From positions 1 through 64,000 of the forward strand of contig WTGI01000087.1 of NCBI GenBank assembly GCA_011523635.1: a DNA stretch of 64,000 nt. Direction: 5' to 3'. The DNA comes from Acidimicrobiia bacterium. Its GTDB lineage: Bacteria > Actinomycetota > Acidimicrobiia > Spongiisociales > Spongiisociaceae. Shown here piece after piece: positions 1 through 64,000 of this stretch (position 1 is its first letter; each line of letters starts with the position of its first letter). The position numbers were made by a program, and so were the translations under genes. The notes below the pieces were generated by a model. The model made no database searches. It was given only the letters and a program-made list of their open reading frames with translations, and had not been told where the DNA came from.

Positions 1-1
1 C

Positions 2-946
2 CTCCTCGGGTATCGCGAACCCAAGCCCATGGTGTTCTGCGGGCTCTATCCCCTGGACGGCGACGAGTACCCCGATCTGCGAGACGCCCTCGACCGGCTA
101 CGTCTCAACGACTCCAGCTTCAGCTACGAGCCGGAGACCTCCACCGCGCTCGGTTTCGGCTACCGGTGTGGCTTCCTGGGCCTCTTGCACATGGAGATCA
201 TCACCCAGCGCCTCGAGCGCGAGTTCGCCCTGGACATCATCGCCACCAAGCCGTCGGTGGAGTACCGGGTGCGCACGGCGTCAGGGCAGGAGCTACCGGT
301 CGACAACCCCGCCAAGATGCCTCCGGCCGGCGAGGTGGTGGCCATCGCGGAGCCGATACTGGCGACGAGCATCATCAGCCCGGCCCGCTACACGGGACGC
401 CTGATGGACCTCTGCCAGGGTCGCCGCGGGCGGATCAAGGGGATGGAATACCTGTCCCCGGAGCGGGTCGAGTTGCGCTACCGCGTCCCGCTCGCCGAGG
501 TGGTGACCGACTTCTACGACCAGCTGAAGAGCCGGACCCGGGGCTACGCTAGCCTGGACTACGAGCCCGACGGGTACGAGGACGCCGACCTGGTGAAGGT
601 GGACATCCTGCTGCATCACGACCCGGTCGACGCCTTCAGCGCCATCGTCCACCGGGAGGCCTCCTATCCCTACGGCCGCCGGATGACCGAGAAGCTCAGG
701 GAGCTGATCCCCCGCCAGCAGTTCGACGTGCCGATCCAGGCCGCCATCGGGAGCAGGATCATCGCCCGCGAGACCGTCAAGGCCTATCGAAAGGACGTCA
801 CCGCCAAGCTCTACGGGGGCGACGTGACCCGCAAGCGCAAGCTGCTACAGCGCCAGAAGGCGGGTAAGAGGAGGATGAAGGCGATCGGAAGCGTCGACGT
901 CCCGCCCGAGGCCTTCATCTCGGTGATGAGGATGCCTGGCGCCTAG
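2..946 (+). CDS. lepA: Elongation factor 4 (LepA), C-terminal part; 5' end outside window
   Basis: Ribosome-associated GTPase that back-translocates stalled ribosomes and aids 30S biogenesis. The reading frame is open from base 2 ([11 protein letters not shown]...), so the gene starts upstream of the window and the G domain is missing here. What remains is the EF-G-like domains III and V (motif [16 protein letters not shown]) and the LepA-specific C-terminal domain with the basic stretch [14 protein letters not shown] and the ending AFISVMRM, as in the family. It is convergent with trpA. Assignment is secure from the conserved C-terminal domain, which EF-G lacks. Confidence 0.97.
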
Positions 947-1221
947 CTGCCGGGGCGCAGCGGCTTGCGGAGTGTGTGGTGGGTGGCGGCCGGGCATCGT
1001 CATTCCCGGACCCGACAGCCCTGCACACCCTATGCGCGCGACGTCTGCCATGGGTGGTGATTACAAGGTAACGCGGCAGGTCACATCCGTGAAGGCCGCT
1101 TCACGATCCAATCTGGAGGATTGAAGGCTTCTGAGCTCTCCTCCCCGCCATCACCACCACTGACGAGACACCATGCCCGACCGGGTGGGTTCCGGCGCCG
1201 GGAGTATCGGCCCCGGTTGGG
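947..1221. other. Convergent intergenic region lepA/trpA
   Basis: About 275 bp with no convincing reading frame. It holds a perfect 7-bp hairpin (1088-1105) and a 9-bp inverted repeat GGTGGTGAT (1053-1061) / ATCACCACC (1150-1158) enclosing 106 bp. The second pair could be the ends of a decayed small inverted-repeat element or chance. Nothing else recognised. Confidence 0.5.
1088..1105. terminator. Hairpin downstream of lepA, possible terminator
   Basis: Perfect inverted repeat CGTGAAG-GCCG-CTTCACG, 7-bp stem and 4-nt loop, about 140 bp after the lepA stop and 117 bp after the trpA stop. No T-run follows on either strand, so it is at best a weak or factor-dependent terminator. Confidence 0.35.
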
Positions 1222-2013
1222 TTAGGAGAGGGCGTTGGCGAGGGCGCGGGTGGCGGAGGCTATCTCGGGTATCGGATCGTCCGATGCCAGCGCCCGGCGC
1301 ACGAGGGCGGACCCGACGATGATGCCGTCCACATGGGGTGCCAGGGCGGCCGCCTGCTCGGGAGTTCCTATGCCCACTCCCATCACCAGGGGCGTCGCGG
1401 TTACGGCCCTGATCCGCTCCGCGAGGCGGCGAGGGACGTCCGACACCTCGTCCCGCTCCCCGGTCACCCCCATCGCGGCCACGCCGTAGATGAATACCGG
1501 GTCGCGGGCGGCGATCCTGGCGAGGCGCTCGTCATGGGTGGTGGGTGCGGCGAACAGCACCAGGCCGATCCCCGCCCCCTCGGTCGCCTCGATCACCGGC
1601 CCGGCCTCCTCTAGGGGCAGGTCGGCCACGATCAGCCCGGCAGCTCCGGCATCGGCGGCCCGGCGCGCGAACTCGCCCGGTCCGACCCGGAACACCGGGT
1701 TGGCATAGGACATCGCCAGCGAGGGCCGGCCGGTGGCCTCCACGACCCGGCGGAGGACCTCGAAGCCGCCCCCGAGCGTCATGCCCTGGTCGATCGCTCG
1801 CTGGCTCGCCAACTGGATGGTGGGTCCGTCCATGAGCGGGTCGCTGTAGGGGATGCCGACCTCGAAGGCGTCGGCCCCGGCTTCCGCCATCGCGATGAAC
1901 GTCTCGACCGTTTCGCCCGGGCTGGGAAGTCCGGCGGTCATGAAGGGCAGGAAGGCCGTGCGACCCTCCCTTCTCACGTCGGCGAACAGCCTGTCGAGGT
2001 TCCTGCGGCTCAT
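1222..2013 (-). CDS. trpA: Tryptophan synthase alpha subunit
   Basis: Cleaves indole-3-glycerol phosphate to indole and glyceraldehyde 3-phosphate; the indole is channelled to TrpB in the alpha2beta2 complex. The 263-residue protein is a TIM barrel of normal length. The signature FEVGIPYSDPLMDGPTIQ near residue 50 carries both catalytic acids (Glu of FEVG, Asp of PLMDG), and the C-terminal phosphate-binding part MGVGIGTPEQA and GIIVGSALV is intact. It is the last gene of the trp operon, starting 4 bp after the trpB stop. Identification secure. Confidence 0.97.
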   Translation of the reverse strand: MSRRNLDRLFADVRREGRTAFLPFMTAGLPSPGETVETFIAMAEAGADAFEVGIPYSDPLMDGPTIQLASQRAIDQGMTLGGGFEVLRRVVEATGRPSLAMSYANPVFRVGPGEFARRAADAGAAGLIVADLPLEEAGPVIEATEGAGIGLVLFAAPTTHDERLARIAARDPVFIYGVAAMGVTGERDEVSDVPRRLAERIRAVTATPLVMGVGIGTPEQAAALAPHVDGIIVGSALVRRALASDDPIPEIASATRALANALS

Positions 2014-2017
2014 CGGA

Positions 2018-3226
2018 TCACCTCATTCCGGTCTTGGCAGCGATCATCTCGACATCCTTGTCGCCGCGCCCGGAGAGGTTGATCAGGACCGTGCGGTCCC
2101 GCAGGGCATCGGCTTCCTTGGCCACCCAGGCCACCGCGTGGGCGGATTCGAGGGCGGGAATGATCCCCTCGGTGCGCGAGAGCAGGTCGACTCCCCCCAG
2201 GGCCTCCTCGTCGGTTATGGATACGTACCGGGCCAGACCCGCGTCGGCGAAGTAGGCGTGCTCGGGTCCCACTCCCGGATAGTCGAGGCCGGCCGAGATC
2301 GAGTGCGCCTCCAGCACCTGGCCCTCGTCGTCCTGGAGCATGTACGTCCGGGCGCCGTGGAGGATGCCGGGCGAACCGGCCCCTATCGAGGCGCCGTGCC
2401 GGCCGGTCTCGATACCGTGACCCGCCGCCTCCACACCGATCAGTTCTACCCCTTCACGACCGGCGAACGGGTAGAACATGCCGATGGCGTTGGATCCCCC
2501 GCCCACGCAGGCCACGACCACGTCGGGCATCGCCCCCGCTAGCTGGGCGATGCTCTCCTCACCGATCACCTTCTGGAACTCCCGGACGATCCACGGGAAG
2601 GGATGGGGGCCGACGACCGACCCGATTATGTAGTGCGTAGTCTCGACCGTGCGTACCCAGTCGCGCATGGCCTCGTTGACGGCGTCCTTCAGGGTGCCGG
2701 CCCCGGAGGTGACCGGCACCACGTCGGTCCCCAGCATGCGCATCCTCTGCACGTTGAGGGCCTGACGCTCGATGTCCTTCTCGCCCATGTAGACCAGGCA
2801 CTCCAGCCCGGCGTAGGCGGCGGCGGTGGCGGTGGCGACGCCGTGCTGGCCGGCCCCGGTCTCGGCGATCAGCCGCGACTTGCCCATGCGTTTGGTGAGG
2901 AGGGCCTGGCCAAGCGCGTTGTTGATCTTGTGGGCGCCGGTGTGGGCCAGGTCCTCCCGCTTGAGGAGGACGCGCACGCCGATCTCCTGCGACAGATGAT
3001 CGGCGGAGCGGAGCGGGGTGGGCCGGCCCGTGTAGCTGACCAGCAGGTCATGGAACGTGCTGACGAAGCCCGGGTCGATCCACGCCTCGGCGAACTCGGC
3101 GGCCAACTCCTCCAGGGCGGGCATAAGGGTCTCGGGAGCGAACATGCCCCCGTAATCGCCGAACCTGCCCCGCTCGTCCGGCCGGTCCAACCTGGGGCCC
3201 GGACCCGTCGCGGCGGTTACCGTCAT
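2018..3226 (-). CDS. trpB: Tryptophan synthase beta subunit
   Basis: PLP enzyme joining indole and serine to give tryptophan, partner of TrpA. 402 residues from the chosen start. The frame is open 64 codons further upstream, but the ATG at 3226 forms an ATGA overlap with the trpF stop and gives the family N-terminus ([19 protein letters not shown]). The PLP lysine lies in [14 protein letters not shown], the phosphate loop is [10 protein letters not shown], and the C-terminal LSGRGDKDV is present. This is the TrpB1 type that works with TrpA, not the stand-alone TrpB2. Confidence 0.97.
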
Positions 3227-3837
3227 GGACTCTCCTCCACCAGTTTGGCGTTCCTCACGAAGCTGCGGATCCTGGCGGGATCCTTCACCCCGGGCGCAGA
3301 CTCTAGGCCGGACGAGGCATCGACGCCCCATGGACGATGACGCGCCACCGCGTCCGCGACGTTCGAGGGGTTCAGACCGCCCGCCAGCACGTACCGGCTG
3401 CCCGGAGGCGGGAGCCACTCCGCGGCGACCCGGCGGCCCGTCCCGCCCAGGTCGTTCGCCGAATACCCGTCGAGGAGGGCGGTGAAACCGGGCGCGATGG
3501 TCCCCAGGTCCACCGGGCCGCGTACGCGGTGGGGCCGGAGCACGAAAGCCCCGACCGTGGCGGCCAGGCGGGCGGCCTCGGACGCGTGGTCACCGTAGGG
3601 TTGCACACCGGCGGCGCCTACCCGGTCCAGCAGGTCCACGAGGTGGTGGGGATGGGCGTCGAGGGTGAGGATCACCGCGGGCACCCGGGACACGGAGGCC
3701 AGGCGGGCGGCGCGCTCCACCTCCAGGTACCGGGGAGTTCCGGGGATCAGGTTCAGGCCCAGCGCGTCGGCGCCGGCGTCGGCCGCCGCCTCCACATCAC
3801 CGGCGGTGCGCATGCCGCAGACCTTCACCCAGGTCAT
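3223..3837 (-). CDS. trpF: Phosphoribosylanthranilate isomerase
   Basis: Amadori isomerisation of phosphoribosylanthranilate to CdRP, the third step of tryptophan synthesis. 204 residues, single TIM barrel. The N-terminal [12 protein letters not shown] holds the general-base Cys, and [11 protein letters not shown] and [14 protein letters not shown] are the family phosphate-binding loops; the final part [17 protein letters not shown] is typical. Overlaps trpC (ATGA at 3834-3837) and trpB (ATGA), so it is probably translated by coupling. A dedicated trpF is present, so a PriA-type dual-function enzyme, common in actinobacteria, is not required for this step. Confidence 0.96.
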
Positions 3838-4601
3838 GCCGCCCCCTTGAGCCCGGAGATGGCCGCGGCCGGATCCGGCGATCTCGACAGGTACTCCCCC
3901 ACCAGGATGGCGTCGTATCCGGCGGCTCTGAGCCGGGCGGCATCCTCCGGGCCCTGCACGCCGCTCTCGGCAATCCGGACGTCGACGCCGGCCAGCAACG
4001 GCGCGATTTCCTCCGAGGTGGCCAGGTCCACGTCGAAGGTCCGCAGGTCCCGGTTGTTGACCCCCACCACCCTGGCGCCGGCGTCCAGTGCCCGGATGGC
4101 CTCCTCCCGGCTGTGGACCTCGACCAGCGCGGCGAGCCCCGCTTCATCGGCGGCGCAGAGCAGCCGGGCGAGGAGTGCATCGTCGAGTATCGCCACGATC
4201 AGCAGCACCGCATCGGCGCCCATGGCCCTGGCCTCCCAGACGTGGGCGGTGTCGAGGGTGAAGTCCTTCCGGAGCGCCGGCAGCGACGTCGCGGACCGGG
4301 CGGCCCGGAGGTCGTCGGGGGTTCCCACGAAGTGATCCGGCTCCGTCAGGACCGACATCGCGGACGCCCCACCCGCTTCGAAGGCCGCGGCCCGCTCGGA
4401 GGGGTCCATACCGGTGTTGATCACCCCCTTCGAGGGCGACGCCCTCTTGAACTCGGCGATGATCGACAGCCCGGGACCGCCTAGGGCGCCGTTGAAGTCC
4501 CTCGGCGGCGGCAGGATGGCAGCTGTTTCGCGCAGCTGATCCTGGCGCGCCCTCACCTCGGGCAGGCGGCGGTGCACCGAGGCGAGAACCTTGTCCAGCA
4601 T
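3834..4601 (-). CDS. trpC: Indole-3-glycerol phosphate synthase
   Basis: Ring-closing decarboxylation of CdRP to indole-3-glycerol phosphate. 255 residues from the ATG at 4601, which gives the normal N-terminus MLDKVLASVHRRLPEVRARQ; 25 further upstream codons are open but unlike the family. Signatures: IIAEFKRASPSKG (catalytic Lys), ALRKDFTLD, VGVNNRDLRTF and AESGVQGPEDA. Lies between ygfZ (92-bp gap) and trpF (ATGA overlap). Confidence 0.96.
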   Translation of the reverse strand: MLDKVLASVHRRLPEVRARQDQLRETAAILPPPRDFNGALGGPGLSIIAEFKRASPSKGVINTGMDPSERAAAFEAGGASAMSVLTEPDHFVGTPDDLRAARSATSLPALRKDFTLDTAHVWEARAMGADAVLLIVAILDDALLARLLCAADEAGLAALVEVHSREEAIRALDAGARVVGVNNRDLRTFDVDLATSEEIAPLLAGVDVRIAESGVQGPEDAARLRAAGYDAILVGEYLSRSPDPAAAISGLKGAA

Positions 4602-4693
4602 GGGGCGAAGGCTACTCGCCCTGGTGGGCGTAAAGGTATAGGGCAGGGGCCGGGGGGCCGTCCCGGCGCAGCGCACCAGGTGGCCTGGAAACG

Positions 4694-5635
4694 CTATTCC
4701 GTCCCGGCGGTCATGGGTAGCCCGTGGACTTCCGCTTCAGCCTGCGCGCCCTCCCAGGTCACGGTGACGCGGCTTCCGGGTGGGGCTTCTCGGCGGATCA
4801 GTGCCAGCGCGATCGGGGCGTTCAGCCCCGGACTCTCCCCCACCGTCGCCAACTCACCCACCAATCTCTCCCCGAGGGTTACCCGGGCGCCCACCGGCGG
4901 CACGACCGGTTCGAGCATCCTCAATCCCCGGAGGTGGCGGTTGACCCGGCCCCGGCTGTCGATGCGGGCCACCAGTTCCTGCCCCAGGAAGCAGCCCTTG
5001 GTGAACGAGACCGCCTCGGGAACCAGGCCGGTCTCCTGCGGGATGGTCTTGGCGTTGACGTCGATGCCCATCCTGGGTTCCCCGGCCTCGATCCGCAAGG
5101 CGTCGACAACGCGGCGGCCGATCGGAACGGCGCCGAGTTCCTCGAGCGCCTGCGGCCCCGGACCGGCGACCAGGCGGCGCCGTACCGGCCGCTCTCGCAG
5201 TTCGGCGGCCAGCACCCCCTGCTCCTCCCGCCAACCGCCCGGCGCCCCGGGGACACGGTCGCCGGGTCCCCACACGTCGAGCGCCGGCCGGTCATCCCCG
5301 CTGAACTCGACATCGACGCGCAGCCGCCAGCGCGAGAGCGAGGCAACAACCGCCGCCTGGCGGGCCGCGTCGGTGACGATCCCCACCCGGTCCTCGTCGC
5401 GCAGGACCCAGATCAGGGCGTCCAGCTTCCCGCGGGGCTCCAGGAGGAAGGACCTGGCCGTCTGCCCGGGGGCGAGCCCCTCGATGTCCTGGCTGAGGAT
5501 GCCTTGCAAGTAGGTGATGGCATCCGGTCCGACCGCCCAGAACAGGCCGAGCGTGTCCGTGGCGAATCCCGCCACGCTCCGGGCATGGGCATACCCGGCC
5601 CTGAAGTCGTCGGGCTGGCCGGCCAGGGTGGTCAA
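4694..5635 (-). CDS. ygfZ: YgfZ-like folate-binding protein (GcvT superfamily)
   Basis: Folate-binding protein that supports Fe-S enzymes such as MiaB; it acts in the cytosol. 313 residues. The diagnostic motif KGCFLGQEL near residue 213 carries the conserved Cys of the KGCxxGQE signature that separates YgfZ from the glycine-cleavage T protein. The start appears to be TTG at 5635, giving a TTGA overlap with the trpE stop; no ATG or GTG lies near. Its place inside the trp operon between trpE and trpC is unusual: no step of tryptophan synthesis is known to need YgfZ, so the link may be only co-transcription. Confidence 0.88.
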   Translation of the reverse strand: MTTLAGQPDDFRAGYAHARSVAGFATDTLGLFWAVGPDAITYLQGILSQDIEGLAPGQTARSFLLEPRGKLDALIWVLRDEDRVGIVTDAARQAAVVASLSRWRLRVDVEFSGDDRPALDVWGPGDRVPGAPGGWREEQGVLAAELRERPVRRRLVAGPGPQALEELGAVPIGRRVVDALRIEAGEPRMGIDVNAKTIPQETGLVPEAVSFTKGCFLGQELVARIDSRGRVNRHLRGLRMLEPVVPPVGARVTLGERLVGELATVGESPGLNAPIALALIRREAPPGSRVTVTWEGAQAEAEVHGLPMTAGTE

Positions 5636-7110
5636 AGCAGATCGGCCCCCGCCACGGCCGCCATAGCCGCGGCCGCCTTGTCCTCCGTCTCCTGGAATTC
5701 GGCAGCCGGATCGGAGTCGGCCACCAGTCCGGCGCCCACCTGGACCCAGGCGGTGCCGTCGGCGATCACGACCGTCCGCAGGCAGATGGCGGTGTCCACG
5801 TTGCCGCTGAAGTCCATGTAGCCGGCGGCGCCGGCATAGGGACCGCGGGCCACCGGTTCCATCTCATCGATGATCTCCATGGCCCGCACCTTGGGCGCCC
5901 CCGACACGGTGCCATGTGGGAACACCGCCCGGACCACGTCCACCGGACCCAACCCGTCACGGAGCCGTCCCGACACGCCCGACACCAGATGCATGACGTG
6001 CGAGTAGCGCTCCACCACCATCAGGTCGTCCACGGTCACGGTGCCGTAGTCGCATACCCGGCCCAGATCGTTGCGCGCCAGGTCGATGAGCATGACATGT
6101 TCGGCCCGCTCCTTCGGGTCGGCCAGCATCTCCTCCTCCAAGGCCAAGTCCTCCGCCTCGGACACACCCCGCCTCCGGGTGCCGGCGATGGGGCGGGAGA
6201 ACACGGTGCCGTCCCTGACCCGGGTCATCAGCTCCGGCGACGCACCCACCACGGTGACCTCCGGGTGCCTCAGGTAGAAGAGGAAGGGCGAGGGGTTGAT
6301 GAGGCGCAGGGCACGGTAGAGACCGAACGGATCGCCCTCGAAAGGCGCTGCGATACGGCGGCTCAGCACCACCTGGTAGGCGTCGCCCTCCCGGATGTAG
6401 TCCTTGACCGTGAGGACGGCTTGCTCGAAGTCCTCGCGGTCCAGCGTGGAGGTGATCGGCAGGTCGGGCCGGGCGGAGCGGTCGGGTCGGGCGGCCGGGC
6501 GGTAACGAAGGGCCGTACCGAGCCGCTCCGCGGCGTCGCGGAGCCGGGCCACCGCGTCGTCGTACGCGGCGTCGAGGTCGTCCTCGAGGTCGACGAAGAC
6601 GTTGCGAACCAGGTGCAAGGTCTGGCGGGGATGGTCGAGCGCGGCCAGGCTACCGACGAACTGCCACATCATCTCGGGCAGCCCGCGGTCGTCGGGAGGC
6701 CGGTCGGGGAGCCGTTCGATGTACCGCACCGCGTCATAGGAGAGGTATCCGACCGCCCCGGAGTGCAAGGGGGGAAGGTCGTCCATCGGGTCGGTGGCGT
6801 AGCGGGCCAAGAACCCTTCGAGGACCGTGAGCGGATCGCCATCCGGCACCCGGACCCGGGCATCGTCCACGTGGCAGACGCCGTCCCGGCTGGTGAGGGT
6901 GAAGACCGGGTCCCACCCGAGGAACGACCAGTGCGCCCAACGCTCCCCTCCCTCAAGGGACTCGAGGAGGAATCCGGGCGAGTCCCCGACCAGCTTGCCG
7001 AAGGCGCTGACCGGAGTCTCCCGATCGGACAGCAGGGCGATCCTGACCGGGACCACCGAGGCGTGCTCGGCCAGGCGGCGGAACTCAGCCGGGCTCGGAG
7101 TGACTTTCAT
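5632..7110 (-). CDS. trpE: Anthranilate synthase component I
   Basis: Converts chorismate and ammonia (or glutamine with TrpG) to anthranilate, the committed step. 492 residues. The chorismate-binding C-terminal half has the family blocks GDAYQVVLSRR, SPFLFYLR, SRPIAGTRRRG, HVMLIDLARNDLGRV, GTVSGAPKVRAMEIIDE and YAGAAGYMDFSG. The N-terminal ETPVSAFGKL and SFLGWDP resemble the tryptophan feedback pocket, favouring TrpE over PabB. No trpG or trpD is in the window, so the glutaminase and phosphoribosyltransferase must be encoded elsewhere. No leader peptide with Trp codons or attenuator was found in the 108 bp upstream. The start ATG has no Shine-Dalgarno but a TAACGT box 6 nt upstream. Confidence 0.95.
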   Translation of the reverse strand: MKVTPSPAEFRRLAEHASVVPVRIALLSDRETPVSAFGKLVGDSPGFLLESLEGGERWAHWSFLGWDPVFTLTSRDGVCHVDDARVRVPDGDPLTVLEGFLARYATDPMDDLPPLHSGAVGYLSYDAVRYIERLPDRPPDDRGLPEMMWQFVGSLAALDHPRQTLHLVRNVFVDLEDDLDAAYDDAVARLRDAAERLGTALRYRPAARPDRSARPDLPITSTLDREDFEQAVLTVKDYIREGDAYQVVLSRRIAAPFEGDPFGLYRALRLINPSPFLFYLRHPEVTVVGASPELMTRVRDGTVFSRPIAGTRRRGVSEAEDLALEEEMLADPKERAEHVMLIDLARNDLGRVCDYGTVTVDDLMVVERYSHVMHLVSGVSGRLRDGLGPVDVVRAVFPHGTVSGAPKVRAMEIIDEMEPVARGPYAGAAGYMDFSGNVDTAICLRTVVIADGTAWVQVGAGLVADSDPAAEFQETEDKAAAAMAAVAGADLL

Positions 7111-7116
7111 GGGTCC

Positions 7117-7122
7117 ACGTTA
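7117..7122 (-). promoter_or_regulatory. Putative -10 box for leaderless trpE transcript
   Basis: TAACGT on the minus strand, six bases before the trpE ATG, with no ribosome binding site between. The spacing puts the transcription start at or next to the A of the ATG, as in actinobacterial leaderless mRNAs. No good -35 was identified. Inference from spacing only. Confidence 0.4.
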
Positions 7123-7218
7123 CCGAGCGAGCTACCGGGACGGGAACCCCGGAGTGGCGCCCCCGGCCATCGATCGGGCCATGGCATTGCTGCGGGTGCA
7201 GTCCATGGAGGCGAGGCC

Positions 7219-8094
7219 TCAACCCAGCACGACCACCGGCATGCCGATCGGTGCCCACTCGTACAGGAACTCCGCCTTGTCGGCTCGTTGCCGTACGCAT
7301 CCTGCCGACAGGGATTGGCCCAATTGCTCGAGCGTCTGCACAGGCTCCCCGTTGCTCCTCAGGGGTATGGCATGAAACCCTATCCGCCACCCGTTCAAGC
7401 CCCACGCGAAGCGCACCATGTCGTTCATGCTGCCGCCCCTGTATCCGTAGGCGATCGGCGACTTGGAGTAGACCTCGTATTGACCGGCAGGAGGATTCCG
7501 GAACATACCGCTGACCGGGTAGCTATCCACGAGCGTGCCATCGGCCTCGACCAGCCACATCATCATCTTCTCGCCACGCCGGTCGTAGACCGCGTGCCGG
7601 CGGCCGCCGAGACCCACGTCCGGCGCCGTGAGCCCGGCCGACCAGAGCAACTGCGCATCGTTGAGGCGGATGGTTGCTCCGCCGTCCCGGGGTAGCGCAA
7701 GTTGGGCGCCGTCGAAACCGTCCGTGCCGGAACGCCAGACCGGCCCACCTCCGAGCCGGGGCGCCGAGTACATGACGAGGTCACCGTCCTGCTGCATGAC
7801 GAGGCGGTGGCCTCCCATGCCGCGTGTGCCTGCCGACCAGATTTCCTCGACACCCCAATAGGGAGCGAGGTTGCGATACAGGACGAGATCGCCGCCCCAA
7901 AGGAACGCCAACCGGTACGAGCCGTCGGGAGACAGGAGGGATTGGCCGCGCAGCATGACGTCGCCGGGTCCGAGCGAGTCACGGAGGGACACCGGTGCTC
8001 GCCCTGCGCCGCCGCCTGCCTGGGCGAGCACGCCGGAAGCAGGAAGGAGGAGGGTCGCCAGGACCGCTACCGCGCCGATTCGGATCCGCATCAT
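7219..8094 (-). CDS. Secreted bulb-lectin / L,D-transpeptidase (YkuD) fusion
   Basis: 291 residues in three parts. A signal peptide (about 1-26, ending GVLAQA) is followed by a bulb-type (mannose-binding) lectin domain at about 44-155, recognised by the repeated pattern LLSPDGSYRLAF...GDLVLY...IW and LVMQQDGDLVMY...VW. A C-terminal L,D-transpeptidase domain spans about 168-290, with His241 (FHAIP) and the active-site motif SAGCVR (Cys266). The enzyme would make 3-3 peptidoglycan cross-links or attach a protein to the wall, outside the membrane. The lectin could hold it on wall glycans. The His of the common SHGC motif is Ala here, a variant seen in the family. Separated by 108 bp from trpE and apparently transcribed on its own. 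Confidence 0.85.
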   Translation of the reverse strand: MMRIRIGAVAVLATLLLPASGVLAQAGGGAGRAPVSLRDSLGPGDVMLRGQSLLSPDGSYRLAFLWGGDLVLYRNLAPYWGVEEIWSAGTRGMGGHRLVMQQDGDLVMYSAPRLGGGPVWRSGTDGFDGAQLALPRDGGATIRLNDAQLLWSAGLTAPDVGLGGRRHAVYDRRGEKMMMWLVEADGTLVDSYPVSGMFRNPPAGQYEVYSKSPIAYGYRGGSMNDMVRFAWGLNGWRIGFHAIPLRSNGEPVQTLEQLGQSLSAGCVRQRADKAEFLYEWAPIGMPVVVLG

Positions 8095-8166
8095 ACGGGA
8101 CTATAGGTCGACGATCGGCTAAGTCCGTACATTAAGCCTGGTGGAGGGAGTTTCTACGTCCCGCGA

Positions 8167-8487
8167 TCAATCGGGCGGGTCGAGGTTTCTCCTCGTGGCC
8201 TCGGCGGCCATCTCCCTGGCCAGGTCGCTCAGCCAGCCGCGGAAGCCGTCCTTGTCAAGCGTCATACGGGCCTTGTTGGCCTCGATCGCCTCCCGTTGCT
8301 CGGCCAGGAAGGCGTCCACCTCCCAGCCGGGCAGGTCCTCCGCGGCCTCGATGAGGCGGCTGGCGCCCTCGATCATCCGGAACGCCCCGTAGATGGGCTT
8401 CTCATCGAGATGGAGCCTGGCGCAGGTGACCAGGTACAGCACGAAGTCGAACAGGAACTCCCGGGGATCGATCTCCTGGCTGCTCAT
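8167..8487 (-). CDS. Small conserved actinobacterial protein (DUF6092-like)
   Basis: 106 residues from the ATG at 8487, which overlaps the nitroreductase stop (ATGA). The frame reaches 8502, but the coupled start is preferred. The protein looks all-helical: REFLFDFVLYLVTCARL, GAFRMIEGASRLIEAAE and AFLAEQREAIEANKA. This resembles the DUF6092 family of actinobacteria from memory; no function is known. Tight coupling to the nitroreductase suggests the two work together or are co-regulated. Confidence 0.7.
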   Translation of the reverse strand: MSSQEIDPREFLFDFVLYLVTCARLHLDEKPIYGAFRMIEGASRLIEAAEDLPGWEVDAFLAEQREAIEANKARMTLDKDGFRGWLSDLAREMAAEATRRNLDPPD

Positions 8488-9017
8488 GGTGACTCCGTCC
8501 ACGGCTGACCGAACCGGTCGGCATGGACGGACGGCTGGAAGCCCTTGAGCGGCTTGGAGGGGTTGGAGACCGGTACTCCCACCGCCATCAGCACCTCTGG
8601 ACGCACATGCTCCGGGAGGCCCAGGATGGCCTGGACGACCTCTTCACTCCAACTGGTGACCTTGCACACGCCGATACCGAGCGCCGGCGCGGCGATGGCC
8701 ATGAAGGCGGCGGACGCGCCCGCGTCCAGCCTGCTCACTACCTCAACCCCCCGCACCCCCGACTCGGCCTCGGACCTCACCAGGTCGCTGCATACGGCGA
8801 TGGCCGCCGGGGCGTTGTTCACGAATCCCGGGCACGCCTGGCGGAGGGTGTGAACGATCCGTGGATCGGTCACCACGATCAGGTGCCGGATTCCCGGACG
8901 GGCCACCTGGGCTCGACCGGCGGCGTAGACCAGACGATCGAGGGTGGCGCGGTCTGGCGGTTCGGGCCGGAAGTCGCGGTGCATGCGGCGCCGTCGCATC
9001 GCCTCGAACACCGCCAT
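8484..9017 (-). CDS. Nitroreductase-family FMN oxidoreductase
   Basis: 177 residues from the ATG at 9017 (MAVFEAMRRRRMHRDFRPEP), the usual nitroreductase opening whose Arg residues contact FMN phosphate. An alternative TTG at 9083 would add 22 residues unlike the family. Further signs are the middle block GFVNNAPAAIAVC, the helix DAGASAAFMAIAAPALGIGVCKVTSW and the C-terminal EVLMAVGVP. It likely reduces a quinone, nitro compound or flavin substrate with NAD(P)H; the substrate cannot be told. Operon with the downstream DUF-like gene. Confidence 0.82.
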   Translation of the reverse strand: MAVFEAMRRRRMHRDFRPEPPDRATLDRLVYAAGRAQVARPGIRHLIVVTDPRIVHTLRQACPGFVNNAPAAIAVCSDLVRSEAESGVRGVEVVSRLDAGASAAFMAIAAPALGIGVCKVTSWSEEVVQAILGLPEHVRPEVLMAVGVPVSNPSKPLKGFQPSVHADRFGQPWTESP

Positions 9018-9120
9018 CGGAGCGCTCAATTCCTGTTCCTTCCCCCGCCGCGGCCACGCACCGGGCGGATCACAACGAAACAACCCCCGTCCCCATCAAG
9101 GGAACGAGGGCCGTACCGGG

Positions 9121-9195
<75 letters not shown>

Positions 9196-9273
9196 CCGTG
9201 GGAAAACAGTTTAACGCGTCGGGCGCCTACCGGCAATAGGGAGTCGTTCGGGGTGACCGGCGAGATAACTCGT

Positions 9274-9444
9274 TCATTGGAGCACGGCAATGATGATCGC
9301 GGCCGCACTCGCAACCAGACCGGTCATCCACCCCACGATCCAGCGCGTCTGTTCGGCGAAGCGCCTCTCTATGTCGGCGCGGAGACGCGAGATGGCAGCG
9401 TCCAGCCGGTCGGAGCTTACGTACTTCTCGGTAACCTGTGTCAT
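9274..9444 (-). CDS. 56-residue coiled-coil / single-TM protein
   Basis: Short gene running from ATG at 9444 to TGA at 9274. The N-terminal half is a charged amphipathic helix with heptad spacing (RLDAAISRLRADIERRFAEQ), followed by one hydrophobic segment (MTGLVASAAAIIIAVLQ) at the C-terminus. The layout resembles small tail-anchored or holin-like proteins such as DUF1640-type membrane-anchored coiled coils; no function can be assigned. A sigma70-like promoter lies 50 bp upstream, so this looks like a real monocistronic gene. Shine-Dalgarno is weak (GGGGAC). Confidence 0.65.
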   Translation of the reverse strand: MTQVTEKYVSSDRLDAAISRLRADIERRFAEQTRWIVGWMTGLVASAAAIIIAVLQ

Positions 9445-9494
9445 GTCCCCAATCTACTTTCGTCGCTCGTCGGGGAAAGTTACTCTCTTACTCT

Positions 9495-9524
9495 ACCATA
9501 AGTAACCAACTGTAGCGTCGTCAA
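9495..9524 (-). promoter_or_regulatory. Sigma70-type promoter for the 56-residue gene
   Basis: On the minus strand: -35 TTGACG (9524-9519), 18-bp spacer, -10 TATGGT (9500-9495), in a locally AT-rich stretch. The predicted start leaves a leader of about 45 nt before the ATG at 9444. An inverted GTTACT...AGTAAC (9480-9506) overlaps the -10 and could be an operator. Confidence 0.6.
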
Positions 9525-9632
9525 CGGACTATCAATGTGGCCGGCGTTCCCGCTCCGCACGTGTAACAGGGTCGGGTAAGTCTTCGACGAGTACGATCGG
9601 GGCGGTCGCCGCCCGATGCATGGAGGTCATCA

Positions 9633-11054
9633 ATGAGCCAGGCTTCTGCTTCTGATAGCTTCGAGTGCGACCTCCTGCTCGAGGGTGGGGAGGTGATCAC
9701 GCTGGACGGGAAGCGGCGCGTGCTGGATGACGGCGCGGTGGCCGTCTCCGGCGGGAAGATCGCGCAGGTCGGCGCCGCCGCCGGCATGCGGCACCTGCGG
9801 GAGACGGCCGGAAGGGTCGTCGACTGCCGGGGCAAGGTGGTCCTGCCAGGGCTGACCGACGGGCACACCCACCTGTTCCAGTCGTTGGGCAGGGGACTCG
9901 GCGACGGTATGACGCTGGTGCCCTGGCTCCAGAAGTTCATGCTGCCCTACTCGAAGGCCATCACCAGGGAGATGAGCGTGGCGGCCGTCCAACTCGGAGC
10001 ACTCCAGGCCGCCCTCTCCGGAACCACGATGGTGGTGGACAACCACTATGCACCCACGGACACGGAGACCATCCTCGCCGTGGCCGACGCGGTGGAAGAG
10101 GTGGGGATCAGAGGCGCCATCGCCCGGGGAATCTTCGGGGAGATGAACCCGGGCGGCGAGCTGATGGGGGTGGATCCGGACCTGTTCACCTGGACCAACC
10201 AGGAGGAGATCGCCATCACCGCCGAGTGCATGGCAGAGCGCCCGCGGGGCGGCCTGGTCGAGGTCTGGCCGTGCCCGGAGAACATCGTCTACGTCTGGCC
10301 GGAGCTCATAGATGCCTCCGCGGAGATGGCTGCGGTCGCCGGGGTTGGCTGGCACATGCACTGCTCCGAGGTGCAGGACGAGATCTCGTTCTTCATGGAG
10401 GTGCACGGAAGCCGTCCGGTGGCGTGGCTGGCCGACCGGGGGCTGCTGAGCCGCCACACCACACTGGCTCACGCCGTCTGGCTGGATCCTGACGAGGTGG
10501 CCGCCATGGGCGCCTCCGGGGCCACCGCAGTGCACAACCCGATCTCCAACCAGTACCTGGCCTCGGGCGTGCTCCACCTCGAGGCGCTGTTGTCGGCGGG
10601 CGCCACCGTGGCCCTCGGGAGTGACGGGGTGGCCGTCGCCGGGCAGGACATCTTCGAAGCCATGAAGGCCGGGCTGCTGATGCACCGTGTCGCCAGCCTC
10701 GACTCCACCGCCACCACAGTGGAGCAGTTCCTCGAACTGGGGACGCGCGGCGGAGCGGCCATGACCGGCCTTGACGCCGGATCGCTGGAGCCGGGCCGGG
10801 CTGCCGACCTGGTGGTGGTGGATGTCTCCGGAGTTCGGCACACGCCGTGGAGCCGTCCGGTTGCTTCGGTGGTGCACTCCGGTAGCTCGGCCGACGTGGA
10901 GATGGTGATCGTCGGGGGCGAGATCATCGTGGAGGACGGCCGCTCCACGAGGGTGGACGAGGCCGAGGTAAGGGCCAAGGCGGGAGAGGCGGCCGCCCAA
11001 CTCTTCGGCAAGGCACGCCTGAGCGAACTCGCCAAGGACTGGATCAGTTCCTAA
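9633..11054 (+). CDS. Amidohydrolase-family hydrolase/deaminase (TrzN/AtzB/SAH-deaminase-like)
   Basis: 473 residues with an excellent Shine-Dalgarno (GGAGG, 6 nt before ATG). Metal-dependent TIM-barrel hydrolase of the amidohydrolase superfamily: HxH metal motif in GLTDGHTHLFQSLGRGL (about residue 76), further ligands in GVGWHMHCSE and TLAHAVWL, and the catalytic Asp in VALGSDGVAV. The N- and C-terminal beta-sandwich halves are present (VLPGL, GRAADLVVVD). The HTHLFQSLGRG pattern matches the chlorohydrolase / S-adenosylhomocysteine-deaminase / cytosine-deaminase branch, so a purine, pyrimidine or triazine-like ring is the probable substrate. Its exact substrate is unknown. It stands alone, convergent with ccdA. 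Confidence 0.85.
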   Translation: MSQASASDSFECDLLLEGGEVITLDGKRRVLDDGAVAVSGGKIAQVGAAAGMRHLRETAGRVVDCRGKVVLPGLTDGHTHLFQSLGRGLGDGMTLVPWLQKFMLPYSKAITREMSVAAVQLGALQAALSGTTMVVDNHYAPTDTETILAVADAVEEVGIRGAIARGIFGEMNPGGELMGVDPDLFTWTNQEEIAITAECMAERPRGGLVEVWPCPENIVYVWPELIDASAEMAAVAGVGWHMHCSEVQDEISFFMEVHGSRPVAWLADRGLLSRHTTLAHAVWLDPDEVAAMGASGATAVHNPISNQYLASGVLHLEALLSAGATVALGSDGVAVAGQDIFEAMKAGLLMHRVASLDSTATTVEQFLELGTRGGAAMTGLDAGSLEPGRAADLVVVDVSGVRHTPWSRPVASVVHSGSSADVEMVIVGGEIIVEDGRSTRVDEAEVRAKAGEAAAQLFGKARLSELAKDWISS

Positions 11055-11113
11055 TTTCTAGTCTGTAGTCCTAGTTAATAGTGATAAAGCACAACTAGCA
11101 ACTAGCAACTAGA
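11052..11113. repeat. Heptamer array (CAACTAG units) between amidohydrolase and ccdA
   Basis: The interval between two convergent genes is made largely of CTAG-containing 7-mers: degenerate units (TTCTAGT, GTAGTCC, TAGTTAA) next to the amidohydrolase stop and near-perfect AACTAGC units (11094-11113) running into the ccdA stop, whose TAG is part of the last unit. Same family as the arrays at 11.9, 25.6, 36.4 and 63.1 kb. Confidence 0.85.
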
Positions 11114-11861
11114 TAGCGGCCAGGTCCTCGAGGCCGAGCCTGATCATCCACTCGCTGATCAGGCTCGACAGATCGGTGATGCGGCCGGTGATGAACAGCC
11201 AACCGAAGACGATCATCAGGAGGCCGGACAGGACGTTGATGGTCCGCAGATGGCGCTGGAGGAGCTTGATGCCCGAGTAGAGCTTGGTCACGCCGATTCC
11301 GGCGGCGATGAACGGCAGGCCCATACCCATCGAGAACACGAACAGCAGGAGCATCCCCCTGGCGACCGTCTCCTGGGTCGCGGCCTGGGTGAGGATGGCC
11401 GCCAGCACCGGACCGATGCACGGGGTCCAGCCGAAACCGAAGGCCATTCCCATCACCAGCGGCGCCCAGCCGCCCAGTTGCGAGGGCCGCACGTGGAGCC
11501 GCCGCTCCCGGTAGAGGAAGGCCAGGCGAGGCGACGTGCTGAGCGCCATCAGCACGATGACCAGCCCGAACACGGCGATCAGCCAGCCCGCTGCCGTCGT
11601 GATGACGCCCTTGTTGCGGGCGAGCAGGCCTGCCACCGAAGTAGCCCCCGCTCCGAGGGCCACGAAGACGATCGTGAACCCGAGCACGAACAGCACGGTG
11701 ACCCGGAGCATCCGGGCTGTGGAGGCCTTCCCCTGTTGCAGATCGGCCACCGAGTAACCCGACATGAGCCCCAGGTATCCGGGCAGCAGCGGCAGCACGC
11801 AGGGCGATACGAAGGACAATGCCCCGAAGACGAGGGCGCTCAGGTAGCCGGCCGGGTCCAT
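11109..11861 (-). CDS. ccdA: CcdA-type thiol-disulfide membrane transporter
   Basis: Passes electrons from cytosolic thioredoxin across the membrane to extracytoplasmic thiol-disulfide proteins, for example those keeping apocytochrome c reduced. 250 residues with six hydrophobic segments. The two essential cysteines sit in FVSPCVLPLLPGY (TM1) and WTPCIGPVLAA (TM4), the inverted-repeat signature of CcdA/DsbD-beta. No ccsA/resB or resA is adjacent, so the partner is not shown here. It lies alone between heptamer arrays. Confidence 0.92.
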   Translation of the reverse strand: MDPAGYLSALVFGALSFVSPCVLPLLPGYLGLMSGYSVADLQQGKASTARMLRVTVLFVLGFTIVFVALGAGATSVAGLLARNKGVITTAAGWLIAVFGLVIVLMALSTSPRLAFLYRERRLHVRPSQLGGWAPLVMGMAFGFGWTPCIGPVLAAILTQAATQETVARGMLLLFVFSMGMGLPFIAAGIGVTKLYSGIKLLQRHLRTINVLSGLLMIVFGWLFITGRITDLSSLISEWMIRLGLEDLAAI

Positions 11862-11871
11862 GATCCTGGAT

Positions 11872-11951
11872 TCTAGTTGTCAGTCGCCGGTTGCCAGTCA
11901 GTTGCTAGTTGCTCTATTGACTAGAAACCAGGGACTATCAACTAGCAACTA
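11872..11951. repeat. Heptamer array between ccdA start and fabI stop
   Basis: About 80 bp of CTAGTTG, CCAGTCA and CAACTAG variants; the end GACTATCAACTAGCAACTA includes the fabI TAG stop (11949-11951). Because this array lies 5' of ccdA as well as 3' of fabI, any ccdA promoter must be in or before it; TATTGACTAG inside is the only AT-rich stretch. Confidence 0.8.
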
Positions 11952-12722
11952 AGTGGCGATGGCGTGGAAGCCGGCGTCCACGTGGATGACCTCGCCGGTT
12001 ACCTTGGTGGCGAAGTCGGAGAGCATGACACAGATCATGTTGGCCACCGGAGTGGGATCGGACGTGTCCCAGGTGAGGGGGGCTCGCTCGCTCCAGACAT
12101 CCTGGAACCGTTCGAATCCGGGTATGCCCTTGGCCGCCATCGTCGACAGCGGTCCCGCCGACACGGCGTTCACCCGGACGTTGTGGCGCCCCAGGTCGCG
12201 GGCCAGGTAGCGGGTCACCGAGGCCAGGGCGGCCTTGCAGACCCCCATCCAGTCGTAGGCGGGCCAGGCTTGGGTGCTGTTGTCGAAGTCGAGGGTCACC
12301 AGGGATCCTCCCCCCGCCTCTTCGAATAGCGGGAGCAGTCCCACGGCCAGCGTCTTGTAGGAGAACGCCGAGGTGGTGAAGGCAAGGGAGGCGCTGTCCA
12401 CGGGCGTGGTCAGGAAGTTGCCGCCCAGCGCGTCCTCGGGGGCGAAGGCTATGGCATGCAGAGCCCCGTCCAGGCTCCCCCAACGGCGCCCCAGCTCGTC
12501 CACCAGCTGCTGCATGTGAACCGGGTCGTTGATGTCGAGTTCGAAGACGTCGGGCGGATCAGGCAGGCGGCGGGCTGCCCGCTGGGTGAGACGGATCCCC
12601 CGCCCGAATCCGGTCAGGACGATCTCTGCGCCCTGTTCCTGGGCGACCTTGGCGCTGTGCCAGGCGATCGAGCCGTGCGTGAGGACGCCGGTTACCAGCA
12701 CCCGCTTACCTGTAAGCAGCAT
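11949..12722 (-). CDS. fabI: Enoyl-[acyl-carrier-protein] reductase, InhA/FabI type
   Basis: NADH-dependent reduction of trans-2-enoyl-ACP in fatty acid elongation. 257 residues, Rossmann fold of the atypical SDR class. The N-terminal GKRVLVTGVLTHGSIAWHSA has the FabI cofactor loop; the catalytic Tyr-x6-Lys is in AYDWMGVCKAAL, preceded by the DFDNSTQAWP strand; and the C-terminal TGEVIHVDAGFHAIAT is typical. The wording of these motifs is closer to mycobacterial InhA than to E. coli FabI. No fabG sits beside it, unlike in mycobacteria. Confidence 0.93.
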   Translation of the reverse strand: MLLTGKRVLVTGVLTHGSIAWHSAKVAQEQGAEIVLTGFGRGIRLTQRAARRLPDPPDVFELDINDPVHMQQLVDELGRRWGSLDGALHAIAFAPEDALGGNFLTTPVDSASLAFTTSAFSYKTLAVGLLPLFEEAGGGSLVTLDFDNSTQAWPAYDWMGVCKAALASVTRYLARDLGRHNVRVNAVSAGPLSTMAAKGIPGFERFQDVWSERAPLTWDTSDPTPVANMICVMLSDFATKVTGEVIHVDAGFHAIAT

Positions 12723-12789
12723 GACCTCTCCTCCGTAGCGTTACCCTGCCGGGCGCCGGTCCCGAGCGAGAGCCGGCGGCGCAGAGCGC

Positions 12790-14751
12790 TCAGTCCTCGT
12801 CAGCAGGGGCTGCGGCCGCCTTCTCCGCGATCTCGGCAACGATATCGGCATTGGCCAGCGTGGTCACGTCCCCCAGCTTCCGCTGTTCCGAGATGTCCCT
12901 CAACAGGCGCCTCATGATCTTGCCCGAACGGGTCTTGGGCACGTCGGGCGTGAAGACGATGCTCTTGGGCTTGGCGATCGGGCCGATCGAGTTGGCGACA
13001 TGATCCCTTAGCTCGCCTATCAGCGATGAGTCACCCTCCATGCTGCCCCGTAGGCTGACGAAGGCGGCGATCGCCTGGCCGGTGAGCGGGTCGGAACGGC
13101 CCACCACCGCAGCCTCCGCCACGGAGGGGTGCGAGACCAGGGCCGACTCCACCTCCATGGTGGAGATGTTGTGGCCGGACACGAGCATCACATCGTCCAC
13201 CCTGCCCAGCAACCACAGATACCCGTCATCGTCCAGCTTGGCCCCGTCACCGGGGAAGTACATGCCGTCGTAGCGGGACCAGTAGGTGTCGACGTACCGC
13301 TGATCGTCGCCCCAGATGGAGCGCAGCATGGAGGGCCAGGTGTTGCGGATGACCAGGTAGCCGCCCCCTCCCCTGCCGACCGGGTTGCCGGCATCGTCGA
13401 CCACGTCCGCCTGGATGCCCGGCATGGGGTTGGTGGCCGAGCCCGGCTTGGTGGTGGTGATGCCGGGCAGGGGTGCGATCATGATCGAGCCGGTCTCGGT
13501 CTGCCACCAGGTGTCCATGACCGGCGCCTTGCCTCCACCGATGAACTCGTGATACCACATCCATGCCTCGGGGTTGATGGGTTCGCCCACGGTGCCGAGC
13601 ACGCGCAGCGTGGACAGATCGTGACGTTGCGGATACTCCTCACCCCACTTCATGAAGGCCCGTATGGCGGTGGGTGCGGTGTAGAGCTGGGTCACCTTGT
13701 ACTTGGCGATGATCGACCACAGCCGGTCCTTGTCCGGGTAGTCGGGCGTTCCCTCGTACATGACCGAGGTGGTCTGGTTGGCGAGCGGCCCGTAGAGGAT
13801 GTAGGTGTGACCGGTCACCCAGCCGATGTCGGCGGCGCACCACCAGATGTCCTGGTCGGGTTTGATGTCGAACACGAAGCTGTGCGTCGTGGCCGCACCC
13901 ACCAGATATCCCCCCGTGGTGTGCATGATGCCCTTGGGCTTGGCGGTGGTGCCGGAGGTGTACAGGATGTAGAGCAGGTCCTCTGCGTTCATGACCTCGG
14001 GGGCGCATTCGGCGCTCTGCCCGTCCACGAGGTCGTGCCACCAGATGTCCCGCCCCTCCATCATGGTCACTTCGTTCTCGGTCCGGCGCAGTACCACGCA
14101 CCGCTCGACCAGGTCCGTCCTTTCCATGGCGCGGTCGGCGGCCACCTTCAGATCCACCACGGTCCCCCGGCGCCAGGCGCCGTCGCAGGTGATCAGAACC
14201 CGGGCGCCGGCGTCCTCGACCCGGTCGTAGATCGCGTCGGCCGAGAAGCCGCCGAAGATGACACTATGGGCGGCGCCGATGCGAGCGCAGGCCAGCATGG
14301 CGACCGCCAGCTCGGGAACCATGCCCATGTAGACGGCCACCCGGTCACCCTTGCGCACACCGATCGAACGCAGGCCGTTGGCGAACCGGCAAACGTCCTC
14401 GTAGAGGTCCTGGTAGGTGATGGTGCGCTCGTCCCCCGGCTCGCCCTCCCAGTAGTAGGCCACCTTGCCGCCCTTGCCGGCCTCGATGTGGCGGTCCAGG
14501 CAGTTGTAGGACATGTTGAGCTCGCCGTCGGTGAACCACTTGAAGAAAGGAGGGTTGGAGTCGTCCAGGAGGACGGTGGGCTCCTTGAACCAGGTCACTC
14601 GGTTGCGGGCCTGCGCCTCCCAGTATGCGACCGGATCGGCGGCAGCCTGCTCATGCAGGCCGGGTAGGGCGTTGGCCTGCCGGGTGAACTCCGGTGACGG
14701 CGGGAAGATGCGATCTTCCTGCAACAGGTTTTCGATGGTGCGCTCGGCCAC
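12790..14751 (-). CDS. acs: Acetyl-CoA synthetase (AMP-forming)
   Basis: Makes acetyl-CoA from acetate, ATP and CoA through acetyl-AMP. 653 residues, full length for the family. The P-loop-like motif is YTSGTTAKPKGIMHTTGG, A8/hinge motifs are DTWWQTETGS and LLGRVDDVMLVSGHNIS, and the catalytic (and regulatory, acetylatable) Lys is in KTRSGKIMRRLLRDI. Start is GTG at 14751 with GAGGAGAC close before it. Divides the fabI and lipoate blocks and appears monocistronic. Confidence 0.96.
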   Translation of the reverse strand: MAERTIENLLQEDRIFPPSPEFTRQANALPGLHEQAAADPVAYWEAQARNRVTWFKEPTVLLDDSNPPFFKWFTDGELNMSYNCLDRHIEAGKGGKVAYYWEGEPGDERTITYQDLYEDVCRFANGLRSIGVRKGDRVAVYMGMVPELAVAMLACARIGAAHSVIFGGFSADAIYDRVEDAGARVLITCDGAWRRGTVVDLKVAADRAMERTDLVERCVVLRRTENEVTMMEGRDIWWHDLVDGQSAECAPEVMNAEDLLYILYTSGTTAKPKGIMHTTGGYLVGAATTHSFVFDIKPDQDIWWCAADIGWVTGHTYILYGPLANQTTSVMYEGTPDYPDKDRLWSIIAKYKVTQLYTAPTAIRAFMKWGEEYPQRHDLSTLRVLGTVGEPINPEAWMWYHEFIGGGKAPVMDTWWQTETGSIMIAPLPGITTTKPGSATNPMPGIQADVVDDAGNPVGRGGGGYLVIRNTWPSMLRSIWGDDQRYVDTYWSRYDGMYFPGDGAKLDDDGYLWLLGRVDDVMLVSGHNISTMEVESALVSHPSVAEAAVVGRSDPLTGQAIAAFVSLRGSMEGDSSLIGELRDHVANSIGPIAKPKSIVFTPDVPKTRSGKIMRRLLRDISEQRKLGDVTTLANADIVAEIAEKAAAAPADED

Positions 14752-14856
14752 GTCTCCTCGCTTACGATCGGCGTGGGTTGGAGGCTACTCGCGTCGCCAC
14801 GCCCTTCGCGCCGGGCCTCCTGGAGCCTTGGGATCCGGGGTGTTTCCGCCTCGGGG

Positions 14857-16611
14857 TCAGTGGCCGATCGCGGCGGCGGGAACGCCGGAAGTGGTGGCGG
14901 CGTCCAGGGAATCCCGGGCATGGTAGGACGACCGCACCAGCGGGCCCGACTCGATGTGGGCCAGACCGACCCGCCGGCCGAAGTCGGCGTACTCGGCGAA
15001 CTCGTCGGGGTGGACGTAACGGTCCACCGGGCGGTGCCTCACCGTGGGCCGCAGGTACTGACCCACCGTGACCACGTCCACGCCCACCGCCCTGAGGTCG
15101 GCGATAGCTCCCAGAACCTCGTCGCGGGCCTCGCCCATCCCCACGATCAATCCCGACTTCACCACCCCGTCCGGCCGGTGCCACTTGGCCCGGGCCAGGA
15201 GCGCGAGGGAGCGTCCGTACGAGGCGGCGGTCCTCACCTCGCGCTGGAGCCGGAGCACGGTCTCGGTGTTGTGGTTCAGCACCGCCGGCCCCGCGTCCAT
15301 GACCCGCTCCAGGTCCGCCCTGGCCCCCTTGAAGTCGGGAATCAGCACCTCTACGTCGCACTCCGGTACCCGTTTCCGCACTTCCTGCACCGTCCTGGCG
15401 AAGATGGTCGAGCCGCCGTCCGGCAGGTCGTCCCGGTTGACGGACGTGATCACGGCGTGGCGCAGTCCCATGGCCGCTATGGCCTCGGCCACCCGCACCG
15501 GTTCGTGGAGGTCGAGGCCCTGGGGGCGGCCCGTAGTGACGTCGCAGAAACCACATGCCCGGGTGCAGACACCGCCCAGGATCATGATGGTGGCGGCGCC
15601 CTCGCTCCAGCACTCGTAGATGTTGGGGCAGCCTGCTTCCTCGCAAACCGTGTGGAGGTCGAGCTCCCGCATGAGCCTCCCTAGTTGCCGGTACTCCGGC
15701 CCCAGGCGGGCGGTCACCTTCATCCAGGGCGCCCGCGGCGGCTCGCCCGCCAACCGCTTGCCGATGGTCACCGGCACGGCTGCCCGGCCCTTGGGGGCGA
15801 AGGTTCCCTCGGCGAGGAGCCGGTCAACCTCGAAGGCTCTGGGCCGTCCCTGCCCCCGGGTAAAGGCGCCCAGTTGGAGGTCGTTCTGCTCGTACCCGAA
15901 CACCTCCACGAAGCGAGGGACCAGCAACTCCACGGCCTCCTCGATAGAGATCCTCGTGCCCAGCAATTCCGCGAGGGACGTGACGGGCCGGTCGGTGATG
16001 CCACACGGGTGCATGTGACCGAAGTAGCTCATGTCGGGATCGACATTCAGGGCGAAGCCATGCATGGTGACGCCCCGAGCCACGCGGACACCGATTGCGG
16101 CCACCTTGCCCCGGTCGGTCCACACTCCCGTGTACCCGGCATCCCGCCAGGCCTCCAGGCCGAGGTCGGACATGGTGCGGATCAGCACCTCCTCCACGGC
16201 CCGTACGTAGGGGACGATCTTGCGCAGGTCGGCCAGGGCCAGGATGGGGTAGCCGACCAGCTGGCCGGGGCCATGGTAGGTGATGTCGCCGCCGCGGTCG
16301 ATGTCGAAACGCTGCGCGCCGATTCCGGTCAGGCGATCCTCGGGAAGGAGGAGGTGGGATCCGTCGCCGTTCCGACCCACGGTATAGACGTGGGGGTGTT
16401 CCTGCAGCAGCAGGTAGTCCGATCTCGCCCGGCCGTTCTGCCTACCTTCCCAGAAGGCGCGCTGGAGGTCCCAGGCCTCGTCGTAGGCGAGCCGACCCAA
16501 CCATCTGGTGCGTAGCCGGGACGGGTCGGCGGCTACCCGGAACTGCAGGTCCGTTTCGACCGGGAGCGGGACCGGGTCCAGCGGCCTCTCTAGATCAGTT
16601 GCTGTTCCCAA
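14857..16611 (-). CDS. lipBA: Bifunctional octanoyltransferase / lipoyl synthase (LipB-LipA fusion)
   Basis: One uninterrupted frame carries both lipoate-synthesis enzymes, 584 residues from a TTG at 16611 (GGAG 8 nt before; 22-bp overlap with the E2 gene). An ATG at 16689 would add 26 Arg-rich residues inside E2 and is less likely. Residues about 30-260 are LipB: RGGDITYHGPGQL, Lys169 in GKVAAIGVRV and the acyl-thioester Cys203 in HPCGITDR. A linker of about 30 residues leads to LipA (about 297-575): auxiliary cluster CEEAGCPNIYEC (Cys323/328/334), radical-SAM CTRACGFC (Cys349/353/356) and the late RSSY motif whose Ser ligates the auxiliary cluster. It transfers octanoyl from ACP to lipoyl domains and inserts two sulfurs. 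Lies directly downstream of a lipoyl-bearing E2, its likely substrate. Confidence 0.93.
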   Translation of the reverse strand: MGTATDLERPLDPVPLPVETDLQFRVAADPSRLRTRWLGRLAYDEAWDLQRAFWEGRQNGRARSDYLLLQEHPHVYTVGRNGDGSHLLLPEDRLTGIGAQRFDIDRGGDITYHGPGQLVGYPILALADLRKIVPYVRAVEEVLIRTMSDLGLEAWRDAGYTGVWTDRGKVAAIGVRVARGVTMHGFALNVDPDMSYFGHMHPCGITDRPVTSLAELLGTRISIEEAVELLVPRFVEVFGYEQNDLQLGAFTRGQGRPRAFEVDRLLAEGTFAPKGRAAVPVTIGKRLAGEPPRAPWMKVTARLGPEYRQLGRLMRELDLHTVCEEAGCPNIYECWSEGAATIMILGGVCTRACGFCDVTTGRPQGLDLHEPVRVAEAIAAMGLRHAVITSVNRDDLPDGGSTIFARTVQEVRKRVPECDVEVLIPDFKGARADLERVMDAGPAVLNHNTETVLRLQREVRTAASYGRSLALLARAKWHRPDGVVKSGLIVGMGEARDEVLGAIADLRAVGVDVVTVGQYLRPTVRHRPVDRYVHPDEFAEYADFGRRVGLAHIESGPLVRSSYHARDSLDAATTSGVPAAAIGH

Positions 16612-17870
16612 TCCCAGGTCTCCAGGTTTTCCTTGATCCGGCGGAGGAATAGGACCGCGACGGCGCCGTCGAAGGCTCGATGATCCCATGACAGGCCGAG
16701 GTAACCCAGGGGCCTGATGGCGATGGCGTCCGCGCCATCGGGCGTGGTTATCACCTTGGGACGCTTGGCGATCCCGTCCGTAGAGAGGATGGCCACGTTG
16801 GGCACGTTGATGACCGGCGCGGACATGAACGATCCGTACGGCCCGGGATTGGTGATCGTGAAGGTGCTACCGGATATGTCGTCGGGACCCACCTGACCGC
16901 CGCGCGCTCGCACCGCCAGGTCCCGGACCTTCCTGGCAAGGGCCCTCAGCGAGTAGTCATCCGCCTTCTTGATGGTGACCACCATCAGACCGTCCTGGTT
17001 GAGGTCGACCGCTATGCCGAGGTCGACATCCTGGTGGAAGGTGGCGGTGCGTCCCTGCTGGTCGAAGGAACTGTTGACCACCGGGAAGGCCCGGAGGGCA
17101 TCCATCGTGGCGCGGGCGATGAAGGGCAGGTAGGTGAGCGAGAACCCCTCCTGCTGCCGGAAGGACTCGCGATGGGCTTGGCGCACCCTCTCCACCCGTT
17201 CGTAGTCGACCTCCATGGATGTCCACACGTGGGCGGCGGTTCGGAGGGAGGCGACCATGTTGTCGGCGATGCGCACCCGCAGGCGGCTGAGCTTGACGGG
17301 CTCGTCCATCGGGGGCCCGGGATCGGCCGGTTCGGGCGCGGGCGCGGCGGGGGCCGGCGCCGGTTCCGGCGCCGCCTTGATGCTCTCTATGTAGGCGAGC
17401 ACATCGTTGCGTGTCACCCGGCCGTCGCGTCCGGTGCCCTCGATGACGCTCGGGTCGATGTCGTGCTCCCGAGCCAACCGGCGAACCACCGGCGACAGGA
17501 ACTTGCGGGGTCCGGGCCGGTCGGGTGCGGCCGGTGTGGGAGTCGCAGCGGGAGCCGGCGGCGGCGCCGGCCGGGGCTCCTCCTCCGGGGGCGCTTCGGG
17601 CTCTGCGGGAGCAGCGGCCGAGACGCCCTCGTCGGCCGAGGCGATCACCACCATCGCCGTGCCGACCTCGATCGTCTCGCCCTCGCCCACCAGGATCTCG
17701 CTGACCACGCCGGCCACCGGTGACGGGACTTCCGTGTCGACCTTGTCCGTGGAGATCTCGACGATGGCCTCGTCGCGGGCGATGGAATCGCCCACCTGCT
17801 TCATCCATCGGAGCACGGTGCCCTCGGTTACCGTCTCGCCCAGCTGCGGCATGGACACTGTGGTTGGCAT
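16590..17870 (-). CDS. 2-oxoacid dehydrogenase E2 (dihydrolipoyl acyltransferase)
   Basis: Core acyltransferase of a 2-oxoacid dehydrogenase complex. 426 residues from the ATG at 17870 (GGAGAGG 8 nt upstream). It has one lipoyl domain (about 1-76; lipoylated Lys in EISTDKVDTEVPSP), a Pro/Ala/Glu-rich linker, an E3-binding domain (about 125-165, SPVVRRLAREHDIDPSVIEGTGRDGRVTRNDV), a second Ala/Pro linker, and the catalytic domain ending with LSWDHRAFDGA (His and Asp of HxxxDG). Whether it serves pyruvate, 2-oxoglutarate or branched-chain acids cannot be decided; no E1 gene is in the window. Operon with lpd and lipBA. Confidence 0.93.
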   Translation of the reverse strand: MPTTVSMPQLGETVTEGTVLRWMKQVGDSIARDEAIVEISTDKVDTEVPSPVAGVVSEILVGEGETIEVGTAMVVIASADEGVSAAAPAEPEAPPEEEPRPAPPPAPAATPTPAAPDRPGPRKFLSPVVRRLAREHDIDPSVIEGTGRDGRVTRNDVLAYIESIKAAPEPAPAPAAPAPEPADPGPPMDEPVKLSRLRVRIADNMVASLRTAAHVWTSMEVDYERVERVRQAHRESFRQQEGFSLTYLPFIARATMDALRAFPVVNSSFDQQGRTATFHQDVDLGIAVDLNQDGLMVVTIKKADDYSLRALARKVRDLAVRARGGQVGPDDISGSTFTITNPGPYGSFMSAPVINVPNVAILSTDGIAKRPKVITTPDGADAIAIRPLGYLGLSWDHRAFDGAVAVLFLRRIKENLETWDWEQQLI

Positions 17871-17910
17871 GTTTCTCACCTCTCCAGGGATCGGGCCCTC
17901 ATCAGCGGAC

Positions 17911-19290
17911 TCAGTGAAGGGGACGACCCGCCGAGGACAGCAAGGTCTCTCCTATCGCCTCGCTCAGGGTGGGATGGGCATGTATGAACGCCGCCACCTC
18001 CTCCGGCAGGGCCTCCCAGCCCACCGCGTACATCAGTTCGTGGATCATCTCGCCGGCCTGCGGTCCGACCACGGTGGCGCCCACGATAGGCCCGTCGACC
18101 TCGTTCACGATCCTGACGAACCCCTGGTTCCTCCCGATGATGCGAGCCCTGCCCACGCCCACGAAGGAGTGGTCGTGTTCCTGGACCGCCATGCCCGTGG
18201 CGGCCGCGTCGACGGAGGTGATTCCCACGGACGCCACCTCGGGATGCGTGTATACCACGCTGGGGAGGGCCCGGTAGTCGACGGGGCTCGGGCTTCCGGT
18301 GGCAATGAACGTGATGGCTGCGATGGCCTCGGCAAAGGCGCCATGGGCGAGCCCGGGCGTGCCGGCCACGATGTCGCCGACCGCGAACATGCCCGGCTCG
18401 GCGGTCTGCATAGTCTCCAGGTCGGTGATCACGAAGCCCCGGTCGGTTTCCGCCCGGACCGTATCCAGGCCGAGGTTCTCGGTCACCGGGCGGCGCCCCA
18501 CCGCCACCAGCACCGCATCCACCTCGACTCCGGACGCGGCCGCGCCGGTCCCGCCCAGGAGGACAGGACGGTCGCCGGAGTTGTCGAGCGTCGCGGCGGC
18601 CTCCAGGAAGAACTTCACGCGCCTGCGCCTCAACTGCTTCTGGAGTTCGCGAGCGGCGGCCGGCTCGAAGCCGGGGATGATCTGGTCCAGCATCTCGAAG
18701 ACCACCACCTCGCTGCCCACGTCGGCCAGCAGGCTGGCGAATTCGCAACCAACGATCCCGCCCCCGATGATCCCGACCCGGTCGGGCCGCTCGGTCCAGT
18801 CGAGCGCGTGGTCGGAGCTGACGATCCGTACGCCGTCGTAGGGAAACCCAGGTAGCTCGATCGGCACGGATCCGGTGGCGAGGATCACGCTCCGGCCCTC
18901 GAGCAGCCGGGTGGCTCCGTCGTGATCGACTTCGACCCTTCCCGGTCCGGCCATCCGGCCTGCGCCCCTGACAACCTCGACCTTGCGCATCCTGAGGAGA
19001 CCGGACAGGCCCCTTACCAGGCCGTTCACGATCCGGTCCTTGCGCGCCAGCGCCTTGGGCCAGTCGAAGGAGGTCTCCCCCGTCACCACTCCGAACTCCC
19101 CGGCGGAACGAACCGTCGAATACACCTCTGCGGACTGGAGCCAGCTCTTGGCGGGTATGCAGCCGCGCAGCAGGCACGTGCCGCCCAGCTCGTCCTTCTC
19201 CACCAGAGCCACGGACAGACCGAAGTTGTGGGCGTACAGGGCGGCGCCGTAGCCGCCGGGGCCGCCGCCGATCACGATTACGTCATACAC
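17911..19290 (-). CDS. lpd: Dihydrolipoyl dehydrogenase (E3)
   Basis: FAD/NAD enzyme that reoxidises the dihydrolipoyl arm of E2. 459 residues from the GTG at 19290, which gives MYDVIVIGGGPGGYGAA and has GGAGA 9 nt upstream; a TTG at 19314 is possible. The redox disulfide is in GGTCLLRGCIPAK, the NAD Rossmann motif is GIIGGGIVGCEFASL, and the FAD-binding end is MFAVGDIVAGTPGLAH. The C-terminal dimer motif HAHPTLSEAI provides the His-Glu base. First gene of the lpd-E2-lipBA operon; 40 bp to E2. Confidence 0.96.
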   Translation of the reverse strand: MYDVIVIGGGPGGYGAALYAHNFGLSVALVEKDELGGTCLLRGCIPAKSWLQSAEVYSTVRSAGEFGVVTGETSFDWPKALARKDRIVNGLVRGLSGLLRMRKVEVVRGAGRMAGPGRVEVDHDGATRLLEGRSVILATGSVPIELPGFPYDGVRIVSSDHALDWTERPDRVGIIGGGIVGCEFASLLADVGSEVVVFEMLDQIIPGFEPAAARELQKQLRRRRVKFFLEAAATLDNSGDRPVLLGGTGAAASGVEVDAVLVAVGRRPVTENLGLDTVRAETDRGFVITDLETMQTAEPGMFAVGDIVAGTPGLAHGAFAEAIAAITFIATGSPSPVDYRALPSVVYTHPEVASVGITSVDAAATGMAVQEHDHSFVGVGRARIIGRNQGFVRIVNEVDGPIVGATVVGPQAGEMIHELMYAVGWEALPEEVAAFIHAHPTLSEAIGETLLSSAGRPLH

Positions 19291-19444
19291 CGATGCGATT
19301 CTCCGATTAGCCAAGAGAGGAGCCTAGTTCGGGCTGAGCGGTTCCAAACTCTTTGGAGTGCCGGACGACGGGAACGGCTTGGCCCCGGCGACGCCCCGAC
19401 CTGCGGCCTCGTCGCCGCTCATCCGGCTACCTGGATTTCTTCGG

Positions 19445-19450
19445 TACCCT
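19445..19450 (+). promoter_or_regulatory. Putative -10 box for the 30-residue membrane peptide
   Basis: TACCCT lies six bases before the ATG at 19457 and no ribosome binding site is present, the pattern of a leaderless transcript. The same TACCCT box occurs 4 nt before an in-frame ATG (22976) ahead of sufC. No clear -35. Confidence 0.4.
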
Positions 19451-19456
19451 CCCGGC

Positions 19457-19549
19457 ATGCCTACCAGGTACCTGATCATCGCGGCGCTGATCACCGCCAT
19501 GGTGATACTGGTAGGGGTGGGCGCCTGGTTCCTACTGGGAATCCTCTAA
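19457..19549 (+). CDS. 30-residue single-span membrane peptide
   Basis: ATG at 19457 gives MPTRYLIIAALITAMVILVG followed by VGAWFLLGIL: an N-terminal Arg then one transmembrane helix filling the whole peptide. The frame is open from 19358, but the upstream part is Pro-rich and unlike a protein. Divergent from lpd. Double stop TAA-TAG. The hydrophobic design and the leaderless-type promoter support a real microprotein; its role is unknown (small membrane peptides often modulate transporters or oxidases). Confidence 0.5.
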   Translation: MPTRYLIIAALITAMVILVGVGAWFLLGIL

Positions 19550-19705
19550 TAGTCGTCCGTGGTCAGTGGTCAGTGGTCAGTGACCGGTGGTCAGCGCATG
19601 TCGTAACTCCGTGCGGGCACGGACACCCCACAGGCTTGAGGGCCACAGGAAACTTGATTACGTCCGGGTCGCCCACTGGCCACTGGAACCGGCCACTGGC
19701 CACTA
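19550..19705. repeat. Two heptamer clusters (TCAGTGG / CCACTGG) in a convergent gap
   Basis: Left cluster 19558-19597 has four head-to-tail units of GTGGTCA followed by a diverged one. Right cluster 19674-19705 has CCACTGG units and ends in CACTAGC, in which the TAG stop of the next minus-strand gene lies. The roughly 75 bp between them is non-repetitive with no gene. Confidence 0.85.
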
Positions 19706-19930
19706 GCGACGACCGACCGCCCGAAATCCTCGGTTGCGGGCCTCGGCCAGCGTGTCTGGGCCGAAGCTCTGCATCAGGTTGCGGCCCAGCAGGTCGTCGT
19801 CGCGGAGCCTGGCCTCGAGCAGGGCGAGCTGGTCACTGTCGTCGCAGTCGTAGACGATCATCGTGTCCCTGGCGCCGATGAAGCGGCTCTTCTCGAACCG
19901 GGACAGGCGCGAGCCTCCGCCGCCGGACAC
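19703..19930 (-). CDS. Small hypothetical protein (75 aa)
   Basis: GTG start at 19930 directly abuts the upstream gene's TGA (TGAGTG). The protein has a short Gly/Arg-rich start and then an acidic/hydrophobic domain (TMIVYDCDDSDQLALLEARLRDDDLLGRNLMQSFGPDTLAEARNRGF). I do not recognise the family. Its conservation as part of a three-gene coupled cluster argues it is real. The stop TAG sits in the first unit of the adjacent heptamer array. Confidence 0.55.
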   Translation of the reverse strand: MSGGGGSRLSRFEKSRFIGARDTMIVYDCDDSDQLALLEARLRDDDLLGRNLMQSFGPDTLAEARNRGFRAVGRR

Positions 19931-20221
19931 TCAGGCTCCTCTCCCCGTAGCCACCTCGGCCCCGCACATCGGGCAGGGCGCCACGCTCACATCACCGACG
20001 ATGAAGCTGAACCCGCATTCGGCATCCGGGCACTTCGCTCTCCGGGAAGGAGCCTCGGGTGGAGGGGCCGGAGGCGCCATGTCCTGGGCCCGGGGCGCGG
20101 GACCCGGCCTTCCCCCGCCCGGGCCACGCACCTCGTTGGTGACCCCGCAGGCCGGACAGGCGTAGCGGCCCGGCGTCATGACCTCGAAACCGGTACCGCA
20201 TCGACCGCAACGCGCCCTCAT
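19931..20221 (-). CDS. Double zinc-ribbon protein (96 aa)
   Basis: Starts at an ATG overlapping the upstream stop (ATGA at 20218-20221). Two Cys4 ribbons flank a Pro/Gly-rich linker: CGRCGTGF...CPACG at the N-terminus (about residues 4-28) and CPDAECGF...CPMCG near the C-terminus, where the first knuckle has the irregular spacing CPDAEC. Such proteins bind nucleic acid or scaffold other proteins. No specific function can be given. Middle member of an unknown three-gene operon. Confidence 0.65.
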   Translation of the reverse strand: MRARCGRCGTGFEVMTPGRYACPACGVTNEVRGPGGGRPGPAPRAQDMAPPAPPPEAPSRRAKCPDAECGFSFIVGDVSVAPCPMCGAEVATGRGA

Positions 20222-20664
20222 TCCGCTTCCCCTTCCTCGACCCGCTCTCCCAATGCTCCAATGCCCGCCAGATACGCCGCCTCGCCGGCCAGCACCGCGG
20301 CAATGTCGGACGGGGAGTAATCGTATCCGGTCCCGACCAGCATGCCATGGATGTACTCGATGGCGCTGCCCTCGCCCCCGGCGACCACCCGCAAGCCTCT
20401 CCGGCGGCGGGCGGGAACCGCTAGGCCCTGAAGGTAGTGGACGGACCACTCGATGATGCGCTGGACGCCCGCCGGCCGGATCCGGTCGAGGACGTCCGGA
20501 TCGACATGTTCCACCGCGAAGTCGATGGCGTCGTTGATGACATAAACCGGTTGCCCGCCCGCCCGGTTGCTCCTGCGCCGGATCAGGACGGCAACCGATA
20601 TGGCGGCCAGAGCCAGGAGGAGGAGTAGCGCCACCCCGAGCGCGATGACCGGAATGGAGGGCAT
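20218..20664 (-). CDS. Membrane-anchored hypothetical protein (148 aa)
   Basis: One N-terminal transmembrane segment (about residues 3-29, IPVIALGVALLLLLALAAI...) followed by RRR and a soluble cytosolic domain with VYVINDAIDFAVEHVDPDVLDRI and RIIEWSVHYLQGL, then an acidic tail (GERVEEGEAE). Family not recognised. First gene of the coupled cluster with the zinc-ribbon and 75-residue proteins, which suggests a small membrane-associated complex. Confidence 0.65.
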   Translation of the reverse strand: MPSIPVIALGVALLLLLALAAISVAVLIRRRSNRAGGQPVYVINDAIDFAVEHVDPDVLDRIRPAGVQRIIEWSVHYLQGLAVPARRRRGLRVVAGGEGSAIEYIHGMLVGTGYDYSPSDIAAVLAGEAAYLAGIGALGERVEEGEAE

Positions 20665-20674
20665 GGCGGGGATC

Positions 20675-20706
20675 CTAGTGGTCAGTGGTCAGTGGCCACT
20701 TGTCTA
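20675..20706. repeat. Heptamer array (GGTCAGT) at the beta-propeller gene 3' end
   Basis: CTAGTGGTCAGTGGTCAGTG followed by GCCACTTGTCTAG: two GTGGTCA units flanked by CTAG on both sides; the second CTAG contains the TAG stop of the gene at 20704. About 32 bp, same family as the 19.6 and 63.05 kb arrays. Confidence 0.8.
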
Positions 20707-22872
20707 GTACGTAATCGGCTCCGTCCCGTAATCCGGGAGGCGGAACCCGATCCAGGAGGTCGTCTCGAACGTGTCCAGGTCCGATCCCAGCAGGCCGCCT
20801 TCCGACACGGTGAAGAGCGTGTCGCCCACCACCAGGGAGCGGAGGATCGCCCAGGGCCCCCAGAAGCGGAGTTCGTCCTCGGGAATGCCGGGGACCTCGA
20901 CCTCGTGCTCGAGGGTGGCCAGCGGCCGGATGCCTCCCGAGCCGACCGAGAGCACGAACGCACCCGCGAAGTAATCCCAGTAGTCCGACTGGTCGTCGTA
21001 GTTCCACCAGCTGACCGGCATCACGGCCATGCGCTTCGGCGCCCAGTACAGGAAGGCGCGGTGGTCCCACTCCACCTGCGAATAGGAGTCCTCCAGGGTG
21101 AACTGGTGGATACGGATCGGGTTGGCCAGGTCGGAAACATCGAACACCGATACCTGGGTACCCAGCGTCCATCCCCGCTCGTCGGCGTCCTGACCGATTC
21201 CCAGCAGGAGCCCGTCGCCGATCGGGTGCAGGTAGGCGGAGTACCCGAGGATCTTGAGCTCACCCACTACCCGGGGGGCCTCGGGGTCGGACAGGTCGAC
21301 GGTGTAGAGCGGATCGGTCTGGCGGAAGGTGACTATGTAGCCGATCGGGCCGATGAAACGGACAGCGAAGATGCGCTCGCCCTGCCCGAGACCTCCCACT
21401 GATCCGACGACCCGCAGCCGGCGGCCGTCCCGGGCCAGGACGTCCACCCGGCTCACCGAGGGCCGGTTCTCGCTGACCCACCAACTCCACGACGGATCGT
21501 CGGTGGACGCCACCCGCAGGTGTCCGTCGTATTCCGACATGGCGAACTGGTTGAGGAGGAACCCGTCCACGGATCCGCTCGCCAGGTATTCGGCGCCGCC
21601 CGAGCCACCGATGTCGAATTGATGGATGTGGGTGCTGATGGTTTCGGCCTCCTCGATCGCTGTTTCCTCGTCGAGGACAGCCCAGTCGGTCCAGCGCTGG
21701 GTGGCGACGTAGAGGTTGGTCGACGACGCGTAGACCGTGTCTCCCCCCGACATCACAGTGGAGACCGCCTCGGTGCCGATCCCGTCGGCGAGGTCGAAGC
21801 TCAGCACGGACAGGAAGTCGAACCCCGAGAACTCCTCGGGTGCGTATGACGAGGCACAGTCGATGAAGAGGCCCTGCGAGACGCCGCCCTCGCCGTCGAG
21901 GACGTAACCGGGCGCCCAATCCTCCAGAGTCGATTCTTCGATGGTCATCCGGTTGGCCATCTCGGCCCTGGCCTCGGCCGACCTGGATGCGGGATAGACG
22001 AACTCGAGCCGGTCGTGGGGCCGGGAGGAGAGGACCAGGTTGACGCGCTCGCCCACCAGCCGGGCCGACACGTACCTGCCATCCACCGTGAGGGTGCTGG
22101 TCACGGTCATGTTCCCCGGGTCGGCCAGGTCGACCTGCACCACCTGGGTGAGTTCGCCTTCCGGTCCGTAGCCGCCGGCCATCAGCAGAGCGGTGCCTTC
22201 TCCGAGGAACATCTGGAAACTGTGGAAACTGCCGAGGCCTTCGTCCCTGCCCTGCTGGGACTCCCAGGACCAGAGATCGAGCGTCCCCACCAGTTCAGGA
22301 CTACCTGAGGACACGTCGATGTAATGGAGGATGCCGTAGGCGAGGACGAGGATCCGGTTCCCGTCGGTCTTGACGATGTCCGGCTCGTCGACGCCGATCT
22401 CCTGGACGTTGGTGGTCGAGTAGTCAACGCCGGCTTGTGGGGCTGAGGCGACGCTGTCGGAGACGGCCGCGGCAGCGCTCTCCTCCATGATCTCGACATC
22501 CGCCTCTTCCACGATCCACGGCTCGGGGTAAGGGCCACCGCCGAGGCCGTAGGGTCCCACCCGTTCCAGCGCTTGCGCCTTGACGTGGCCGATGAACGCA
22601 TCGCACGAGTCGAACTCCACCAGCGCCGAGGCGAAGAGGCCGACCACGGGGTCGGCGGCCGTGCTGGAGGATGTGGAACCGGCGGTGGAGACGGTCAGGC
22701 CCGTGGTGGAAACCGTGGAGCCGGCGGTGGGGGCCGCGGTGACGGTGCTTGACGGTACCGTCCCTGCAGTCGAGGTGGTAGCGACCGGTCGGGTGGTAGT
22801 AACGGTCGGGTCCGGCGCGCAGGCGCCGACGAGAAGCGCCATGGCGACCAACCAGGCTGCGTGCCTTTTCAT
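20704..22872 (-). CDS. Beta-propeller domain lipoprotein
   Basis: 722 residues. Lipoprotein signal peptide with lipobox VGAC (Cys18), then a Thr/Ser/Val-rich stalk (about 20-75) that would hold the domain off the membrane. The rest matches the secreted 'beta propeller domain' family (PF09826), whose hallmark TNVQ..GVDEPDIVKTDG is present at about residue 155 (TTNVQEIGVDEPDIVKTDG). Blades follow with repeated strands such as VFDVSDLANPIRIHQF and YTVDLSDPEAPRVVGEL. Function of the family is unknown; an extracellular binding or protease-associated role is guessed. Divergent from sufC. Confidence 0.85.
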   Translation of the reverse strand: MKRHAAWLVAMALLVGACAPDPTVTTTRPVATTSTAGTVPSSTVTAAPTAGSTVSTTGLTVSTAGSTSSSTAADPVVGLFASALVEFDSCDAFIGHVKAQALERVGPYGLGGGPYPEPWIVEEADVEIMEESAAAAVSDSVASAPQAGVDYSTTNVQEIGVDEPDIVKTDGNRILVLAYGILHYIDVSSGSPELVGTLDLWSWESQQGRDEGLGSFHSFQMFLGEGTALLMAGGYGPEGELTQVVQVDLADPGNMTVTSTLTVDGRYVSARLVGERVNLVLSSRPHDRLEFVYPASRSAEARAEMANRMTIEESTLEDWAPGYVLDGEGGVSQGLFIDCASSYAPEEFSGFDFLSVLSFDLADGIGTEAVSTVMSGGDTVYASSTNLYVATQRWTDWAVLDEETAIEEAETISTHIHQFDIGGSGGAEYLASGSVDGFLLNQFAMSEYDGHLRVASTDDPSWSWWVSENRPSVSRVDVLARDGRRLRVVGSVGGLGQGERIFAVRFIGPIGYIVTFRQTDPLYTVDLSDPEAPRVVGELKILGYSAYLHPIGDGLLLGIGQDADERGWTLGTQVSVFDVSDLANPIRIHQFTLEDSYSQVEWDHRAFLYWAPKRMAVMPVSWWNYDDQSDYWDYFAGAFVLSVGSGGIRPLATLEHEVEVPGIPEDELRFWGPWAILRSLVVGDTLFTVSEGGLLGSDLDTFETTSWIGFRLPDYGTEPITY

Positions 22873-23011
22873 GTCCGGCTCCTTCCAAGAGTCATTCCGA
22901 TGGACGATTCGTCCCTATGACGTACCGGGACCGCCGTTCGGTTCCCGACCTCTCAGCCGGGCGGGTACCCTGGGGATGACCGCACCGCTTCCTCATCAGG
23001 AGATCCACGCA

Positions 23012-23770
23012 TTGACCGATCCGGGCCCCCTGCTGGCCATAGATGACCTGCACGCGTCTGTCGACGGGGAACCCATCCTGCGCGGCGTCAACCTGACCGC
23101 CCGTAGGGGCGAGATCCACGCCATCATGGGGCCGAACGGCTCCGGGAAGTCCACCCTGGCCAAGGTCCTGATGGGACATCCGGGCTACGAGGTCACCTCC
23201 GGAACGGTCTCGTTTATGGGAGAGGACATAACGGACGCCGATCCTCCCACCCGGGCCAACATGGGGATGTTTCTCGCCTTCCAGTATCCGGAGGAGATCC
23301 CCGGCGTATCGGTGGTCAACTTCCTTCGCACCGCGCTGAGCAACCGGACCGGCGTCGATTACACCGTGTTGGAGCTGCGGCTGCGGGTAATGGACGCGAT
23401 GGAGTCGCTCGGCATGGACGCCAGCTTTGCCGACCGCTACGTCAACCAGGGCTTCTCCGGGGGCGAGCGCAAGCGCAACGAGGTCCTGCAGATGGCGGTG
23501 CTCGAGCCGGAACTGGCCATCATGGACGAGACCGACTCCGGACTCGACATCGATGCCCTGCGGGTGGTGGCCGAAGGCGTGAACCGCCTGGCCGGGCCCG
23601 AGCGCGGGTTTGTCGTGATAACCCACTACCAGCGGCTCCTCGACTACGTCACTCCCGACCATGTCCACGTGCTGGTTGACGGCCGGATCGTGAGGTCCGG
23701 TGGCGCCGAGTTGGCCCGTCAACTGGAGGAAGAGGGATACGAAGCCTTCCGAGCCGTCCCCGCGCCATGA
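23012..23770 (+). CDS. sufC: Fe-S assembly ATPase SufC
   Basis: ABC-type ATPase that powers the SufBCD scaffold in Fe-S cluster assembly. 252 residues from the TTG at 23012, with AGGAG 9 nt before; an in-frame ATG at 22976 would add 12 residues. Walker A is GPNGSGKST, the SufC-specific signature is FSGGERKRNEVLQM, Walker B is LAIMDETDSGLDIDAL, and the H-loop is VVITHYQRLL. sufB and sufD are not in the window: the upstream neighbour is a divergent lipoprotein gene, so the scaffold partners are encoded elsewhere. ATGA overlap with sufS. Confidence 0.95.
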   Translation: MTDPGPLLAIDDLHASVDGEPILRGVNLTARRGEIHAIMGPNGSGKSTLAKVLMGHPGYEVTSGTVSFMGEDITDADPPTRANMGMFLAFQYPEEIPGVSVVNFLRTALSNRTGVDYTVLELRLRVMDAMESLGMDASFADRYVNQGFSGGERKRNEVLQMAVLEPELAIMDETDSGLDIDALRVVAEGVNRLAGPERGFVVITHYQRLLDYVTPDHVHVLVDGRIVRSGGAELARQLEEEGYEAFRAVPAP

Positions 23771-25002
23771 TCGACACCGACGCGATACGCAGCGACTTTC
23801 CGATCCTGGAGCGCAGGATCAACGGCCGCAGGTTGGCCTTTCTCGACTCCGCAGCGAGCTCACAGAAGCCCGTGCAGGTTCTCGATGCGATGGGGGACAT
23901 CTACCGCAACTCCTATGCCAACGTCCATCGGGGCGCCTACACCCTCTCGCACGAGGCCACCGAGGCCTACGAGGCGGCCCGCCACAAGGTGGCTGTCTTC
24001 CTGAACGCATCGTCCGACGAGGAGATCATCTTCACCCGCAGCGCCACCGCGGCGATGAACCTGTTCGCGTACGGATGGGGCCTGAACAACCTCGAGTCGG
24101 GTGATCGGATCCTGACCAGCGTGATGGAGCATCACGCCAATATCGTGCCCTGGCACATCATCGCCCGCCACACCGGGGCGGAACTGCGCTACATGGAGTT
24201 GACCGACGGTTTCCGACTCGACGTGGAAGGTGCCCGCGACCGGTTCGACGAGCGGGTCAAAGTGGTGGCGGTATCGGGGATGTCCAACGTTTTGGGCACC
24301 ATGCCACCGGTGGACGAGATCGCCCGCCTGGCTCGCGAGGTGGGGGCGGTGGTCCTGGTTGACGGCGCCCAACTGGTTCCTCACGCGCCGGTGGACGTCC
24401 AGACCCTCGGGGCCGACTTCCTCGGATTCTCCGGCCACAAGATGCTCGGTCCGACCGGCATCGGAGTCCTGTGGGGTCGTAGGGCGCTGCTGGAGAGCAT
24501 GGAGCCGGCCGAGGGCGGGGGCGAGATGATCCGCGATGTCCGATTGCACGAGTCGGACTGGGCGGCGGTGCCCCATAAGTTCGAGGCCGGTACCCCACCG
24601 TTCGTGGAGGCGATCGGGTTGGGCGCGGCGGTGGACTACCTGGCCGCCATCGGGATGGACAACGTTCTGCAACACGACCGGGAACTCACCGGCTATGCCC
24701 TGGAGCGGCTCGCCGGAGTCCCCGGCCTCTCCATTCAGGGCCCGGCGGACACCGTTGACCGGGGCGGTGCGATCAGCTTCGACCTGGCCGGCATCCACGC
24801 CCATGACGTCGCCACCATCCTCGACCAGGAGGGAGTGGCGGTGCGGGCCGGGCACCACTGTGCCAAGCCGTTGCTCCGGAGCCTGGGCCTCACCGCCTCG
24901 ACCAGGGCTTCGTTCTACGTCTACAACGTGCCGGCGGAGGTGGACGCGCTGGTGGACGCCCTCGACGTGGCCCGCCGCATATTCGGACTCGACAGCCCTT
25001 GA
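23767..25002 (+). CDS. sufS: Cysteine desulfurase SufS
   Basis: PLP enzyme that takes sulfur from cysteine as an enzyme persulfide. 411 residues, group II (SufS/CsdA) type: PLP Lys in FSGHKMLGPTGIGVLWG, substrate-binding THEATE-like region TLSHEATEAYE, and active-site Cys in RAGHHCAKPLL (short loop typical of SufS). Translation is coupled to sufC. With SufU 176 bp downstream it forms the Gram-positive style SufS-SufU pair. Confidence 0.96.
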   Translation: MIDTDAIRSDFPILERRINGRRLAFLDSAASSQKPVQVLDAMGDIYRNSYANVHRGAYTLSHEATEAYEAARHKVAVFLNASSDEEIIFTRSATAAMNLFAYGWGLNNLESGDRILTSVMEHHANIVPWHIIARHTGAELRYMELTDGFRLDVEGARDRFDERVKVVAVSGMSNVLGTMPPVDEIARLAREVGAVVLVDGAQLVPHAPVDVQTLGADFLGFSGHKMLGPTGIGVLWGRRALLESMEPAEGGGEMIRDVRLHESDWAAVPHKFEAGTPPFVEAIGLGAAVDYLAAIGMDNVLQHDRELTGYALERLAGVPGLSIQGPADTVDRGGAISFDLAGIHAHDVATILDQEGVAVRAGHHCAKPLLRSLGLTASTRASFYVYNVPAEVDALVDALDVARRIFGLDSP

Positions 25003-25163
25003 GGGGCCGGGATTGCCGGCGGCGAGTGGTCCGGTAATGGTCACGAACCGCCTGCGCTCTCCAGGAGGGCACCGAATAATGTCCGGTTGCCAGGTTTCAG
25101 GCAATGTAACCCCAGGTCAATGCGGCGCGGGCCAACCCATCCCCGTCCTCTTGATCACCCTTC

Positions 25164-25169
25164 TATGGT
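25164..25169 (+). promoter_or_regulatory. Putative -10 box for sufU
   Basis: TATGGT (same hexamer as the -10 at 9495-9500) ends 9 nt before the sufU ATG at 25179, and there is no Shine-Dalgarno between them, which suggests a very short or absent leader. The 176-bp sufS-sufU gap otherwise holds no gene. Confidence 0.4.
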
Positions 25170-25178
25170 TGGACGCTC

Positions 25179-25637
25179 ATGGCGCTTGAAGATCTCTACC
25201 GCGAAGTGATCCTCGACCATTACCGGAACCCTCGTAACCGGCAGGGGCTCGGGCAGGCCAACGCGGTCGCCGACGGCAGCAATCCGCTATGCGGCGACGA
25301 GGTGCGGGTCGAATTGCTGATCGAGGGGGGCGAGGTCACCGCGATCGGCGTCACTGGTCACGGATGTTCGATTTCGCAGGCCTCGGGTTCGATGATGGGT
25401 GACGCGGTGAAGGGCCGGAACATCGAGACGATCCGGATCCTCACCGGCCGGTTCAAGGGCATGATGAGCATCGACGGCGCCGATGATCCCGGCCTCGATC
25501 CCAACCGGCCGGGTGCGGTGCTCGGTGATCTCGAGGCCCTCCAGGGGGTCCGCAAGTTCCCGGTCCGCATCAAGTGCGCCAACCTGCCCTGGACCACCCT
25601 GGAAGAAGCCATAAAGAACTTCGTTGCCAGTCATTAG
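25179..25637 (+). CDS. sufU: Zn-dependent sulfur transferase / scaffold SufU
   Basis: Takes the persulfide sulfur from SufS and delivers it to the SufBCD scaffold. 152 residues, IscU-like fold. The three Zn/active cysteines are in PLCGDEVRV, GHGCSISQAS and KCANLPWTTLEEA, with the Asp of CGD as fourth ligand; the insertion between the second and third Cys that marks SufU versus IscU is present. Start ATG; the stop TAG is the first element of the adjacent heptamer array. Confidence 0.94.
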   Translation: MALEDLYREVILDHYRNPRNRQGLGQANAVADGSNPLCGDEVRVELLIEGGEVTAIGVTGHGCSISQASGSMMGDAVKGRNIETIRILTGRFKGMMSIDGADDPGLDPNRPGAVLGDLEALQGVRKFPVRIKCANLPWTTLEEAIKNFVASH

Positions 25638-25673
25638 TCTCTAGTCTCTAATCACTAGACCAACTAGCAACTA
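25635..25673. repeat. Heptamer array between convergent sufU and fumC
   Basis: The 33-bp gap plus both stop codons is CTAG-rich: TTAGTCTCTAGTCTCTAATC then ACTAGACCAACTAGCAACTA. The sufU TAG (25635-25637) and the fumC TAG (25671-25673) both belong to the repeat. Confidence 0.85.
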
Positions 25674-27062
25674 AAGGATCCCGCCTTCGGTCATCCGCTT
25701 GATGTCCAGCACCTGATCCAGTTCCTCCGCCTCCATCAGACCCATGTCGAGCACCACGTCACGGATGGTGCGGCCTGAGGCGTGTGCCTCCTTGGCCACC
25801 TTGGCGCCCATGTCGTAGCCGATCCTGGGGTTGAGGGCGGTGACCACCGCCAGGTTGCTCTCCACCAGCCGGCGAGCCCGCACTGCATCCGCCTCGATGC
25901 CGTCGACGCAGCGCTCCCTCAGAGTGGACGCGGCACTGGACAGCAGCCCGATGGACTCCAGGAGGTTGTGGGCCATCATCGGCATCATCACGTTAAGCTC
26001 GAAGTTGCCGTTGGCGCCTCCCCAGGCGATGGCCGAGTCGTTTCCTATCACCTGCGCGGCAACCTGGCACACCATCTCGGGAATGACCGGGTTCACCTTT
26101 CCGGGCATGATCGAGGAACCCGGCTGGAGGGCCGGAAGCCTGATCTCCCCGAGACCCGTACGGGGTCCGGACGCCAACCAGCGGAGGTCGTTGGCGATCT
26201 TGAAGAGGGACACCGCGACGGTCTTCAGGGCGCCGGAAGCCATCACGACCGCATCCTTGCCGGCCTGGGCCTCGAAGTGGTTGTCGGCCTCCCGGAGGGG
26301 GTAACCGGTCCTCCTGGCCATCAGCCCGATCACCGAGGCCGCGAACCCGTCCGGCGCGTTGATCCCCGTGCCGACGGCGGTGCCTCCCAGGGCGAGCTCG
26401 TCGAGGTCGGGCAGCACCGCAACCAGGCGCTCCACGCCCTTGGCCATCTGTGCCGCGTACGCGGAGAACTCCTGGCCGAGCGTCACAGGCGTGGCGTCCA
26501 TCAGGTGGGTGCGGCCCGACTTGACCACGTCCCCGAAGTCGGCAGACCGCTCCTCGAGTGATCGAGCCAGCGCCCCGAGGGCCGGCAGCAGGTCCTCTCT
26601 GGTGGCGGCGGCGGCCGCTACGTGCATGGCGGTGGGGATCACATCGTTCGAGGACTGGCCGAAGTTCACGTGATCGTTAGGATGGACCGAGCGGTCCCCG
26701 ATGGACCCTCCGAGCAGTTGCGCGGCCCGGTTAGCGATGACCTCGTTCGCGTTGGTGTTGGTGGAGGTACCCGACCCGGTCTGGAAGACGTCGAGCACGA
26801 ACTGGTCGTCCCAGAGGCCGGACATGACCTCATCGGCCGCCTGCGACACCGCCGAGGCGATCTCGGCCGGCAGATGACGCTCCTCGCCCGCCACCTGCGC
26901 TGCCGAGCCCTTGATCAGGCCGAGCGACCAGATGAACCAGCCGCCGAACCTACGGTCGGAGATGGGGAAATTCTCGACTGCTCGCCGGGTAGAGGCGCCG
27001 TAGAGAGCATCCGAGGGGATCTCCACCTCCCCCATGGAGTCCTTCTCGATCCGGAACCGCAC
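25671..27062 (-). CDS. fumC: Class II fumarate hydratase
   Basis: Hydrates fumarate to malate in the TCA cycle; oxygen-stable, Fe-S free. 463 residues from the GTG at 27062, which gives the family start (V)[22 protein letters not shown]; an ATG at 27110 would add 16 unrelated residues. Superfamily signature [15 protein letters not shown] is intact, with [31 protein letters not shown] and the catalytic His region [17 protein letters not shown] class II enzyme so close to the suf genes is likely coincidental. Confidence 0.95.
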
Positions 27063-27180
27063 CGACCCCTCACCTTCGTGACCTCGACCCGCGCCCTTAC
27101 GGACGGGCATGGCGAGTGTACCGCGCTCGGGATTCCAGGCAGGACGGCCGGACGAAACCCCGTACCCCGAACCACCGCGC

Positions 27181-28065
27181 CTACAGGCCGAGGCGCTCCA
27201 TCCGGTCGGGATAGCGCTGCCAGTCCTTCTCGACCTTCACGCGGAGGTCGAGAAACACCCGCCGCCCCAGCACCTCCTCCAGCTCACGCCGCGCCATGGT
27301 GCCGGCATCGCGCAGGTTGGTCCCCCCCGCCCCCACCACGATCCCCTCCTGGGACTCCCGCTCCACGTAGATGACCGCCTCGATGCGCGTCAGGCCGTCA
27401 TCCCGAACCTCGATCCCCTCGGTCTTGACGGCCACCGAGTGGGGCAACTCCTGCCGGAGCCCTGGTAGGAGCTTCTCACGCACCGTCTCGGCGATCAATA
27501 CCTCCTCGGGCCGGTCGCTCACCACATCGGGTGGATACAGGGCCGGGCCCTCGGGCAGTCGGGGGATCAGCTCGGCCACCACCCTCTCGAGACCGTCGCC
27601 CTCGAGAGCCGAGACCGGGATGTAGGCGCCGAAGTCCCAAAGGGCCGCCTCACCAAGGCGTTCCGCCACGCGGCTCTTGCGAGCCGCGTCCACCTTGTTG
27701 ACGATCAGGATCACCCGCTCGGGATCCACCGTCTCGAGGAGGTGTTCCGCGATCCGGCGGTCTCCGGGCCCCACCCGGGCGGTGGCGTCGATGACGAACA
27801 GCGTGCAGTCGGCGTCGGTCAGGGTCCGGTATGCAGTCGAGTTGAGGCGCTCGCCCAGGGCCGTCCGGGGGCGATGGAGTCCGGGCGTATCCACGAACAC
27901 GATCTGGGCGGCGGGATCGTCCACTGTCAGGACACCCCGCATGCTCAATCGGGTGGTCTGCGGCCGCTGAGACGTGATGGTCACTTTTTGCCCGACCAGG
28001 CCGTTGATCAAGGTCGACTTGCCTACGTTGGGCCGCCCGACAACCGCCACGAATCCGGAACGCAC
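27181..28065 (-). CDS. era: GTPase Era
   Basis: Binds the 3' end of 16S rRNA and helps mature the 30S subunit. 294 residues from the GTG at 28065 (TGAGG 5 nt before), giving the usual (M)[21 protein letters not shown]. An ATG at 28083 is also in frame but lies inside an inserted inverted-repeat element and lacks a ribosome binding site. G motifs: GRPNVGKST, switch [18 protein letters not shown] and the SALEG loop. A C-terminal KH domain has [20 protein letters not shown] and the ending [12 protein letters not shown]. Confidence 0.95.
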
Positions 28066-28074
28066 GCCGACCTC

Positions 28075-28279
28075 AGCCCCCATTATTCATGGATGGGGGT
28101 TTGTCGGGTGACGATGAAGGCCGCTCCGTGCCCCTGATCCGGGGTTATGGCCTTTTGGCGGCCCCATCCTCTGGCCGAATGTGCATCAACCGCCGGGAGA
28201 AGGGTGGCCCCTTCAGAAATGATGTGCTTGAAATGGCCTGATCCGGGTCGGTGTGCTGGGGACATGAATAATGGGGGCT
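28075..28279. mobile_element. 205-bp inverted-repeat element (family C) at the corC/era junction
   Basis: Perfect 17-bp terminal inverted repeats AGCCCCCATTATTCATG (28075-28091) and its complement (28263-28279) enclose 171 bp with no gene. The right repeat forms the T-AG of the corC stop codon; the left repeat carries an ATG in frame with era. Without the insert the joint would read CGC-TGA-GG, restoring a TGA stop for corC and the natural era Shine-Dalgarno. Similar in design to MITEs; no transposase is in the window. About 40 bp at 48561-48600 resembles its left end. Confidence 0.8.
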
Positions 28280-29474
28280 AGCGACCGGTGTTACCCACCC
28301 GGTGGACCAGCACGCGCTCCACCCGCCGACCCTGTACCCGGTCGGCGACGAGCACGGCCTCTCCCATCTCGAAGCGTTCCCCCACCATGGGAACCCGGCC
28401 GGCCAGTCCCAGCACCAGGCCGCCCACCGTGTCCCATTCGTCGTCAGGCAGATCGGCGCCCAAGACCCGGTTGAGGTCGTCCACCGACAGTCGAGCGGCC
28501 ACCAGGAACCCTCCGTCATCCAGAGGCTGCACCATGGGGGCCTCGGTGTCGTACTCGTCAACGATCTCGCCCACCAGCTCCTCGATCAGGTCCTCGATGG
28601 TGACCAGCCCGGCGGTCCCGCCGAACTCGTCGACGGCTATAGCGATGTGGATCTGGCGCGACTGCATCTCCCGCAGCAGGTCCCGTACCGGCTTGGACTC
28701 GGGTACGAAGTAGGGATCGCGGGAGATTTCGGTGACGGGCTGCGGATCCCGTGATGCCGCGACCCGGCCCAACAAGTCCTTGGCATAGACCATCCCCACG
28801 ATGTCGTCGGTCCCCTTGCCGGTGACCGGCACCCGCGAATAGCCGCAGTCCAGGATGAGATCCAGGGCCTCGGTAGTGGTGCTGGCGGCGCCCAGCGTCA
28901 CCATGTCCGTCCGCGGCACCATCACCTCGCGCACAATCGCGTCGGAGAACTCCAGAACCGAGGAGATCATGCGGATCTCCTCTCGGTCGGACGGGTCGTG
29001 GTCGCCGTTGGCCTCGGCCGGGGCCGGGGCGACGTCCTCCTCGTCCTCGATCAGGTCTCCCGCTCGGCCGCCGATCGAGATCGCCAGTCGCAACAGCCTG
29101 GCCAGCCGGTACGCGACCCGGTGGGGTCGCTTCCGGCCGACGGAGCGGGGCCACAGATCTCCGAGCAACACGATCATCGCGGCTGCCAGGACCAGCGCCA
29201 TCACCAGCCGCGACCCGCTCAGCGTGGTGCCCGTGGCCCAGGCCGCCGATAGGGCGGCGGTCACCAGGAGGGTGGTATGTATCAGAGAGACCGCCGGCCG
29301 TATGCGGGCGCGGTTTTCCAGCAGGCCCGCCACGATCCCGGCCCCCTCCCGGCCGTCCGCGGCGTCGTGCAGGGCATCCGCCCGAGGCGTACGGACCAGC
29401 GACTCGCCGGCCGCCCGGAGTGCCGCCGCCAGCGAGAGGACCGCCACCGCCGCCGCCCAGGCCAGCCAGTTCAT
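28278..29474 (-). CDS. CorC/HlyC-family transporter (DUF21 + CBS pair)
   Basis: 398 residues: an N-terminal DUF21/CNNM membrane domain (about 1-130, several hydrophobic stretches such as VSLIHTTLLVTAALSAAWATG), a pair of CBS domains at about 190-315 (MVPRTDMVTLGAAS, GYSRVPVTGKGTDDIVGMVYAKDLL, AVDEFGGTAGLVTIEDLIEELVGEI), and a C-terminal CorC/HlyC domain (about 320-395). The family is linked to Mg2+/Co2+ export and CBS domains sense ATP-Mg. ATGA overlap with ybeY, the usual ybeY-corC-era order. Its stop codon is shared with the adjacent inverted-repeat element. Confidence 0.92.
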   Translation of the reverse strand: MNWLAWAAAVAVLSLAAALRAAGESLVRTPRADALHDAADGREGAGIVAGLLENRARIRPAVSLIHTTLLVTAALSAAWATGTTLSGSRLVMALVLAAAMIVLLGDLWPRSVGRKRPHRVAYRLARLLRLAISIGGRAGDLIEDEEDVAPAPAEANGDHDPSDREEIRMISSVLEFSDAIVREVMVPRTDMVTLGAASTTTEALDLILDCGYSRVPVTGKGTDDIVGMVYAKDLLGRVAASRDPQPVTEISRDPYFVPESKPVRDLLREMQSRQIHIAIAVDEFGGTAGLVTIEDLIEELVGEIVDEYDTEAPMVQPLDDGGFLVAARLSVDDLNRVLGADLPDDEWDTVGGLVLGLAGRVPMVGERFEMGEAVLVADRVQGRRVERVLVHRVGNTGR

Positions 29475-29941
29475 CGCCGCTCCATTCCGATCGTCGCCAG
29501 GAGGTGGCGCTCCCTCGACTCCATGTGTTCCGCCTCCGAGTCCGACTCATGTTCATAACCGATCAGATGGAGCAACCCGTGGGTGACCATGAGCGCGATC
29601 TCATCCTCGTACGCGATGCCGAGGCGCCGCGCCTGGCCGCGGACGTAACCGGGCGCGATGATCACATCGCCCAGCGCGTACGGAACGCCCGCACCGGTCC
29701 GGGCGGCGCTCTCCCGATGCTCCACCCCGGGCGGCGCGAGAGGTAGCGCCAGCACGTCGGTGGGCCCGTCCCTGCCGAGGAACTGCTGATTGTGCACCGC
29801 CATGTCATCATCGGTAACCAGCATGATCCCCACCTCGGTGGACGGGGGCATGTCCTCGTTCTCGAGCACGACCTCGGCCAAGGCGCGGAGGGCATCCGCG
29901 TCCACGGGCAGGTCCTGGTGGTTCGATAGGTGAATCTCCAC
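29471..29941 (-). CDS. ybeY: Endoribonuclease YbeY (16S rRNA maturation)
   Basis: Zn-dependent RNase acting on the 3' end of 16S rRNA and in ribosome quality control. 156 residues. The zinc motif H-x3-H-x5-H is in THGLLHLIGYEHESD, preceded by the ALGDVIIAPGYV strand and FLGRDGPTDVLALPL. Start is GTG at 29941 with no Shine-Dalgarno: the bases directly upstream belong to a partial copy of the family A repeat, so the native leader appears to have been displaced. Coupled to corC. Confidence 0.94.
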   Translation of the reverse strand: MEIHLSNHQDLPVDADALRALAEVVLENEDMPPSTEVGIMLVTDDDMAVHNQQFLGRDGPTDVLALPLAPPGVEHRESAARTGAGVPYALGDVIIAPGYVRGQARRLGIAYEDEIALMVTHGLLHLIGYEHESDSEAEHMESRERHLLATIGMERR

Positions 29942-29945
29942 GGTT

Positions 29946-30006
29946 AGTGGTCTCCCTGCGAACGAACCAGGCGTGCTCTGCCGGCCACCGGCGCCCCTCG
30001 CTGCGT
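29946..30006. mobile_element. Partial copy of the family A inverted-repeat element
   Basis: AGTGGTCTCCCTGCG at 29946 followed by CCAGGCGTGCT and CCCTCGCTGCGT matches, in the same order and spacing, one end and about 60 bp of the element at 37479-37644. The match stops at about 30006, so the other half is deleted or too diverged. It fills most of the gap between pgpH and ybeY. Confidence 0.65.
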
Positions 30007-30056
30007 AACAAAGCGGACGCCGGCGGCTGCCGGTGTCCGCGTCGATCGGTGGCTGG

Positions 30057-32678
30057 TCACGCAGGGTCTCCTTCGGGGAAGTCCGGGTAGGGGATGCGCT
30101 GGTGGTAGTGCCCCACCAGAGCCTTGACCATCGCCTCTTTCACCCTGCTGAGATCCCCCAGCGTCACGTCCGAGGCCGAGAGCTGGCCGTCGGCCACCTT
30201 CTCCCCGACCACCTTCTCGACCAGGTGCTCGATGCGTTCGGGCGTGGGTTCCTCCACCTGGAAGACGGCCCGGCAGGCGCCCTCTACGGAGTCCGCCAGC
30301 ATCACGATGGCCATCTCCTTCTTGACCGGTTTGCGCCCGGCGTGGCGGTAGTCCTCCCGGTCCACCGCATCGTCGCCGTACTGCTTCCTGGCCTTGTTGT
30401 AGAAGAAGTGCATGATGCCGTCGCCATGGTGGGTGATGACGGCTTCGGCCACGTCCCCGGGGATCCGGAACTTCCGCGCCAGCGTCAGCCCGTCCAGCAC
30501 GTGGCGGCGCAGAACCTCGGCGGACCGCAGGGGGGGCATCTCGTCATGGGGGTTCTGGATGCCGAACTGGTTCTCGATGAAGAACTGTGGGTGCTCGGTC
30601 TTGCCGAGATCGTGGTAGTAGGCGCCCGCCCGGGCCAGCAAGGGGTTGGCGCCCACCGCTCGGGCCGCTCGATCGGCCAGCGTCCCCACCATCAGGGAGT
30701 GGTTGAAGGAGCCGATGGCCTTCTCCTCGAGGAGGCGGAGCGCGGGATGGTTGCGATCGGTCAGATCCAGGAGTCGTAGCGAGGTGGTGATGTCGAACAC
30801 GATCTCCAGGACGGAGAGCAGCGAGCTTCCCACCAGCCACGAGATGGCGCCGCCGCCGACCGCGAACGCTGCCGACCGGAGAATGCTGATGTCCTGCGGG
30901 AAGAACCAGGCGATCAGAGCCGCGAAACCCCCGCACATCGCCATGATGTACAAGCCCGCCCGTCGCAGGTCGCGCCGGGCCGAGATGGACGAGACGAACG
31001 GGATCGGGACCAGCACCGACAGGCCGGCGTACAGCGTGTAGCCCGGATCGGTAGTGGCAATGGACGTCATCGACCCCACCACCACGGCCATCAGGACCGC
31101 GGTCCGGGCGTCGAACAGGATGGCGGTCATCAGGCCGAAGGCAGCCGCCGGCATCAGGAAGCCGATCGCTCCGTCTCCCCCGGCCGCGAACACGGCCGCC
31201 CCACGGGCGGACACCGCCGCGAGCACCACCAGCAGGCCGAACAGCGACATGCGCCGCATCGAGTTCCAGACGCTCGGTTGGAACCTGTGCAGGTAGAGCG
31301 CCGGCAACCCCACCACGATGGCCACGGCTGCGGCCAGCGCCACGTAGCGGGGTGCCGCCCGCCCGAGCAACCCCGCATCGGACAGCGTCGCCTCGATCTC
31401 CTCCGTTACCTCCTGGCCCTCCTCCACGATCACGTCACCGGGTTCATACTGGATGGTCAGCGGGACGACCTCGCTGGCCTCCTCCTCCCGGAGGCCCTCG
31501 GTAGCCACGGCATCGACCGTCTTGTTCGCCGCCAGGAACACGGTGGCCACTTCCGGCACCAGCTGGGAGACCTGCTGCCAGACAGCCGAATCGGCCGCCG
31601 GAAGCTGCACGAACCTCGGCGTGGAGCGGAGTTGTATCTGGACCTCGCGCAGGTTCTCGCTGAGGATCCCGCCATCGGTATTGAGGGCCTCGGTCGCCAG
31701 CAGGAGCGTCTCGCGCTCTATCGAGAGCAGCCACGGCTCCTCCCCCCGGATCTCGCGCAGGACGTCGCCGGTGGCGATGTCCACTAGGAGCGAGACCGCA
31801 CTGTCGGAAAGCAGCAGGCCGCTCGCCCGGAGGCTGGCCAGCTGGATGTCCCTGGAAGCCACGGCGGGGCGCAGGGGAATATGGATTGTCTGCGTCTCCT
31901 GGCCATCCACGAGCTCCGCATCCTGGTAAAGGAGCTGCTCCGGTCCGGTCAGCCGGTCGGGAACGGAGTCGGTATCGATGAGAACGGCCGCCGGTCCAGG
32001 CGCCATCCGTCCGAGCGTGTAACGGCCGTCCGAAAACGTGACCGTCTCGAAGCGGGTGCCGGTAGCGTCGTAGGCCACCACCCTCACGTCGCCCAAGCCG
32101 TAATCCACCGCCAGGTTGAAGAAGCCGTTGGCGTCGGTATCGATGAACACCCGACCGTTGACGCCGGCCGTCGCTGCCACAGCGGCGGGCAGGGTGGTGG
32201 GCGTGGGCGCCTCCTGGGTGACCGTGGTCGACTCTTGCCCCGCCTCCGCGCCCGGATCGACGGTCGTGGCAACGGTGGTTGCGACGGTCGTAGCAACGGT
32301 CGTCGTGGTAGCGGCCGTCGGGCGGACCACGGTGCTGGTGGTGGTGACCACCGGAAGCGGGCGGGCGCCCTGGTCAAAGGTCGCGGCCCGTAGCGACTGG
32401 AAGAAGGCCCGGATGTCGTTGATCACGATGGCGTCGATCTCCTCGTGCCTCCCGTACACGGGGTCCACGGCATCCCGGGCCGCCTGGCGGGCGAGCTCGG
32501 TGGCAGCCGTGTCCTGGATCTCGATCGGGGACTCGGCCACGAAGGCCTGGGGCGCCGGCTCCCCCACCACCACCTGGACGGTGGTGAACTCCTGGTTGAT
32601 CAGCATCCCGGCCCAGGAGAGGGCGGCGGTCGCCACCAGGATCAGCCCGGTGATGGCGGCCTTGACGCGACTGCTCAT
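30057..32678 (-). CDS. pgpH: 7TM-HD phosphodiesterase (PgpH-like) with an inserted SdrD/Cna-B-type domain
   Basis: 873 residues. Order: TM anchor (about 5-27); extracytoplasmic 7TMR-HDED sensor, broken by a Thr/Val-rich stretch (about 112-170) and a compact beta-sandwich at about 172-240 (VNGRVFIDTDANG...FSDGRYTLGRMAPGPA) typical of SdrD B-like/Cna-B repeats; the rest of the sensor to about 430; seven hydrophobic segments (about 440-650); then a cytosolic HD domain with NHSLMVGTLADRAA, YYHDLGKTEHPQFF and ITHHGDG. Listeria PgpH hydrolyses c-di-AMP, so this enzyme probably lowers c-di-AMP. ATGA overlap with phoH and usual phoH-pgpH-ybeY order. The inserted domain is not part of the usual family. 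Confidence 0.9.
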   Translation of the reverse strand: MSSRVKAAITGLILVATAALSWAGMLINQEFTTVQVVVGEPAPQAFVAESPIEIQDTAATELARQAARDAVDPVYGRHEEIDAIVINDIRAFFQSLRAATFDQGARPLPVVTTTSTVVRPTAATTTTVATTVATTVATTVDPGAEAGQESTTVTQEAPTPTTLPAAVAATAGVNGRVFIDTDANGFFNLAVDYGLGDVRVVAYDATGTRFETVTFSDGRYTLGRMAPGPAAVLIDTDSVPDRLTGPEQLLYQDAELVDGQETQTIHIPLRPAVASRDIQLASLRASGLLLSDSAVSLLVDIATGDVLREIRGEEPWLLSIERETLLLATEALNTDGGILSENLREVQIQLRSTPRFVQLPAADSAVWQQVSQLVPEVATVFLAANKTVDAVATEGLREEEASEVVPLTIQYEPGDVIVEEGQEVTEEIEATLSDAGLLGRAAPRYVALAAAVAIVVGLPALYLHRFQPSVWNSMRRMSLFGLLVVLAAVSARGAAVFAAGGDGAIGFLMPAAAFGLMTAILFDARTAVLMAVVVGSMTSIATTDPGYTLYAGLSVLVPIPFVSSISARRDLRRAGLYIMAMCGGFAALIAWFFPQDISILRSAAFAVGGGAISWLVGSSLLSVLEIVFDITTSLRLLDLTDRNHPALRLLEEKAIGSFNHSLMVGTLADRAARAVGANPLLARAGAYYHDLGKTEHPQFFIENQFGIQNPHDEMPPLRSAEVLRRHVLDGLTLARKFRIPGDVAEAVITHHGDGIMHFFYNKARKQYGDDAVDREDYRHAGRKPVKKEMAIVMLADSVEGACRAVFQVEEPTPERIEHLVEKVVGEKVADGQLSASDVTLGDLSRVKEAMVKALVGHYHQRIPYPDFPEGDPA

Positions 32679-33652
32679 CGGTCGGGCGCCCGGCTGTCGG
32701 CTGCCTCGTAGGCTTCCACTATCTCTGCCACCAGGCGGTGGCGAACGACATCGGCGGCGCCCAGGTGGACCACCGCCACGTCCCGCACCTCCCCGAGGAT
32801 TGCCCGGGCGTGGACCAGCCCCGACAGACGATCCCGTGGCAGATCGACCTGGGTGGCGTCGCCGGTGATGATCATCTTCGAGTTGAACCCCAGCCGGGTC
32901 AGGAACATCTTCATCTGGGCCCGGGACGTGTTCTGCGCCTCGTCCAGCACCACTATCGAGTCGTTGAGAGTACGGCCCCGCATGTAGGCCAGCGGTGCGA
33001 TCTCGATCGTCCCTCGCTCTATGTAGCCCATGACATCGTCGGGCCCGAGCATCTCGTACAAGGCGTCGTACAGCGGGCGGAGGTAGGGGTTGAACTTCGC
33101 CTCCAGGTCGCCGGGCAGGAAGCCGAGCCTCTCTCCGGCCTCGACCGCCGGCCTGGTGAGGACTATCCGCTTGACCTTCCCCGTGATCAGGGACTCGGTG
33201 GCGGCCGCCATGGCCAGGTAGGTCTTGCCGGTCCCGGCCGGTCCGATACCGAAGACGAGAGTCGATCGACGGATCGCCTCGACGTAGCGGAGCTGGCCGA
33301 CCGTCTTGGGACGGATGATCTTGCCGCGGGCCACCTCGATGGTCTCCCCCAGGACACCGCTGGGAGAGGGCACCGAGTCGTTGACCATCTCTATCACGCG
33401 ATTCACACCTTCCGGCTCCAGGGTCATGCCCCGCTGGACGAGCATCAGCATCTCCTCCACCACTTTGTGGGCGCGGCGGGCCGCCCGTTCCTCGCCCTGG
33501 AACACGATCTCGTCACCACGCGCCACGATCACGGCTTCGGGGTATGCCGACTCCACCATCCGGAGGTGGGAATCTCGTTCGCCGAGCAGGTCGAGCATCA
33601 GGCTGATACCAGGGACATGCAGGGTGAGGGCAGGCGGCGCGGAGGGAAGCAT
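32675..33652 (-). CDS. phoH: PhoH-like ATPase
   Basis: 325 residues. P-loop ATPase/putative RNA helicase, usually next to ybeY and involved in RNA metabolism. N-terminal KH-like part (about 1-110), then Walker [16 protein letters not shown] (about residue 135), [21 protein letters not shown], Walker [12 protein letters not shown] and [13 protein letters not shown]. The start ATG at 33652 follows GGAGGG closely by family standards. First gene of the block pgpH-ybeY-corC-era. Confidence 0.94.
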
Positions 33653-33733
33653 TAACGCGGTAGGGCGATGGTGCGGAGCTCCAAAGGCCCGCTCAGGATA
33701 CCACGAAGGGCTGGACTATCGATGACCACCACT

Positions 33734-33898
33734 AGTGGTCTGTCTGTGGAATGGCGGTGTGGTTTGGCGTCGGCAGCGGTGTTCCTCGCAAGGCCCGCTG
33801 ACGAAGGCGTACCCGCAGCGGTACGTTGAGGAAGCGGAACGCAGCGACGGGACGCCGATGGCCGCCAGAGCACCCGGTTGTTTCGCAGACAGACCACT
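33734..33898. mobile_element. 165-bp inverted-repeat element, family A copy 1
   Basis: Perfect 13-bp terminal repeats AGTGGTCTGTCTG (33734-33746) and CAGACAGACCACT (33886-33898). The core (33765-33815) is identical over 51 bp to the copy at 37.5 kb, which lies in the opposite orientation. Contains a hairpin CGTACC-CGCAGC-GGTACG. No convincing gene inside. Sits between dnaJ and phoH. Confidence 0.88.
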
Positions 33899-33954
33899 GG
33901 TTCTCTTCCGTGTTTCTTGCCGCGGATGGCAGGCCGAACCCGCGCATCGGCGGC

Positions 33955-35013
33955 TCACAGGAGTTCTTCACCGCCGGCATCGGCGAACTGGCGGAGCAGC
34001 TTACGCTGGGACCGGCTGAGCCTGGTGGGCACAACCACCTTGACGCGCAGGTAGAGGTCACCTCGACGCGATGTGCGGAGGCGCGTGATCCCCTTGCCCG
34101 GCACCCGGATGACTTCCCCGGGTTGGGATCCGGTCGGCACCTTGATCCGATGAGTCCCGCCATCGAGGAGGGGCACCTCCACCTGGGTGCCCAGCGCCGC
34201 GGCGGCGACGCCCACCTCGACCTCGCTGATCAGGTCGTCCCCATCGCGCTCGAAAACGGGATGCGGCTCTATGACCAGATCGACGTAGAGGTCGCCGGCC
34301 AGGGCCCCACGGCGACCGGCTTCCCCCCGGGTCGGGAGCCGGAGGCGGTTACCCGCCTCGACGCCGGCGGGAATATCGACCTGCACGGTCTTCTCACCCT
34401 CCCGGATTCCCTCGCCGCGGCAGGACCGGCAGGGGTTGGCCAGTACCGACCCGTCGCCTCGGCAGGACCGGCAGGTGGTGAGGGTCATCAACGAGCCGAA
34501 CACGCTCCGCCGGGCCATCCTCACCTGGCCGCTCCCTCCGCAGACCCGGCAAGCCTGGAGACCGGCGCCGTCTCCGGAACCCGAGCCTCCACACGGTTCG
34601 CAGGTCAGGGCGGTCCGGAAGACGACTGATCTCTCGACCCCGAAGGCAGCCTCCTCCAGAGTCAGCACCAGGTTGACCCGCACGTCCCGCCCTCGGTTGA
34701 CCCGTGGGTCCCGGGCGGATGATCCGAAGATACTGCCGTCACCGAAGACAGAGCGCAGCAGGTCGTCAAGCGAGCCCGCACCCTGGAAGAAAGCACCCGG
34801 ATCGAGGGTCTCCCCGCGGTCGTACCGGGCTCGCCGCTCGGGATCCGACAGGACTTCGTATGCCTCCGCCACCTGGCGGAAACGAGCCTCGGCCGTAGGG
34901 TCATCGGGATTGGCGTCGGGGTGGGACTCCCTGGCCAGCCGCCGGAAGGCCCGCTTGATCTCGTCGCGGGACGCGTCGCGCTCGACATCCAGAATGCGGT
35001 AATAGTCGGCCAT
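33955..35013 (-). CDS. dnaJ: Chaperone protein DnaJ
   Basis: Hsp70 co-chaperone. 352 residues. J domain (1-70) with the essential HPD in [11 protein letters not shown], a Gly/Phe-type stretch ([14 protein letters not shown]), a zinc-binding domain with four CxxCxGxG-type repeats ([32 protein letters not shown]) and a C-terminal substrate domain. Downstream of hrcA (27-bp gap), so probably heat-inducible with it. dnaK and grpE are not in the window, so this is the DnaJ2-type copy that goes with HrcA in actinobacteria. Confidence 0.95.
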
Positions 35014-35040
35014 CGCGGTCTTTCTGCCGTCGGGTACGGC

Positions 35041-36048
35041 TCAGCTCTCGCCGAGGCTCTCGTCGAGGCCGACACCGATCTCCTCCAGCACCCGGATGGT
35101 CCGGCCGTAGTCCATCCTCATCGGTCCCAGCACTCCGAGCCGGCCGCCGGGACCGGACGACTCCTCGCCGTAGGTGGTGGTCACGAGGGAGATATCCGTG
35201 GCGGAGTCGATGCCCAGCTCTGAGCCGATCCGCACCTCGGTACCCGCCGGGAGGTGACCCAGTACCTCGAGCAGGGACGCTTCCCGCTCCAGGACATCGA
35301 GGACGCCTTGGACCTTGGAGAGTTCTCCCCAGGCAGCCGTCAGGTGGGATGCCGAACCCATGTACAGCTCGTGATCCGGTGCGCCGGTGTTCTCGAATGC
35401 GGCCGCCGCGTGCCGGAGGATGGAGGCCGCCCCCTCGGTGGGGTTGGCAAGGGATATCGCTTCCGGATCAAGGCTCTCGGACATCGAGGCACCCACCTGA
35501 AGGCTGCGGATCAGCCCTTCGGCCTCCCGTACCTCGGACCCGCTCACCGGCTCGGGCAGCTGGAGGAGCGTCTGGGAAACCCGTCCGGCCATCGTCACCA
35601 CCACGATGAGGACCGTATCGGCGGTGGTACGGACCAGGTGTACCGCCCGGACCACCTCGTTGGCGATGCTGGGGCCGGTCACGACAGACGGGAAGTGGGT
35701 GATCTCGCTGAGCAGGGCAGACGTTGCCTTGAGCAGGCGACCCAGCTCCGTCTGGACCGATGCGAAGAACTCGGCCACTCTGGCCGAGGCAACCGGTGTC
35801 TCTCGTGGACGCATCAGGCTGTCCACGTAGTAGCGATAGGCGTGCGGCGTGGGGACCCGCCCGGCGGAGGTGTGAGGCTGGAAGGCGTACCCGGCAGCCT
35901 GGAGGGCCACCATTTCGGTACGGATCGTGGCGCTGGAAACGCCCAGGTTGCCCGCCTCGAGTATGGCGCGGGAACTGACCGGGCCACCCGTCCGGATGTG
36001 CTCCTCGATCATGATGCGCAGGATGCGGGCCCGCCGACCGTCCAACAT
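35041..36048 (-). CDS. hrcA: Heat-inducible transcription repressor HrcA
   Basis: Represses heat-shock genes through the CIRCE operator. 335 residues: N-terminal winged helix (MLDGRRARILRIMIEEHIRTGGPVSSRAILEA, SSATIRTEMVALQAAGY, HTSAGRVPTPHAYRYYVD), then the GAF-like middle domain and a C-terminal part with LVTTTYG and GRLGVLGPMRMDYGRTI. No CIRCE inverted repeat was seen in the 124 bp upstream, so its targets are elsewhere. Divergent from rpsT. Confidence 0.94.
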   Translation of the reverse strand: MLDGRRARILRIMIEEHIRTGGPVSSRAILEAGNLGVSSATIRTEMVALQAAGYAFQPHTSAGRVPTPHAYRYYVDSLMRPRETPVASARVAEFFASVQTELGRLLKATSALLSEITHFPSVVTGPSIANEVVRAVHLVRTTADTVLIVVVTMAGRVSQTLLQLPEPVSGSEVREAEGLIRSLQVGASMSESLDPEAISLANPTEGAASILRHAAAAFENTGAPDHELYMGSASHLTAAWGELSKVQGVLDVLEREASLLEVLGHLPAGTEVRIGSELGIDSATDISLVTTTYGEESSGPGGRLGVLGPMRMDYGRTIRVLEEIGVGLDESLGES

Positions 36049-36172
36049 GGCCGGATATGATACCCGCGCCTAGAGGCCCTGCCAGGGGACGATGCCGGCA
36101 GGCAGTTCCGTTGGAACGGTCGGACGAGCCTGCTAGCCTCGCGGCTCTCGCATACCCCACCCCTTTGAAGAG

Positions 36173-36433
36173 ATGCCACACACCAAGTCACAGGAAAAGC
36201 GCGACCGGCAGGCCATTGCCAGCAGAGCCCGTAACCGGGCCATCCGTTCGGAGTTGAAGACGCGGGCACGTCACGTGGACGAGGCTGTAGAGAGCGGCGA
36301 CCGCGACGCAGCCGAACAGGCTCTGCGGATCGCCCAGAAGCGGATCGATCAAGCGGTGGCTAGGGGGGTTCTCAAGAAGAACACCGCCAACCGCCGCAAG
36401 GCCAGACTGCAGGCGCTAGTCGCTAGTTTGTAG
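36173..36433 (+). CDS. rpsT: 30S ribosomal protein S20
   Basis: Binds 16S rRNA early in 30S assembly. 86 residues, highly basic all-helical: MPHTKSQEKRDRQAIASRARNR, LKTRARHVDEAVESGD, VLKKNTANRRKARLQALVASL. The last five codons (LVASL) and the TAG stop fall inside the CTAG heptamer array (CTAGTCGCTAGTTTGTAG), so the C-terminus appears to have been formed by the repeat. The upstream gap to hrcA must contain both promoters. Confidence 0.95.
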   Translation: MPHTKSQEKRDRQAIASRARNRAIRSELKTRARHVDEAVESGDRDAAEQALRIAQKRIDQAVARGVLKKNTANRRKARLQALVASL

Positions 36434-36476
36434 TCTTTAGTCGCTAGTTCGACTAGCAACTAGCAACTAGCAACTA
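36413..36476. repeat. Heptamer array in the rpsT/holA convergent gap
   Basis: The longest clear array: degenerate CTAGTCG/CTAGTTT/TAGTCTT units entering from rpsT, a hairpin GCTAGT-TCG-ACTAGC (36443-36457), then three CAACTAG/CTAGCAA units into the holA stop (CTA, 36474-36476). The hairpin may also serve as a bidirectional terminator. Confidence 0.88.
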
Positions 36477-37463
36477 ACCGCGATACCAGTAGCAGAGGGC
36501 GGTCACCAGGCGCTCCAGGGTCGGTAGGTGGGTCTCCTCCGGCATGCCCTTCAGCGTGGCGTCGGCCCTGCGAACCGCGTCCACGGCTCTGTTCAGATCC
36601 TCCCTCGACATGGCCTGCCTCGCCTGCCAGGCCTTCCGGGTCGGGTAGGCGTCGGGTTTGGCGCCGGTCCACTCCGCGAAGGTGGTGATGTCCGGAGCAG
36701 CAGCCGCCAGTGCCCTCCTCCGGAGATCGTTCTCTATGGTCGCCACGAGGACAAGCGGGTGCCCGTGGGTGAGAAAGTCATGCAGCCGCCGGATAGCCTC
36801 GTCAACCACTCCCCTGGCCAGGGCGTCTGTCAGCTTCCAGAGGGGTTGATCCGGCCGGTTACGGAACCGGTCCAGGATGAGCTGGTCGGTCACCGGACCC
36901 TCTACGGTGCCCAACTGCTCGAGGGCCTGATCGATAGCGCCCAGGTCGGAACCGAAGCGTTGGATGAGGGCTTGAGCGGCGTCCGAACGGAGGCGGAGCC
37001 CGCGCCGGCGGGCGGCGGTGCGGACCCACCCTGCCACATCCCGGTCGGCCAGCTTGCGAACGGGTATCACCTCCGCGTTCCTCTTCACGTACGCGGCGAG
37101 CGGCGACGGGAGCTTCCCGCTCGTGACCAGCACCACCGGCCGGCTCCCGTCGGCATGGTGGGCGAGGAGATCGGCCAGGACGGTGGCCTCATCGGCCTGG
37201 AGCAGGTGAGCATCCATGAGCATGAGGCCGGTGCGCCCGCCGAACAGGGATCCGGACTGCAGGGCGGGCACGACCGGTTCGACCTCGGGACGCAGCATGC
37301 CCTCACCCCCTACCGACTGGCCCCTGCCCGGCACATCGATCCGGATGACCTCGGAGGGTTCGAACCCGGCGCCGGCGAACAAATCGCCTGCGCGGTCGAG
37401 CAGACCCCGCCGGTCACCGGGACCGGGACTCGGTGGACCCCTCAGATGGGTGAGAGCCTTCAC
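36474..37463 (-). CDS. holA: DNA polymerase III delta subunit
   Basis: Clamp-loader wrench that opens the beta clamp. 329 residues. Family features are an N-terminal AAA+-like domain without a functional P-loop, the block SLFGGRTGLMLMDAHLL, the helix-rich middle GSDLGAIDQALEQLGT and the C-terminal collar domain ending YWYRG. Start is GTG at 37463 with only a weak ribosome binding site, right beside a family A element. Order comEA-comEC-holA-rpsT is typical of actinobacteria, here with an SDR gene between comEC and holA. Confidence 0.88.
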   Translation of the reverse strand: MKALTHLRGPPSPGPGDRRGLLDRAGDLFAGAGFEPSEVIRIDVPGRGQSVGGEGMLRPEVEPVVPALQSGSLFGGRTGLMLMDAHLLQADEATVLADLLAHHADGSRPVVLVTSGKLPSPLAAYVKRNAEVIPVRKLADRDVAGWVRTAARRRGLRLRSDAAQALIQRFGSDLGAIDQALEQLGTVEGPVTDQLILDRFRNRPDQPLWKLTDALARGVVDEAIRRLHDFLTHGHPLVLVATIENDLRRRALAAAAPDITTFAEWTGAKPDAYPTRKAWQARQAMSREDLNRAVDAVRRADATLKGMPEETHLPTLERLVTALCYWYRG

Positions 37464-37478
37464 TGGAGTATCCGGACT

Positions 37479-37644
37479 AGTGGTGTGCCTGCGATACAGC
37501 CAGGCGTGCTATGGCGGTCATCAGCGTCCCTCGCTGCGTTCCGCTTCCTAAACGTACCGCTACGGGTACGCCTTCGTCAGCGGGCCTTGCGAGGAACACC
37601 GCTGCCGACGCCACACCACACCGCCGCTCCACAGACACACCACA
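37479..37644. mobile_element. 166-bp inverted-repeat element, family A copy 2
   Basis: Terminal repeats AGTGGTGTGCCTG (37479-37491) and CAGACACACCACA (37632-37644) match with one mismatch over 12. Same length as copy 1 and inverted relative to it. A second pair AGTGGTCCGC...CGGCCACT lies just outside (37644-37669) and ends in the CTAG that holds the next gene's stop codon, perhaps the scar of another insertion. Confidence 0.85.
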
Positions 37645-37667
37645 GTGGTCCGCCTGCGGAACGGCCA

Positions 37668-38417
37668 CTAGAGGTTCCACCCCCCGCCGACCTGGATGAA
37701 GGCGCCGGTCACGTAGCCGGCCTTCTCGCTCATGAGGAAGCTCACCGCCTCCAGGACGTCGTCCGCGGTGCCGTGGCGGCGTGCCGGTATGCGGCTCCGG
37801 TCCGGTAACGGCCGGGAGTTCTCCAGCACGCCGGGCAGGATGGCGTTGACCGTAACGCCGTGACCGGCTTCCGCCCGGGCCATGGTCCGGGTGATCATCA
37901 GCACTCCCATCTTGCCGATGTGGTACGGAAGGGTCCGGGGCCGGGCCGTGATCCGGTCGGCGCCCGCGTCGGAAATGTTGATGATCCGGCCCCCCATCTC
38001 GCGCAGGAGGGGTAGCAGGGCCTTGGACACATAGTAGGTGGCCGTGGCCGTGGACGCGATCTGGGACTCCCACTCATCCGCGGTCAGCTCCTCGTAATCC
38101 TTGAGCAGGAAGAGGCCGGCATTGTTGATCAGCACGTCGAGTCCCCCCAGCTTCCGGCCGACGGTCCTCGCCATCCTTCCGACCTCGTCCGGGTCGGTGA
38201 CGTCCGCCCGGACGGACAGTGCCGTGCCCGGCCCGTTCCGGATCGCCTCAACCAGCCGCTCGGCTCCTGCATCGTTGGAGCGATGGTTTATCACCACAGT
38301 GTGCCCGCGGCCGGCGAGCCGGATCGCCAGCGCCGCTCCCAGACCCCCCTCGTCCCCTCCGGACCATCGGCCGGCCCCGGTGATCAGGATCCGCTTGGAC
38401 TGACTCGTCATCGCCAT
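37668..38417 (-). CDS. Short-chain dehydrogenase/reductase
   Basis: 249 residues, classical SDR. NAD(P) motif TGAGRWSGGDEGGLG is stretched compared with TGxxxGxG; NNAG is in VLINNAGLF; the Ser region is RIINISDAG; the catalytic Tyr-x3-Lys is PYHIGKMGV; the C-terminal TGAFIQVGGGWNL is typical. NADP is likely from the basic RS after beta2 (INHRSND). The substrate is unknown; FabG-like ketoreductase or a pterin/aldehyde reductase are possibilities. Its presence between comEC and holA breaks the usual gene order. Confidence 0.85.
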   Translation of the reverse strand: MAMTSQSKRILITGAGRWSGGDEGGLGAALAIRLAGRGHTVVINHRSNDAGAERLVEAIRNGPGTALSVRADVTDPDEVGRMARTVGRKLGGLDVLINNAGLFLLKDYEELTADEWESQIASTATATYYVSKALLPLLREMGGRIINISDAGADRITARPRTLPYHIGKMGVLMITRTMARAEAGHGVTVNAILPGVLENSRPLPDRSRIPARRHGTADDVLEAVSFLMSEKAGYVTGAFIQVGGGWNL

Positions 38418-38462
38418 CGGTCCGGATCGTAGCGATGGGTCAGTTGGAACCGAGCCGGAAGC

Positions 38463-40616
38463 TCAGAGCCCGAGGCCGATCACCACGTCACCCTCCCGGT
38501 CGGTGCGGCGCACCTCCATCCCGGCTCGCCGGAGTGTCGCCAGCAGCTTCTCGGAGGGATGTCCGAACCGGTTGGGTCCGACGCTGACCACCGCCACGGA
38601 GGCGCCCGTCCCCACCAGCCACTCCGGGTCGGAGGTTGCGGCGCCCTGGTGGGGGACCTTCAGCACGTCCACTCGGGGAGGGTCCAGATCGGCCTGGGAA
38701 ACACGTTCCAGATCCCCCGACAGCAGCACGGTCCCGCCACCGACCGTGGCCCGGATGGCGATCGACTGGTCGTTGAGCGAGGCATACCTGCGGGCCGGAC
38801 CCAGCACTTCGAGCCAGATGGAGCCGATCCGGTGCACACCGAGACTCGGGATGGTGACCCGGGTCACCTGCTCGGCGGCCCTGACCAGCCTCGTGAACTC
38901 ATCCGGCTGGCCGGGGAAGGGCGCGTACCACACCTGCCCGACGGGAAGAGCTCCGATGACGTCCGCCAGGCCACCGTAGTGATCATGATGGGCGTGAGAC
39001 AGGACCAGCAGGTCAACCGCTCTCACACCGAACCGGGCCAGCCCGGCCCTGACCTTGGCGCCGTCACTCCCCCCGTCCACCAGCACCGTCTCCCCGGCCT
39101 CGCCCAGCAGCAACAGCGCATCGCCCTGACCCACGTCGAGAGCCACGAAGGCCGGCCCGACCGGAGCGCCCGCCACCACGTGCGGAGCGGCGAAGATCGT
39201 CAACGAGCATGCCAGCAGGGATGCGGCCAGCACCGCCACCGGGCGGAACCGCCGGGCCAGGGCCACCAGCCCGCACCCGGCGAACAGCAGGGCGGCCGTC
39301 CATCCGATCTGCGGAAGGGTTGACGAGAGATCGGCGATTCCGAGGACCGCCCGAGCCGGCAGGGCTCCGGCCTCCACCAGCACATCCAGACCCGTGACGG
39401 CCCCGGCCCCTCCCAGGCCGGTTGCCGCCACCACGAGAGGAGCGGCCACCACGTTGGCGACCGGAGACCACAGCGGCAGCTGCCCGATCGCGAGCAGGAG
39501 GATCGGGGCCACCGCGAGCTGAGCGCCGCAGGCGGCTCCCAGCGACGTGGCGAGCCACCGAGGCCGAAGTTTGGGGAACCACCCGGTTCCGACCACCACC
39601 CCCGCTGTGGCGGCTACCGAGAGCTGGAACCCGAGGCTATGGGCCAGTTCCGGGGAGACCAGGAGGAGCAGGCCCACACCGACCGCTATCACCCGCCAGA
39701 TGTCCGGGCGCAGGCCGAAGGGTCGCGCCAGCAGGACCAGCCCCGCCATGGTGGCCGCCCGCACCACCGACGGGTCCGGCCCGATGAGGAGGACGAAGAA
39801 GGCCAGGCCGGCGAGGCCCAGGATGGCTCGGCGGATGGAATTCCAACCCAGCGGGCCGGCCACCAGGAACAGGGCGCCCAGGAACAGCGCCACATTGCTT
39901 CCGGATACGGCCACGAAGTGCGACAGCCCGGCGCGGCGCATAGCCTCCTCCTCCCACGGTCGCAGATGCGAGACATCCCCGAGCAGGAAGCCGGCCAGGA
40001 GCGCCCTCCCCCGGTCGGTACCCGGTCGGAGACGTTCGATGATGATGGAGCGAACCCGAGCGGCCTGTCCGGCCATCCATCCGACCCCTTCAGGGGCGGG
40101 GCGGGCGCGGGCCACCCGGCCCTCCCAGACCAAGGGGTCCCTGGCGGGATTCCCCGTAACCGGATCGGCCACGCGATGCATGGTCGTCTCGATCCACCAC
40201 CGGCTGTCCCGCGTCCAGCCGGCCACGCCACCCCGGACCCGGCCGGCCGGACCATTCCATGAGACCGGCCCTGACGGCCCGTCGATGGCCAGGACCCGCA
40301 CGAGAGCCCGATCCTGGCCCGAGCCACCCGACGCGTCCGCCAGGGCCTCGACCAGCAGCGCTACCTGGCCGGCGGGGAGCACGGCGCCCGCGGTCGCCTG
40401 GTGGCGAGCGTGCAGGAACAGAGCGCCGACAACCCCCAGAGCCACCAGGCTCGCCACCAGGGCGGCGCCCCATCTCTGCAGTAGAGCGGCTACTCCGGCG
40501 GCGGCCAGTGCCAGTACCGCGAGCCACGGGACCCGGGTCCCGGCCAAGACTCCGACCCATACCGCGCCGGCGCCGGCCAGGTACCACCGGGCTCGCGGGT
40601 CGGGCAGGCGGCCTAT
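38463..40616 (-). CDS. comEC: ComEC/Rec2 DNA-uptake channel
   Basis: Moves single-stranded DNA across the membrane during transformation. 717 residues if started at ATA 40616; a TTG at 40547 would start at residue 24, inside the first hydrophobic region. The ATA overlaps the comEA stop (ATAG) and has GAGGTG 5 nt before it; the extra residues (GRLPDPRARWYLAGAGAVWV) look like a normal ComEC N-terminus. Middle: many TM segments and the Competence-domain motif GLSHFVAVSGSNVALFLGAL. C-terminal (about 480-717): metallo-beta-lactamase-like domain with LSHAHHDHYGG. Confidence 0.9.
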   Translation of the reverse strand: MGRLPDPRARWYLAGAGAVWVGVLAGTRVPWLAVLALAAAGVAALLQRWGAALVASLVALGVVGALFLHARHQATAGAVLPAGQVALLVEALADASGGSGQDRALVRVLAIDGPSGPVSWNGPAGRVRGGVAGWTRDSRWWIETTMHRVADPVTGNPARDPLVWEGRVARARPAPEGVGWMAGQAARVRSIIIERLRPGTDRGRALLAGFLLGDVSHLRPWEEEAMRRAGLSHFVAVSGSNVALFLGALFLVAGPLGWNSIRRAILGLAGLAFFVLLIGPDPSVVRAATMAGLVLLARPFGLRPDIWRVIAVGVGLLLLVSPELAHSLGFQLSVAATAGVVVGTGWFPKLRPRWLATSLGAACGAQLAVAPILLLAIGQLPLWSPVANVVAAPLVVAATGLGGAGAVTGLDVLVEAGALPARAVLGIADLSSTLPQIGWTAALLFAGCGLVALARRFRPVAVLAASLLACSLTIFAAPHVVAGAPVGPAFVALDVGQGDALLLLGEAGETVLVDGGSDGAKVRAGLARFGVRAVDLLVLSHAHHDHYGGLADVIGALPVGQVWYAPFPGQPDEFTRLVRAAEQVTRVTIPSLGVHRIGSIWLEVLGPARRYASLNDQSIAIRATVGGGTVLLSGDLERVSQADLDPPRVDVLKVPHQGAATSDPEWLVGTGASVAVVSVGPNRFGHPSEKLLATLRRAGMEVRRTDREGDVVIGLGL

Positions 40617-41251
40617 CGACCCACCTCTACGTAGTCACGCATCCCTGCCAACCTGCCCTCGCCGACGCCCGGAACATCCAGCAGGTCCTCCATCGTCAAG
40701 AAGGGGCCGTGGGCCTCCCGGTGGGCGACGATGCGCAGCGCCAGCACCTCTCCCACCCCGGGAATCCTCGTAAGGGCCTCGTGATCCGCCCGGTTGAGAT
40801 CGACCGGATAGCCCGATCCCGCGCCGCCCGACGGTGGAACACCCGCGCCCGACCGGTCGCCGGCCCATGGGATGTCGAGGTGCATGCCGTCGGCGACCGG
40901 CGCAGCCAGGTTGACGAGGCGCAGCTCCGATCCGGGCAGGGCGCCACCCGCCCCGGCAATCGCATCGGCGACCCGGCTTCCCTCCGGCAACACCACCAAG
41001 CCCGGCGCAGCCACCGCACCCGAGACATGGACGGTCGCCGTAGCCGGGGCGGTCCCGACCGCGGACACGGGCGCGACCACCACCTCGGGGGACGGCCGGA
41101 ACTCGGGCGGGGGTACCTCGGGACGGTTCCAGAGGGCGAACCCGGTGACGACCGCCAGCGCGCCGCCCAGGACCAGGAGGGCGCCCCGGCGCGACACCGG
41201 CATGCCCGGCGCCCCGGAGGGCACCCCATGACCGGATGGCGTCTCGGTTAT
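40613..41251 (-). CDS. comEA: ComEA-type DNA-binding protein with SLBB domain
   Basis: DNA receptor for ComEC. About 212 residues. Order: short N-terminus, one TM (RRGALLVLGGALAVVTGFALW), an SLBB domain (VHVSGAVAAPGLVVLPEGSRVADAIAGAGG) and a C-terminal helix-hairpin-helix pair (VDLNRADHEALTRIPGVGEVLALRI, DLLDVPGVGEGRLAGM). The best ribosome binding site in the region, AAGGAGG, lies 5 nt before an in-frame ATA at 41251, which I take as the start; alternatives are GTG at 41266 and ATG at 41203. ATAG overlap with comEC. Confidence 0.88.
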   Translation of the reverse strand: MTETPSGHGVPSGAPGMPVSRRGALLVLGGALAVVTGFALWNRPEVPPPEFRPSPEVVVAPVSAVGTAPATATVHVSGAVAAPGLVVLPEGSRVADAIAGAGGALPGSELRLVNLAAPVADGMHLDIPWAGDRSGAGVPPSGGAGSGYPVDLNRADHEALTRIPGVGEVLALRIVAHREAHGPFLTMEDLLDVPGVGEGRLAGMRDYVEVGR

Positions 41252-41396
41252 GGCAGCCTCCTTCACCCGCTCCGCTGTACTTGTACCGGCAGTGAACGTT
41301 GTTGGGAAGCCCTCTGCCTGCCGGCGGAGGTGCGAGGTGCGGAGGTGTACGGGCCGGCGGTGATTACCCTCCCTACGGTCTCTCTGCAGGTGATTC

Positions 41397-42284
41397 GTGC
41401 TCGAACTCGACGGCTTGACCAAGCGCTACGGCGATGTGGTTGCCCTGGACGACTGCGGTTTCTCGGTCAGGCCCGGGCGGATAGTCGGCTTCCTGGGTCC
41501 CAACGGCGCCGGAAAGACCAGCGCTATGCGCGCCGTCTTCGGCCTGCTCCGCCTCGATGGCGGCACCGTGACCTGGATGGGTCGGTCCGTCACCCATGAC
41601 GCTCGCCGGCGGTTCGGATACATGCCGGAGATGCGCGGCCTCTACCCCCGCATGCCGGTGCGCCGCCAGGTGATCTACTTCGGACGCCTCCACGGGCTCG
41701 GCAAGGCAACCGCCGCTCGCGCCGCCGACCGGTGGATAGCCCGGTTCGGGCTCGAGGAACGGGCAGGCTCACGGATCGACGACCTCTCGCACGGGAACCA
41801 ACAACGGGTACAGCTCGTGACCGCATTGGTGCACGATCCGGAGCTCCTGGTACTGGACGAGCCATTCAGCGGCCTGGATCCGCTGGGCGTCGCGGAGATG
41901 TCCCGGATTCTGCGCGAGAGGGCGGAACAGGGAGCGGCGGTGCTGTTCTCGAGCCACCAGTTGGATCTTGTCGAGCACCTGTGCGATGACGTGGCCATCA
42001 TCAACCAGGGCCGGGTGGCCCTGTCGGGACCCGTCAGGACGCTGAAGGACCGGGCGGCTCACCGCAGGGTCGAGGTGGACATGGACTCATCGCTCGCCCT
42101 TACCCCCGCCCTTCCCGGTGTCCGGCTGGTGGAATCACGGGGGACCCGACACGTTCTCAGGGTGCCTGCGGAGGTCGGGATGGACGAGATAATGACCGCG
42201 CTCGCGGACGGCCGGACGGTCCGGGAATTCTCCTACGGTCCGCCCACCCTCTCGGACCTGTTCAGCGAGGCGGTGGCTTCGTGA
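41397..42284 (+). CDS. ABC exporter ATP-binding protein (NatA-like)
   Basis: 295 residues. Walker A is GFLGPNGAGKTSAMR, the signature is DLSHGNQQRVQLV (a variant of LSGGQ), Walker B is LLVLDEPFSGLDPLG, and the H-loop is LFSSHQLDLVEHL. A C-terminal extension of about 70 residues of the DrrA/NatA type (DUF4162-like) is present. Start GTG at 41397 with AGGTG before it. Works with the permease encoded by the overlapping next gene. Substrate unknown; the NatAB set extrudes Na+, but drug or lipid export is equally possible. Confidence 0.92.
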   Translation: MLELDGLTKRYGDVVALDDCGFSVRPGRIVGFLGPNGAGKTSAMRAVFGLLRLDGGTVTWMGRSVTHDARRRFGYMPEMRGLYPRMPVRRQVIYFGRLHGLGKATAARAADRWIARFGLEERAGSRIDDLSHGNQQRVQLVTALVHDPELLVLDEPFSGLDPLGVAEMSRILRERAEQGAAVLFSSHQLDLVEHLCDDVAIINQGRVALSGPVRTLKDRAAHRRVEVDMDSSLALTPALPGVRLVESRGTRHVLRVPAEVGMDEIMTALADGRTVREFSYGPPTLSDLFSEAVAS

Positions 42285-43486
42285 CCACCTACCGGGCGGT
42301 CGGCCTCGTGATGCGGCGCGAACTCCTCGAGCGGGGCCTGAGCAAGTCCTATGCGCTGAGCTGGCTCTTTCTAGCCCTCCTCGTGGGTGCGGGCGTAGCC
42401 ATCCCGGGGTTCTTCGGGGATGACGGATCCGTCCGCACCTACCGGGTCGCCACCGTCGGGGCGGCGAGCGTGGGTCCGGGAGAGCTGGCGAGGTCGACCG
42501 CGCCCGGAGAACCGGGTTCCTACCGGATCGACCTCACCGCATCTCCGGACAGCGGAGCAGCCGGAGCGGCCGTGGCAGATGGATCGGTGGACGCGGCCCT
42601 GGTCGAGGGCGACCGGGTATTGGTGGGCAAGGACACGCCCAGGGAACTCGAGTCCGCGCTGCAACAGGCCGTTCTCTCCTACCAGGTGCAGGACATGTTG
42701 GCCACCGGCGAGGTTTCCGAGCGGGCAGTGGCGATCATGGCCGGCGAGGGGGTGACCGTCGTGACCGCCGAACCGGAGGCGGATGCCGATGCCGCGGCCG
42801 AGGCCCGGCAGTTCGTGATCGCCCAGGTGGCGCTGGTGCTCCTGTTCATGGCCGTGATGACCACGGGGTCATGGGTGCTGCTGGGCGTCACCGAGGAGAA
42901 GACCAACCGCGTGTCCGAGGTGTTGCTCTCCTCCCTACGTCCGTGGCAGCTGCTGGCGGGCAAGATCATCGGGGTGGGATTGCTCGGGCTGCTCCAGTTC
43001 GGATCGATCGCGGCCAGCCTGATCGTGGCCGTCCGCCTGGTCCTCGACGTCACGCTGCCCGAGGTGGACGCCGGGTTCCTGGGCATCTCGTTGATCTGGT
43101 TCGTGCTCGGCTACCTCGTCTACGCGGCCGGTTACGCGGCGGTGGGGGCCATAGCCCATCGACCCGAGGATGCCCAGAACGCCGCCTTCCCCTTGACTCT
43201 GGTCACCGTTGCCGGCTACGTGATCGGCATCGTCTACGTCTCCGGCAACCCGGACACGGTGTGGTCGACCGTCCTCACGCTGGTTCCGCTGACCGCCCCC
43301 TTCGTACTCCCGGTTCGAGCCGTGTCCGACGCGGTGGCCCCGTGGGAGCAAGCGGCCGCGTTCCTCCTGATGATCGGCTTCATCGTCCTGCTCGTCAGGG
43401 TGGCCGGGCGGGTGTACGCGGGCGGGGTGTTCAACTACCGGACCCGGATCAAGGCCCGGCAGGCCTACCGCTCCGCCGAGTTCTAA
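42281..43486 (+). CDS. ABC-2 type permease (NatB-like)
   Basis: 401 residues. TM1 at about 25-45, a large extracytoplasmic loop (about 50-180), then five hydrophobic spans to the C-terminus. The typical ABC-2 block TEEKTNRVSEVLLSSLRPWQLLAGKIIGVGLLGL is present. GTGA overlap with the ATPase gene indicates one exporter. Convergent with leuS; the 33-bp gap holds nothing recognisable. Confidence 0.9.
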   Translation: MTTYRAVGLVMRRELLERGLSKSYALSWLFLALLVGAGVAIPGFFGDDGSVRTYRVATVGAASVGPGELARSTAPGEPGSYRIDLTASPDSGAAGAAVADGSVDAALVEGDRVLVGKDTPRELESALQQAVLSYQVQDMLATGEVSERAVAIMAGEGVTVVTAEPEADADAAAEARQFVIAQVALVLLFMAVMTTGSWVLLGVTEEKTNRVSEVLLSSLRPWQLLAGKIIGVGLLGLLQFGSIAASLIVAVRLVLDVTLPEVDAGFLGISLIWFVLGYLVYAAGYAAVGAIAHRPEDAQNAAFPLTLVTVAGYVIGIVYVSGNPDTVWSTVLTLVPLTAPFVLPVRAVSDAVAPWEQAAAFLLMIGFIVLLVRVAGRVYAGGVFNYRTRIKARQAYRSAEF

Positions 43487-43519
43487 AGACCGGCACACCC
43501 ACCGGCCTCGGCGGCCCGT

Positions 43520-46270
43520 CTACACGACGATGTTGAGCAGCCTCGGCCTCCGGTCGATCACCCTCCGCACCTCGCTCTCCCCCACGTGGCGGGCCACGTT
43601 GTGATGGCCCAGTGCCAGATCCAGCGCCCCGCTCTCCGAGATGCCGACCGGCACCTCGATGCGGGCCCTGACCCTGCCGTTGACCTGGACCACCATCGTC
43701 ACCGACTCGTCGGCGGCGGCTTCCGTGTCCGCTTCGGGCCAGGGCTGGAGGTGGATGCTGGCCTCGTTGCCGAGACCGCTCCAGACCTCCTCGGTCACGT
43801 GGGGAGCGATCGGTGCCAGCAGCAGGGCCAGGATGGTGAGGGTCTCCCGCCAGACCTCCGCGGTCACGTTCCGGGCCATCAGGGCGTCGTTCATCGAGTT
43901 GCGGAGCTTCATCAACTCGGCCACGGCAGTGTTCCACGAGAAGGACTCGAGATCCTGTCCCACCTTGATTATCGCCTGGTGGGCACGGCGCCGGAGCGCG
44001 GCGGTGGCGGAGCCGTCCGCCTGTCCGGCCCGGTAGTCCGCTTTGCCGAGACGCCAGACATCAGCGATGAAGCGCTGCGCGCCCTTCATCCCCCGGCTGT
44101 CCCACGGGCCGCCCTTTTCCCACTCGAAGGCGAACATCAGGTAGGTCCGGACCGTATCGGCGCCGAACCGCTCCACCAGGGCGTCGGGATTCACCACGTT
44201 GCCGCGGGATTTCGACATGCGCTGGACGTCCAGCCGGTGGCGGAGTTGGGTGACGCTGTTGGTCCCCGGGATGGTCGGGATCTCGATCGTCGCGCTCTCA
44301 GGAATCTCTACGGTCACGGGCTCGGCCCCATCCGGCGGTCGGACCACCAGCAAGCGCTCGGTGCGGCTCACGATCTCGCCCACCAGACGATCCCCACCCG
44401 CGCCCGCCGGCGGCCCGCCGGCATCGGCCAAGACCAGCACCGAGTCGGCCACCAGCCGGTCTCCCTCCGGCCGGCCGGCCACCAGAACCCGGTCACCTCT
44501 GCGCTCCTCCCCCAGCACCTGGCCCTGGTTGCGGAGCATCAACATCGGCTCGTCGAACATGCCGTCGGGATCACGACCGTGAGCTTTCATCGCGGCGGCC
44601 GTGTCCTCGAAACACCCCATGTCCCGCAGGGCTTTGGTGAAGAACCGGGTGTACATGAGATGCATCACGGCGTGCTCCGAACCACCGGTGTAGGTATCGA
44701 CCGGAAGCCAGTAGGCCGCCTCCTCGGGATCGAACGGAGCGAGGTCGAATCCCGGGCTCAGGTAGCGAAGCTGGTACCAGGACGAGCACATGAAGGTGTC
44801 CATCGTGTCGGTCTCACGGGTCGCCGGTTCCCCCTCCGAGTCGACCGCCTTCAGGAACGGTTCATGGGAGACGAGCGGGCTCCGGCCTGTCGGCATGAAC
44901 TCCACGTCCTCGGGCAACTCCACCGGAAGGGCGTCATCGGGCACCAACTCGACGGTCCCGTCCTCGCGGTAGACCACAGGAATCGGCGAACCCCAGTAGC
45001 GCTGCCGGCTTATCAGCCAATCCCGAAGCCGGTACTGGATGGCCCCCTCGCCGTGTTCCGCGGCCTCGAGCCAGTCGATCATGGCCACCTTGGCCTCTGC
45101 TATGTAGAGCCCATCGAGAAAGTCCGAGTTGATGGACGGGCCGTCCCCTTCGTAGGCGTCGCCCTCGAAGTGATCGGGCGGCCGGACGGTGCGCACCACT
45201 GGCAGCCCGTACCTGACGGCGAACTCCCAGTCCCGGCTGTCCTCACCCGGAACGGCCATGATCGCCCCAGTGCCGTAGCTCATCAGCACGTAGTCGGCGA
45301 TCCAGACCGGGATGTCGCCGCCGGTGACGGGATTGGTCGCGTAGCCGCCGGTGAACACCCCGTGCTTGTCGCGGGTCAGGTCGGTCCGCTGGAGCTCCGA
45401 ACGGCGGGCGGCGCCGTCGCGGTAGGCCCCCACCTCATCGCTCCGGTCCGGGGTGGTCAGCACCTCCACCAGGGGATGCTCTGGAGCGAGCACCATGAAC
45501 GTGGCGCCGTGGAGGGTGTCGGGGCGCGTGGTGAACACCTCGATCGGATCGGCGCCTTCCACCGGGAACCGGACCCGGGCCCCCACCGAGCGTCCGATCC
45601 AGTTGGTCTGCATTGCCTTGATGGGTTCGGGCCAGTCGAGACCACCGAAGTCCAGAAGCTCCTCCGCGTACCGGGTGATACGGAAGAACCACTGCTCCAT
45701 CATCCGCTGGACCACCGGCTGGCCGGTCCGCTCGTCCCTCCCGTCGATCACCTGCTCGTTGGCCAGCACCGTCTGGAGGGTCGGGGACCAGTTGACCAGG
45801 GCCTCGCCGCGATACGCCAACCCGGCTTCATAGAGCCGGGAGAAGAACCACTCTGTCCACCGGTAGTACTCCGGCGTGCAGGACACGGCCTCGCGATCCC
45901 AATCGATCATGGTTCCCATCGACCGGAGCTGGCTGCGCATCCGCTCGATGTTGGCGTAGGTCCACCTCCAGGGGTGGATGTTGGCCTGGACCGCGGCGTT
46001 CTCCGCCGGTAGCCCGAACGCGTCGAACCCCATCGGGAAGAGGACGTTGTAACCCTTCATCCGCATGTAACGGGCCCGGGCGTCCGAGGGCGTCATGGCG
46101 TACCAGTGCCCGATGTGGAGATCGCCGCTCGGGTAGGGCAACATGGTCAGCGCGTAGTGCTTGGGACGCTCCCAGTCGACCACCGAGCGGTAGACGCCGT
46201 CCCTTTCCCAGGCTTCCTGCCAGCGCGCCTCGACCCGCTCGTGATCGTATCTCTGGTTCCCTCTGGTCAC
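43520..46270 (-). CDS. leuS: Leucyl-tRNA synthetase
   Basis: Charges tRNA-Leu. 916 residues. HIGH motif is PYPSGDLHIGHWYAM; the CP1 editing domain has TTRPDTLHGATFMVLAPEHPL; the KMSKS motif is RMSKSRGNVVNPD. Just before KMSKS, after EPMLMLRNQGQVL, is a leucine-specific insertion of about 100 residues that is rich in Gly/Asp/Arg and looks unlike E. coli. Start is GTG at 46270. There is no Shine-Dalgarno; a TAGAAT box supplied by the adjacent family B element ends 7 nt before the start, so a leaderless transcript is likely. Confidence 0.96.
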   Translation of the reverse strand: MTRGNQRYDHERVEARWQEAWERDGVYRSVVDWERPKHYALTMLPYPSGDLHIGHWYAMTPSDARARYMRMKGYNVLFPMGFDAFGLPAENAAVQANIHPWRWTYANIERMRSQLRSMGTMIDWDREAVSCTPEYYRWTEWFFSRLYEAGLAYRGEALVNWSPTLQTVLANEQVIDGRDERTGQPVVQRMMEQWFFRITRYAEELLDFGGLDWPEPIKAMQTNWIGRSVGARVRFPVEGADPIEVFTTRPDTLHGATFMVLAPEHPLVEVLTTPDRSDEVGAYRDGAARRSELQRTDLTRDKHGVFTGGYATNPVTGGDIPVWIADYVLMSYGTGAIMAVPGEDSRDWEFAVRYGLPVVRTVRPPDHFEGDAYEGDGPSINSDFLDGLYIAEAKVAMIDWLEAAEHGEGAIQYRLRDWLISRQRYWGSPIPVVYREDGTVELVPDDALPVELPEDVEFMPTGRSPLVSHEPFLKAVDSEGEPATRETDTMDTFMCSSWYQLRYLSPGFDLAPFDPEEAAYWLPVDTYTGGSEHAVMHLMYTRFFTKALRDMGCFEDTAAAMKAHGRDPDGMFDEPMLMLRNQGQVLGEERRGDRVLVAGRPEGDRLVADSVLVLADAGGPPAGAGGDRLVGEIVSRTERLLVVRPPDGAEPVTVEIPESATIEIPTIPGTNSVTQLRHRLDVQRMSKSRGNVVNPDALVERFGADTVRTYLMFAFEWEKGGPWDSRGMKGAQRFIADVWRLGKADYRAGQADGSATAALRRRAHQAIIKVGQDLESFSWNTAVAELMKLRNSMNDALMARNVTAEVWRETLTILALLLAPIAPHVTEEVWSGLGNEASIHLQPWPEADTEAAADESVTMVVQVNGRVRARIEVPVGISESGALDLALGHHNVARHVGESEVRRVIDRRPRLLNIVV

Positions 46271-46277
46271 GCCGGTG

Positions 46278-46283
46278 ATTCTA
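46278..46283 (-). promoter_or_regulatory. Putative -10 box for leuS at the end of element B1
   Basis: TAGAAT on the minus strand, 7 nt before the leuS GTG, formed by the last base of the family B terminal repeat and the shared flank GATT. The other family B copy gives TATAAT at the same place upstream of rsfS. Confidence 0.45.
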
Positions 46284-46385
46284 GGAGGGTGCTGAAAAAG
46301 GCGAGGATCGGTTGGCCCACGATGCTTCTAGCTGGTGTTTCGCTTCCGGCTATCGGGCCAACTGGACATTTTTCAGCACCCTCCT
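46283..46385. mobile_element. 103-bp inverted-repeat element, family B copy 1
   Basis: Perfect 17-bp terminal repeats AGGAGGGTGCTGAAAAA (46283-46299) and its complement (46369-46385), no gene inside. A second, diverged copy of the same length lies at 47021-47123. Located 12 bp upstream of leuS, between it and tRNA-Ala. Confidence 0.88.
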
Positions 46386-46438
46386 GGAGAGTGCCGGAGA
46401 GGGAATATCGCCGGTGGGACGGCGGAGGGCGGATGAGG

Positions 46439-46511
46439 TGGAGCTGACGGGATTTGAACCCGTGACCTCTTGCATGCCATGCAAGCGCTCTGCCAGCTGA
46501 GCTACAGCCCC
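46439..46511 (-). tRNA. tRNA-Ala (GGC)
   Basis: 73 nt. Acceptor GGGGCTG / CAGCTCC with discriminator A (the G3:U70-type position is G-C/G-T compatible with Ala), D arm GCTC...GAGC, anticodon stem CTTGC/GCAAG with loop ATGGCAT (anticodon GGC), T arm ACGGG-TTCAAAT-CCCGT. CCA is not encoded (CCT follows). Lies between rsfS and leuS. Confidence 0.95.
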
Positions 46512-46584
46512 GTGGTCGGTCCCTCGACCGGGATGGGGGATCCCCACCAGCTTACCAAGCTTCGACCGCCGGACCTCCGTCCGA

Positions 46585-46971
46585 TCAGTCCGGCGGGTCC
46601 GGCTCCCATAGGAGGCGCGGCGCATCACCCCACAGCCGGTCCAGGGCGTAGAAGTCCCTTGCCTCGGTCTGGAAGATGTGGACCACCAGGTCTCCGTAGT
46701 CCGCCAGCACCCACTCGCCGGTGTCCGTGCCTTCGGTGCGCAGCGGCTTGCGACCGCACCGGCCGAGCCGCCGATCGACTTCCTCGAGCATGGTGCGGAC
46801 CTGACGTTTGGAGGTTCCGGTGCCGATCACGAAGATGTCTACGATTCCCAGCAGATCCCCCATGTCGAGGATCACTATGTCGCTTCCCTGCTTGGCATCG
46901 ATGGCATCAGCCGCGATGGCGGCAAGTTCTGCCGACGCGATCTCGATGGCTGTTGCCTGCTGGTTCTCTAT
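46585..46971 (-). CDS. rsfS: Ribosomal silencing factor RsfS
   Basis: Binds L14 and blocks subunit joining in starvation. Core: SDIVILDMGDLLGIVDIFVIGTGTSKRQV and the C-terminal FYALDRLWGDAPRLL. The first canonical start (GTG 46875) would cut off the N-terminal helix that the family requires. The frame stays open 32 codons further to ATA at 46971, giving (M)ENQQATAIEIASAELAAIA, which lines up with the usual ~126-residue RsfS N-terminus (128 residues here). There is no ATG/GTG/TTG in that stretch and an in-frame TAG precedes it. The ATA overlaps the TAG of a 9-codon GTG frame (ATAG). Confidence 0.85.
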   Translation of the reverse strand: MENQQATAIEIASAELAAIAADAIDAKQGSDIVILDMGDLLGIVDIFVIGTGTSKRQVRTMLEEVDRRLGRCGRKPLRTEGTDTGEWVLADYGDLVVHIFQTEARDFYALDRLWGDAPRLLWEPDPPD

Positions 46972-47015
46972 GGCCGGCTATCCCGGACTGGCGACACCTC
47001 CTCGGGGCAACCCGG

Positions 47016-47021
47016 ATTATA
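47016..47021 (-). promoter_or_regulatory. TATAAT box at the end of element B2, upstream of rsfS
   Basis: A perfect -10 hexamer TATAAT on the minus strand, partly in the terminal repeat of the family B element. It would start an rsfS transcript with a leader of about 40 nt that contains a strong GAGGAGG. No good -35 was seen at 17 bp. Confidence 0.5.
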
Positions 47022-47123
47022 GGAGGGTGCCGAAAAGGACGGGGCCAGGTTGGACCGCGATGCCTTGACCTGGGTTTCTTTTGCCGACAGCCGGGCCGGA
47101 CGGACATCGTGCAGTACCCGCCG
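47021..47123. mobile_element. 103-bp inverted-repeat element, family B copy 2 (diverged)
   Basis: AGGAGGGTGCCGAAAAG at the left and GACATCGTGCAGTACCCGCC at the right correspond position by position to copy 1 at 46283-46385, and the internal order of matching blocks and the total length agree. Terminal repeat symmetry has decayed at the right end. Lies between nadD and rsfS. Confidence 0.75.
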
Positions 47124-47146
47124 CGGCCCGGAGGCGCCTCGGTGTC

Positions 47147-47713
47147 TCAGCGGTAGAGGCCGCGGGTCTCGATATAGCGCCATACGCCCTCCGGCACGAG
47201 GAAGCGTAGGCTCCGACCGGCCATGGCGCGCTCGCGCAGGTCCGTGCCCGAGATGTCGAGGCGCGGGACATCGAGCCACTCCACACGCGTGATCACGGCC
47301 TCCTCCACCGTGTCCGGATCGACACCGGGCCGGGGCGCCACGGCGATGCTCACCATTTCCTGGAGTTCGGCGCTCCGGTGCCACGAGCCCATCCGGGAGG
47401 CGGCGTCGGCCCCCAGGACCAAGGTCACCTCGTGATCGGCTAGGCCCGACACGGTATCGAAGGTATAGGTCGGGCCGGGGCGGACCACCTCGCGGTCGTC
47501 GCCCTTCATGTACGGTATCCCTTCCACCGCCGCGACGGTCATGCCCCACCGGTCCTCGGCGCTCGTGACGACCGACCCCTCCTTCTGCCAGGGCGACCCC
47601 GCCGGCACCAGCCAGACCGCATCCAGGCGTAACTGGCGGAAGGCCGCCTCAGCCACGGCCAGGTGGGCGACATGGGGAGGATCGAAGGTACCGCCTAGGA
47701 GGCCGATGCGCAT
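47147..47713 (-). CDS. nadD: Nicotinate-nucleotide adenylyltransferase
   Basis: Adenylates NaMN to NaAD in NAD synthesis. 188 residues. The nucleotide-binding N-terminus is GLLGGTFDPPHVAHLAVAEAA; the HxGH-type motif reads HVAH, a Gly-to-Ala variant of the usual. LVPAGSPWQK and the C-terminal ISGTDLRERAMAGRSLRFLVPEGVWRYI are characteristic. Part of the conserved nadD-rsfS order, here split by a family B element. Confidence 0.93.
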   Translation of the reverse strand: MRIGLLGGTFDPPHVAHLAVAEAAFRQLRLDAVWLVPAGSPWQKEGSVVTSAEDRWGMTVAAVEGIPYMKGDDREVVRPGPTYTFDTVSGLADHEVTLVLGADAASRMGSWHRSAELQEMVSIAVAPRPGVDPDTVEEAVITRVEWLDVPRLDISGTDLRERAMAGRSLRFLVPEGVWRYIETRGLYR

Positions 47714-47773
47714 CCCGAGAGGCTACCTCCCGGAATCCCGGAGACAGGCCGCAGGGAGCGGCGCCGGCCCCGG

Positions 47774-48280
47774 TCACCGGACCTCGATGAGGCGGAGGCC
47801 GGCGGACGGCGCCCTGGCCTGGCAGCCCATCACTCGGAGCGGATCGATGTACTCGCCGTCGATCCGGACCGACAGGTGGACGTCGCCGTGGCCGGTGTCG
47901 TCGCCTACGGTGCCGATCACCGTTCCGCGTTCGACATCCTCGCCCGTCAGCACCGTGATATATCCCAGGTATGAGTAGCTGGTCCACAAGCCGCCCCCGT
48001 GGTCGATGGTGACCACCGGGTTGTCGACCACGCGGCCGGAGAAGATGACGGTCCCTCCGGCGGCCGCCTCGACCAAGCCGTCGTGGTCTCCTTCGTAATC
48101 TATCCCCCAGTGGCCCTCGTAGCCCGGTCCGGGATCGAACGGCACTGTGACGATCCCGTCAACGGGCGGGCTCAAGCCCACGCACGACCGACCGTCGACA
48201 GAGGCGGTCCGCGCCGCCGCGGCCGGAGCGAGAAGCGACAACGCGGCGACCAACACGATGGACAGGCGAACAGCAATCAC
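47774..48280 (-). CDS. Secreted M23-family metallopeptidase (LytM-like)
   Basis: 168 residues. Signal peptide (about 1-23, LSIVLVAALSLLAPAAAA). LytM domain: first zinc ligands in GHWGIDYEGDHDG (HxxxD) and the later GHGDVHLSVRIDGEYIDPL, in which the usual HxH is HGDVH; the central VVTIDHGGGLWTSYSYL is typical. It would cut or remodel peptidoglycan cross-bridges outside the cell. GTG start at 48280 with GGAG 7 nt before. A strong hairpin (48309-48330) lies in the leader. Confidence 0.85.
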   Translation of the reverse strand: MIAVRLSIVLVAALSLLAPAAAARTASVDGRSCVGLSPPVDGIVTVPFDPGPGYEGHWGIDYEGDHDGLVEAAAGGTVIFSGRVVDNPVVTIDHGGGLWTSYSYLGYITVLTGEDVERGTVIGTVGDDTGHGDVHLSVRIDGEYIDPLRVMGCQARAPSAGLRLIEVR

Positions 48281-48308
48281 AACAGGACTCCCTGCCTCCC
48301 GTCGCGCT

Positions 48309-48330
48309 CCCGCCTACGGCGCCAGGCGGG
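48309..48330 (-). promoter_or_regulatory. Leader hairpin upstream of the M23 peptidase gene
   Basis: Perfect 7-bp stem CCCGCCT/AGGCGGG with an 8-nt loop, 29 nt before the GTG start, no T-run. In other actinobacteria M23-type cell-wall hydrolase genes can be controlled by c-di-AMP riboswitches; I could not match the riboswitch consensus here, so only the hairpin is claimed. Confidence 0.4.
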
Positions 48331-48560
48331 CTGCCCGAGCCGGTGCGCATGGCCGAGCGCCCCACCAGGGTCTGAACGTATCCCGGTCCGGGGCCTCTTA
48401 CAAGACCTTCCGCGGAGGGTGCCGTGAAACGAGTCCGACGGGGTTGCCCCGTAGCTACTGCTCGGCGTGAGAATCGCCGCTTATCGCGAGGGCCCTCTGG
48501 ATGGTATCTCTCGACAGCCTTATACAATGGGGCGCCGACCGATGGGAAGAGTACGGCTGT

Positions 48561-48600
48561 AGCCCCAGTTCTTCATGGATCGGGGGTCTGTACGGTGACA
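48561..48600. mobile_element. Family C element-like left end (fragment)
   Basis: AGCCCCAGTTCTTCATGGAT followed by GGGGGTCTGT and GGTGACA matches, with a few changes, AGCCCCCATTATTCATGGAT, GGGGGTTTGT and GGGTGAC at 28075-28112. No matching right end was found, so this is a fragment or a chance local similarity. Confidence 0.45.
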
Positions 48601-48769
48601 GGAAGCGCGAGTTGTGGGCTTCTCACCTGGGATTATCGCTACTGGTAGGTTGCTTCTTGGCCTGGTGTGACCTTCACCGGCCTGGTGTTGGAATAGCAGG
48701 CATCAGTTCATGAGGTTGAGGTGCCTAATGTACGTCGGTGTGACGGGAAACATGAGGAATCAGGGCTAG

Positions 48770-50098
48770 ATGCGCATCGTCGTGGTGGGTGCGGGAACGG
48801 TAGGGGGCTACATCGCCGAGCGCCTATCCCTGGAGGGCCAAGATGTGGTCGTCGTCGAGATCGATCCCGACCGGGCCGCCGAGATAAGGGACCGTCTCGA
48901 CGCTCTGGTGATCACGGGTAACGGCGCCAGCGCCGCCACGCTCGAGCAAGCCGGGATCGGTCAGGCCGGCCTACTCCTCGCGGTGACCGCCAGCGACGGC
49001 GCCAACATCCTCGCCTGCCACACGGCCAGGAAGATGGGCGTGCAACGCAACATCGCCCGGGTGCAGGACCCGGATCTCAGGGACGGTCTCGACGGCATCG
49101 ACGTAGATGTTGTCATCGATCCGGTCGAGGCGGCAGCCGAGGAAATCGCTGCGCTGGTGGTGGAGTCCGGGCTCAGCGAGCTAATCGAGTTCGGTGAAGG
49201 GCAACTGTCCCTGGTCGGCGGCACCGTTACTGCCGGATCGCCGCTGGTCGGAGTACCGCTGATGGACATTCCTCGCAACGAGAGCTTCAGCTGGCTGGCC
49301 ATCGCTGTGGTCCGGAACGGCTCCACCATCGTGGCGCACGGCGACACGACCGTGCTGGAAGGCGACCATCTGCTGCTGATGGTCAAGAGCAGGAACGTCG
49401 ATCGCGCCAAGTCGCTGATCGGCATCCACGACCGCGACATCCGCCGGGTATTGATCATCGGGACGACCCGCGTGGCCCGGCTCACCACCGACCTGCTGGT
49501 CAAGGCGGGCATGGACGTCGTGGTGATCGACCCGGACGAAGCCCGATGCAGCGCCGTGGCCGAGGAGATTCCGTCCGCGCTCGTCATCGCCGCCGATCCC
49601 ACCGATCCCAGGGTGTTCGGAGAGCTCGATACCAACCTTCACGACGCCGTGGTCGCCCTCACCGGCGTCGACTCCATGAACCTGATCCCCTGCCTGGTCG
49701 CCAAGGCGATGGGTGCCGCCACCACCATCAGCCGGGTAACGCGCATGAGCTACGTGGATCTGCTGGCGGGCATCGGGGTGGACACCACCGTGTCCACCCG
49801 CCTGACCGCCGCCGCCTCGATTCTCCGGTTCGTGCGGCGAGGCAACATCTACTCGGTGGCGACCTTCTCCGACACCGACGCCGAGGTGATCGAGTTGGAA
49901 ACCGTTCCCGGCGCCGAGGCGGTGGGGAACTCGCTCCAGGAACTAACCCTGCCCTATGGCATAGTGGTGGGAGGAATGGTGCGCGGTGAAATCGCCTTCG
50001 TTCCCTCCGGCGCCACCACCATCGAGGAGCGCGATCACCTGATCATCTTCGCCATACCCGACGCCATGGCTGCCGTCGAGTCGATGTTCTCGGCGTGA
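48770..50098 (+). CDS. trkA: Trk potassium uptake regulatory subunit TrkA
   Basis: Cytosolic NAD(H)/ATP-gated regulator of the Trk K+ channel. 442 residues in two RCK modules, each TrkA_N plus TrkA_C: module 1 with VVVGAGTVGGYIAERLSLEGQ and EIDPD, module 2 with VLIIGTTRVARLTTDLLVKAGMDVVVIDPDE, in which the glycine motif is degenerate (GTTRVA), so only the first probably binds NAD well. C-terminal TrkA_C parts (VGVPLMDIP, GNSLQELTLP) are potential c-di-AMP sites. Followed by trkH. Confidence 0.94.
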   Translation: MRIVVVGAGTVGGYIAERLSLEGQDVVVVEIDPDRAAEIRDRLDALVITGNGASAATLEQAGIGQAGLLLAVTASDGANILACHTARKMGVQRNIARVQDPDLRDGLDGIDVDVVIDPVEAAAEEIAALVVESGLSELIEFGEGQLSLVGGTVTAGSPLVGVPLMDIPRNESFSWLAIAVVRNGSTIVAHGDTTVLEGDHLLLMVKSRNVDRAKSLIGIHDRDIRRVLIIGTTRVARLTTDLLVKAGMDVVVIDPDEARCSAVAEEIPSALVIAADPTDPRVFGELDTNLHDAVVALTGVDSMNLIPCLVAKAMGAATTISRVTRMSYVDLLAGIGVDTTVSTRLTAAASILRFVRRGNIYSVATFSDTDAEVIELETVPGAEAVGNSLQELTLPYGIVVGGMVRGEIAFVPSGATTIEERDHLIIFAIPDAMAAVESMFSA

Positions 50099-50138
50099 GC
50101 CGGCCCACCAGCCCTCGGCGGCACCACCACCGGCGGAC

Positions 50139-51632
50139 ATGACCTCACCCGGACGATCCTTCCGTCTTCACCGTCCGGGATCCATCTTCGGTCGCCTGTC
50201 CTACGTGATCGGCGCCGTGGTAGCGGCGGCCGGGACCGCCATGCTACCGGCCGCCGTCACCTCGCTCATCTACCGGGAACAGGAGGTTGCCGGCTGGATC
50301 ACGTTGTCGGCGGTGCTCACCATCCTGGCCGGACTGTTCGGCTGGCGGGTGATGGGTCGTCCCGGGACCCTCACCACCAAGGAGGGGTTCGCCTCGGTAG
50401 GCCTCGCCTGGTTCGCCATGGCATGCTTCGGGGTACTCCCGTACCTGCTGACCGGAACCATCGACAACCTCACCGACGCCTTCTTCGAGACCGTATCCGG
50501 CTTCACCACCACCGGCGCCACCTTGATCCCCGATCCGGCCGCTATGCCCCGCGGCATTCTCATGTGGAGGTCCACCACCCAGTGGCTGGGCGGCATGGGC
50601 GTGATCGTCCTGTCGCTGGCCGTCCTCCCCCTGCTCGGAACCGGCGGGGTACAGCTGGCTCGGGCCGAGTCGCCCGGGCCCGAACCCGATCGTCTAACGC
50701 CTCGATTCCGGGAAACCGCCAAGAGGCTGTGGTACATCTACGCCTTGCTGACGCTGGTGGAGATCCTGCTCCTTTGGGCGGGGGACATGACGCTCTTCCA
50801 GGCCGTCAACCATTCCTTCACCAACATGGCCACCGGCGGGTTCAGCACCGAAGCCACCTCCATCGACGGTTTCAGCCCGTACGTGCAGTGGGTGGTGATC
50901 GTCTTCATGTTGATTTCCGGAACCTCGTTCGCGCTGCACTTCCGCGCCTTCCGGGATCCCGGCCGGTACCTCAAGAGCGCCGAGTTCAGGTTGTTCACGG
51001 GGATCGTGGCGGTCGCCAGCGTGGTCATGATCCTGAGCCTGTGGGGGCAGGCGCCGGCAGCCGACGTCATCCGCGACTCGGTCTTCACATCTATGTCCCT
51101 GGTCACCGGCACCGGATACGCGACCGCCGACTTCGGCGCTTGGATACCGGCTCTCCAGCTATTCGTGGTCGGCCTGATGTTCCTGGGCGGTATGGCGGGA
51201 TCGACCACCGGCGGCATCAAGATCTACCGCATAGGTGTGCTGGTCAGGGCGGCCGCGGCCGACCTGAGGCGCCTCATCCACCCTCGCGGGATCTTCGTGA
51301 TCAGGTTCGGTTCGAAGCGGGTGCCCGAGCCCGTCGTGCAGAGTGTCCAGTCGTTCTTCCTCTTCTTCATGTTCCTTTTCATGACCGGTACCTTCCTGCT
51401 GGGCTTCCTGGGCGCCACATTCGGACCCGAACTCGGCCTCGTGGAAGCCGCATCGGCCACCGCCAGCGCGCTCAGCAACTTCGGCCCGGCGCTCGGTGAG
51501 ATGGGGCCGACCGGCAACTACTCCGGCCTGACGTGGCCCGGCAAGTGGTTGCTCTCGCTGCTCATGATCGCCGGGCGCCTCGAGCTGTTCCCGGTGTTGC
51601 TGCTCTTCACCCGGTCGCTCTGGCGCCGGTAG
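50139..51632 (+). CDS. trkH: Trk potassium transporter membrane subunit
   Basis: 497 residues, about ten TM spans in four M1-P-M2 repeats. The K+ selectivity P-loops include ETVSGFTTTGATLIPD, NMATGGFSTEATS, SLVTGTGYATADF and SALSNFGPALGEMG with the conserved Gly in each. WRSTTQWLGGMGVIVLSLAVLPLLG is the family signature. With TrkA forms a K+ uptake system, a usual target of c-di-AMP, which the PgpH-like enzyme would degrade. It interrupts the usual proB/nadD neighbourhood and is convergent with proB. Confidence 0.95.
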   Translation: MTSPGRSFRLHRPGSIFGRLSYVIGAVVAAAGTAMLPAAVTSLIYREQEVAGWITLSAVLTILAGLFGWRVMGRPGTLTTKEGFASVGLAWFAMACFGVLPYLLTGTIDNLTDAFFETVSGFTTTGATLIPDPAAMPRGILMWRSTTQWLGGMGVIVLSLAVLPLLGTGGVQLARAESPGPEPDRLTPRFRETAKRLWYIYALLTLVEILLLWAGDMTLFQAVNHSFTNMATGGFSTEATSIDGFSPYVQWVVIVFMLISGTSFALHFRAFRDPGRYLKSAEFRLFTGIVAVASVVMILSLWGQAPAADVIRDSVFTSMSLVTGTGYATADFGAWIPALQLFVVGLMFLGGMAGSTTGGIKIYRIGVLVRAAAADLRRLIHPRGIFVIRFGSKRVPEPVVQSVQSFFLFFMFLFMTGTFLLGFLGATFGPELGLVEAASATASALSNFGPALGEMGPTGNYSGLTWPGKWLLSLLMIAGRLELFPVLLLFTRSLWRR

Positions 51633-51635
51633 AAA

Positions 51636-51651
51636 GGCCCCGCGGCGGGCC
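51636..51651. terminator. Hairpin in the trkH/proB convergent gap
   Basis: GGCCC-CGCGGC-GGGCC, 5-bp GC-only stem, immediately after the trkH stop and before the proB stop. The preceding bases are AAA (T-run on the minus strand only three long). Weak evidence for a shared terminator. Confidence 0.3.
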
Positions 51652-51659
51652 CCGGGGGA

Positions 51660-52781
51660 TCAGCCGTCGAGCAGTACGACCAGGCGATCGCGGTGGATGA
51701 CCTCCGGCGGGATCCCGGTGTCTGTGCTGCGCTTACCCATCCGTTCCCTGATCTGGTCTGAGTCCGCCGTTACCAACCCCTTCCCCACGAGCACGCCCGT
51801 GCGGCTCCGAACCTCCACCGACGCGCCGGCCGGGAACTCCCCCTCCATTCCGGTGATTCCCACCGGCAACAACGAACCGCCCCGGCGCGCCAGGGCCCGT
51901 ACCGCACCGTCATCGATCCGGAGCGTTCCGCTGGGTTGCTGCCCGAAAGCCAGCCACAGCTTCCAGGCCGACAGCTTGGTGTCACCCGGCACCACGTACG
52001 TGCCTGCCGCCCCGCCCTTGATGATGCTGTCGATGACACCCGGGCGATCCGACCTGGCGATGACGGTAGGGATACCTGACCAGGCCGCCATCCGCACCGC
52101 CTCCACCTTGGTTCCCACCCCTCCCGATCCGACGGGCCCGGGTGCTCCCGCGGCCACCCGGTCCAGGATGGGGTCACGGTGCCGGACGGTCGTGATCGGC
52201 TCACCCTCTCCCGTGCGGGGATCGGCCGAGTAGAGGCCGTCCGTGTCGGTCAGGAGCACCAGCATCCCGGAACTCACCAGGTGCGACACGATGGCGGCGA
52301 GCCGGTCGTTGTCACCCATCTTCCAGCCGTGGATGGCCACCGTGTCGTTCTCGTTGACGATGGGGACGATGCCGCGCTCCAGCATGCGGGTCAGAGTCCG
52401 CCGGGCGTGGAGATACTGTGCCCTCATCGCCAACACGTCCACGGTCAGCAACACCTGGCCCACCGTCCGGCCGATGCTGGGGAACACCCGGCTGTAGTGG
52501 GACATCAGCAGCGTCTGGCCCACTGCGGCCGCCACCTGCAGGCCCGTAGTGTCGGAAGGGCGCCCACCGACAGCCGGGGATCCGGCCGCGATGGCTCCGG
52601 AGGAGACCAGGACAGCCGGGTGGCCGGCTTCCCAGAAGGTGCTCACCTGCCGCATCACCCGCTCGATGGCCCGTTCGTCCACCGCGCCGTCCGCACGCGT
52701 GAGGCTCGACGAGCCGACTTTGAGGACTACCGGGCTCCCCGGCGGCGGGGGCGCCCGATGCCTGCCGGCATCCTCATCCAT
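51660..52781 (-). CDS. proB: Glutamate 5-kinase
   Basis: First step of proline synthesis. 373 residues from the ATG at 52781, which overlaps the obgE stop; the open frame upstream is not family-like. AAK domain: VVLKVGSSSLTRADG, VLVSSGAIAAG, IPIVNENDTV-type segment IVPIVNENDTVAIHG, GDNDRLAAIVSHLV and LLTDTDGLYSADPR. C-terminal PUA domain from about residue 275. Usually followed by proA; here the next gene is the convergent trkH, so proA must be elsewhere. Confidence 0.95.
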   Translation of the reverse strand: MDEDAGRHRAPPPPGSPVVLKVGSSSLTRADGAVDERAIERVMRQVSTFWEAGHPAVLVSSGAIAAGSPAVGGRPSDTTGLQVAAAVGQTLLMSHYSRVFPSIGRTVGQVLLTVDVLAMRAQYLHARRTLTRMLERGIVPIVNENDTVAIHGWKMGDNDRLAAIVSHLVSSGMLVLLTDTDGLYSADPRTGEGEPITTVRHRDPILDRVAAGAPGPVGSGGVGTKVEAVRMAAWSGIPTVIARSDRPGVIDSIIKGGAAGTYVVPGDTKLSAWKLWLAFGQQPSGTLRIDDGAVRALARRGGSLLPVGITGMEGEFPAGASVEVRSRTGVLVGKGLVTADSDQIRERMGKRSTDTGIPPEVIHRDRLVVLLDG

Positions 52782-54033
52782 GCTCGGGCTCCGAATACTC
52801 GAAGACCAGATCGCCGATCCGCACCTCATCACCCTCCCGGGCGCCTGCGCGGCGCAGGGAATCGTCCACTCCGAGCCGGGAGAGGCGGCGGGAAGCGAGC
52901 AGGGCCGCGTCGGCCAGGGTCAGGTCGTTCAGAGCAACCGCGCGTTCCGCGGCGCGACCGTTCACCACCCATACGCCATCCACACGGTTCACCTCGAAGG
53001 TGGCTACCAGCGGGCGATGCAGGACGTAGCCCTCGCCCTGGTCGCTCGTCCTGCCTGCCTGGTCTACGGCGTCGGCGATCCGATGGACCAGGTCGTCGAG
53101 GCCCTGCCCGGCCACCGAACTGATCTCGATCAGGTCCGGGGCGACTTCGAGCAGAGCGGTGGTGACCGGGCTCTCGACGGAGAGGTCACGCTTGGTGACG
53201 GCCACCACCCGCGGGCGATCGGCCAGACCAGGGTCGTGCATACGAAGCTCGCGCTCGAGTACCTCGTACTGGCGTTCCAGGGAAAGCTCCTGCAAGGGGG
53301 ACGGGTCAAGGAGGAACACCAGGACCCGGGCTCGCTCGCAATGACGGAGGAACTCGTGCCCGAGTCCCCGACCCTCGGCAGCCCCCTCCACCAGGCCGGG
53401 CACATCGGCCATGACGAAGGACCGGTCCCCGATCATCACCACGCCCAGGTTGGGGACCAGGGTGGTGAAGGGGTAGTCGGCGATCTTGGGGCGGGCCGCC
53501 GATACCCGCGAGATCAGCGTCGACTTGCCGGCGTTGGGGAAGCCGATCAGCGCCGCGTCGGCCACCAGCTTCATCTCCAGGGTGAACCAGGCCTCGGTCC
53601 CGTACTCGCCCTGCTCGCAGAAGGACGGCGCCCGGTTGGCAGGCGAGATCAGCGCCGCGTTGCCGCGGCCGCCCCGGCCGCCCTCCAGCACCGTGACCTC
53701 CTGGCCTGCCGCTACCAGATCGGCGACGATCCGATCCTCGTCATCGATTACCACCGTGCCGGGCGGTACCGGCACCACCAGGTCCTCGCCCTGGCGCCCG
53801 TTACGTAGGTCCGATGCCCCATGGCTCCCGTGGCCGGCGGCGCGGTGGGGACGACGGCGGAAGTCCTGGAGAGTGGACATCCCCGCGTCCACGGCTACGA
53901 CGACGCTTCCGCCCCGACCGCCCGAGCCGCCTGCGGGCCTTCCCCTGGGGCGGCGACCGACCTGGCGGAACGAGACCGCGCCGGCCCCGCCGTTACCGGA
54001 TCGAAGATGGACGCGGACCTGGTCGATGAACAC
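52774..54033 (-). CDS. obgE: GTPase ObgE/CgtA
   Basis: Ribosome-associated GTPase for 50S assembly and stress. 419 residues: Obg glycine-rich fold (1-158; DQVRVHLRSGNGGAGAVSFRQ, GGRGGRGNAALIS), G domain (GFPNAGKSTLISRVSAA, DVPGLVEGAAEGRGLGHEFLRH, TKRDL) and an OCT domain at the C-terminus (from about 345) as in actinobacteria and firmicutes. GTG start at 54033. Order rplU-rpmA-obgE-proB is classical. Confidence 0.96.
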   Translation of the reverse strand: MFIDQVRVHLRSGNGGAGAVSFRQVGRRPRGRPAGGSGGRGGSVVVAVDAGMSTLQDFRRRPHRAAGHGSHGASDLRNGRQGEDLVVPVPPGTVVIDDEDRIVADLVAAGQEVTVLEGGRGGRGNAALISPANRAPSFCEQGEYGTEAWFTLEMKLVADAALIGFPNAGKSTLISRVSAARPKIADYPFTTLVPNLGVVMIGDRSFVMADVPGLVEGAAEGRGLGHEFLRHCERARVLVFLLDPSPLQELSLERQYEVLERELRMHDPGLADRPRVVAVTKRDLSVESPVTTALLEVAPDLIEISSVAGQGLDDLVHRIADAVDQAGRTSDQGEGYVLHRPLVATFEVNRVDGVWVVNGRAAERAVALNDLTLADAALLASRRLSRLGVDDSLRRAGAREGDEVRIGDLVFEYSEPEHG

Positions 54034-54082
54034 GATTCACCGTCCCGCGCTCAGGGACGTTCCTTACCGGACGTCCCGACGC

Positions 54083-54340
54083 TCAGTGGAGGTCGGTCAG
54101 GACACTCACCCGGCGGCGACCGCCCTGCCGGTGGTACTTCACCGTGCCGGGAGCGATCGCGAACAGCGTGTCATCGCCCCCACGGCGTACGTTGACACCG
54201 GGATGGATGCGGGTGCCTCTCTGGCGCACCAGGATCGTCCCCGCCTTGATCTCCTGACCATCGAAAACCTTCGGACCGAGCCGCTTGGCGTGCGAATCAC
54301 GGCCGTTTTTGGTGGATCCTCCACCCTTGGTCTTGGACAT
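54083..54340 (-). CDS. rpmA: 50S ribosomal protein L27
   Basis: 85 residues: [53 protein letters not shown]-terminal tail reaches the peptidyl transferase centre. It begins MSKTKGGG rather than the firmicute MLKLDLQFF form, so no protease cleavage is expected. 25 bp after rplU. Confidence 0.97.
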
Positions 54341-54365
54341 ACACGCCTCCTCTAGATCCGTTTCC

Positions 54366-54680
54366 TCAGCTGATGGCGCCCACGTGGGTTATCTCGAGGC
54401 GCGTGTGCTGCTGGCGATGGCCCTTCCGGCGCCGGTACCCGGACTTGTTCTTGTACTTGAACACCTCGACCTTGCGTCCCTTGACGTTGCCGACCACCCG
54501 GGCCCTGACCTGCATTGAGGCGAGCTCATCCCGGCTGGTGATCACGGCGCCCTCATCGGAGACCACGAGCAACGGAGTAAAAGTCACCTCATCCTCGACA
54601 TCGTTCAGCAACTCCACGTCTATGACGTAGCCCTTGGACACCCTGGTCTGCTTGCCACCCGAGCGGATGATCGCGTACAT
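54366..54680 (-). CDS. rplU: 50S ribosomal protein L21
   Basis: 104 residues from the ATG at 54680 ([18 protein letters not shown]), the standard start; 53 extra open codons upstream belong to the leader. Signature [22 protein letters not shown] near the C-terminus is complete. Binds 23S rRNA domain II with L20. The 62-bp leader from the rng stop contains GAAAGGAT. Confidence 0.96.
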
Positions 54681-54742
54681 GTCGGAAATACATCCTTTCG
54701 ACCGTTGCCCTGCCGGGCCCTCACCACGGCCCGTCCCGCGGC

Positions 54743-56296
54743 TCACATCGCAACCTTGTCGCCCACCGGATTGATCGGAACCCCCGAAGTGGCCGCTTTC
54801 TCGTGGAGCACGAGCCCGCGCCCGTCGCAGGTGGGACAAGGATCGGAGAAGGATTCTATCAGACCGCTGGACACATTCTTGCGGGTCATCTCCACAAGTC
54901 CGAGACTCGACACAGAGTGCACCTGAGTGGTGGTCTTGTCCGCCGCGAGCGCCGCCCGGAGCCGCTCCAGAACCGCCTCGCGATTCTTCTTGACCTCCAT
55001 ATCGATGAAGTCGATGACGATGATCCCGCCGATGTCTCTCAGGCGGAGCTGGCGCGCGATCTCCTCGGCGGCCTCGAGGTTGTTGTGGAGGACCGTGTCC
55101 TCGAGGTTCGCCTCGCCCACGTACTTGCCGGTGTTCACGTCAACCACCGTCAGCGCCTCGGTCCGGTCTATCACCAGGTGTCCCCCTGATGGCAGCCACA
55201 CCTTGCGGTCCAGCGCCCGGCGGAGCTGGTCGTCCACCCGGAAGCGCGCGAACAGGCTCTGGTTGCGGTCCTGGCTGAGATGTACCCGGTCAATCAGCTC
55301 CGGGGAGACGTCCTTCAGATACTTCAGGACCGACTCGTGAGCCCGGCGATCATCTATCAGCAGGCGCCGGAAGTCCCGCGTGAAGTGCTCTCGGATCACA
55401 CGGATCAGGAGGCTGGGCTCCTCGTGGATGAGCCGGGGCGCGGACCCGCCCTTCGCGGCCTCCTCGACCTCCGCCCACTTTGCCTTGAGGCGGGCGATGT
55501 CGGCAACGATCTCCCGCCTCGATGAGCCGGCCGCCGCCGTACGCACGATGAGACCGTAGCCGGGCGGGCGCTCTGCCTGGAGCAGAAGGCGCAGCCGGTT
55601 GCGTTCCGCCTCGGGCAGGCGACGGGAGATACCCAGCATGGAGTTCTTGGGAGACAGCACCAGGTGCCGGCCGGGCAGGGTCATCTGGCTGGTGAGCCGC
55701 GGTCCCTTGCTGCCCATCGGGTCCTTGTCGACCTGGACCATCAGGTGGTCGCCCTGCTTGAGCTGGCGCTCGATGCGCGGTCCCCGCCCGTGGGTACGCC
55801 GGGACGAGTTCAGGTCCCCGGCGTAAATGACGCCGTTCTTCTCCGTGCCGATGTCCACGAAAGCGGCTTCCAGACCGGGGAGCACGCTGCGGACCACTCC
55901 TTGGTAGATGTTGCCGACCAGCGACTCCTGGTCGGAGCGGTGGACGTAGTGCTCCACCAGCAGCGAGCCCTCCAGCACCACGATCTGGGTCTGGTGTGGC
56001 AACACCCTGACCAGCATCTGGCGGCGTCCGGCCGCGGGAAGCGGGACCGTCACCTCGGCGTGGGAATGCGAACGACCCCGTTGGCGGCTCCCAGGCCGGG
56101 CCGAACCCTGCTTGGGCTGTCTCTTCTTGCGCTTGGCGGCCGCCTTGGCGGCCTGCTTGGGCTTGGCGGGTAGCTCGCGTACCCGCCGGACCTTTACGGT
56201 CTTACCGCTGATCTTTCTGGTTGTTCGTTCTTCGGTGGATTCGTCGCCGACTCCGCGGCGAACTATTTCGGCTGTCTTGCGCCGAAAGAAAGGCAT
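54743..56296 (-). CDS. rng: Ribonuclease E/G family endonuclease
   Basis: Single-strand endonuclease for rRNA/mRNA processing. 517 residues from the ATG at 56296 (AAGGAG 9 nt upstream). An N-terminal basic, disordered extension (about 1-90) precedes the S1 domain (SLVGNIYQGVVRSVLPGLEAAFVDIG). Then come the 5'-sensor/RNase H part, the DNase-I-like catalytic domain with the metal motif EALTVVDVNTGKYVGE...IIVIDFIDME, and the Zn-link CPTCDGRG (C-x2-C; the dimer link of RNase E/G). No long C-terminal degradosome arm, so it resembles RNase G or the compact actinobacterial RNase E. Upstream of rplU, as in mycobacteria. Confidence 0.93.
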   Translation of the reverse strand: MPFFRRKTAEIVRRGVGDESTEERTTRKISGKTVKVRRVRELPAKPKQAAKAAAKRKKRQPKQGSARPGSRQRGRSHSHAEVTVPLPAAGRRQMLVRVLPHQTQIVVLEGSLLVEHYVHRSDQESLVGNIYQGVVRSVLPGLEAAFVDIGTEKNGVIYAGDLNSSRRTHGRGPRIERQLKQGDHLMVQVDKDPMGSKGPRLTSQMTLPGRHLVLSPKNSMLGISRRLPEAERNRLRLLLQAERPPGYGLIVRTAAAGSSRREIVADIARLKAKWAEVEEAAKGGSAPRLIHEEPSLLIRVIREHFTRDFRRLLIDDRRAHESVLKYLKDVSPELIDRVHLSQDRNQSLFARFRVDDQLRRALDRKVWLPSGGHLVIDRTEALTVVDVNTGKYVGEANLEDTVLHNNLEAAEEIARQLRLRDIGGIIVIDFIDMEVKKNREAVLERLRAALAADKTTTQVHSVSSLGLVEMTRKNVSSGLIESFSDPCPTCDGRGLVLHEKAATSGVPINPVGDKVAM

Positions 56297-56776
56297 TACT
56301 GATGTCTCCTTGATCTGAAGGGACGCACGCGACTGCAAGGGCAGAAACCAAGATCGATCGGACGACTGCGCAACCAGAACGGGCAGGAACTCTGGTCTGC
56401 TGCTCCGTCACGGTCTTCGGTCCCCTTCTCCTGCCGGTGCGGCTACTGCTTCGACGTATGCCGGTGGGCTACGGCCTGCGAGGGCCCGCCCCGCCGGCCG
56501 GCGGCCGGCAAGGGAGGCAAACGATTCCCATGCCGGCGACGTCTCGTTCGTTCCGTGACCTGCCGAACCCCTCGAAGGCGAGCGGATTGGCGCTCGCGCC
56601 AGATACGTCTGGTCGAAGGCTCACAAGTCCTAGAGCCAGCTGCGACTTTCCCGCAATCGTCTCGGAGAGAATGCCTGCCCACGAGGAACGGTCTTCCGAG
56701 ACGGGCTCGGTAGGGGGCGACTGGATGTCAGGCTCGGTCGAGCCACCACCCACCGCCGGTGATACTAACACCCGGA
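56297..56776. other. 480-bp gap between rodA and rng: long leader region
   Basis: No convincing protein gene. On the minus strand (direction of rng) there are runs such as GCCGGCCGGCGGGGCGGGCC that can form strong hairpins and a GTG-started frame that overlaps the rng start out of frame (56411-56202). A TAGTAT box near 56763 may be a promoter. RNase E/G genes often have long autoregulatory leaders; that is the most likely content, but it is not demonstrated. Confidence 0.4.
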
Positions 56777-57952
56777 TCAGAGATCGCGCGCCTCTGGCCG
56801 GTCGCTGACCGGCGATCTCGATCGCCAGACCGAGTTCACTATCCCTAGCCCGCCCGCCATGGCGATCATGGCCGACCCGCCCGCGCTCATGAACGGAAGC
56901 GGGAGCCCGGTCACCGGAACCAGGCCGACTGTCATGCCGATGTTGACGAACACATGGAAGGACAGGAGCGCTGCCATGCCGACCGAGATCATGGACCCGA
57001 ACGCGTTGGGCGCTACCGCGGCCACGATCAGCACGCGCCATATCAGGATGGCGTAGGCCAGGATCACCGCCGAACCGCCGATGAAGCCGAACTGCTCCCC
57101 CACCGCGGTGAATATGAAGTCGGTGGTCTGGGAAGGGATGAAGCTCAGACGGGTCTGGGTGCCCTGGAACAACCCCCGTCCTACGAGCTGGCCGGAGCCG
57201 ATGGCGATCTGGCTCTGGTAGAGGTTCCAGTTGACGCCCTGCAGGTCGGAGGCCTGATCGAGGAACCCGGCGAGCCGGGCGATCTGGTAGGACTTGAGGA
57301 CATCGAGCTGGAACACGGCCATCACGCCCACCACCCCGGAAGCTCCCAGGACCAACATCTGGCGGATACTCGAGCCGGCCACGAAGATCATGCCGACGGT
57401 GATGAATCCCACCACCAGCATGGTGCCGAGATCGGGTTGGAGGAAGATGAGGAATCCGGGTGCAGCCGCCATCAGGAGGGCCGTTCCGAGGGACCTCCAT
57501 GACAAGCGCCGCCCGGCCCCGCCGGTCAGCAAGCTCGCCAGCGCGATTATCAGGGCCACCTTGGCGAATTCGGACGGCTGGAACTGGAAGGCTCCCACGG
57601 GAATCCAGCGTGTAGCGCCCTTTTGGGGAGGGGCGAACAGGACACCGATCAGGGCGATCATCATGATGCCGTAGATGAGGAACGGAAAGCGCCGGTACAG
57701 GCGATAGTCGATCATCGAGGCCACCACGTAGGTGACCAGCGCCACGCCTGCGAAGATCATCTGCCTCCGCATGGCCGACGTGGGATCTCCCGTCTCCTCG
57801 TCCAGCCGGACGAACGTCGACGAGTAGACCATCACACTGCCCAGCGCCATGAGCGCGGCCACCAGGACGAACACGATGACATCCGGTGTCGGCCTGGGAC
57901 GGTCCTCGAAAATCCCGCCCACGCCATCCAGGGAACGACCCAGCACCGCCAT
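56777..57952 (-). CDS. rodA: Peptidoglycan glycosyltransferase RodA (SEDS)
   Basis: Polymerises glycan strands in cell elongation with PBP2. 391 residues from the ATG at 57952, four bases after the mrdA stop; the frame reaches 57976. About ten TM spans. SEDS signatures: ATRWIPVGAFQFQPSEFAKVALI, QPDLGTMLV, and VPVTGLPLPFMSAGGSAMIA near the C-terminus. The catalytic Asp region after TM7 (GQLVGRGLFQGTQTRLSFIPSQTTDFIFTAVGEQFG) is intact. Rod shape or polar growth is implied. Confidence 0.95.
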   Translation of the reverse strand: MAVLGRSLDGVGGIFEDRPRPTPDVIVFVLVAALMALGSVMVYSSTFVRLDEETGDPTSAMRRQMIFAGVALVTYVVASMIDYRLYRRFPFLIYGIMMIALIGVLFAPPQKGATRWIPVGAFQFQPSEFAKVALIIALASLLTGGAGRRLSWRSLGTALLMAAAPGFLIFLQPDLGTMLVVGFITVGMIFVAGSSIRQMLVLGASGVVGVMAVFQLDVLKSYQIARLAGFLDQASDLQGVNWNLYQSQIAIGSGQLVGRGLFQGTQTRLSFIPSQTTDFIFTAVGEQFGFIGGSAVILAYAILIWRVLIVAAVAPNAFGSMISVGMAALLSFHVFVNIGMTVGLVPVTGLPLPFMSAGGSAMIAMAGGLGIVNSVWRSRSPVSDRPEARDL

Positions 57953-57956
57953 GCTA

Positions 57957-59942
57957 TTAGCGCTCCGTATCCTCACCCGCGACCAGGGGCGTGACGTCCG
58001 TACCGAGCAGGTACTGGAATATGGCTCGTGCCGCCGGCGCCGCCACCGCGCCTCCCGAACCGCCCTCGTCCACCATCACCGCGACCACCCATCTCGGAGC
58101 ATCGATCGGCGCCACGCCGACGAACCAGGCCGTCGAGTCGTGGAAGACGCCCTCCTGGTCGGTGAACGACTGGGCGGTACCGGTCTTGCCTCCCACCAGT
58201 TCAACCAGCCCACCCAGGTCCTCGAATGCGCGCCTCGCCGTGCCGGAACGGACCACGGAGGTCAAATCCGACCTCAGGGACGCGACGGTTTCCGGACTGA
58301 TGTCCACCGACCGGAGTACGCGGGGCTCGAGGGTTCGCAGGCGCTCACCGTCAGATGTCTCTATGGCGTCCGCCACTCGGGGCTGGTAGACGGTTCCCCC
58401 GTTGAGCATCGACGCGTAGGCGACCGCCATCTGGAGCGGAGTGGCGACGATCGGGCCCTGGCCGACGACGATGTTCATGAGATCGCCGCCGAGCCAGCCC
58501 TCCGCCCGTACCCGCCACGGCTGGTTTTCCCGCCATTCCTCGAAGAGCTGGCGATCGCCCAGGATTCCCTCGTGCTCGAATGGGAGGTCGACCTGGGTGG
58601 GGCGACCCACCCCGACCGCCCGGGCCCACTCCTGCACTATCCCCTCGCGGTCTGTCCGGGCGTACGCCCTCCAGACGGAGAGAGCCACCTCCCAGAAGTA
58701 GATGTTGCAGGATCGCCGGAGAGCGTCATGGAGGTTCTGCCGCCCGTCGGATTCTGGATAGGTCCAGTTCCTCCAGAGATGCTGCGAGTCGTCACCGAAA
58801 TCATGCGCCAGCTGCGAGGAGCACTCGATGGTCTCCTCCGGGCTGGACACCCCCTCCGGGAAGATGTTCTCCTCCATGGCGGTCACGTAGGTGATGGACT
58901 TGAAGGTGGACGCGGGCGGCTTCACACCCTGGATGGCCAGGTTGTTGAAGGCCTGACGCTTAGACAGCTCCTCGAAGGAGTCGACATCGATGCCGCCCAC
59001 GAACACCTGCGGTTCGAAGGTCGGGTAGGAGGCCATGGCGAGGATGGCGCCCGTGTTCACCTCCATCACCACGGCGGTGGCTCGCTCGGTCGGCTGCGGG
59101 GTCTCGGCCGGGTCCTCCTCCTCCTCCCGGTCCTCCTTCAGCGCATTGGACAGCTCGATGGCCTCGATCAGGATCCTCTCGACCTCCGCCTGGGCCTCGA
59201 CGTCCAGGGTCAGCCGGACCGTGGCCCCGGGAATCGGATCGACGGTGCCGATCTCCTCCAGGATGGCGCCCTCGGGGTTTATCCGGTACACGTGCTTCCC
59301 GGGCGCCCCTCGCAGGAACTCCTCGTACTCACGCTCCACCCCGAGCTTCCCGATCGGCGTGTTGGTGTCGGCAATGGGTAGTCGCTCGAGATCGCCGGGG
59401 GAGGGTAACCCCATATGACCCAGGACATGACCCATCAGCGACCCCTGCGTGTACCCGCGAACCGGCAGCGCTCGTACCGTGACACCCGGCAGGGTGGCTC
59501 GCTGCTCCATTATCAGGTAGGCCGTGTCGGCGTCGATCTCGAACTCCCTCAGGGCGGCTACCTCACCCGACCGGGTGCGCTCCACCGCCTCGCGCACCTC
59601 TACGGGCGACAGCTCGAGGATGGCAGCCAGCCGCTGGAGGACGTCATCCTCGACCTCGATCGGGAGGACCGACCGGTCGATCTCGATGACGAGACCCGGT
59701 ACGGAGGTGGCCAGCACCGTGCCGTTCCGGTCGACTATGTCACCCCGCGGCGCCGCGATCGGCTCGCTGCTGACGATGTTCTGGTCGGCTTCCAGCAGCC
59801 ACTCCGGGCCGGCGGCGAGCTGCACGAACCACAGCCGGAAGAACAGGATCGACAACGCCCCAGTGAACAGCAGGGCCAGGATTCCCACGCGCCAGCTGTT
59901 CGTCACCTGTTCGCGGCCCTCCGACCGCTTCCTGCTGCTCAT
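57957..59942 (-). CDS. mrdA: Penicillin-binding protein 2 (class B transpeptidase)
   Basis: Transpeptidase partner of RodA. 661 residues from the ATG at 59942 (ATGA with mreD). N-terminal TM (WRVGILALLFTGALSILFFRLW), PBP dimer domain (about 55-270), an acidic linker (KEDREEEEDPAETP), then the transpeptidase: active-site SxxK in PPASTFKSITY, SxN in RRSCNIYFW, KTG in VGGKTGTAQSF. Typical length and order for mrdA in the mre cluster. Confidence 0.95.
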   Translation of the reverse strand: MSSRKRSEGREQVTNSWRVGILALLFTGALSILFFRLWFVQLAAGPEWLLEADQNIVSSEPIAAPRGDIVDRNGTVLATSVPGLVIEIDRSVLPIEVEDDVLQRLAAILELSPVEVREAVERTRSGEVAALREFEIDADTAYLIMEQRATLPGVTVRALPVRGYTQGSLMGHVLGHMGLPSPGDLERLPIADTNTPIGKLGVEREYEEFLRGAPGKHVYRINPEGAILEEIGTVDPIPGATVRLTLDVEAQAEVERILIEAIELSNALKEDREEEEDPAETPQPTERATAVVMEVNTGAILAMASYPTFEPQVFVGGIDVDSFEELSKRQAFNNLAIQGVKPPASTFKSITYVTAMEENIFPEGVSSPEETIECSSQLAHDFGDDSQHLWRNWTYPESDGRQNLHDALRRSCNIYFWEVALSVWRAYARTDREGIVQEWARAVGVGRPTQVDLPFEHEGILGDRQLFEEWRENQPWRVRAEGWLGGDLMNIVVGQGPIVATPLQMAVAYASMLNGGTVYQPRVADAIETSDGERLRTLEPRVLRSVDISPETVASLRSDLTSVVRSGTARRAFEDLGGLVELVGGKTGTAQSFTDQEGVFHDSTAWFVGVAPIDAPRWVVAVMVDEGGSGGAVAAPAARAIFQYLLGTDVTPLVAGEDTER

Positions 59943-60460
59943 ATCCGGCTCCGCATCCGGCCATGGCGCGGGCCTGCCACCCACGAGAACAGCCTGTCGG
60001 CCAGCGGGAGAACGCCCACCGCCAACACCATGTTGTAGATCGGCACCAGCAGCAGGGTTCTGACTATGTCGGGGTTGCCCAGCGTGCCCTCGCCGAACAG
60101 GGTGCCTATCAGGGCGTTGGTAACCAGCGTGACCAGCGTGATGCCGCCCACGGTCATCACACCCACCGGGAGCCCGTAGTCGAACCGATCCCGGCTCCGC
60201 ACCGTGATATAGGCGCCGACCGTGAACGCCAGCCCGCTCAGACCCAGGGGCGCCGATCCGAGCATGTCAAGCAGCAGCCCGCCCACGAATCCCAGCAACA
60301 CCGCCGCTTCGGGCTTGAGCCAGACCGCACCGACCACCACGATCAGCAGGACGACGTCGGGGCTCGCGCCGAACGGCCGGATGCTGTGGAACACGCTGGT
60401 CTGGACCAGAGCCGCCGCCATCACCAGCAGCAGCGAGAGCAGGAACCGCAGGCCTTCCAT
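59939..60460 (-). CDS. mreD: Rod shape-determining protein MreD
   Basis: 173 residues, five to six hydrophobic spans (LLSLLLVMAAALVQTSVF, VVLLIVVVGAVWL, LLGFVGGLLLDMLGSAPLGLSGLAFTVGAYI). LLLDMLGSAPLG is the family motif. ATG directly follows the mreC stop (TAG-ATG). Membrane partner in the elongasome. Its ending GRMRSRI is short and basic. Confidence 0.9.
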   Translation of the reverse strand: MEGLRFLLSLLLVMAAALVQTSVFHSIRPFGASPDVVLLIVVVGAVWLKPEAAVLLGFVGGLLLDMLGSAPLGLSGLAFTVGAYITVRSRDRFDYGLPVGVMTVGGITLVTLVTNALIGTLFGEGTLGNPDIVRTLLLVPIYNMVLAVGVLPLADRLFSWVAGPRHGRMRSRI

Positions 60461-61252
60461 CTACGCTTCCCCGTCCAGGAGTTGCGGCCCGGGCGGCCAG
60501 GGGACAACCGCCACGTATTCCAGGCGCTCGAGATCCCCCATCGGCTCCACGCGGACCCTGATGGTCCCGAACTGCGGATCCGCCGCCTCGGCCACGATGC
60601 CGACATCCAGGTCCTTCGGGTAGGCGTTGGAGTCTCCGTAAGGCCCGAAGGTCACCAGCAACTCGCCACCCTCCACCGGATCCGTCGCATCGAGGATGGA
60701 GAGCTCCAGCGCTCCCGCGCCCTGTCCCGTCACTACCCCGCGCTGCCCATCGGGCAGGCGCACCGTGACGGCAGGAGCCCGGCGCGAAGTGATCGGTATG
60801 ACACTGGCACCCGCCTCACCGGCCTCGGATACCAAGCCGATCAGAGCCCCTTGCCCGTCCACCACCGGCTGGCCGGTATGGACCCCGTCACCGGTACCGC
60901 GGTCGATGGTGAGGGTCGGGTCGAGGGTTCCTCCCCGGGCCGTGACCTCGGCCGCGACCGACAGCTGGTACAGGTCCTCGCCGAGCCGCAGCGCCAGCAG
61001 GGTCTCGAGCTCGGACACCTGGGCCTCGAGGTGGCCCACCTGAGCCGCTTCCCGTTCCAAGGACTCGATCCGGTCCCGGAGGCGCTGGTTCTCCTCGCGG
61101 AGCCCGGCCAGGTTGGACAGGCCGTCCGAGAAGCTCACCACCGGGGTCACCACCGCGTTCACAGCTGCCTGGAACGGCGCGATCACCACTTGGGCGCTAT
61201 TGCGGAGGTCGGCTCCGAAACCACCTCTCGACGCCCGGATGTCAAGGGTCAT
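60461..61252 (-). CDS. mreC: Rod shape-determining protein MreC (start uncertain, N-terminal TM upstream of first ATG)
   Basis: Periplasmic scaffold of the elongasome. 263 residues from the ATG at 61252: coiled coil (ENQRLRDRIESLEREAAQVGHLEAQVSELETLLAL) and two beta-barrel domains (VTARGGTLDPTLTIDRGTGDGV, VSEAGEAGASVIPIT, GVVTGQGAGALEL). The expected N-terminal membrane anchor is encoded upstream in the same frame (RSAYVAIALLVISLTLMTLD) but the 49 open codons there contain no ATG, GTG or TTG; an ATC at 61387 with AAGGG 8 nt before it is the best candidate. Without the anchor the protein would be cytosolic. Confidence 0.85.
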   Translation of the reverse strand: MTLDIRASRGGFGADLRNSAQVVIAPFQAAVNAVVTPVVSFSDGLSNLAGLREENQRLRDRIESLEREAAQVGHLEAQVSELETLLALRLGEDLYQLSVAAEVTARGGTLDPTLTIDRGTGDGVHTGQPVVDGQGALIGLVSEAGEAGASVIPITSRRAPAVTVRLPDGQRGVVTGQGAGALELSILDATDPVEGGELLVTFGPYGDSNAYPKDLDVGIVAEAADPQFGTIRVRVEPMGDLERLEYVAVVPWPPGPQLLDGEA

Positions 61253-61441
61253 GAGGGTGAGGGAGATTACGAGTAGCGCGATGGCTACGTAGGCAGACCG
61301 ATCGTTCGGGGCGCCCCTCCTCCCCCTGCCTCCGGCGCGTTGGCGGTGTTGTCTACCGGCACTCGAGAGTCTTGGCGGAGAGGAGATTTCCCTGGCCCTT
61401 CACTTCATCATCCGGCGGATCCGGCTCTCGGACTTGGAAAC

Positions 61442-62473
61442 CTAGAACCGGCCGGATGACTCGAGGACTCCCTGCAGGACGTCGAACTGTTCCAGGCATC
61501 GGCCGGATCCGACCACCACCGACTGGAGGGGCCGTTCGGCGATCTCGACCCGCAAGCCGGTCTCGAACGCCAGCCGGTGATGCAGTACCTTGAGCAAGGC
61601 GCCTCCGCCCGTGATCGTGATGCCCACGTTCATCAGGTCGGCGGCCAGCTCGGGCGGCGTGTTGTCCAGGGTGTACCGGATCGCATCGATCATCATCGAC
61701 AGAGGTTCCTGGATGGCTGCCCTGACTTCGGAAGCGGTGAGCAGCACGGTCTTCGGCAGGCCGGCCACCAGGTCGCGGCCCTTCACCTCGGCGCTCGGCT
61801 CGTTGTGATACGGATAGGCCGATCCGATCGCCATCTTGATCTGCTCCGCGGTGCGCAGGCCCAGCAGGAGGTTGTGCTCCTTCTTCACCCATTCGACGAT
61901 CCGCTCGTCCATGTCGTCGCCACCCACGCGGACGCTCCTCGACACCACGATGCCGCCCATGGCGATGACCGCCACCTCCGTGGTTCCGCCACCGATGTCG
62001 ACCACCATCGAGCCGGTGGGCTCGTTGACCGGCAATCCGCATCCGATGGCCGCCGCCATCGGCTCATCGATGGTGAAGGCGTTGCGGGCGCCGGCGTGGT
62101 AGGCCGCCTCCTCCACAGCCCTCCGTTCCACCCCGGTGATGCCGGAAGGCACGCAGATCACGATCCTCGGCTTGGCCCAGCGGCGGCGGTGCACCTTCTT
62201 GATGAAGTAACGGAGCATGCGCTCGGTGATGTCGAAGTCGGCGATCACACCGTCCCGGAGAGGCCTGATCGCCTTCACGTGCGACGGGGTGCGGCCGATC
62301 ATGCGCTTGGCGTCCATGCCCACGGCCAGCGCCTCGTTGGTGTTGGTGTTGATGGCCACCACCGAAGGCTCGTTCAGCAGGACACCCTGGTTGCGGACGT
62401 AGACGAGGGTATTGGCTGTACCCAGATCGACCGCCATGTCCTGGCCGGCAACGACGAACGGGTTATCTGGCAT
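61442..62473 (-). CDS. mreB: Rod shape-determining protein MreB (actin-like)
   Basis: 343 residues. Actin-fold phosphate loops: VDLGTANTLVY, SMVVDIGGGTTEVAVIAMGG and VGGDDMDERIVEW; MIGRTPSHVKAIRPLRDGVI and GVERRAVEEAAYHAGARN are family-specific. The C-terminal part has NVGITITGGGALLKVLHHRL. Organises lateral wall synthesis with MreC/D, RodA and PBP2 encoded downstream. Divergent actinobacterial lineages that keep mreB are mostly non-mycelial rods or deep groups, which fits an early branching class. Confidence 0.96.
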   Translation of the reverse strand: MPDNPFVVAGQDMAVDLGTANTLVYVRNQGVLLNEPSVVAINTNTNEALAVGMDAKRMIGRTPSHVKAIRPLRDGVIADFDITERMLRYFIKKVHRRRWAKPRIVICVPSGITGVERRAVEEAAYHAGARNAFTIDEPMAAAIGCGLPVNEPTGSMVVDIGGGTTEVAVIAMGGIVVSRSVRVGGDDMDERIVEWVKKEHNLLLGLRTAEQIKMAIGSAYPYHNEPSAEVKGRDLVAGLPKTVLLTASEVRAAIQEPLSMMIDAIRYTLDNTPPELAADLMNVGITITGGGALLKVLHHRLAFETGLRVEIAERPLQSVVVGSGRCLEQFDVLQGVLESSGRF

Positions 62474-62563
62474 TGATTGAAGGTCCCTGTCGCTGGTCTC
62501 GGGCCAACTCTACCCTATGGATGGGCTCTTCGGACATCCGGTCTGCTCCCGGCTCTGCAACCA

Positions 62564-62968
62564 TCAGGTGAACCAGAGCGCCAGTTCGCGCGCGGCGCTC
62601 GCCGGGCTGTCGGATCCGTGGACGATGTTCTCCCCCACCTCCAGGCCGAAGTCGCCGCGGATGGTGCCCGGTAGGGCCACGGCGGGATCGGTCGCTCCCA
62701 CCAGGGCTCGAGCCACCGTGATGGCCGATTCGCCCGACCAATGCATGGCGACTACCGGACCGGAGGTGATGAACTCGATCAGGCCGGCGTAGAAGGGCTT
62801 CCCCTCGTGCTCGGCGTAGTGCGCGGTCGCGGTGGCGCTGTCCGGCAAGACCATCTCGAGGCGATGCAGGTCGAGTCCCTTCGCCTCGAACCGGGAGATC
62901 ACCTCGCCGACCAGGCGACGCCTTACCCCGTCCGGCTTCACCATTATGAAGGTGTCTTCGTGGGCCAT
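62564..62968 (-). CDS. ndk: Nucleoside-diphosphate kinase
   Basis: Equilibrates NTP pools by a phospho-His intermediate. 134 residues from the ATG at 62968 (MAHEDTFIMVKPDGVRRRLVG). Active-site His in GENIVHGSDSPASA; YAEHEGKPFY and SGPVVAMHWSGE are complete. 40 open codons upstream of the ATG are not part of the protein. Next to folC as in other actinobacteria. Confidence 0.96.
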   Translation of the reverse strand: MAHEDTFIMVKPDGVRRRLVGEVISRFEAKGLDLHRLEMVLPDSATATAHYAEHEGKPFYAGLIEFITSGPVVAMHWSGESAITVARALVGATDPAVALPGTIRGDFGLEVGENIVHGSDSPASAARELALWFT

Positions 62969-63041
62969 CGCTGTGCCTGCCTTTTCATAGTCTCTGGTCG
63001 GTAGTTCCGGTTGTACTGTCGACCGGCGACCCCCCGGGCGT

Positions 63042-63108
63042 CGGTGGTCAGTGGTCAGTGGTCGGTCTAATCCAATATAAACTAGCAACCAGCAACTGGC
63101 AACTAGCG
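63042..63108. repeat. Heptamer arrays (GTGGTCA and CAACTAG units) between ndk and folC
   Basis: Two adjoining arrays: GGTGGTCAGTGGTCAGTGGT (63043-63062), then after CTAATCCAATATAAACTAGC a run of CAACCAG/CAACTGG/CAACTAG units (to 63108), followed by the hairpin GCGTCCGGACGC and the folC stop. Shows that both unit types belong to one system. Confidence 0.85.
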
Positions 63109-63118
63109 TCCGGACGCT

Positions 63119-64000
63119 TCAGGCACCCTCCTGCCGGACCAACCCGGTGCGGGCCTCGCCGGCCACATAGAAGGAGCCGGTGATGAGAACGGCGCCGTCA
63201 CTTCCACTCCACTCCTTGGCCAGCTCCACGGCGGCGCGGACAGGCCTCACCCACGTCACCGGGATGCCGGGTAGCACCCTCTCCAGCGCCACCACGAGGT
63301 CGCTCGGTTCGGCGGCCCGCTCGTGATCCGCCGCGGTGGCGATGGCCTGGCCGACCAGCTCCCCGAAGGGCGCCAGCATGGAGTGGATGTCCTTGTCCCG
63401 GAAGGCGCCGACGACGAGCGTCCAGCCTGCCGCCGGCATCTCCTCGCGCAGCGTCCTCGCCAGCGCCACGGTGGCCTCGGGGTTGTGGGCGCCGTCCAGC
63501 ACCACCAGTGGCTCCCGTCCCACCACTTCCATCCTGGCCGGGACCTTGGTGCCGGCCAGGCCGTCACGGACCGCTTCGGATGGCAGGGCCCGCCCGAACA
63601 GCTCCTCGACCGCCGCCACGGCCACAGCCGCGTTGGCCGCCTGGTGGCGACCGTGGAGGGGGAGGTAGAGATCGTCGTATTGCTCGTAGATCCCGTCGAG
63701 ATCGTACGACCAGCCGCCTACCGACATGCGCAGGTCCTCGATCCGGAAGTCCCGGCCCACCGCCCGGCGCAGCGCTCCCAACTCGTCCGCTCGCCGATCG
63801 GCCTCGGGCTCCACCTCCCAGGGCAGGTTCCCGGTCACCAGCACCCCACCGGCCTTGAGGATGGCCAGCTTCTCGCGGGCAATTTCGACCTCGGTGGTCC
63901 CCAGGTACTCGGCGTGATCGATCGAGACACCGGTCAGCACCGCCACCTGGCTCTCCAGCACGTTGGTGGCGTCGAGGCGACCCCCCATCCCCACCTCGAC
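63119..64000 (-). CDS. folC: Folylpolyglutamate / dihydrofolate synthase (N-terminus outside window)
   Basis: Adds glutamate to folates. The frame is open to base 64000, so the protein's N-terminal ATP-binding part (with the P-loop) lies beyond the window. Visible: VEVGMGGRLDATNV, VAVLTGVSIDHAEYLGTT, the ligase middle LHGRHQAANAAVAVAAVEEL and the C-terminal Mur-ligase domain VVLDGAHNPEATVALARTL, VVGAFRDKDIHSML and LITGSFYVAGEA. These are clear folC signatures. Upstream of ndk in the usual order valS-folC-ndk. Confidence 0.93.
   Translation of the reverse strand, partial: VEVGMGGRLDATNVLESQVAVLTGVSIDHAEYLGTTEVEIAREKLAILKAGGVLVTGNLPWEVEPEADRRADELGALRRAVGRDFRIEDLRMSVGGWSYDLDGIYEQYDDLYLPLHGRHQAANAAVAVAAVEELFGRALPSEAVRDGLAGTKVPARMEVVGREPLVVLDGAHNPEATVALARTLREEMPAAGWTLVVGAFRDKDIHSMLAPFGELVGQAIATAADHERAAEPSDLVVALERVLPGIPVTWVRPVRAAVELAKEWSGSDGAVLITGSFYVAGEARTGLVRQEGA

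Follow-up and report, generated by a model that had tools for sequence, protein, structure and literature searches.

A probable weak AUA start codon on rsfS in an acidimicrobiian bacterium and its possible control by IF3

The rsfS gene of the window (the whole stretch of 64,000 nucleotides analysed here) most likely starts at a weak and unusual codon, ATA at position 46971. Its relatives across the order swap weak codons (ATC, ATT, ATA, GTA, CTG) at this place and mostly avoid the canonical ones, a pattern suggestive of deliberate control of translation, as known for infC. Few bacterial genes are known to have non-canonical starts; infC, the best understood of these, is a feedback device. We consider it probable, with some reserve, that RsfS is made from AUA 46971, that selection keeps a weak start on rsfS across the order, and that IF3 most likely limits its translation. 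The comparison of genomes presented below supports the weak start well; that initiation takes place at ATA 46971 itself we infer from the start region and its conservation.

Results

The rsfS frame and its putative start

The following features define the frame and its start.

46585..46971, minus strand: rsfS coding sequence, 128 codons plus stop, with ATA 46971 as putative start
46969..46971, minus strand: putative initiator codon ATA (ATA in 7/10 and ATC in 3/10 genomes of the genus)
46978..46980, minus strand: in-frame TAG, kept in 6 genomes of the genus and substituted in sisters; it excludes an upstream start
46873..46875, minus strand: GTG, the likely start for a gene caller and a conserved internal codon

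After the TAG (46980-46978), the frame reads CCG GCC ATA GAG AAC CAG CAG GCA ACA GCC ATC and runs on to GAC ATA GTG (46875). Direct reading confirms the preliminary description in that no ATG, GTG or TTG occurs between this stop and GTG 46875. The product started at ATA scores 105.8 bits against PF02410 (cut-off 21.6, profile positions 3–98) and 104.7 bits against TIGR00090 (cut-off 56.9), and thus exceeds the curated cut-offs of the RsfS/Iojap family across the whole domain. The version started at GTG 46875 scores 90.0 and 88.8 bits, respectively, and loses profile positions 3–16 (14 positions). A start at this GTG would remove conserved RsfS sequence. The alignment of solved RsfS structures begins at residue 13–14; hence, the fold includes the N-terminal helix. 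In all ten genomes of the genus, the first 31 codons downstream of ATA are free of indels and stops, with a dN/dS of 0.43–0.49 versus 0.06–0.11 in the remainder of the gene. The earlier claim that this stretch encodes the N-terminal helix of RsfS is thus borne out, and ATA 46971, which gives 128 codons, is upheld as the best start. N-termini of RsfS are probably misannotated wherever gene callers accept only ATG, GTG and TTG.

Other ways of starting the frame were considered and rejected. TTG 47010 and GTG 46997 are closed by the TAG or out of frame, and ATC 46947, the sole other nearby in-frame AUH, is GTC in the relatives L013 and L011. Decoding of AUA as methionine finds no support in the alignment, where ATA pairs with ATC at internal isoleucine positions, or in the initiator tRNA, which looks normal.

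Conservation of the start codon in the genus

We compared the genome of the window with nine other species of the genus (ten genomes). Both TAG and ATA are identical in five of these species (G001, G003, G005, G006, and G007). This excludes the 1-nt assembly indel that had been raised as a possible cause of the missing start, because the same sequence is found in six independent assemblies. The start column is also ATA in G008, where AGG replaces TAG, and it is ATC in G002, G004, and G009, where the stop is likewise replaced. Hence, an AUH codon occupies the same column in 10/10 genomes, and in six species hardly any of the surrounding positions from −45 to +45 varies. The gene shares with infC an AUH or similar start, conserved among relatives, in a region that lacks a canonical codon.

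The leader of rsfS

The region upstream of ATA contains several elements.

46978..46983, minus strand: proximal weak Shine-Dalgarno (SD)-like GGATAG (GGGA in CGGGATAG; GGAAGG in G008, G002, and G009)
46997..47003, minus strand: strong GAGGAGG (core GGAGG) 25 nt upstream of ATA, retained in 8/10 genomes of the genus
46968..46997, minus strand: mini-frame of nine codons, opened by GTG and closed by TAG; lost in G004 and G009, longer in G002
47016..47021, minus strand: −10-like TATAAT, TAT(A/G)(A/C)T in most sisters

The strong GAGGAGG was located at 47003-46997, at the distance from ATA previously given. Most of the order has a well-spaced strong SD before rsfS; the subclade of the window has only GGGA near ATA, within a weak adjoining sequence (GGGATAG), and its strong SD lies 25 nt away. 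The ATAG overlap of the preliminary description stands insofar as the TAG of the mini-frame (46970-46968) does overlap ATA, but the motif arises automatically from ATA GAG.

The −10-like TATAAT at 47021-47016, upstream of which no −35 element was found, would put the length of the leader at about 38 nt. Other families of the order have a stop close upstream of rsfS, and translation of rsfS could there be coupled to the upstream gene. Such coupling does not apply in the window, because nadD ends 175 nt upstream of rsfS. Folding of the rsfS leader was no better than that of shuffled sequences and gave no sign of an RNA element. Rfam matches above threshold were to tRNA only, with none in the leader. 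ARAGORN also reported a 94-nt tRNA-His at 2456-2549 (minus strand) within the trp gene region, which is probably a false positive.

Start codons of rsfS across the order

The sample of the order, which belongs to the Acidimicrobiia, comprises 90 distinct rsfS loci, 72 of them with a strong SD. The frames mostly open after the SD with ATC, ATT, ATA, CTG, or, in family f3, GTA. The SD was chosen blind to the codons: we located the strongest one and then read the in-frame codon 4–10 nt downstream. This codon was weak in 46/72 loci (25 ATC, 13 GTA, 5 ATT, 2 ATA, and 1 CTG) and canonical in 1/72. Control windows shifted by 6–19 nt at the same loci gave 3–18 weak and 4–16 canonical codons. Given a preference of 4 kcal for canonical codons, a start caller still chose a weak codon in 67/90 rsfS, 29/30 infC, and 4/27 nadD genes. 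The start of infC in the order is ATC in 28/30 genomes and that of nadD is canonical in 23/27 calls. For hpf, where automated calls ran into coding sequence and starts were read by eye, every case resolved in this way has ATG, GTG or TTG.

In family f3, GTA is the apparent rsfS start in 15/22 sampled genomes, 4–8 nt after a strong SD (L026, L345, L355, L358, L366, L371, L373, L377, L390, L391, L393, L398, L400, L403, and L404); L391 was labelled ATA by the automatic caller though it has GTA at the start position. GTA accounts for 9.6% of the valine codons in the f3 rsfS genes that carry it at this position. We know of no report of GUA as a conserved natural start codon. The 14 f3 rows of the RsfS tree, all with GTA at the start position, form a single branch (support 87), in a tree that has few columns and in which genomes within one clade are not independent. 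The same tree has one clear ATG clade, in family f2. Including this clade, a canonical rsfS start is present or possible in about one quarter of the genomes of the order. Strong SDs accompany weak codons, and the SDs of the ATG clade are weak; part of this pairing stems from the way the caller is constructed.

Among all loci compared, some with a strong SD or a clear N-terminus have no recognisable rsfS start (L052, L276, and L295 in f29; L302 in f16; L258, L263, L286, L288, and L299 in f28), and in two of them (L286 and L299) nadD has none either. A second, weak match to PF02410, perhaps an RsfS paralogue or fragment, occurs in G048, G266, and G275.

Start codons of rsfS beyond the order

Weak rsfS starts occur in other Actinomycetota: CTG in families f31 (6/6) and f52 (4/4), ATA in f36 (3/3), and ATC or ATT in f50. 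Across the phylum, a canonical codon is absent from the start region in 52/217 rsfS versus 5/109 nadD genes by a strict count. A few records from outside the phylum have ATC in a Nitrospira (CAGGAGGCTTGAG ATC) and in Planctomycetota, and ATA in one Chloroflexota. In other orders of Acidimicrobiia, in Actinomycetes, and in Bacillota, rsfS mostly starts with ATG, GTG or TTG. In E. coli the start is TTG (UUG), the only rsfS start codon that we found reported in the open-access literature; no open-access paper that we found reports the weak-start pattern.

ATA starts on comEA and comEC and start usage elsewhere

Comparison of about 40 frames of the window with those of sisters revealed mostly conserved canonical starts; rsfS, comEA, and comEC stood out. 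The two ATA cases that had been noticed near rsfS are real as well (comEA at 41251, comEC at 40616).

40614..40616, minus strand: ATA start of comEC, in an ATAG overlap with the stop of comEA, the same in 10 genomes of the genus and in G010
41249..41251, minus strand: ATA start of comEA, preceded by AAGGAGG; six sister species have ATG here

The comEC ATA directly follows an in-frame TAG in three genomes, and most other families compared have GTGA in place of ATAG; the ATAG coupling of comEC looks real. The start of comEA is ATA in three genomes and ATG, at the same place, in six sisters, and the AAGGAGG is kept. Since both genes also use ATA, this family tolerates the codon as a start beyond rsfS alone. 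As the tolerance of ATA in the window is not confined to rsfS, these two genes count against a reading that is specific to rsfS.

We also searched for relaxed start use at the scale of the genome and rejected it as an explanation. In 324 kb of G000 and in 400 kb of G030, the codons ATA, ATC and GTA were not clearly enriched downstream of strong SDs; since canonical codons were hardly enriched either, the test is a weak one. The lack of enrichment of weak codons in the f3 genome (400 kb) suggests that weak starts are not general. ATG, GTG and TTG were hardly enriched after AGGAGG, AAGGAG or GGAGGT (L123–L142 of G000 plus the window; L411–L430 of G030). Genes of these two genomes seem seldom to have a strong SD at the start, with the exception of infC and rsfS.

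Discussion

IF3 as a possible sensor of the weak start

IF3 rejects AUH, CUG and similar start codons. It would hold rsfS translation low by rejecting its weak start codon, and translation would rise when IF3 becomes scarce relative to free 30S subunits. The synthesis of RsfS, a 50S anti-association factor, would thereby be tied to IF3 and free 30S. This would be the autoregulatory circuit of infC, and it would serve to coordinate IF3 on the 30S with RsfS on the 50S, both of which keep the subunits apart. The starting points for this proposal are that infC bears such a codon and is repressed by IF3 (PMC13009471 and references there), that RsfS prevents the joining of 50S subunits (PMC7125091), and that binding to uL14 with a block of subunit joining is known for the RsfS of S. 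aureus and E. coli (PMC7125091, PMC13246957). The role of IF3 as sensor and the physiological purpose are what we infer from them. IF3 and RsfS, unlike IF1, increase jointly in a rimM mutant of E. coli; the authors put the rise of RsfS down to a stress response (PMC13246957). Shared start-codon control may instead lie behind the joint rise. If true, a simple circuit links the two anti-association factors and explains why both rise on failed 30S assembly. Besides the ATA starts of comEA and comEC, three observations weigh against the reading: the weak SD beside ATA in the subclade of the window, the actual or possible canonical starts in about one quarter of the genomes of the order, and the ATG, GTG or TTG starts of other Acidimicrobiia orders and of Actinomycetes. 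A wider version, in which rsfS is a second infC across several phyla, with IF3-rejected starts under selection (GUA in one family) and IF3 and RsfS co-regulated via the balance of free 30S and IF3, is an open contender to which we give somewhat less than an even chance.

The main rival is that the weak codon merely sets a low, constant level of RsfS, balanced by a strong SD, with IF3 giving no signal. We regard this as unlikely but worth serious consideration. It fits the company that weak codons keep with strong SDs, and that of ATG with weak ones, within the limits of the caller noted above, as well as the ATA starts of comEA and comEC. Yet there are many other ways to reach a low level, and five kinds of weak codon persist at rsfS, canonical codons are depleted at its SD-spaced position, and infC carries the same class of start. 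A constant level alone also fails to account for the fact that IF3 and RsfS increase together in the rimM mutant.

Two further readings place initiation elsewhere. The preliminary description proposed a start in the nine-codon mini-frame, followed by re-initiation at ATAG or by a frameshift into rsfS. The strong GAGGAGG nearby, the ATAG overlap in 7/10 genomes of the genus, and the plausible ATAG coupling of comEC speak for it. However, the mini-frame is missing in G004 and G009 and has no stop at the start of rsfS in G002, and the AUH start stays in all three, so that neither the overlapping upstream frame of a termination-reinitiation system nor the two-frame overlap of a programmed frameshift is conserved. 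In addition, its GTG (46997) overlaps the SD rather than coming after it, inspection by eye showed no slippery sequence, and, as stated, the RNA folds no better than shuffles. We therefore find this reading improbable. A truncated RsfS started at GTG 46875, as automatic annotation would give, uses the first canonical codon of the frame, which is conserved in the sisters compared, but it would delete profile positions 3–16 and the first helix common to solved RsfS, and the 31 codons upstream of it are under purifying selection without indels. This makes it the least credible of the alternatives, and we favour a weak start, probably sensed by IF3.

Comparison with known systems

The closest parallel is infC, whose non-canonical starts (AUU in E. 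coli, AUA in S. aureus) go with autoregulation by IF3 (PMC13009471). Like infC, rsfS encodes a subunit anti-association factor and has an AUH start that its relatives keep, and in the order of the window infC itself starts with ATC. Unlike infC, the product of rsfS acts on the 50S, its start codons also include GTA and CTG, and its control by IF3 would be a matter of analogy. Conserved non-canonical starts are also found on the staphylococcal genes cvfC1 (AUU) and ccpN (AUA), whose reporters give about 10–30% of AUG expression (PMC13009471). The weak start of rsfS is similarly conserved and usually accompanied by a strong SD, although the gene is another one and, in the subclade of the window, the SD beside the start is weak. 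Finally, the rsfS of E. coli is the same gene with a weak, though standard, start codon. There UUG is a canonical alternative, whereas the order of the window uses AUH, GUA or CUG.
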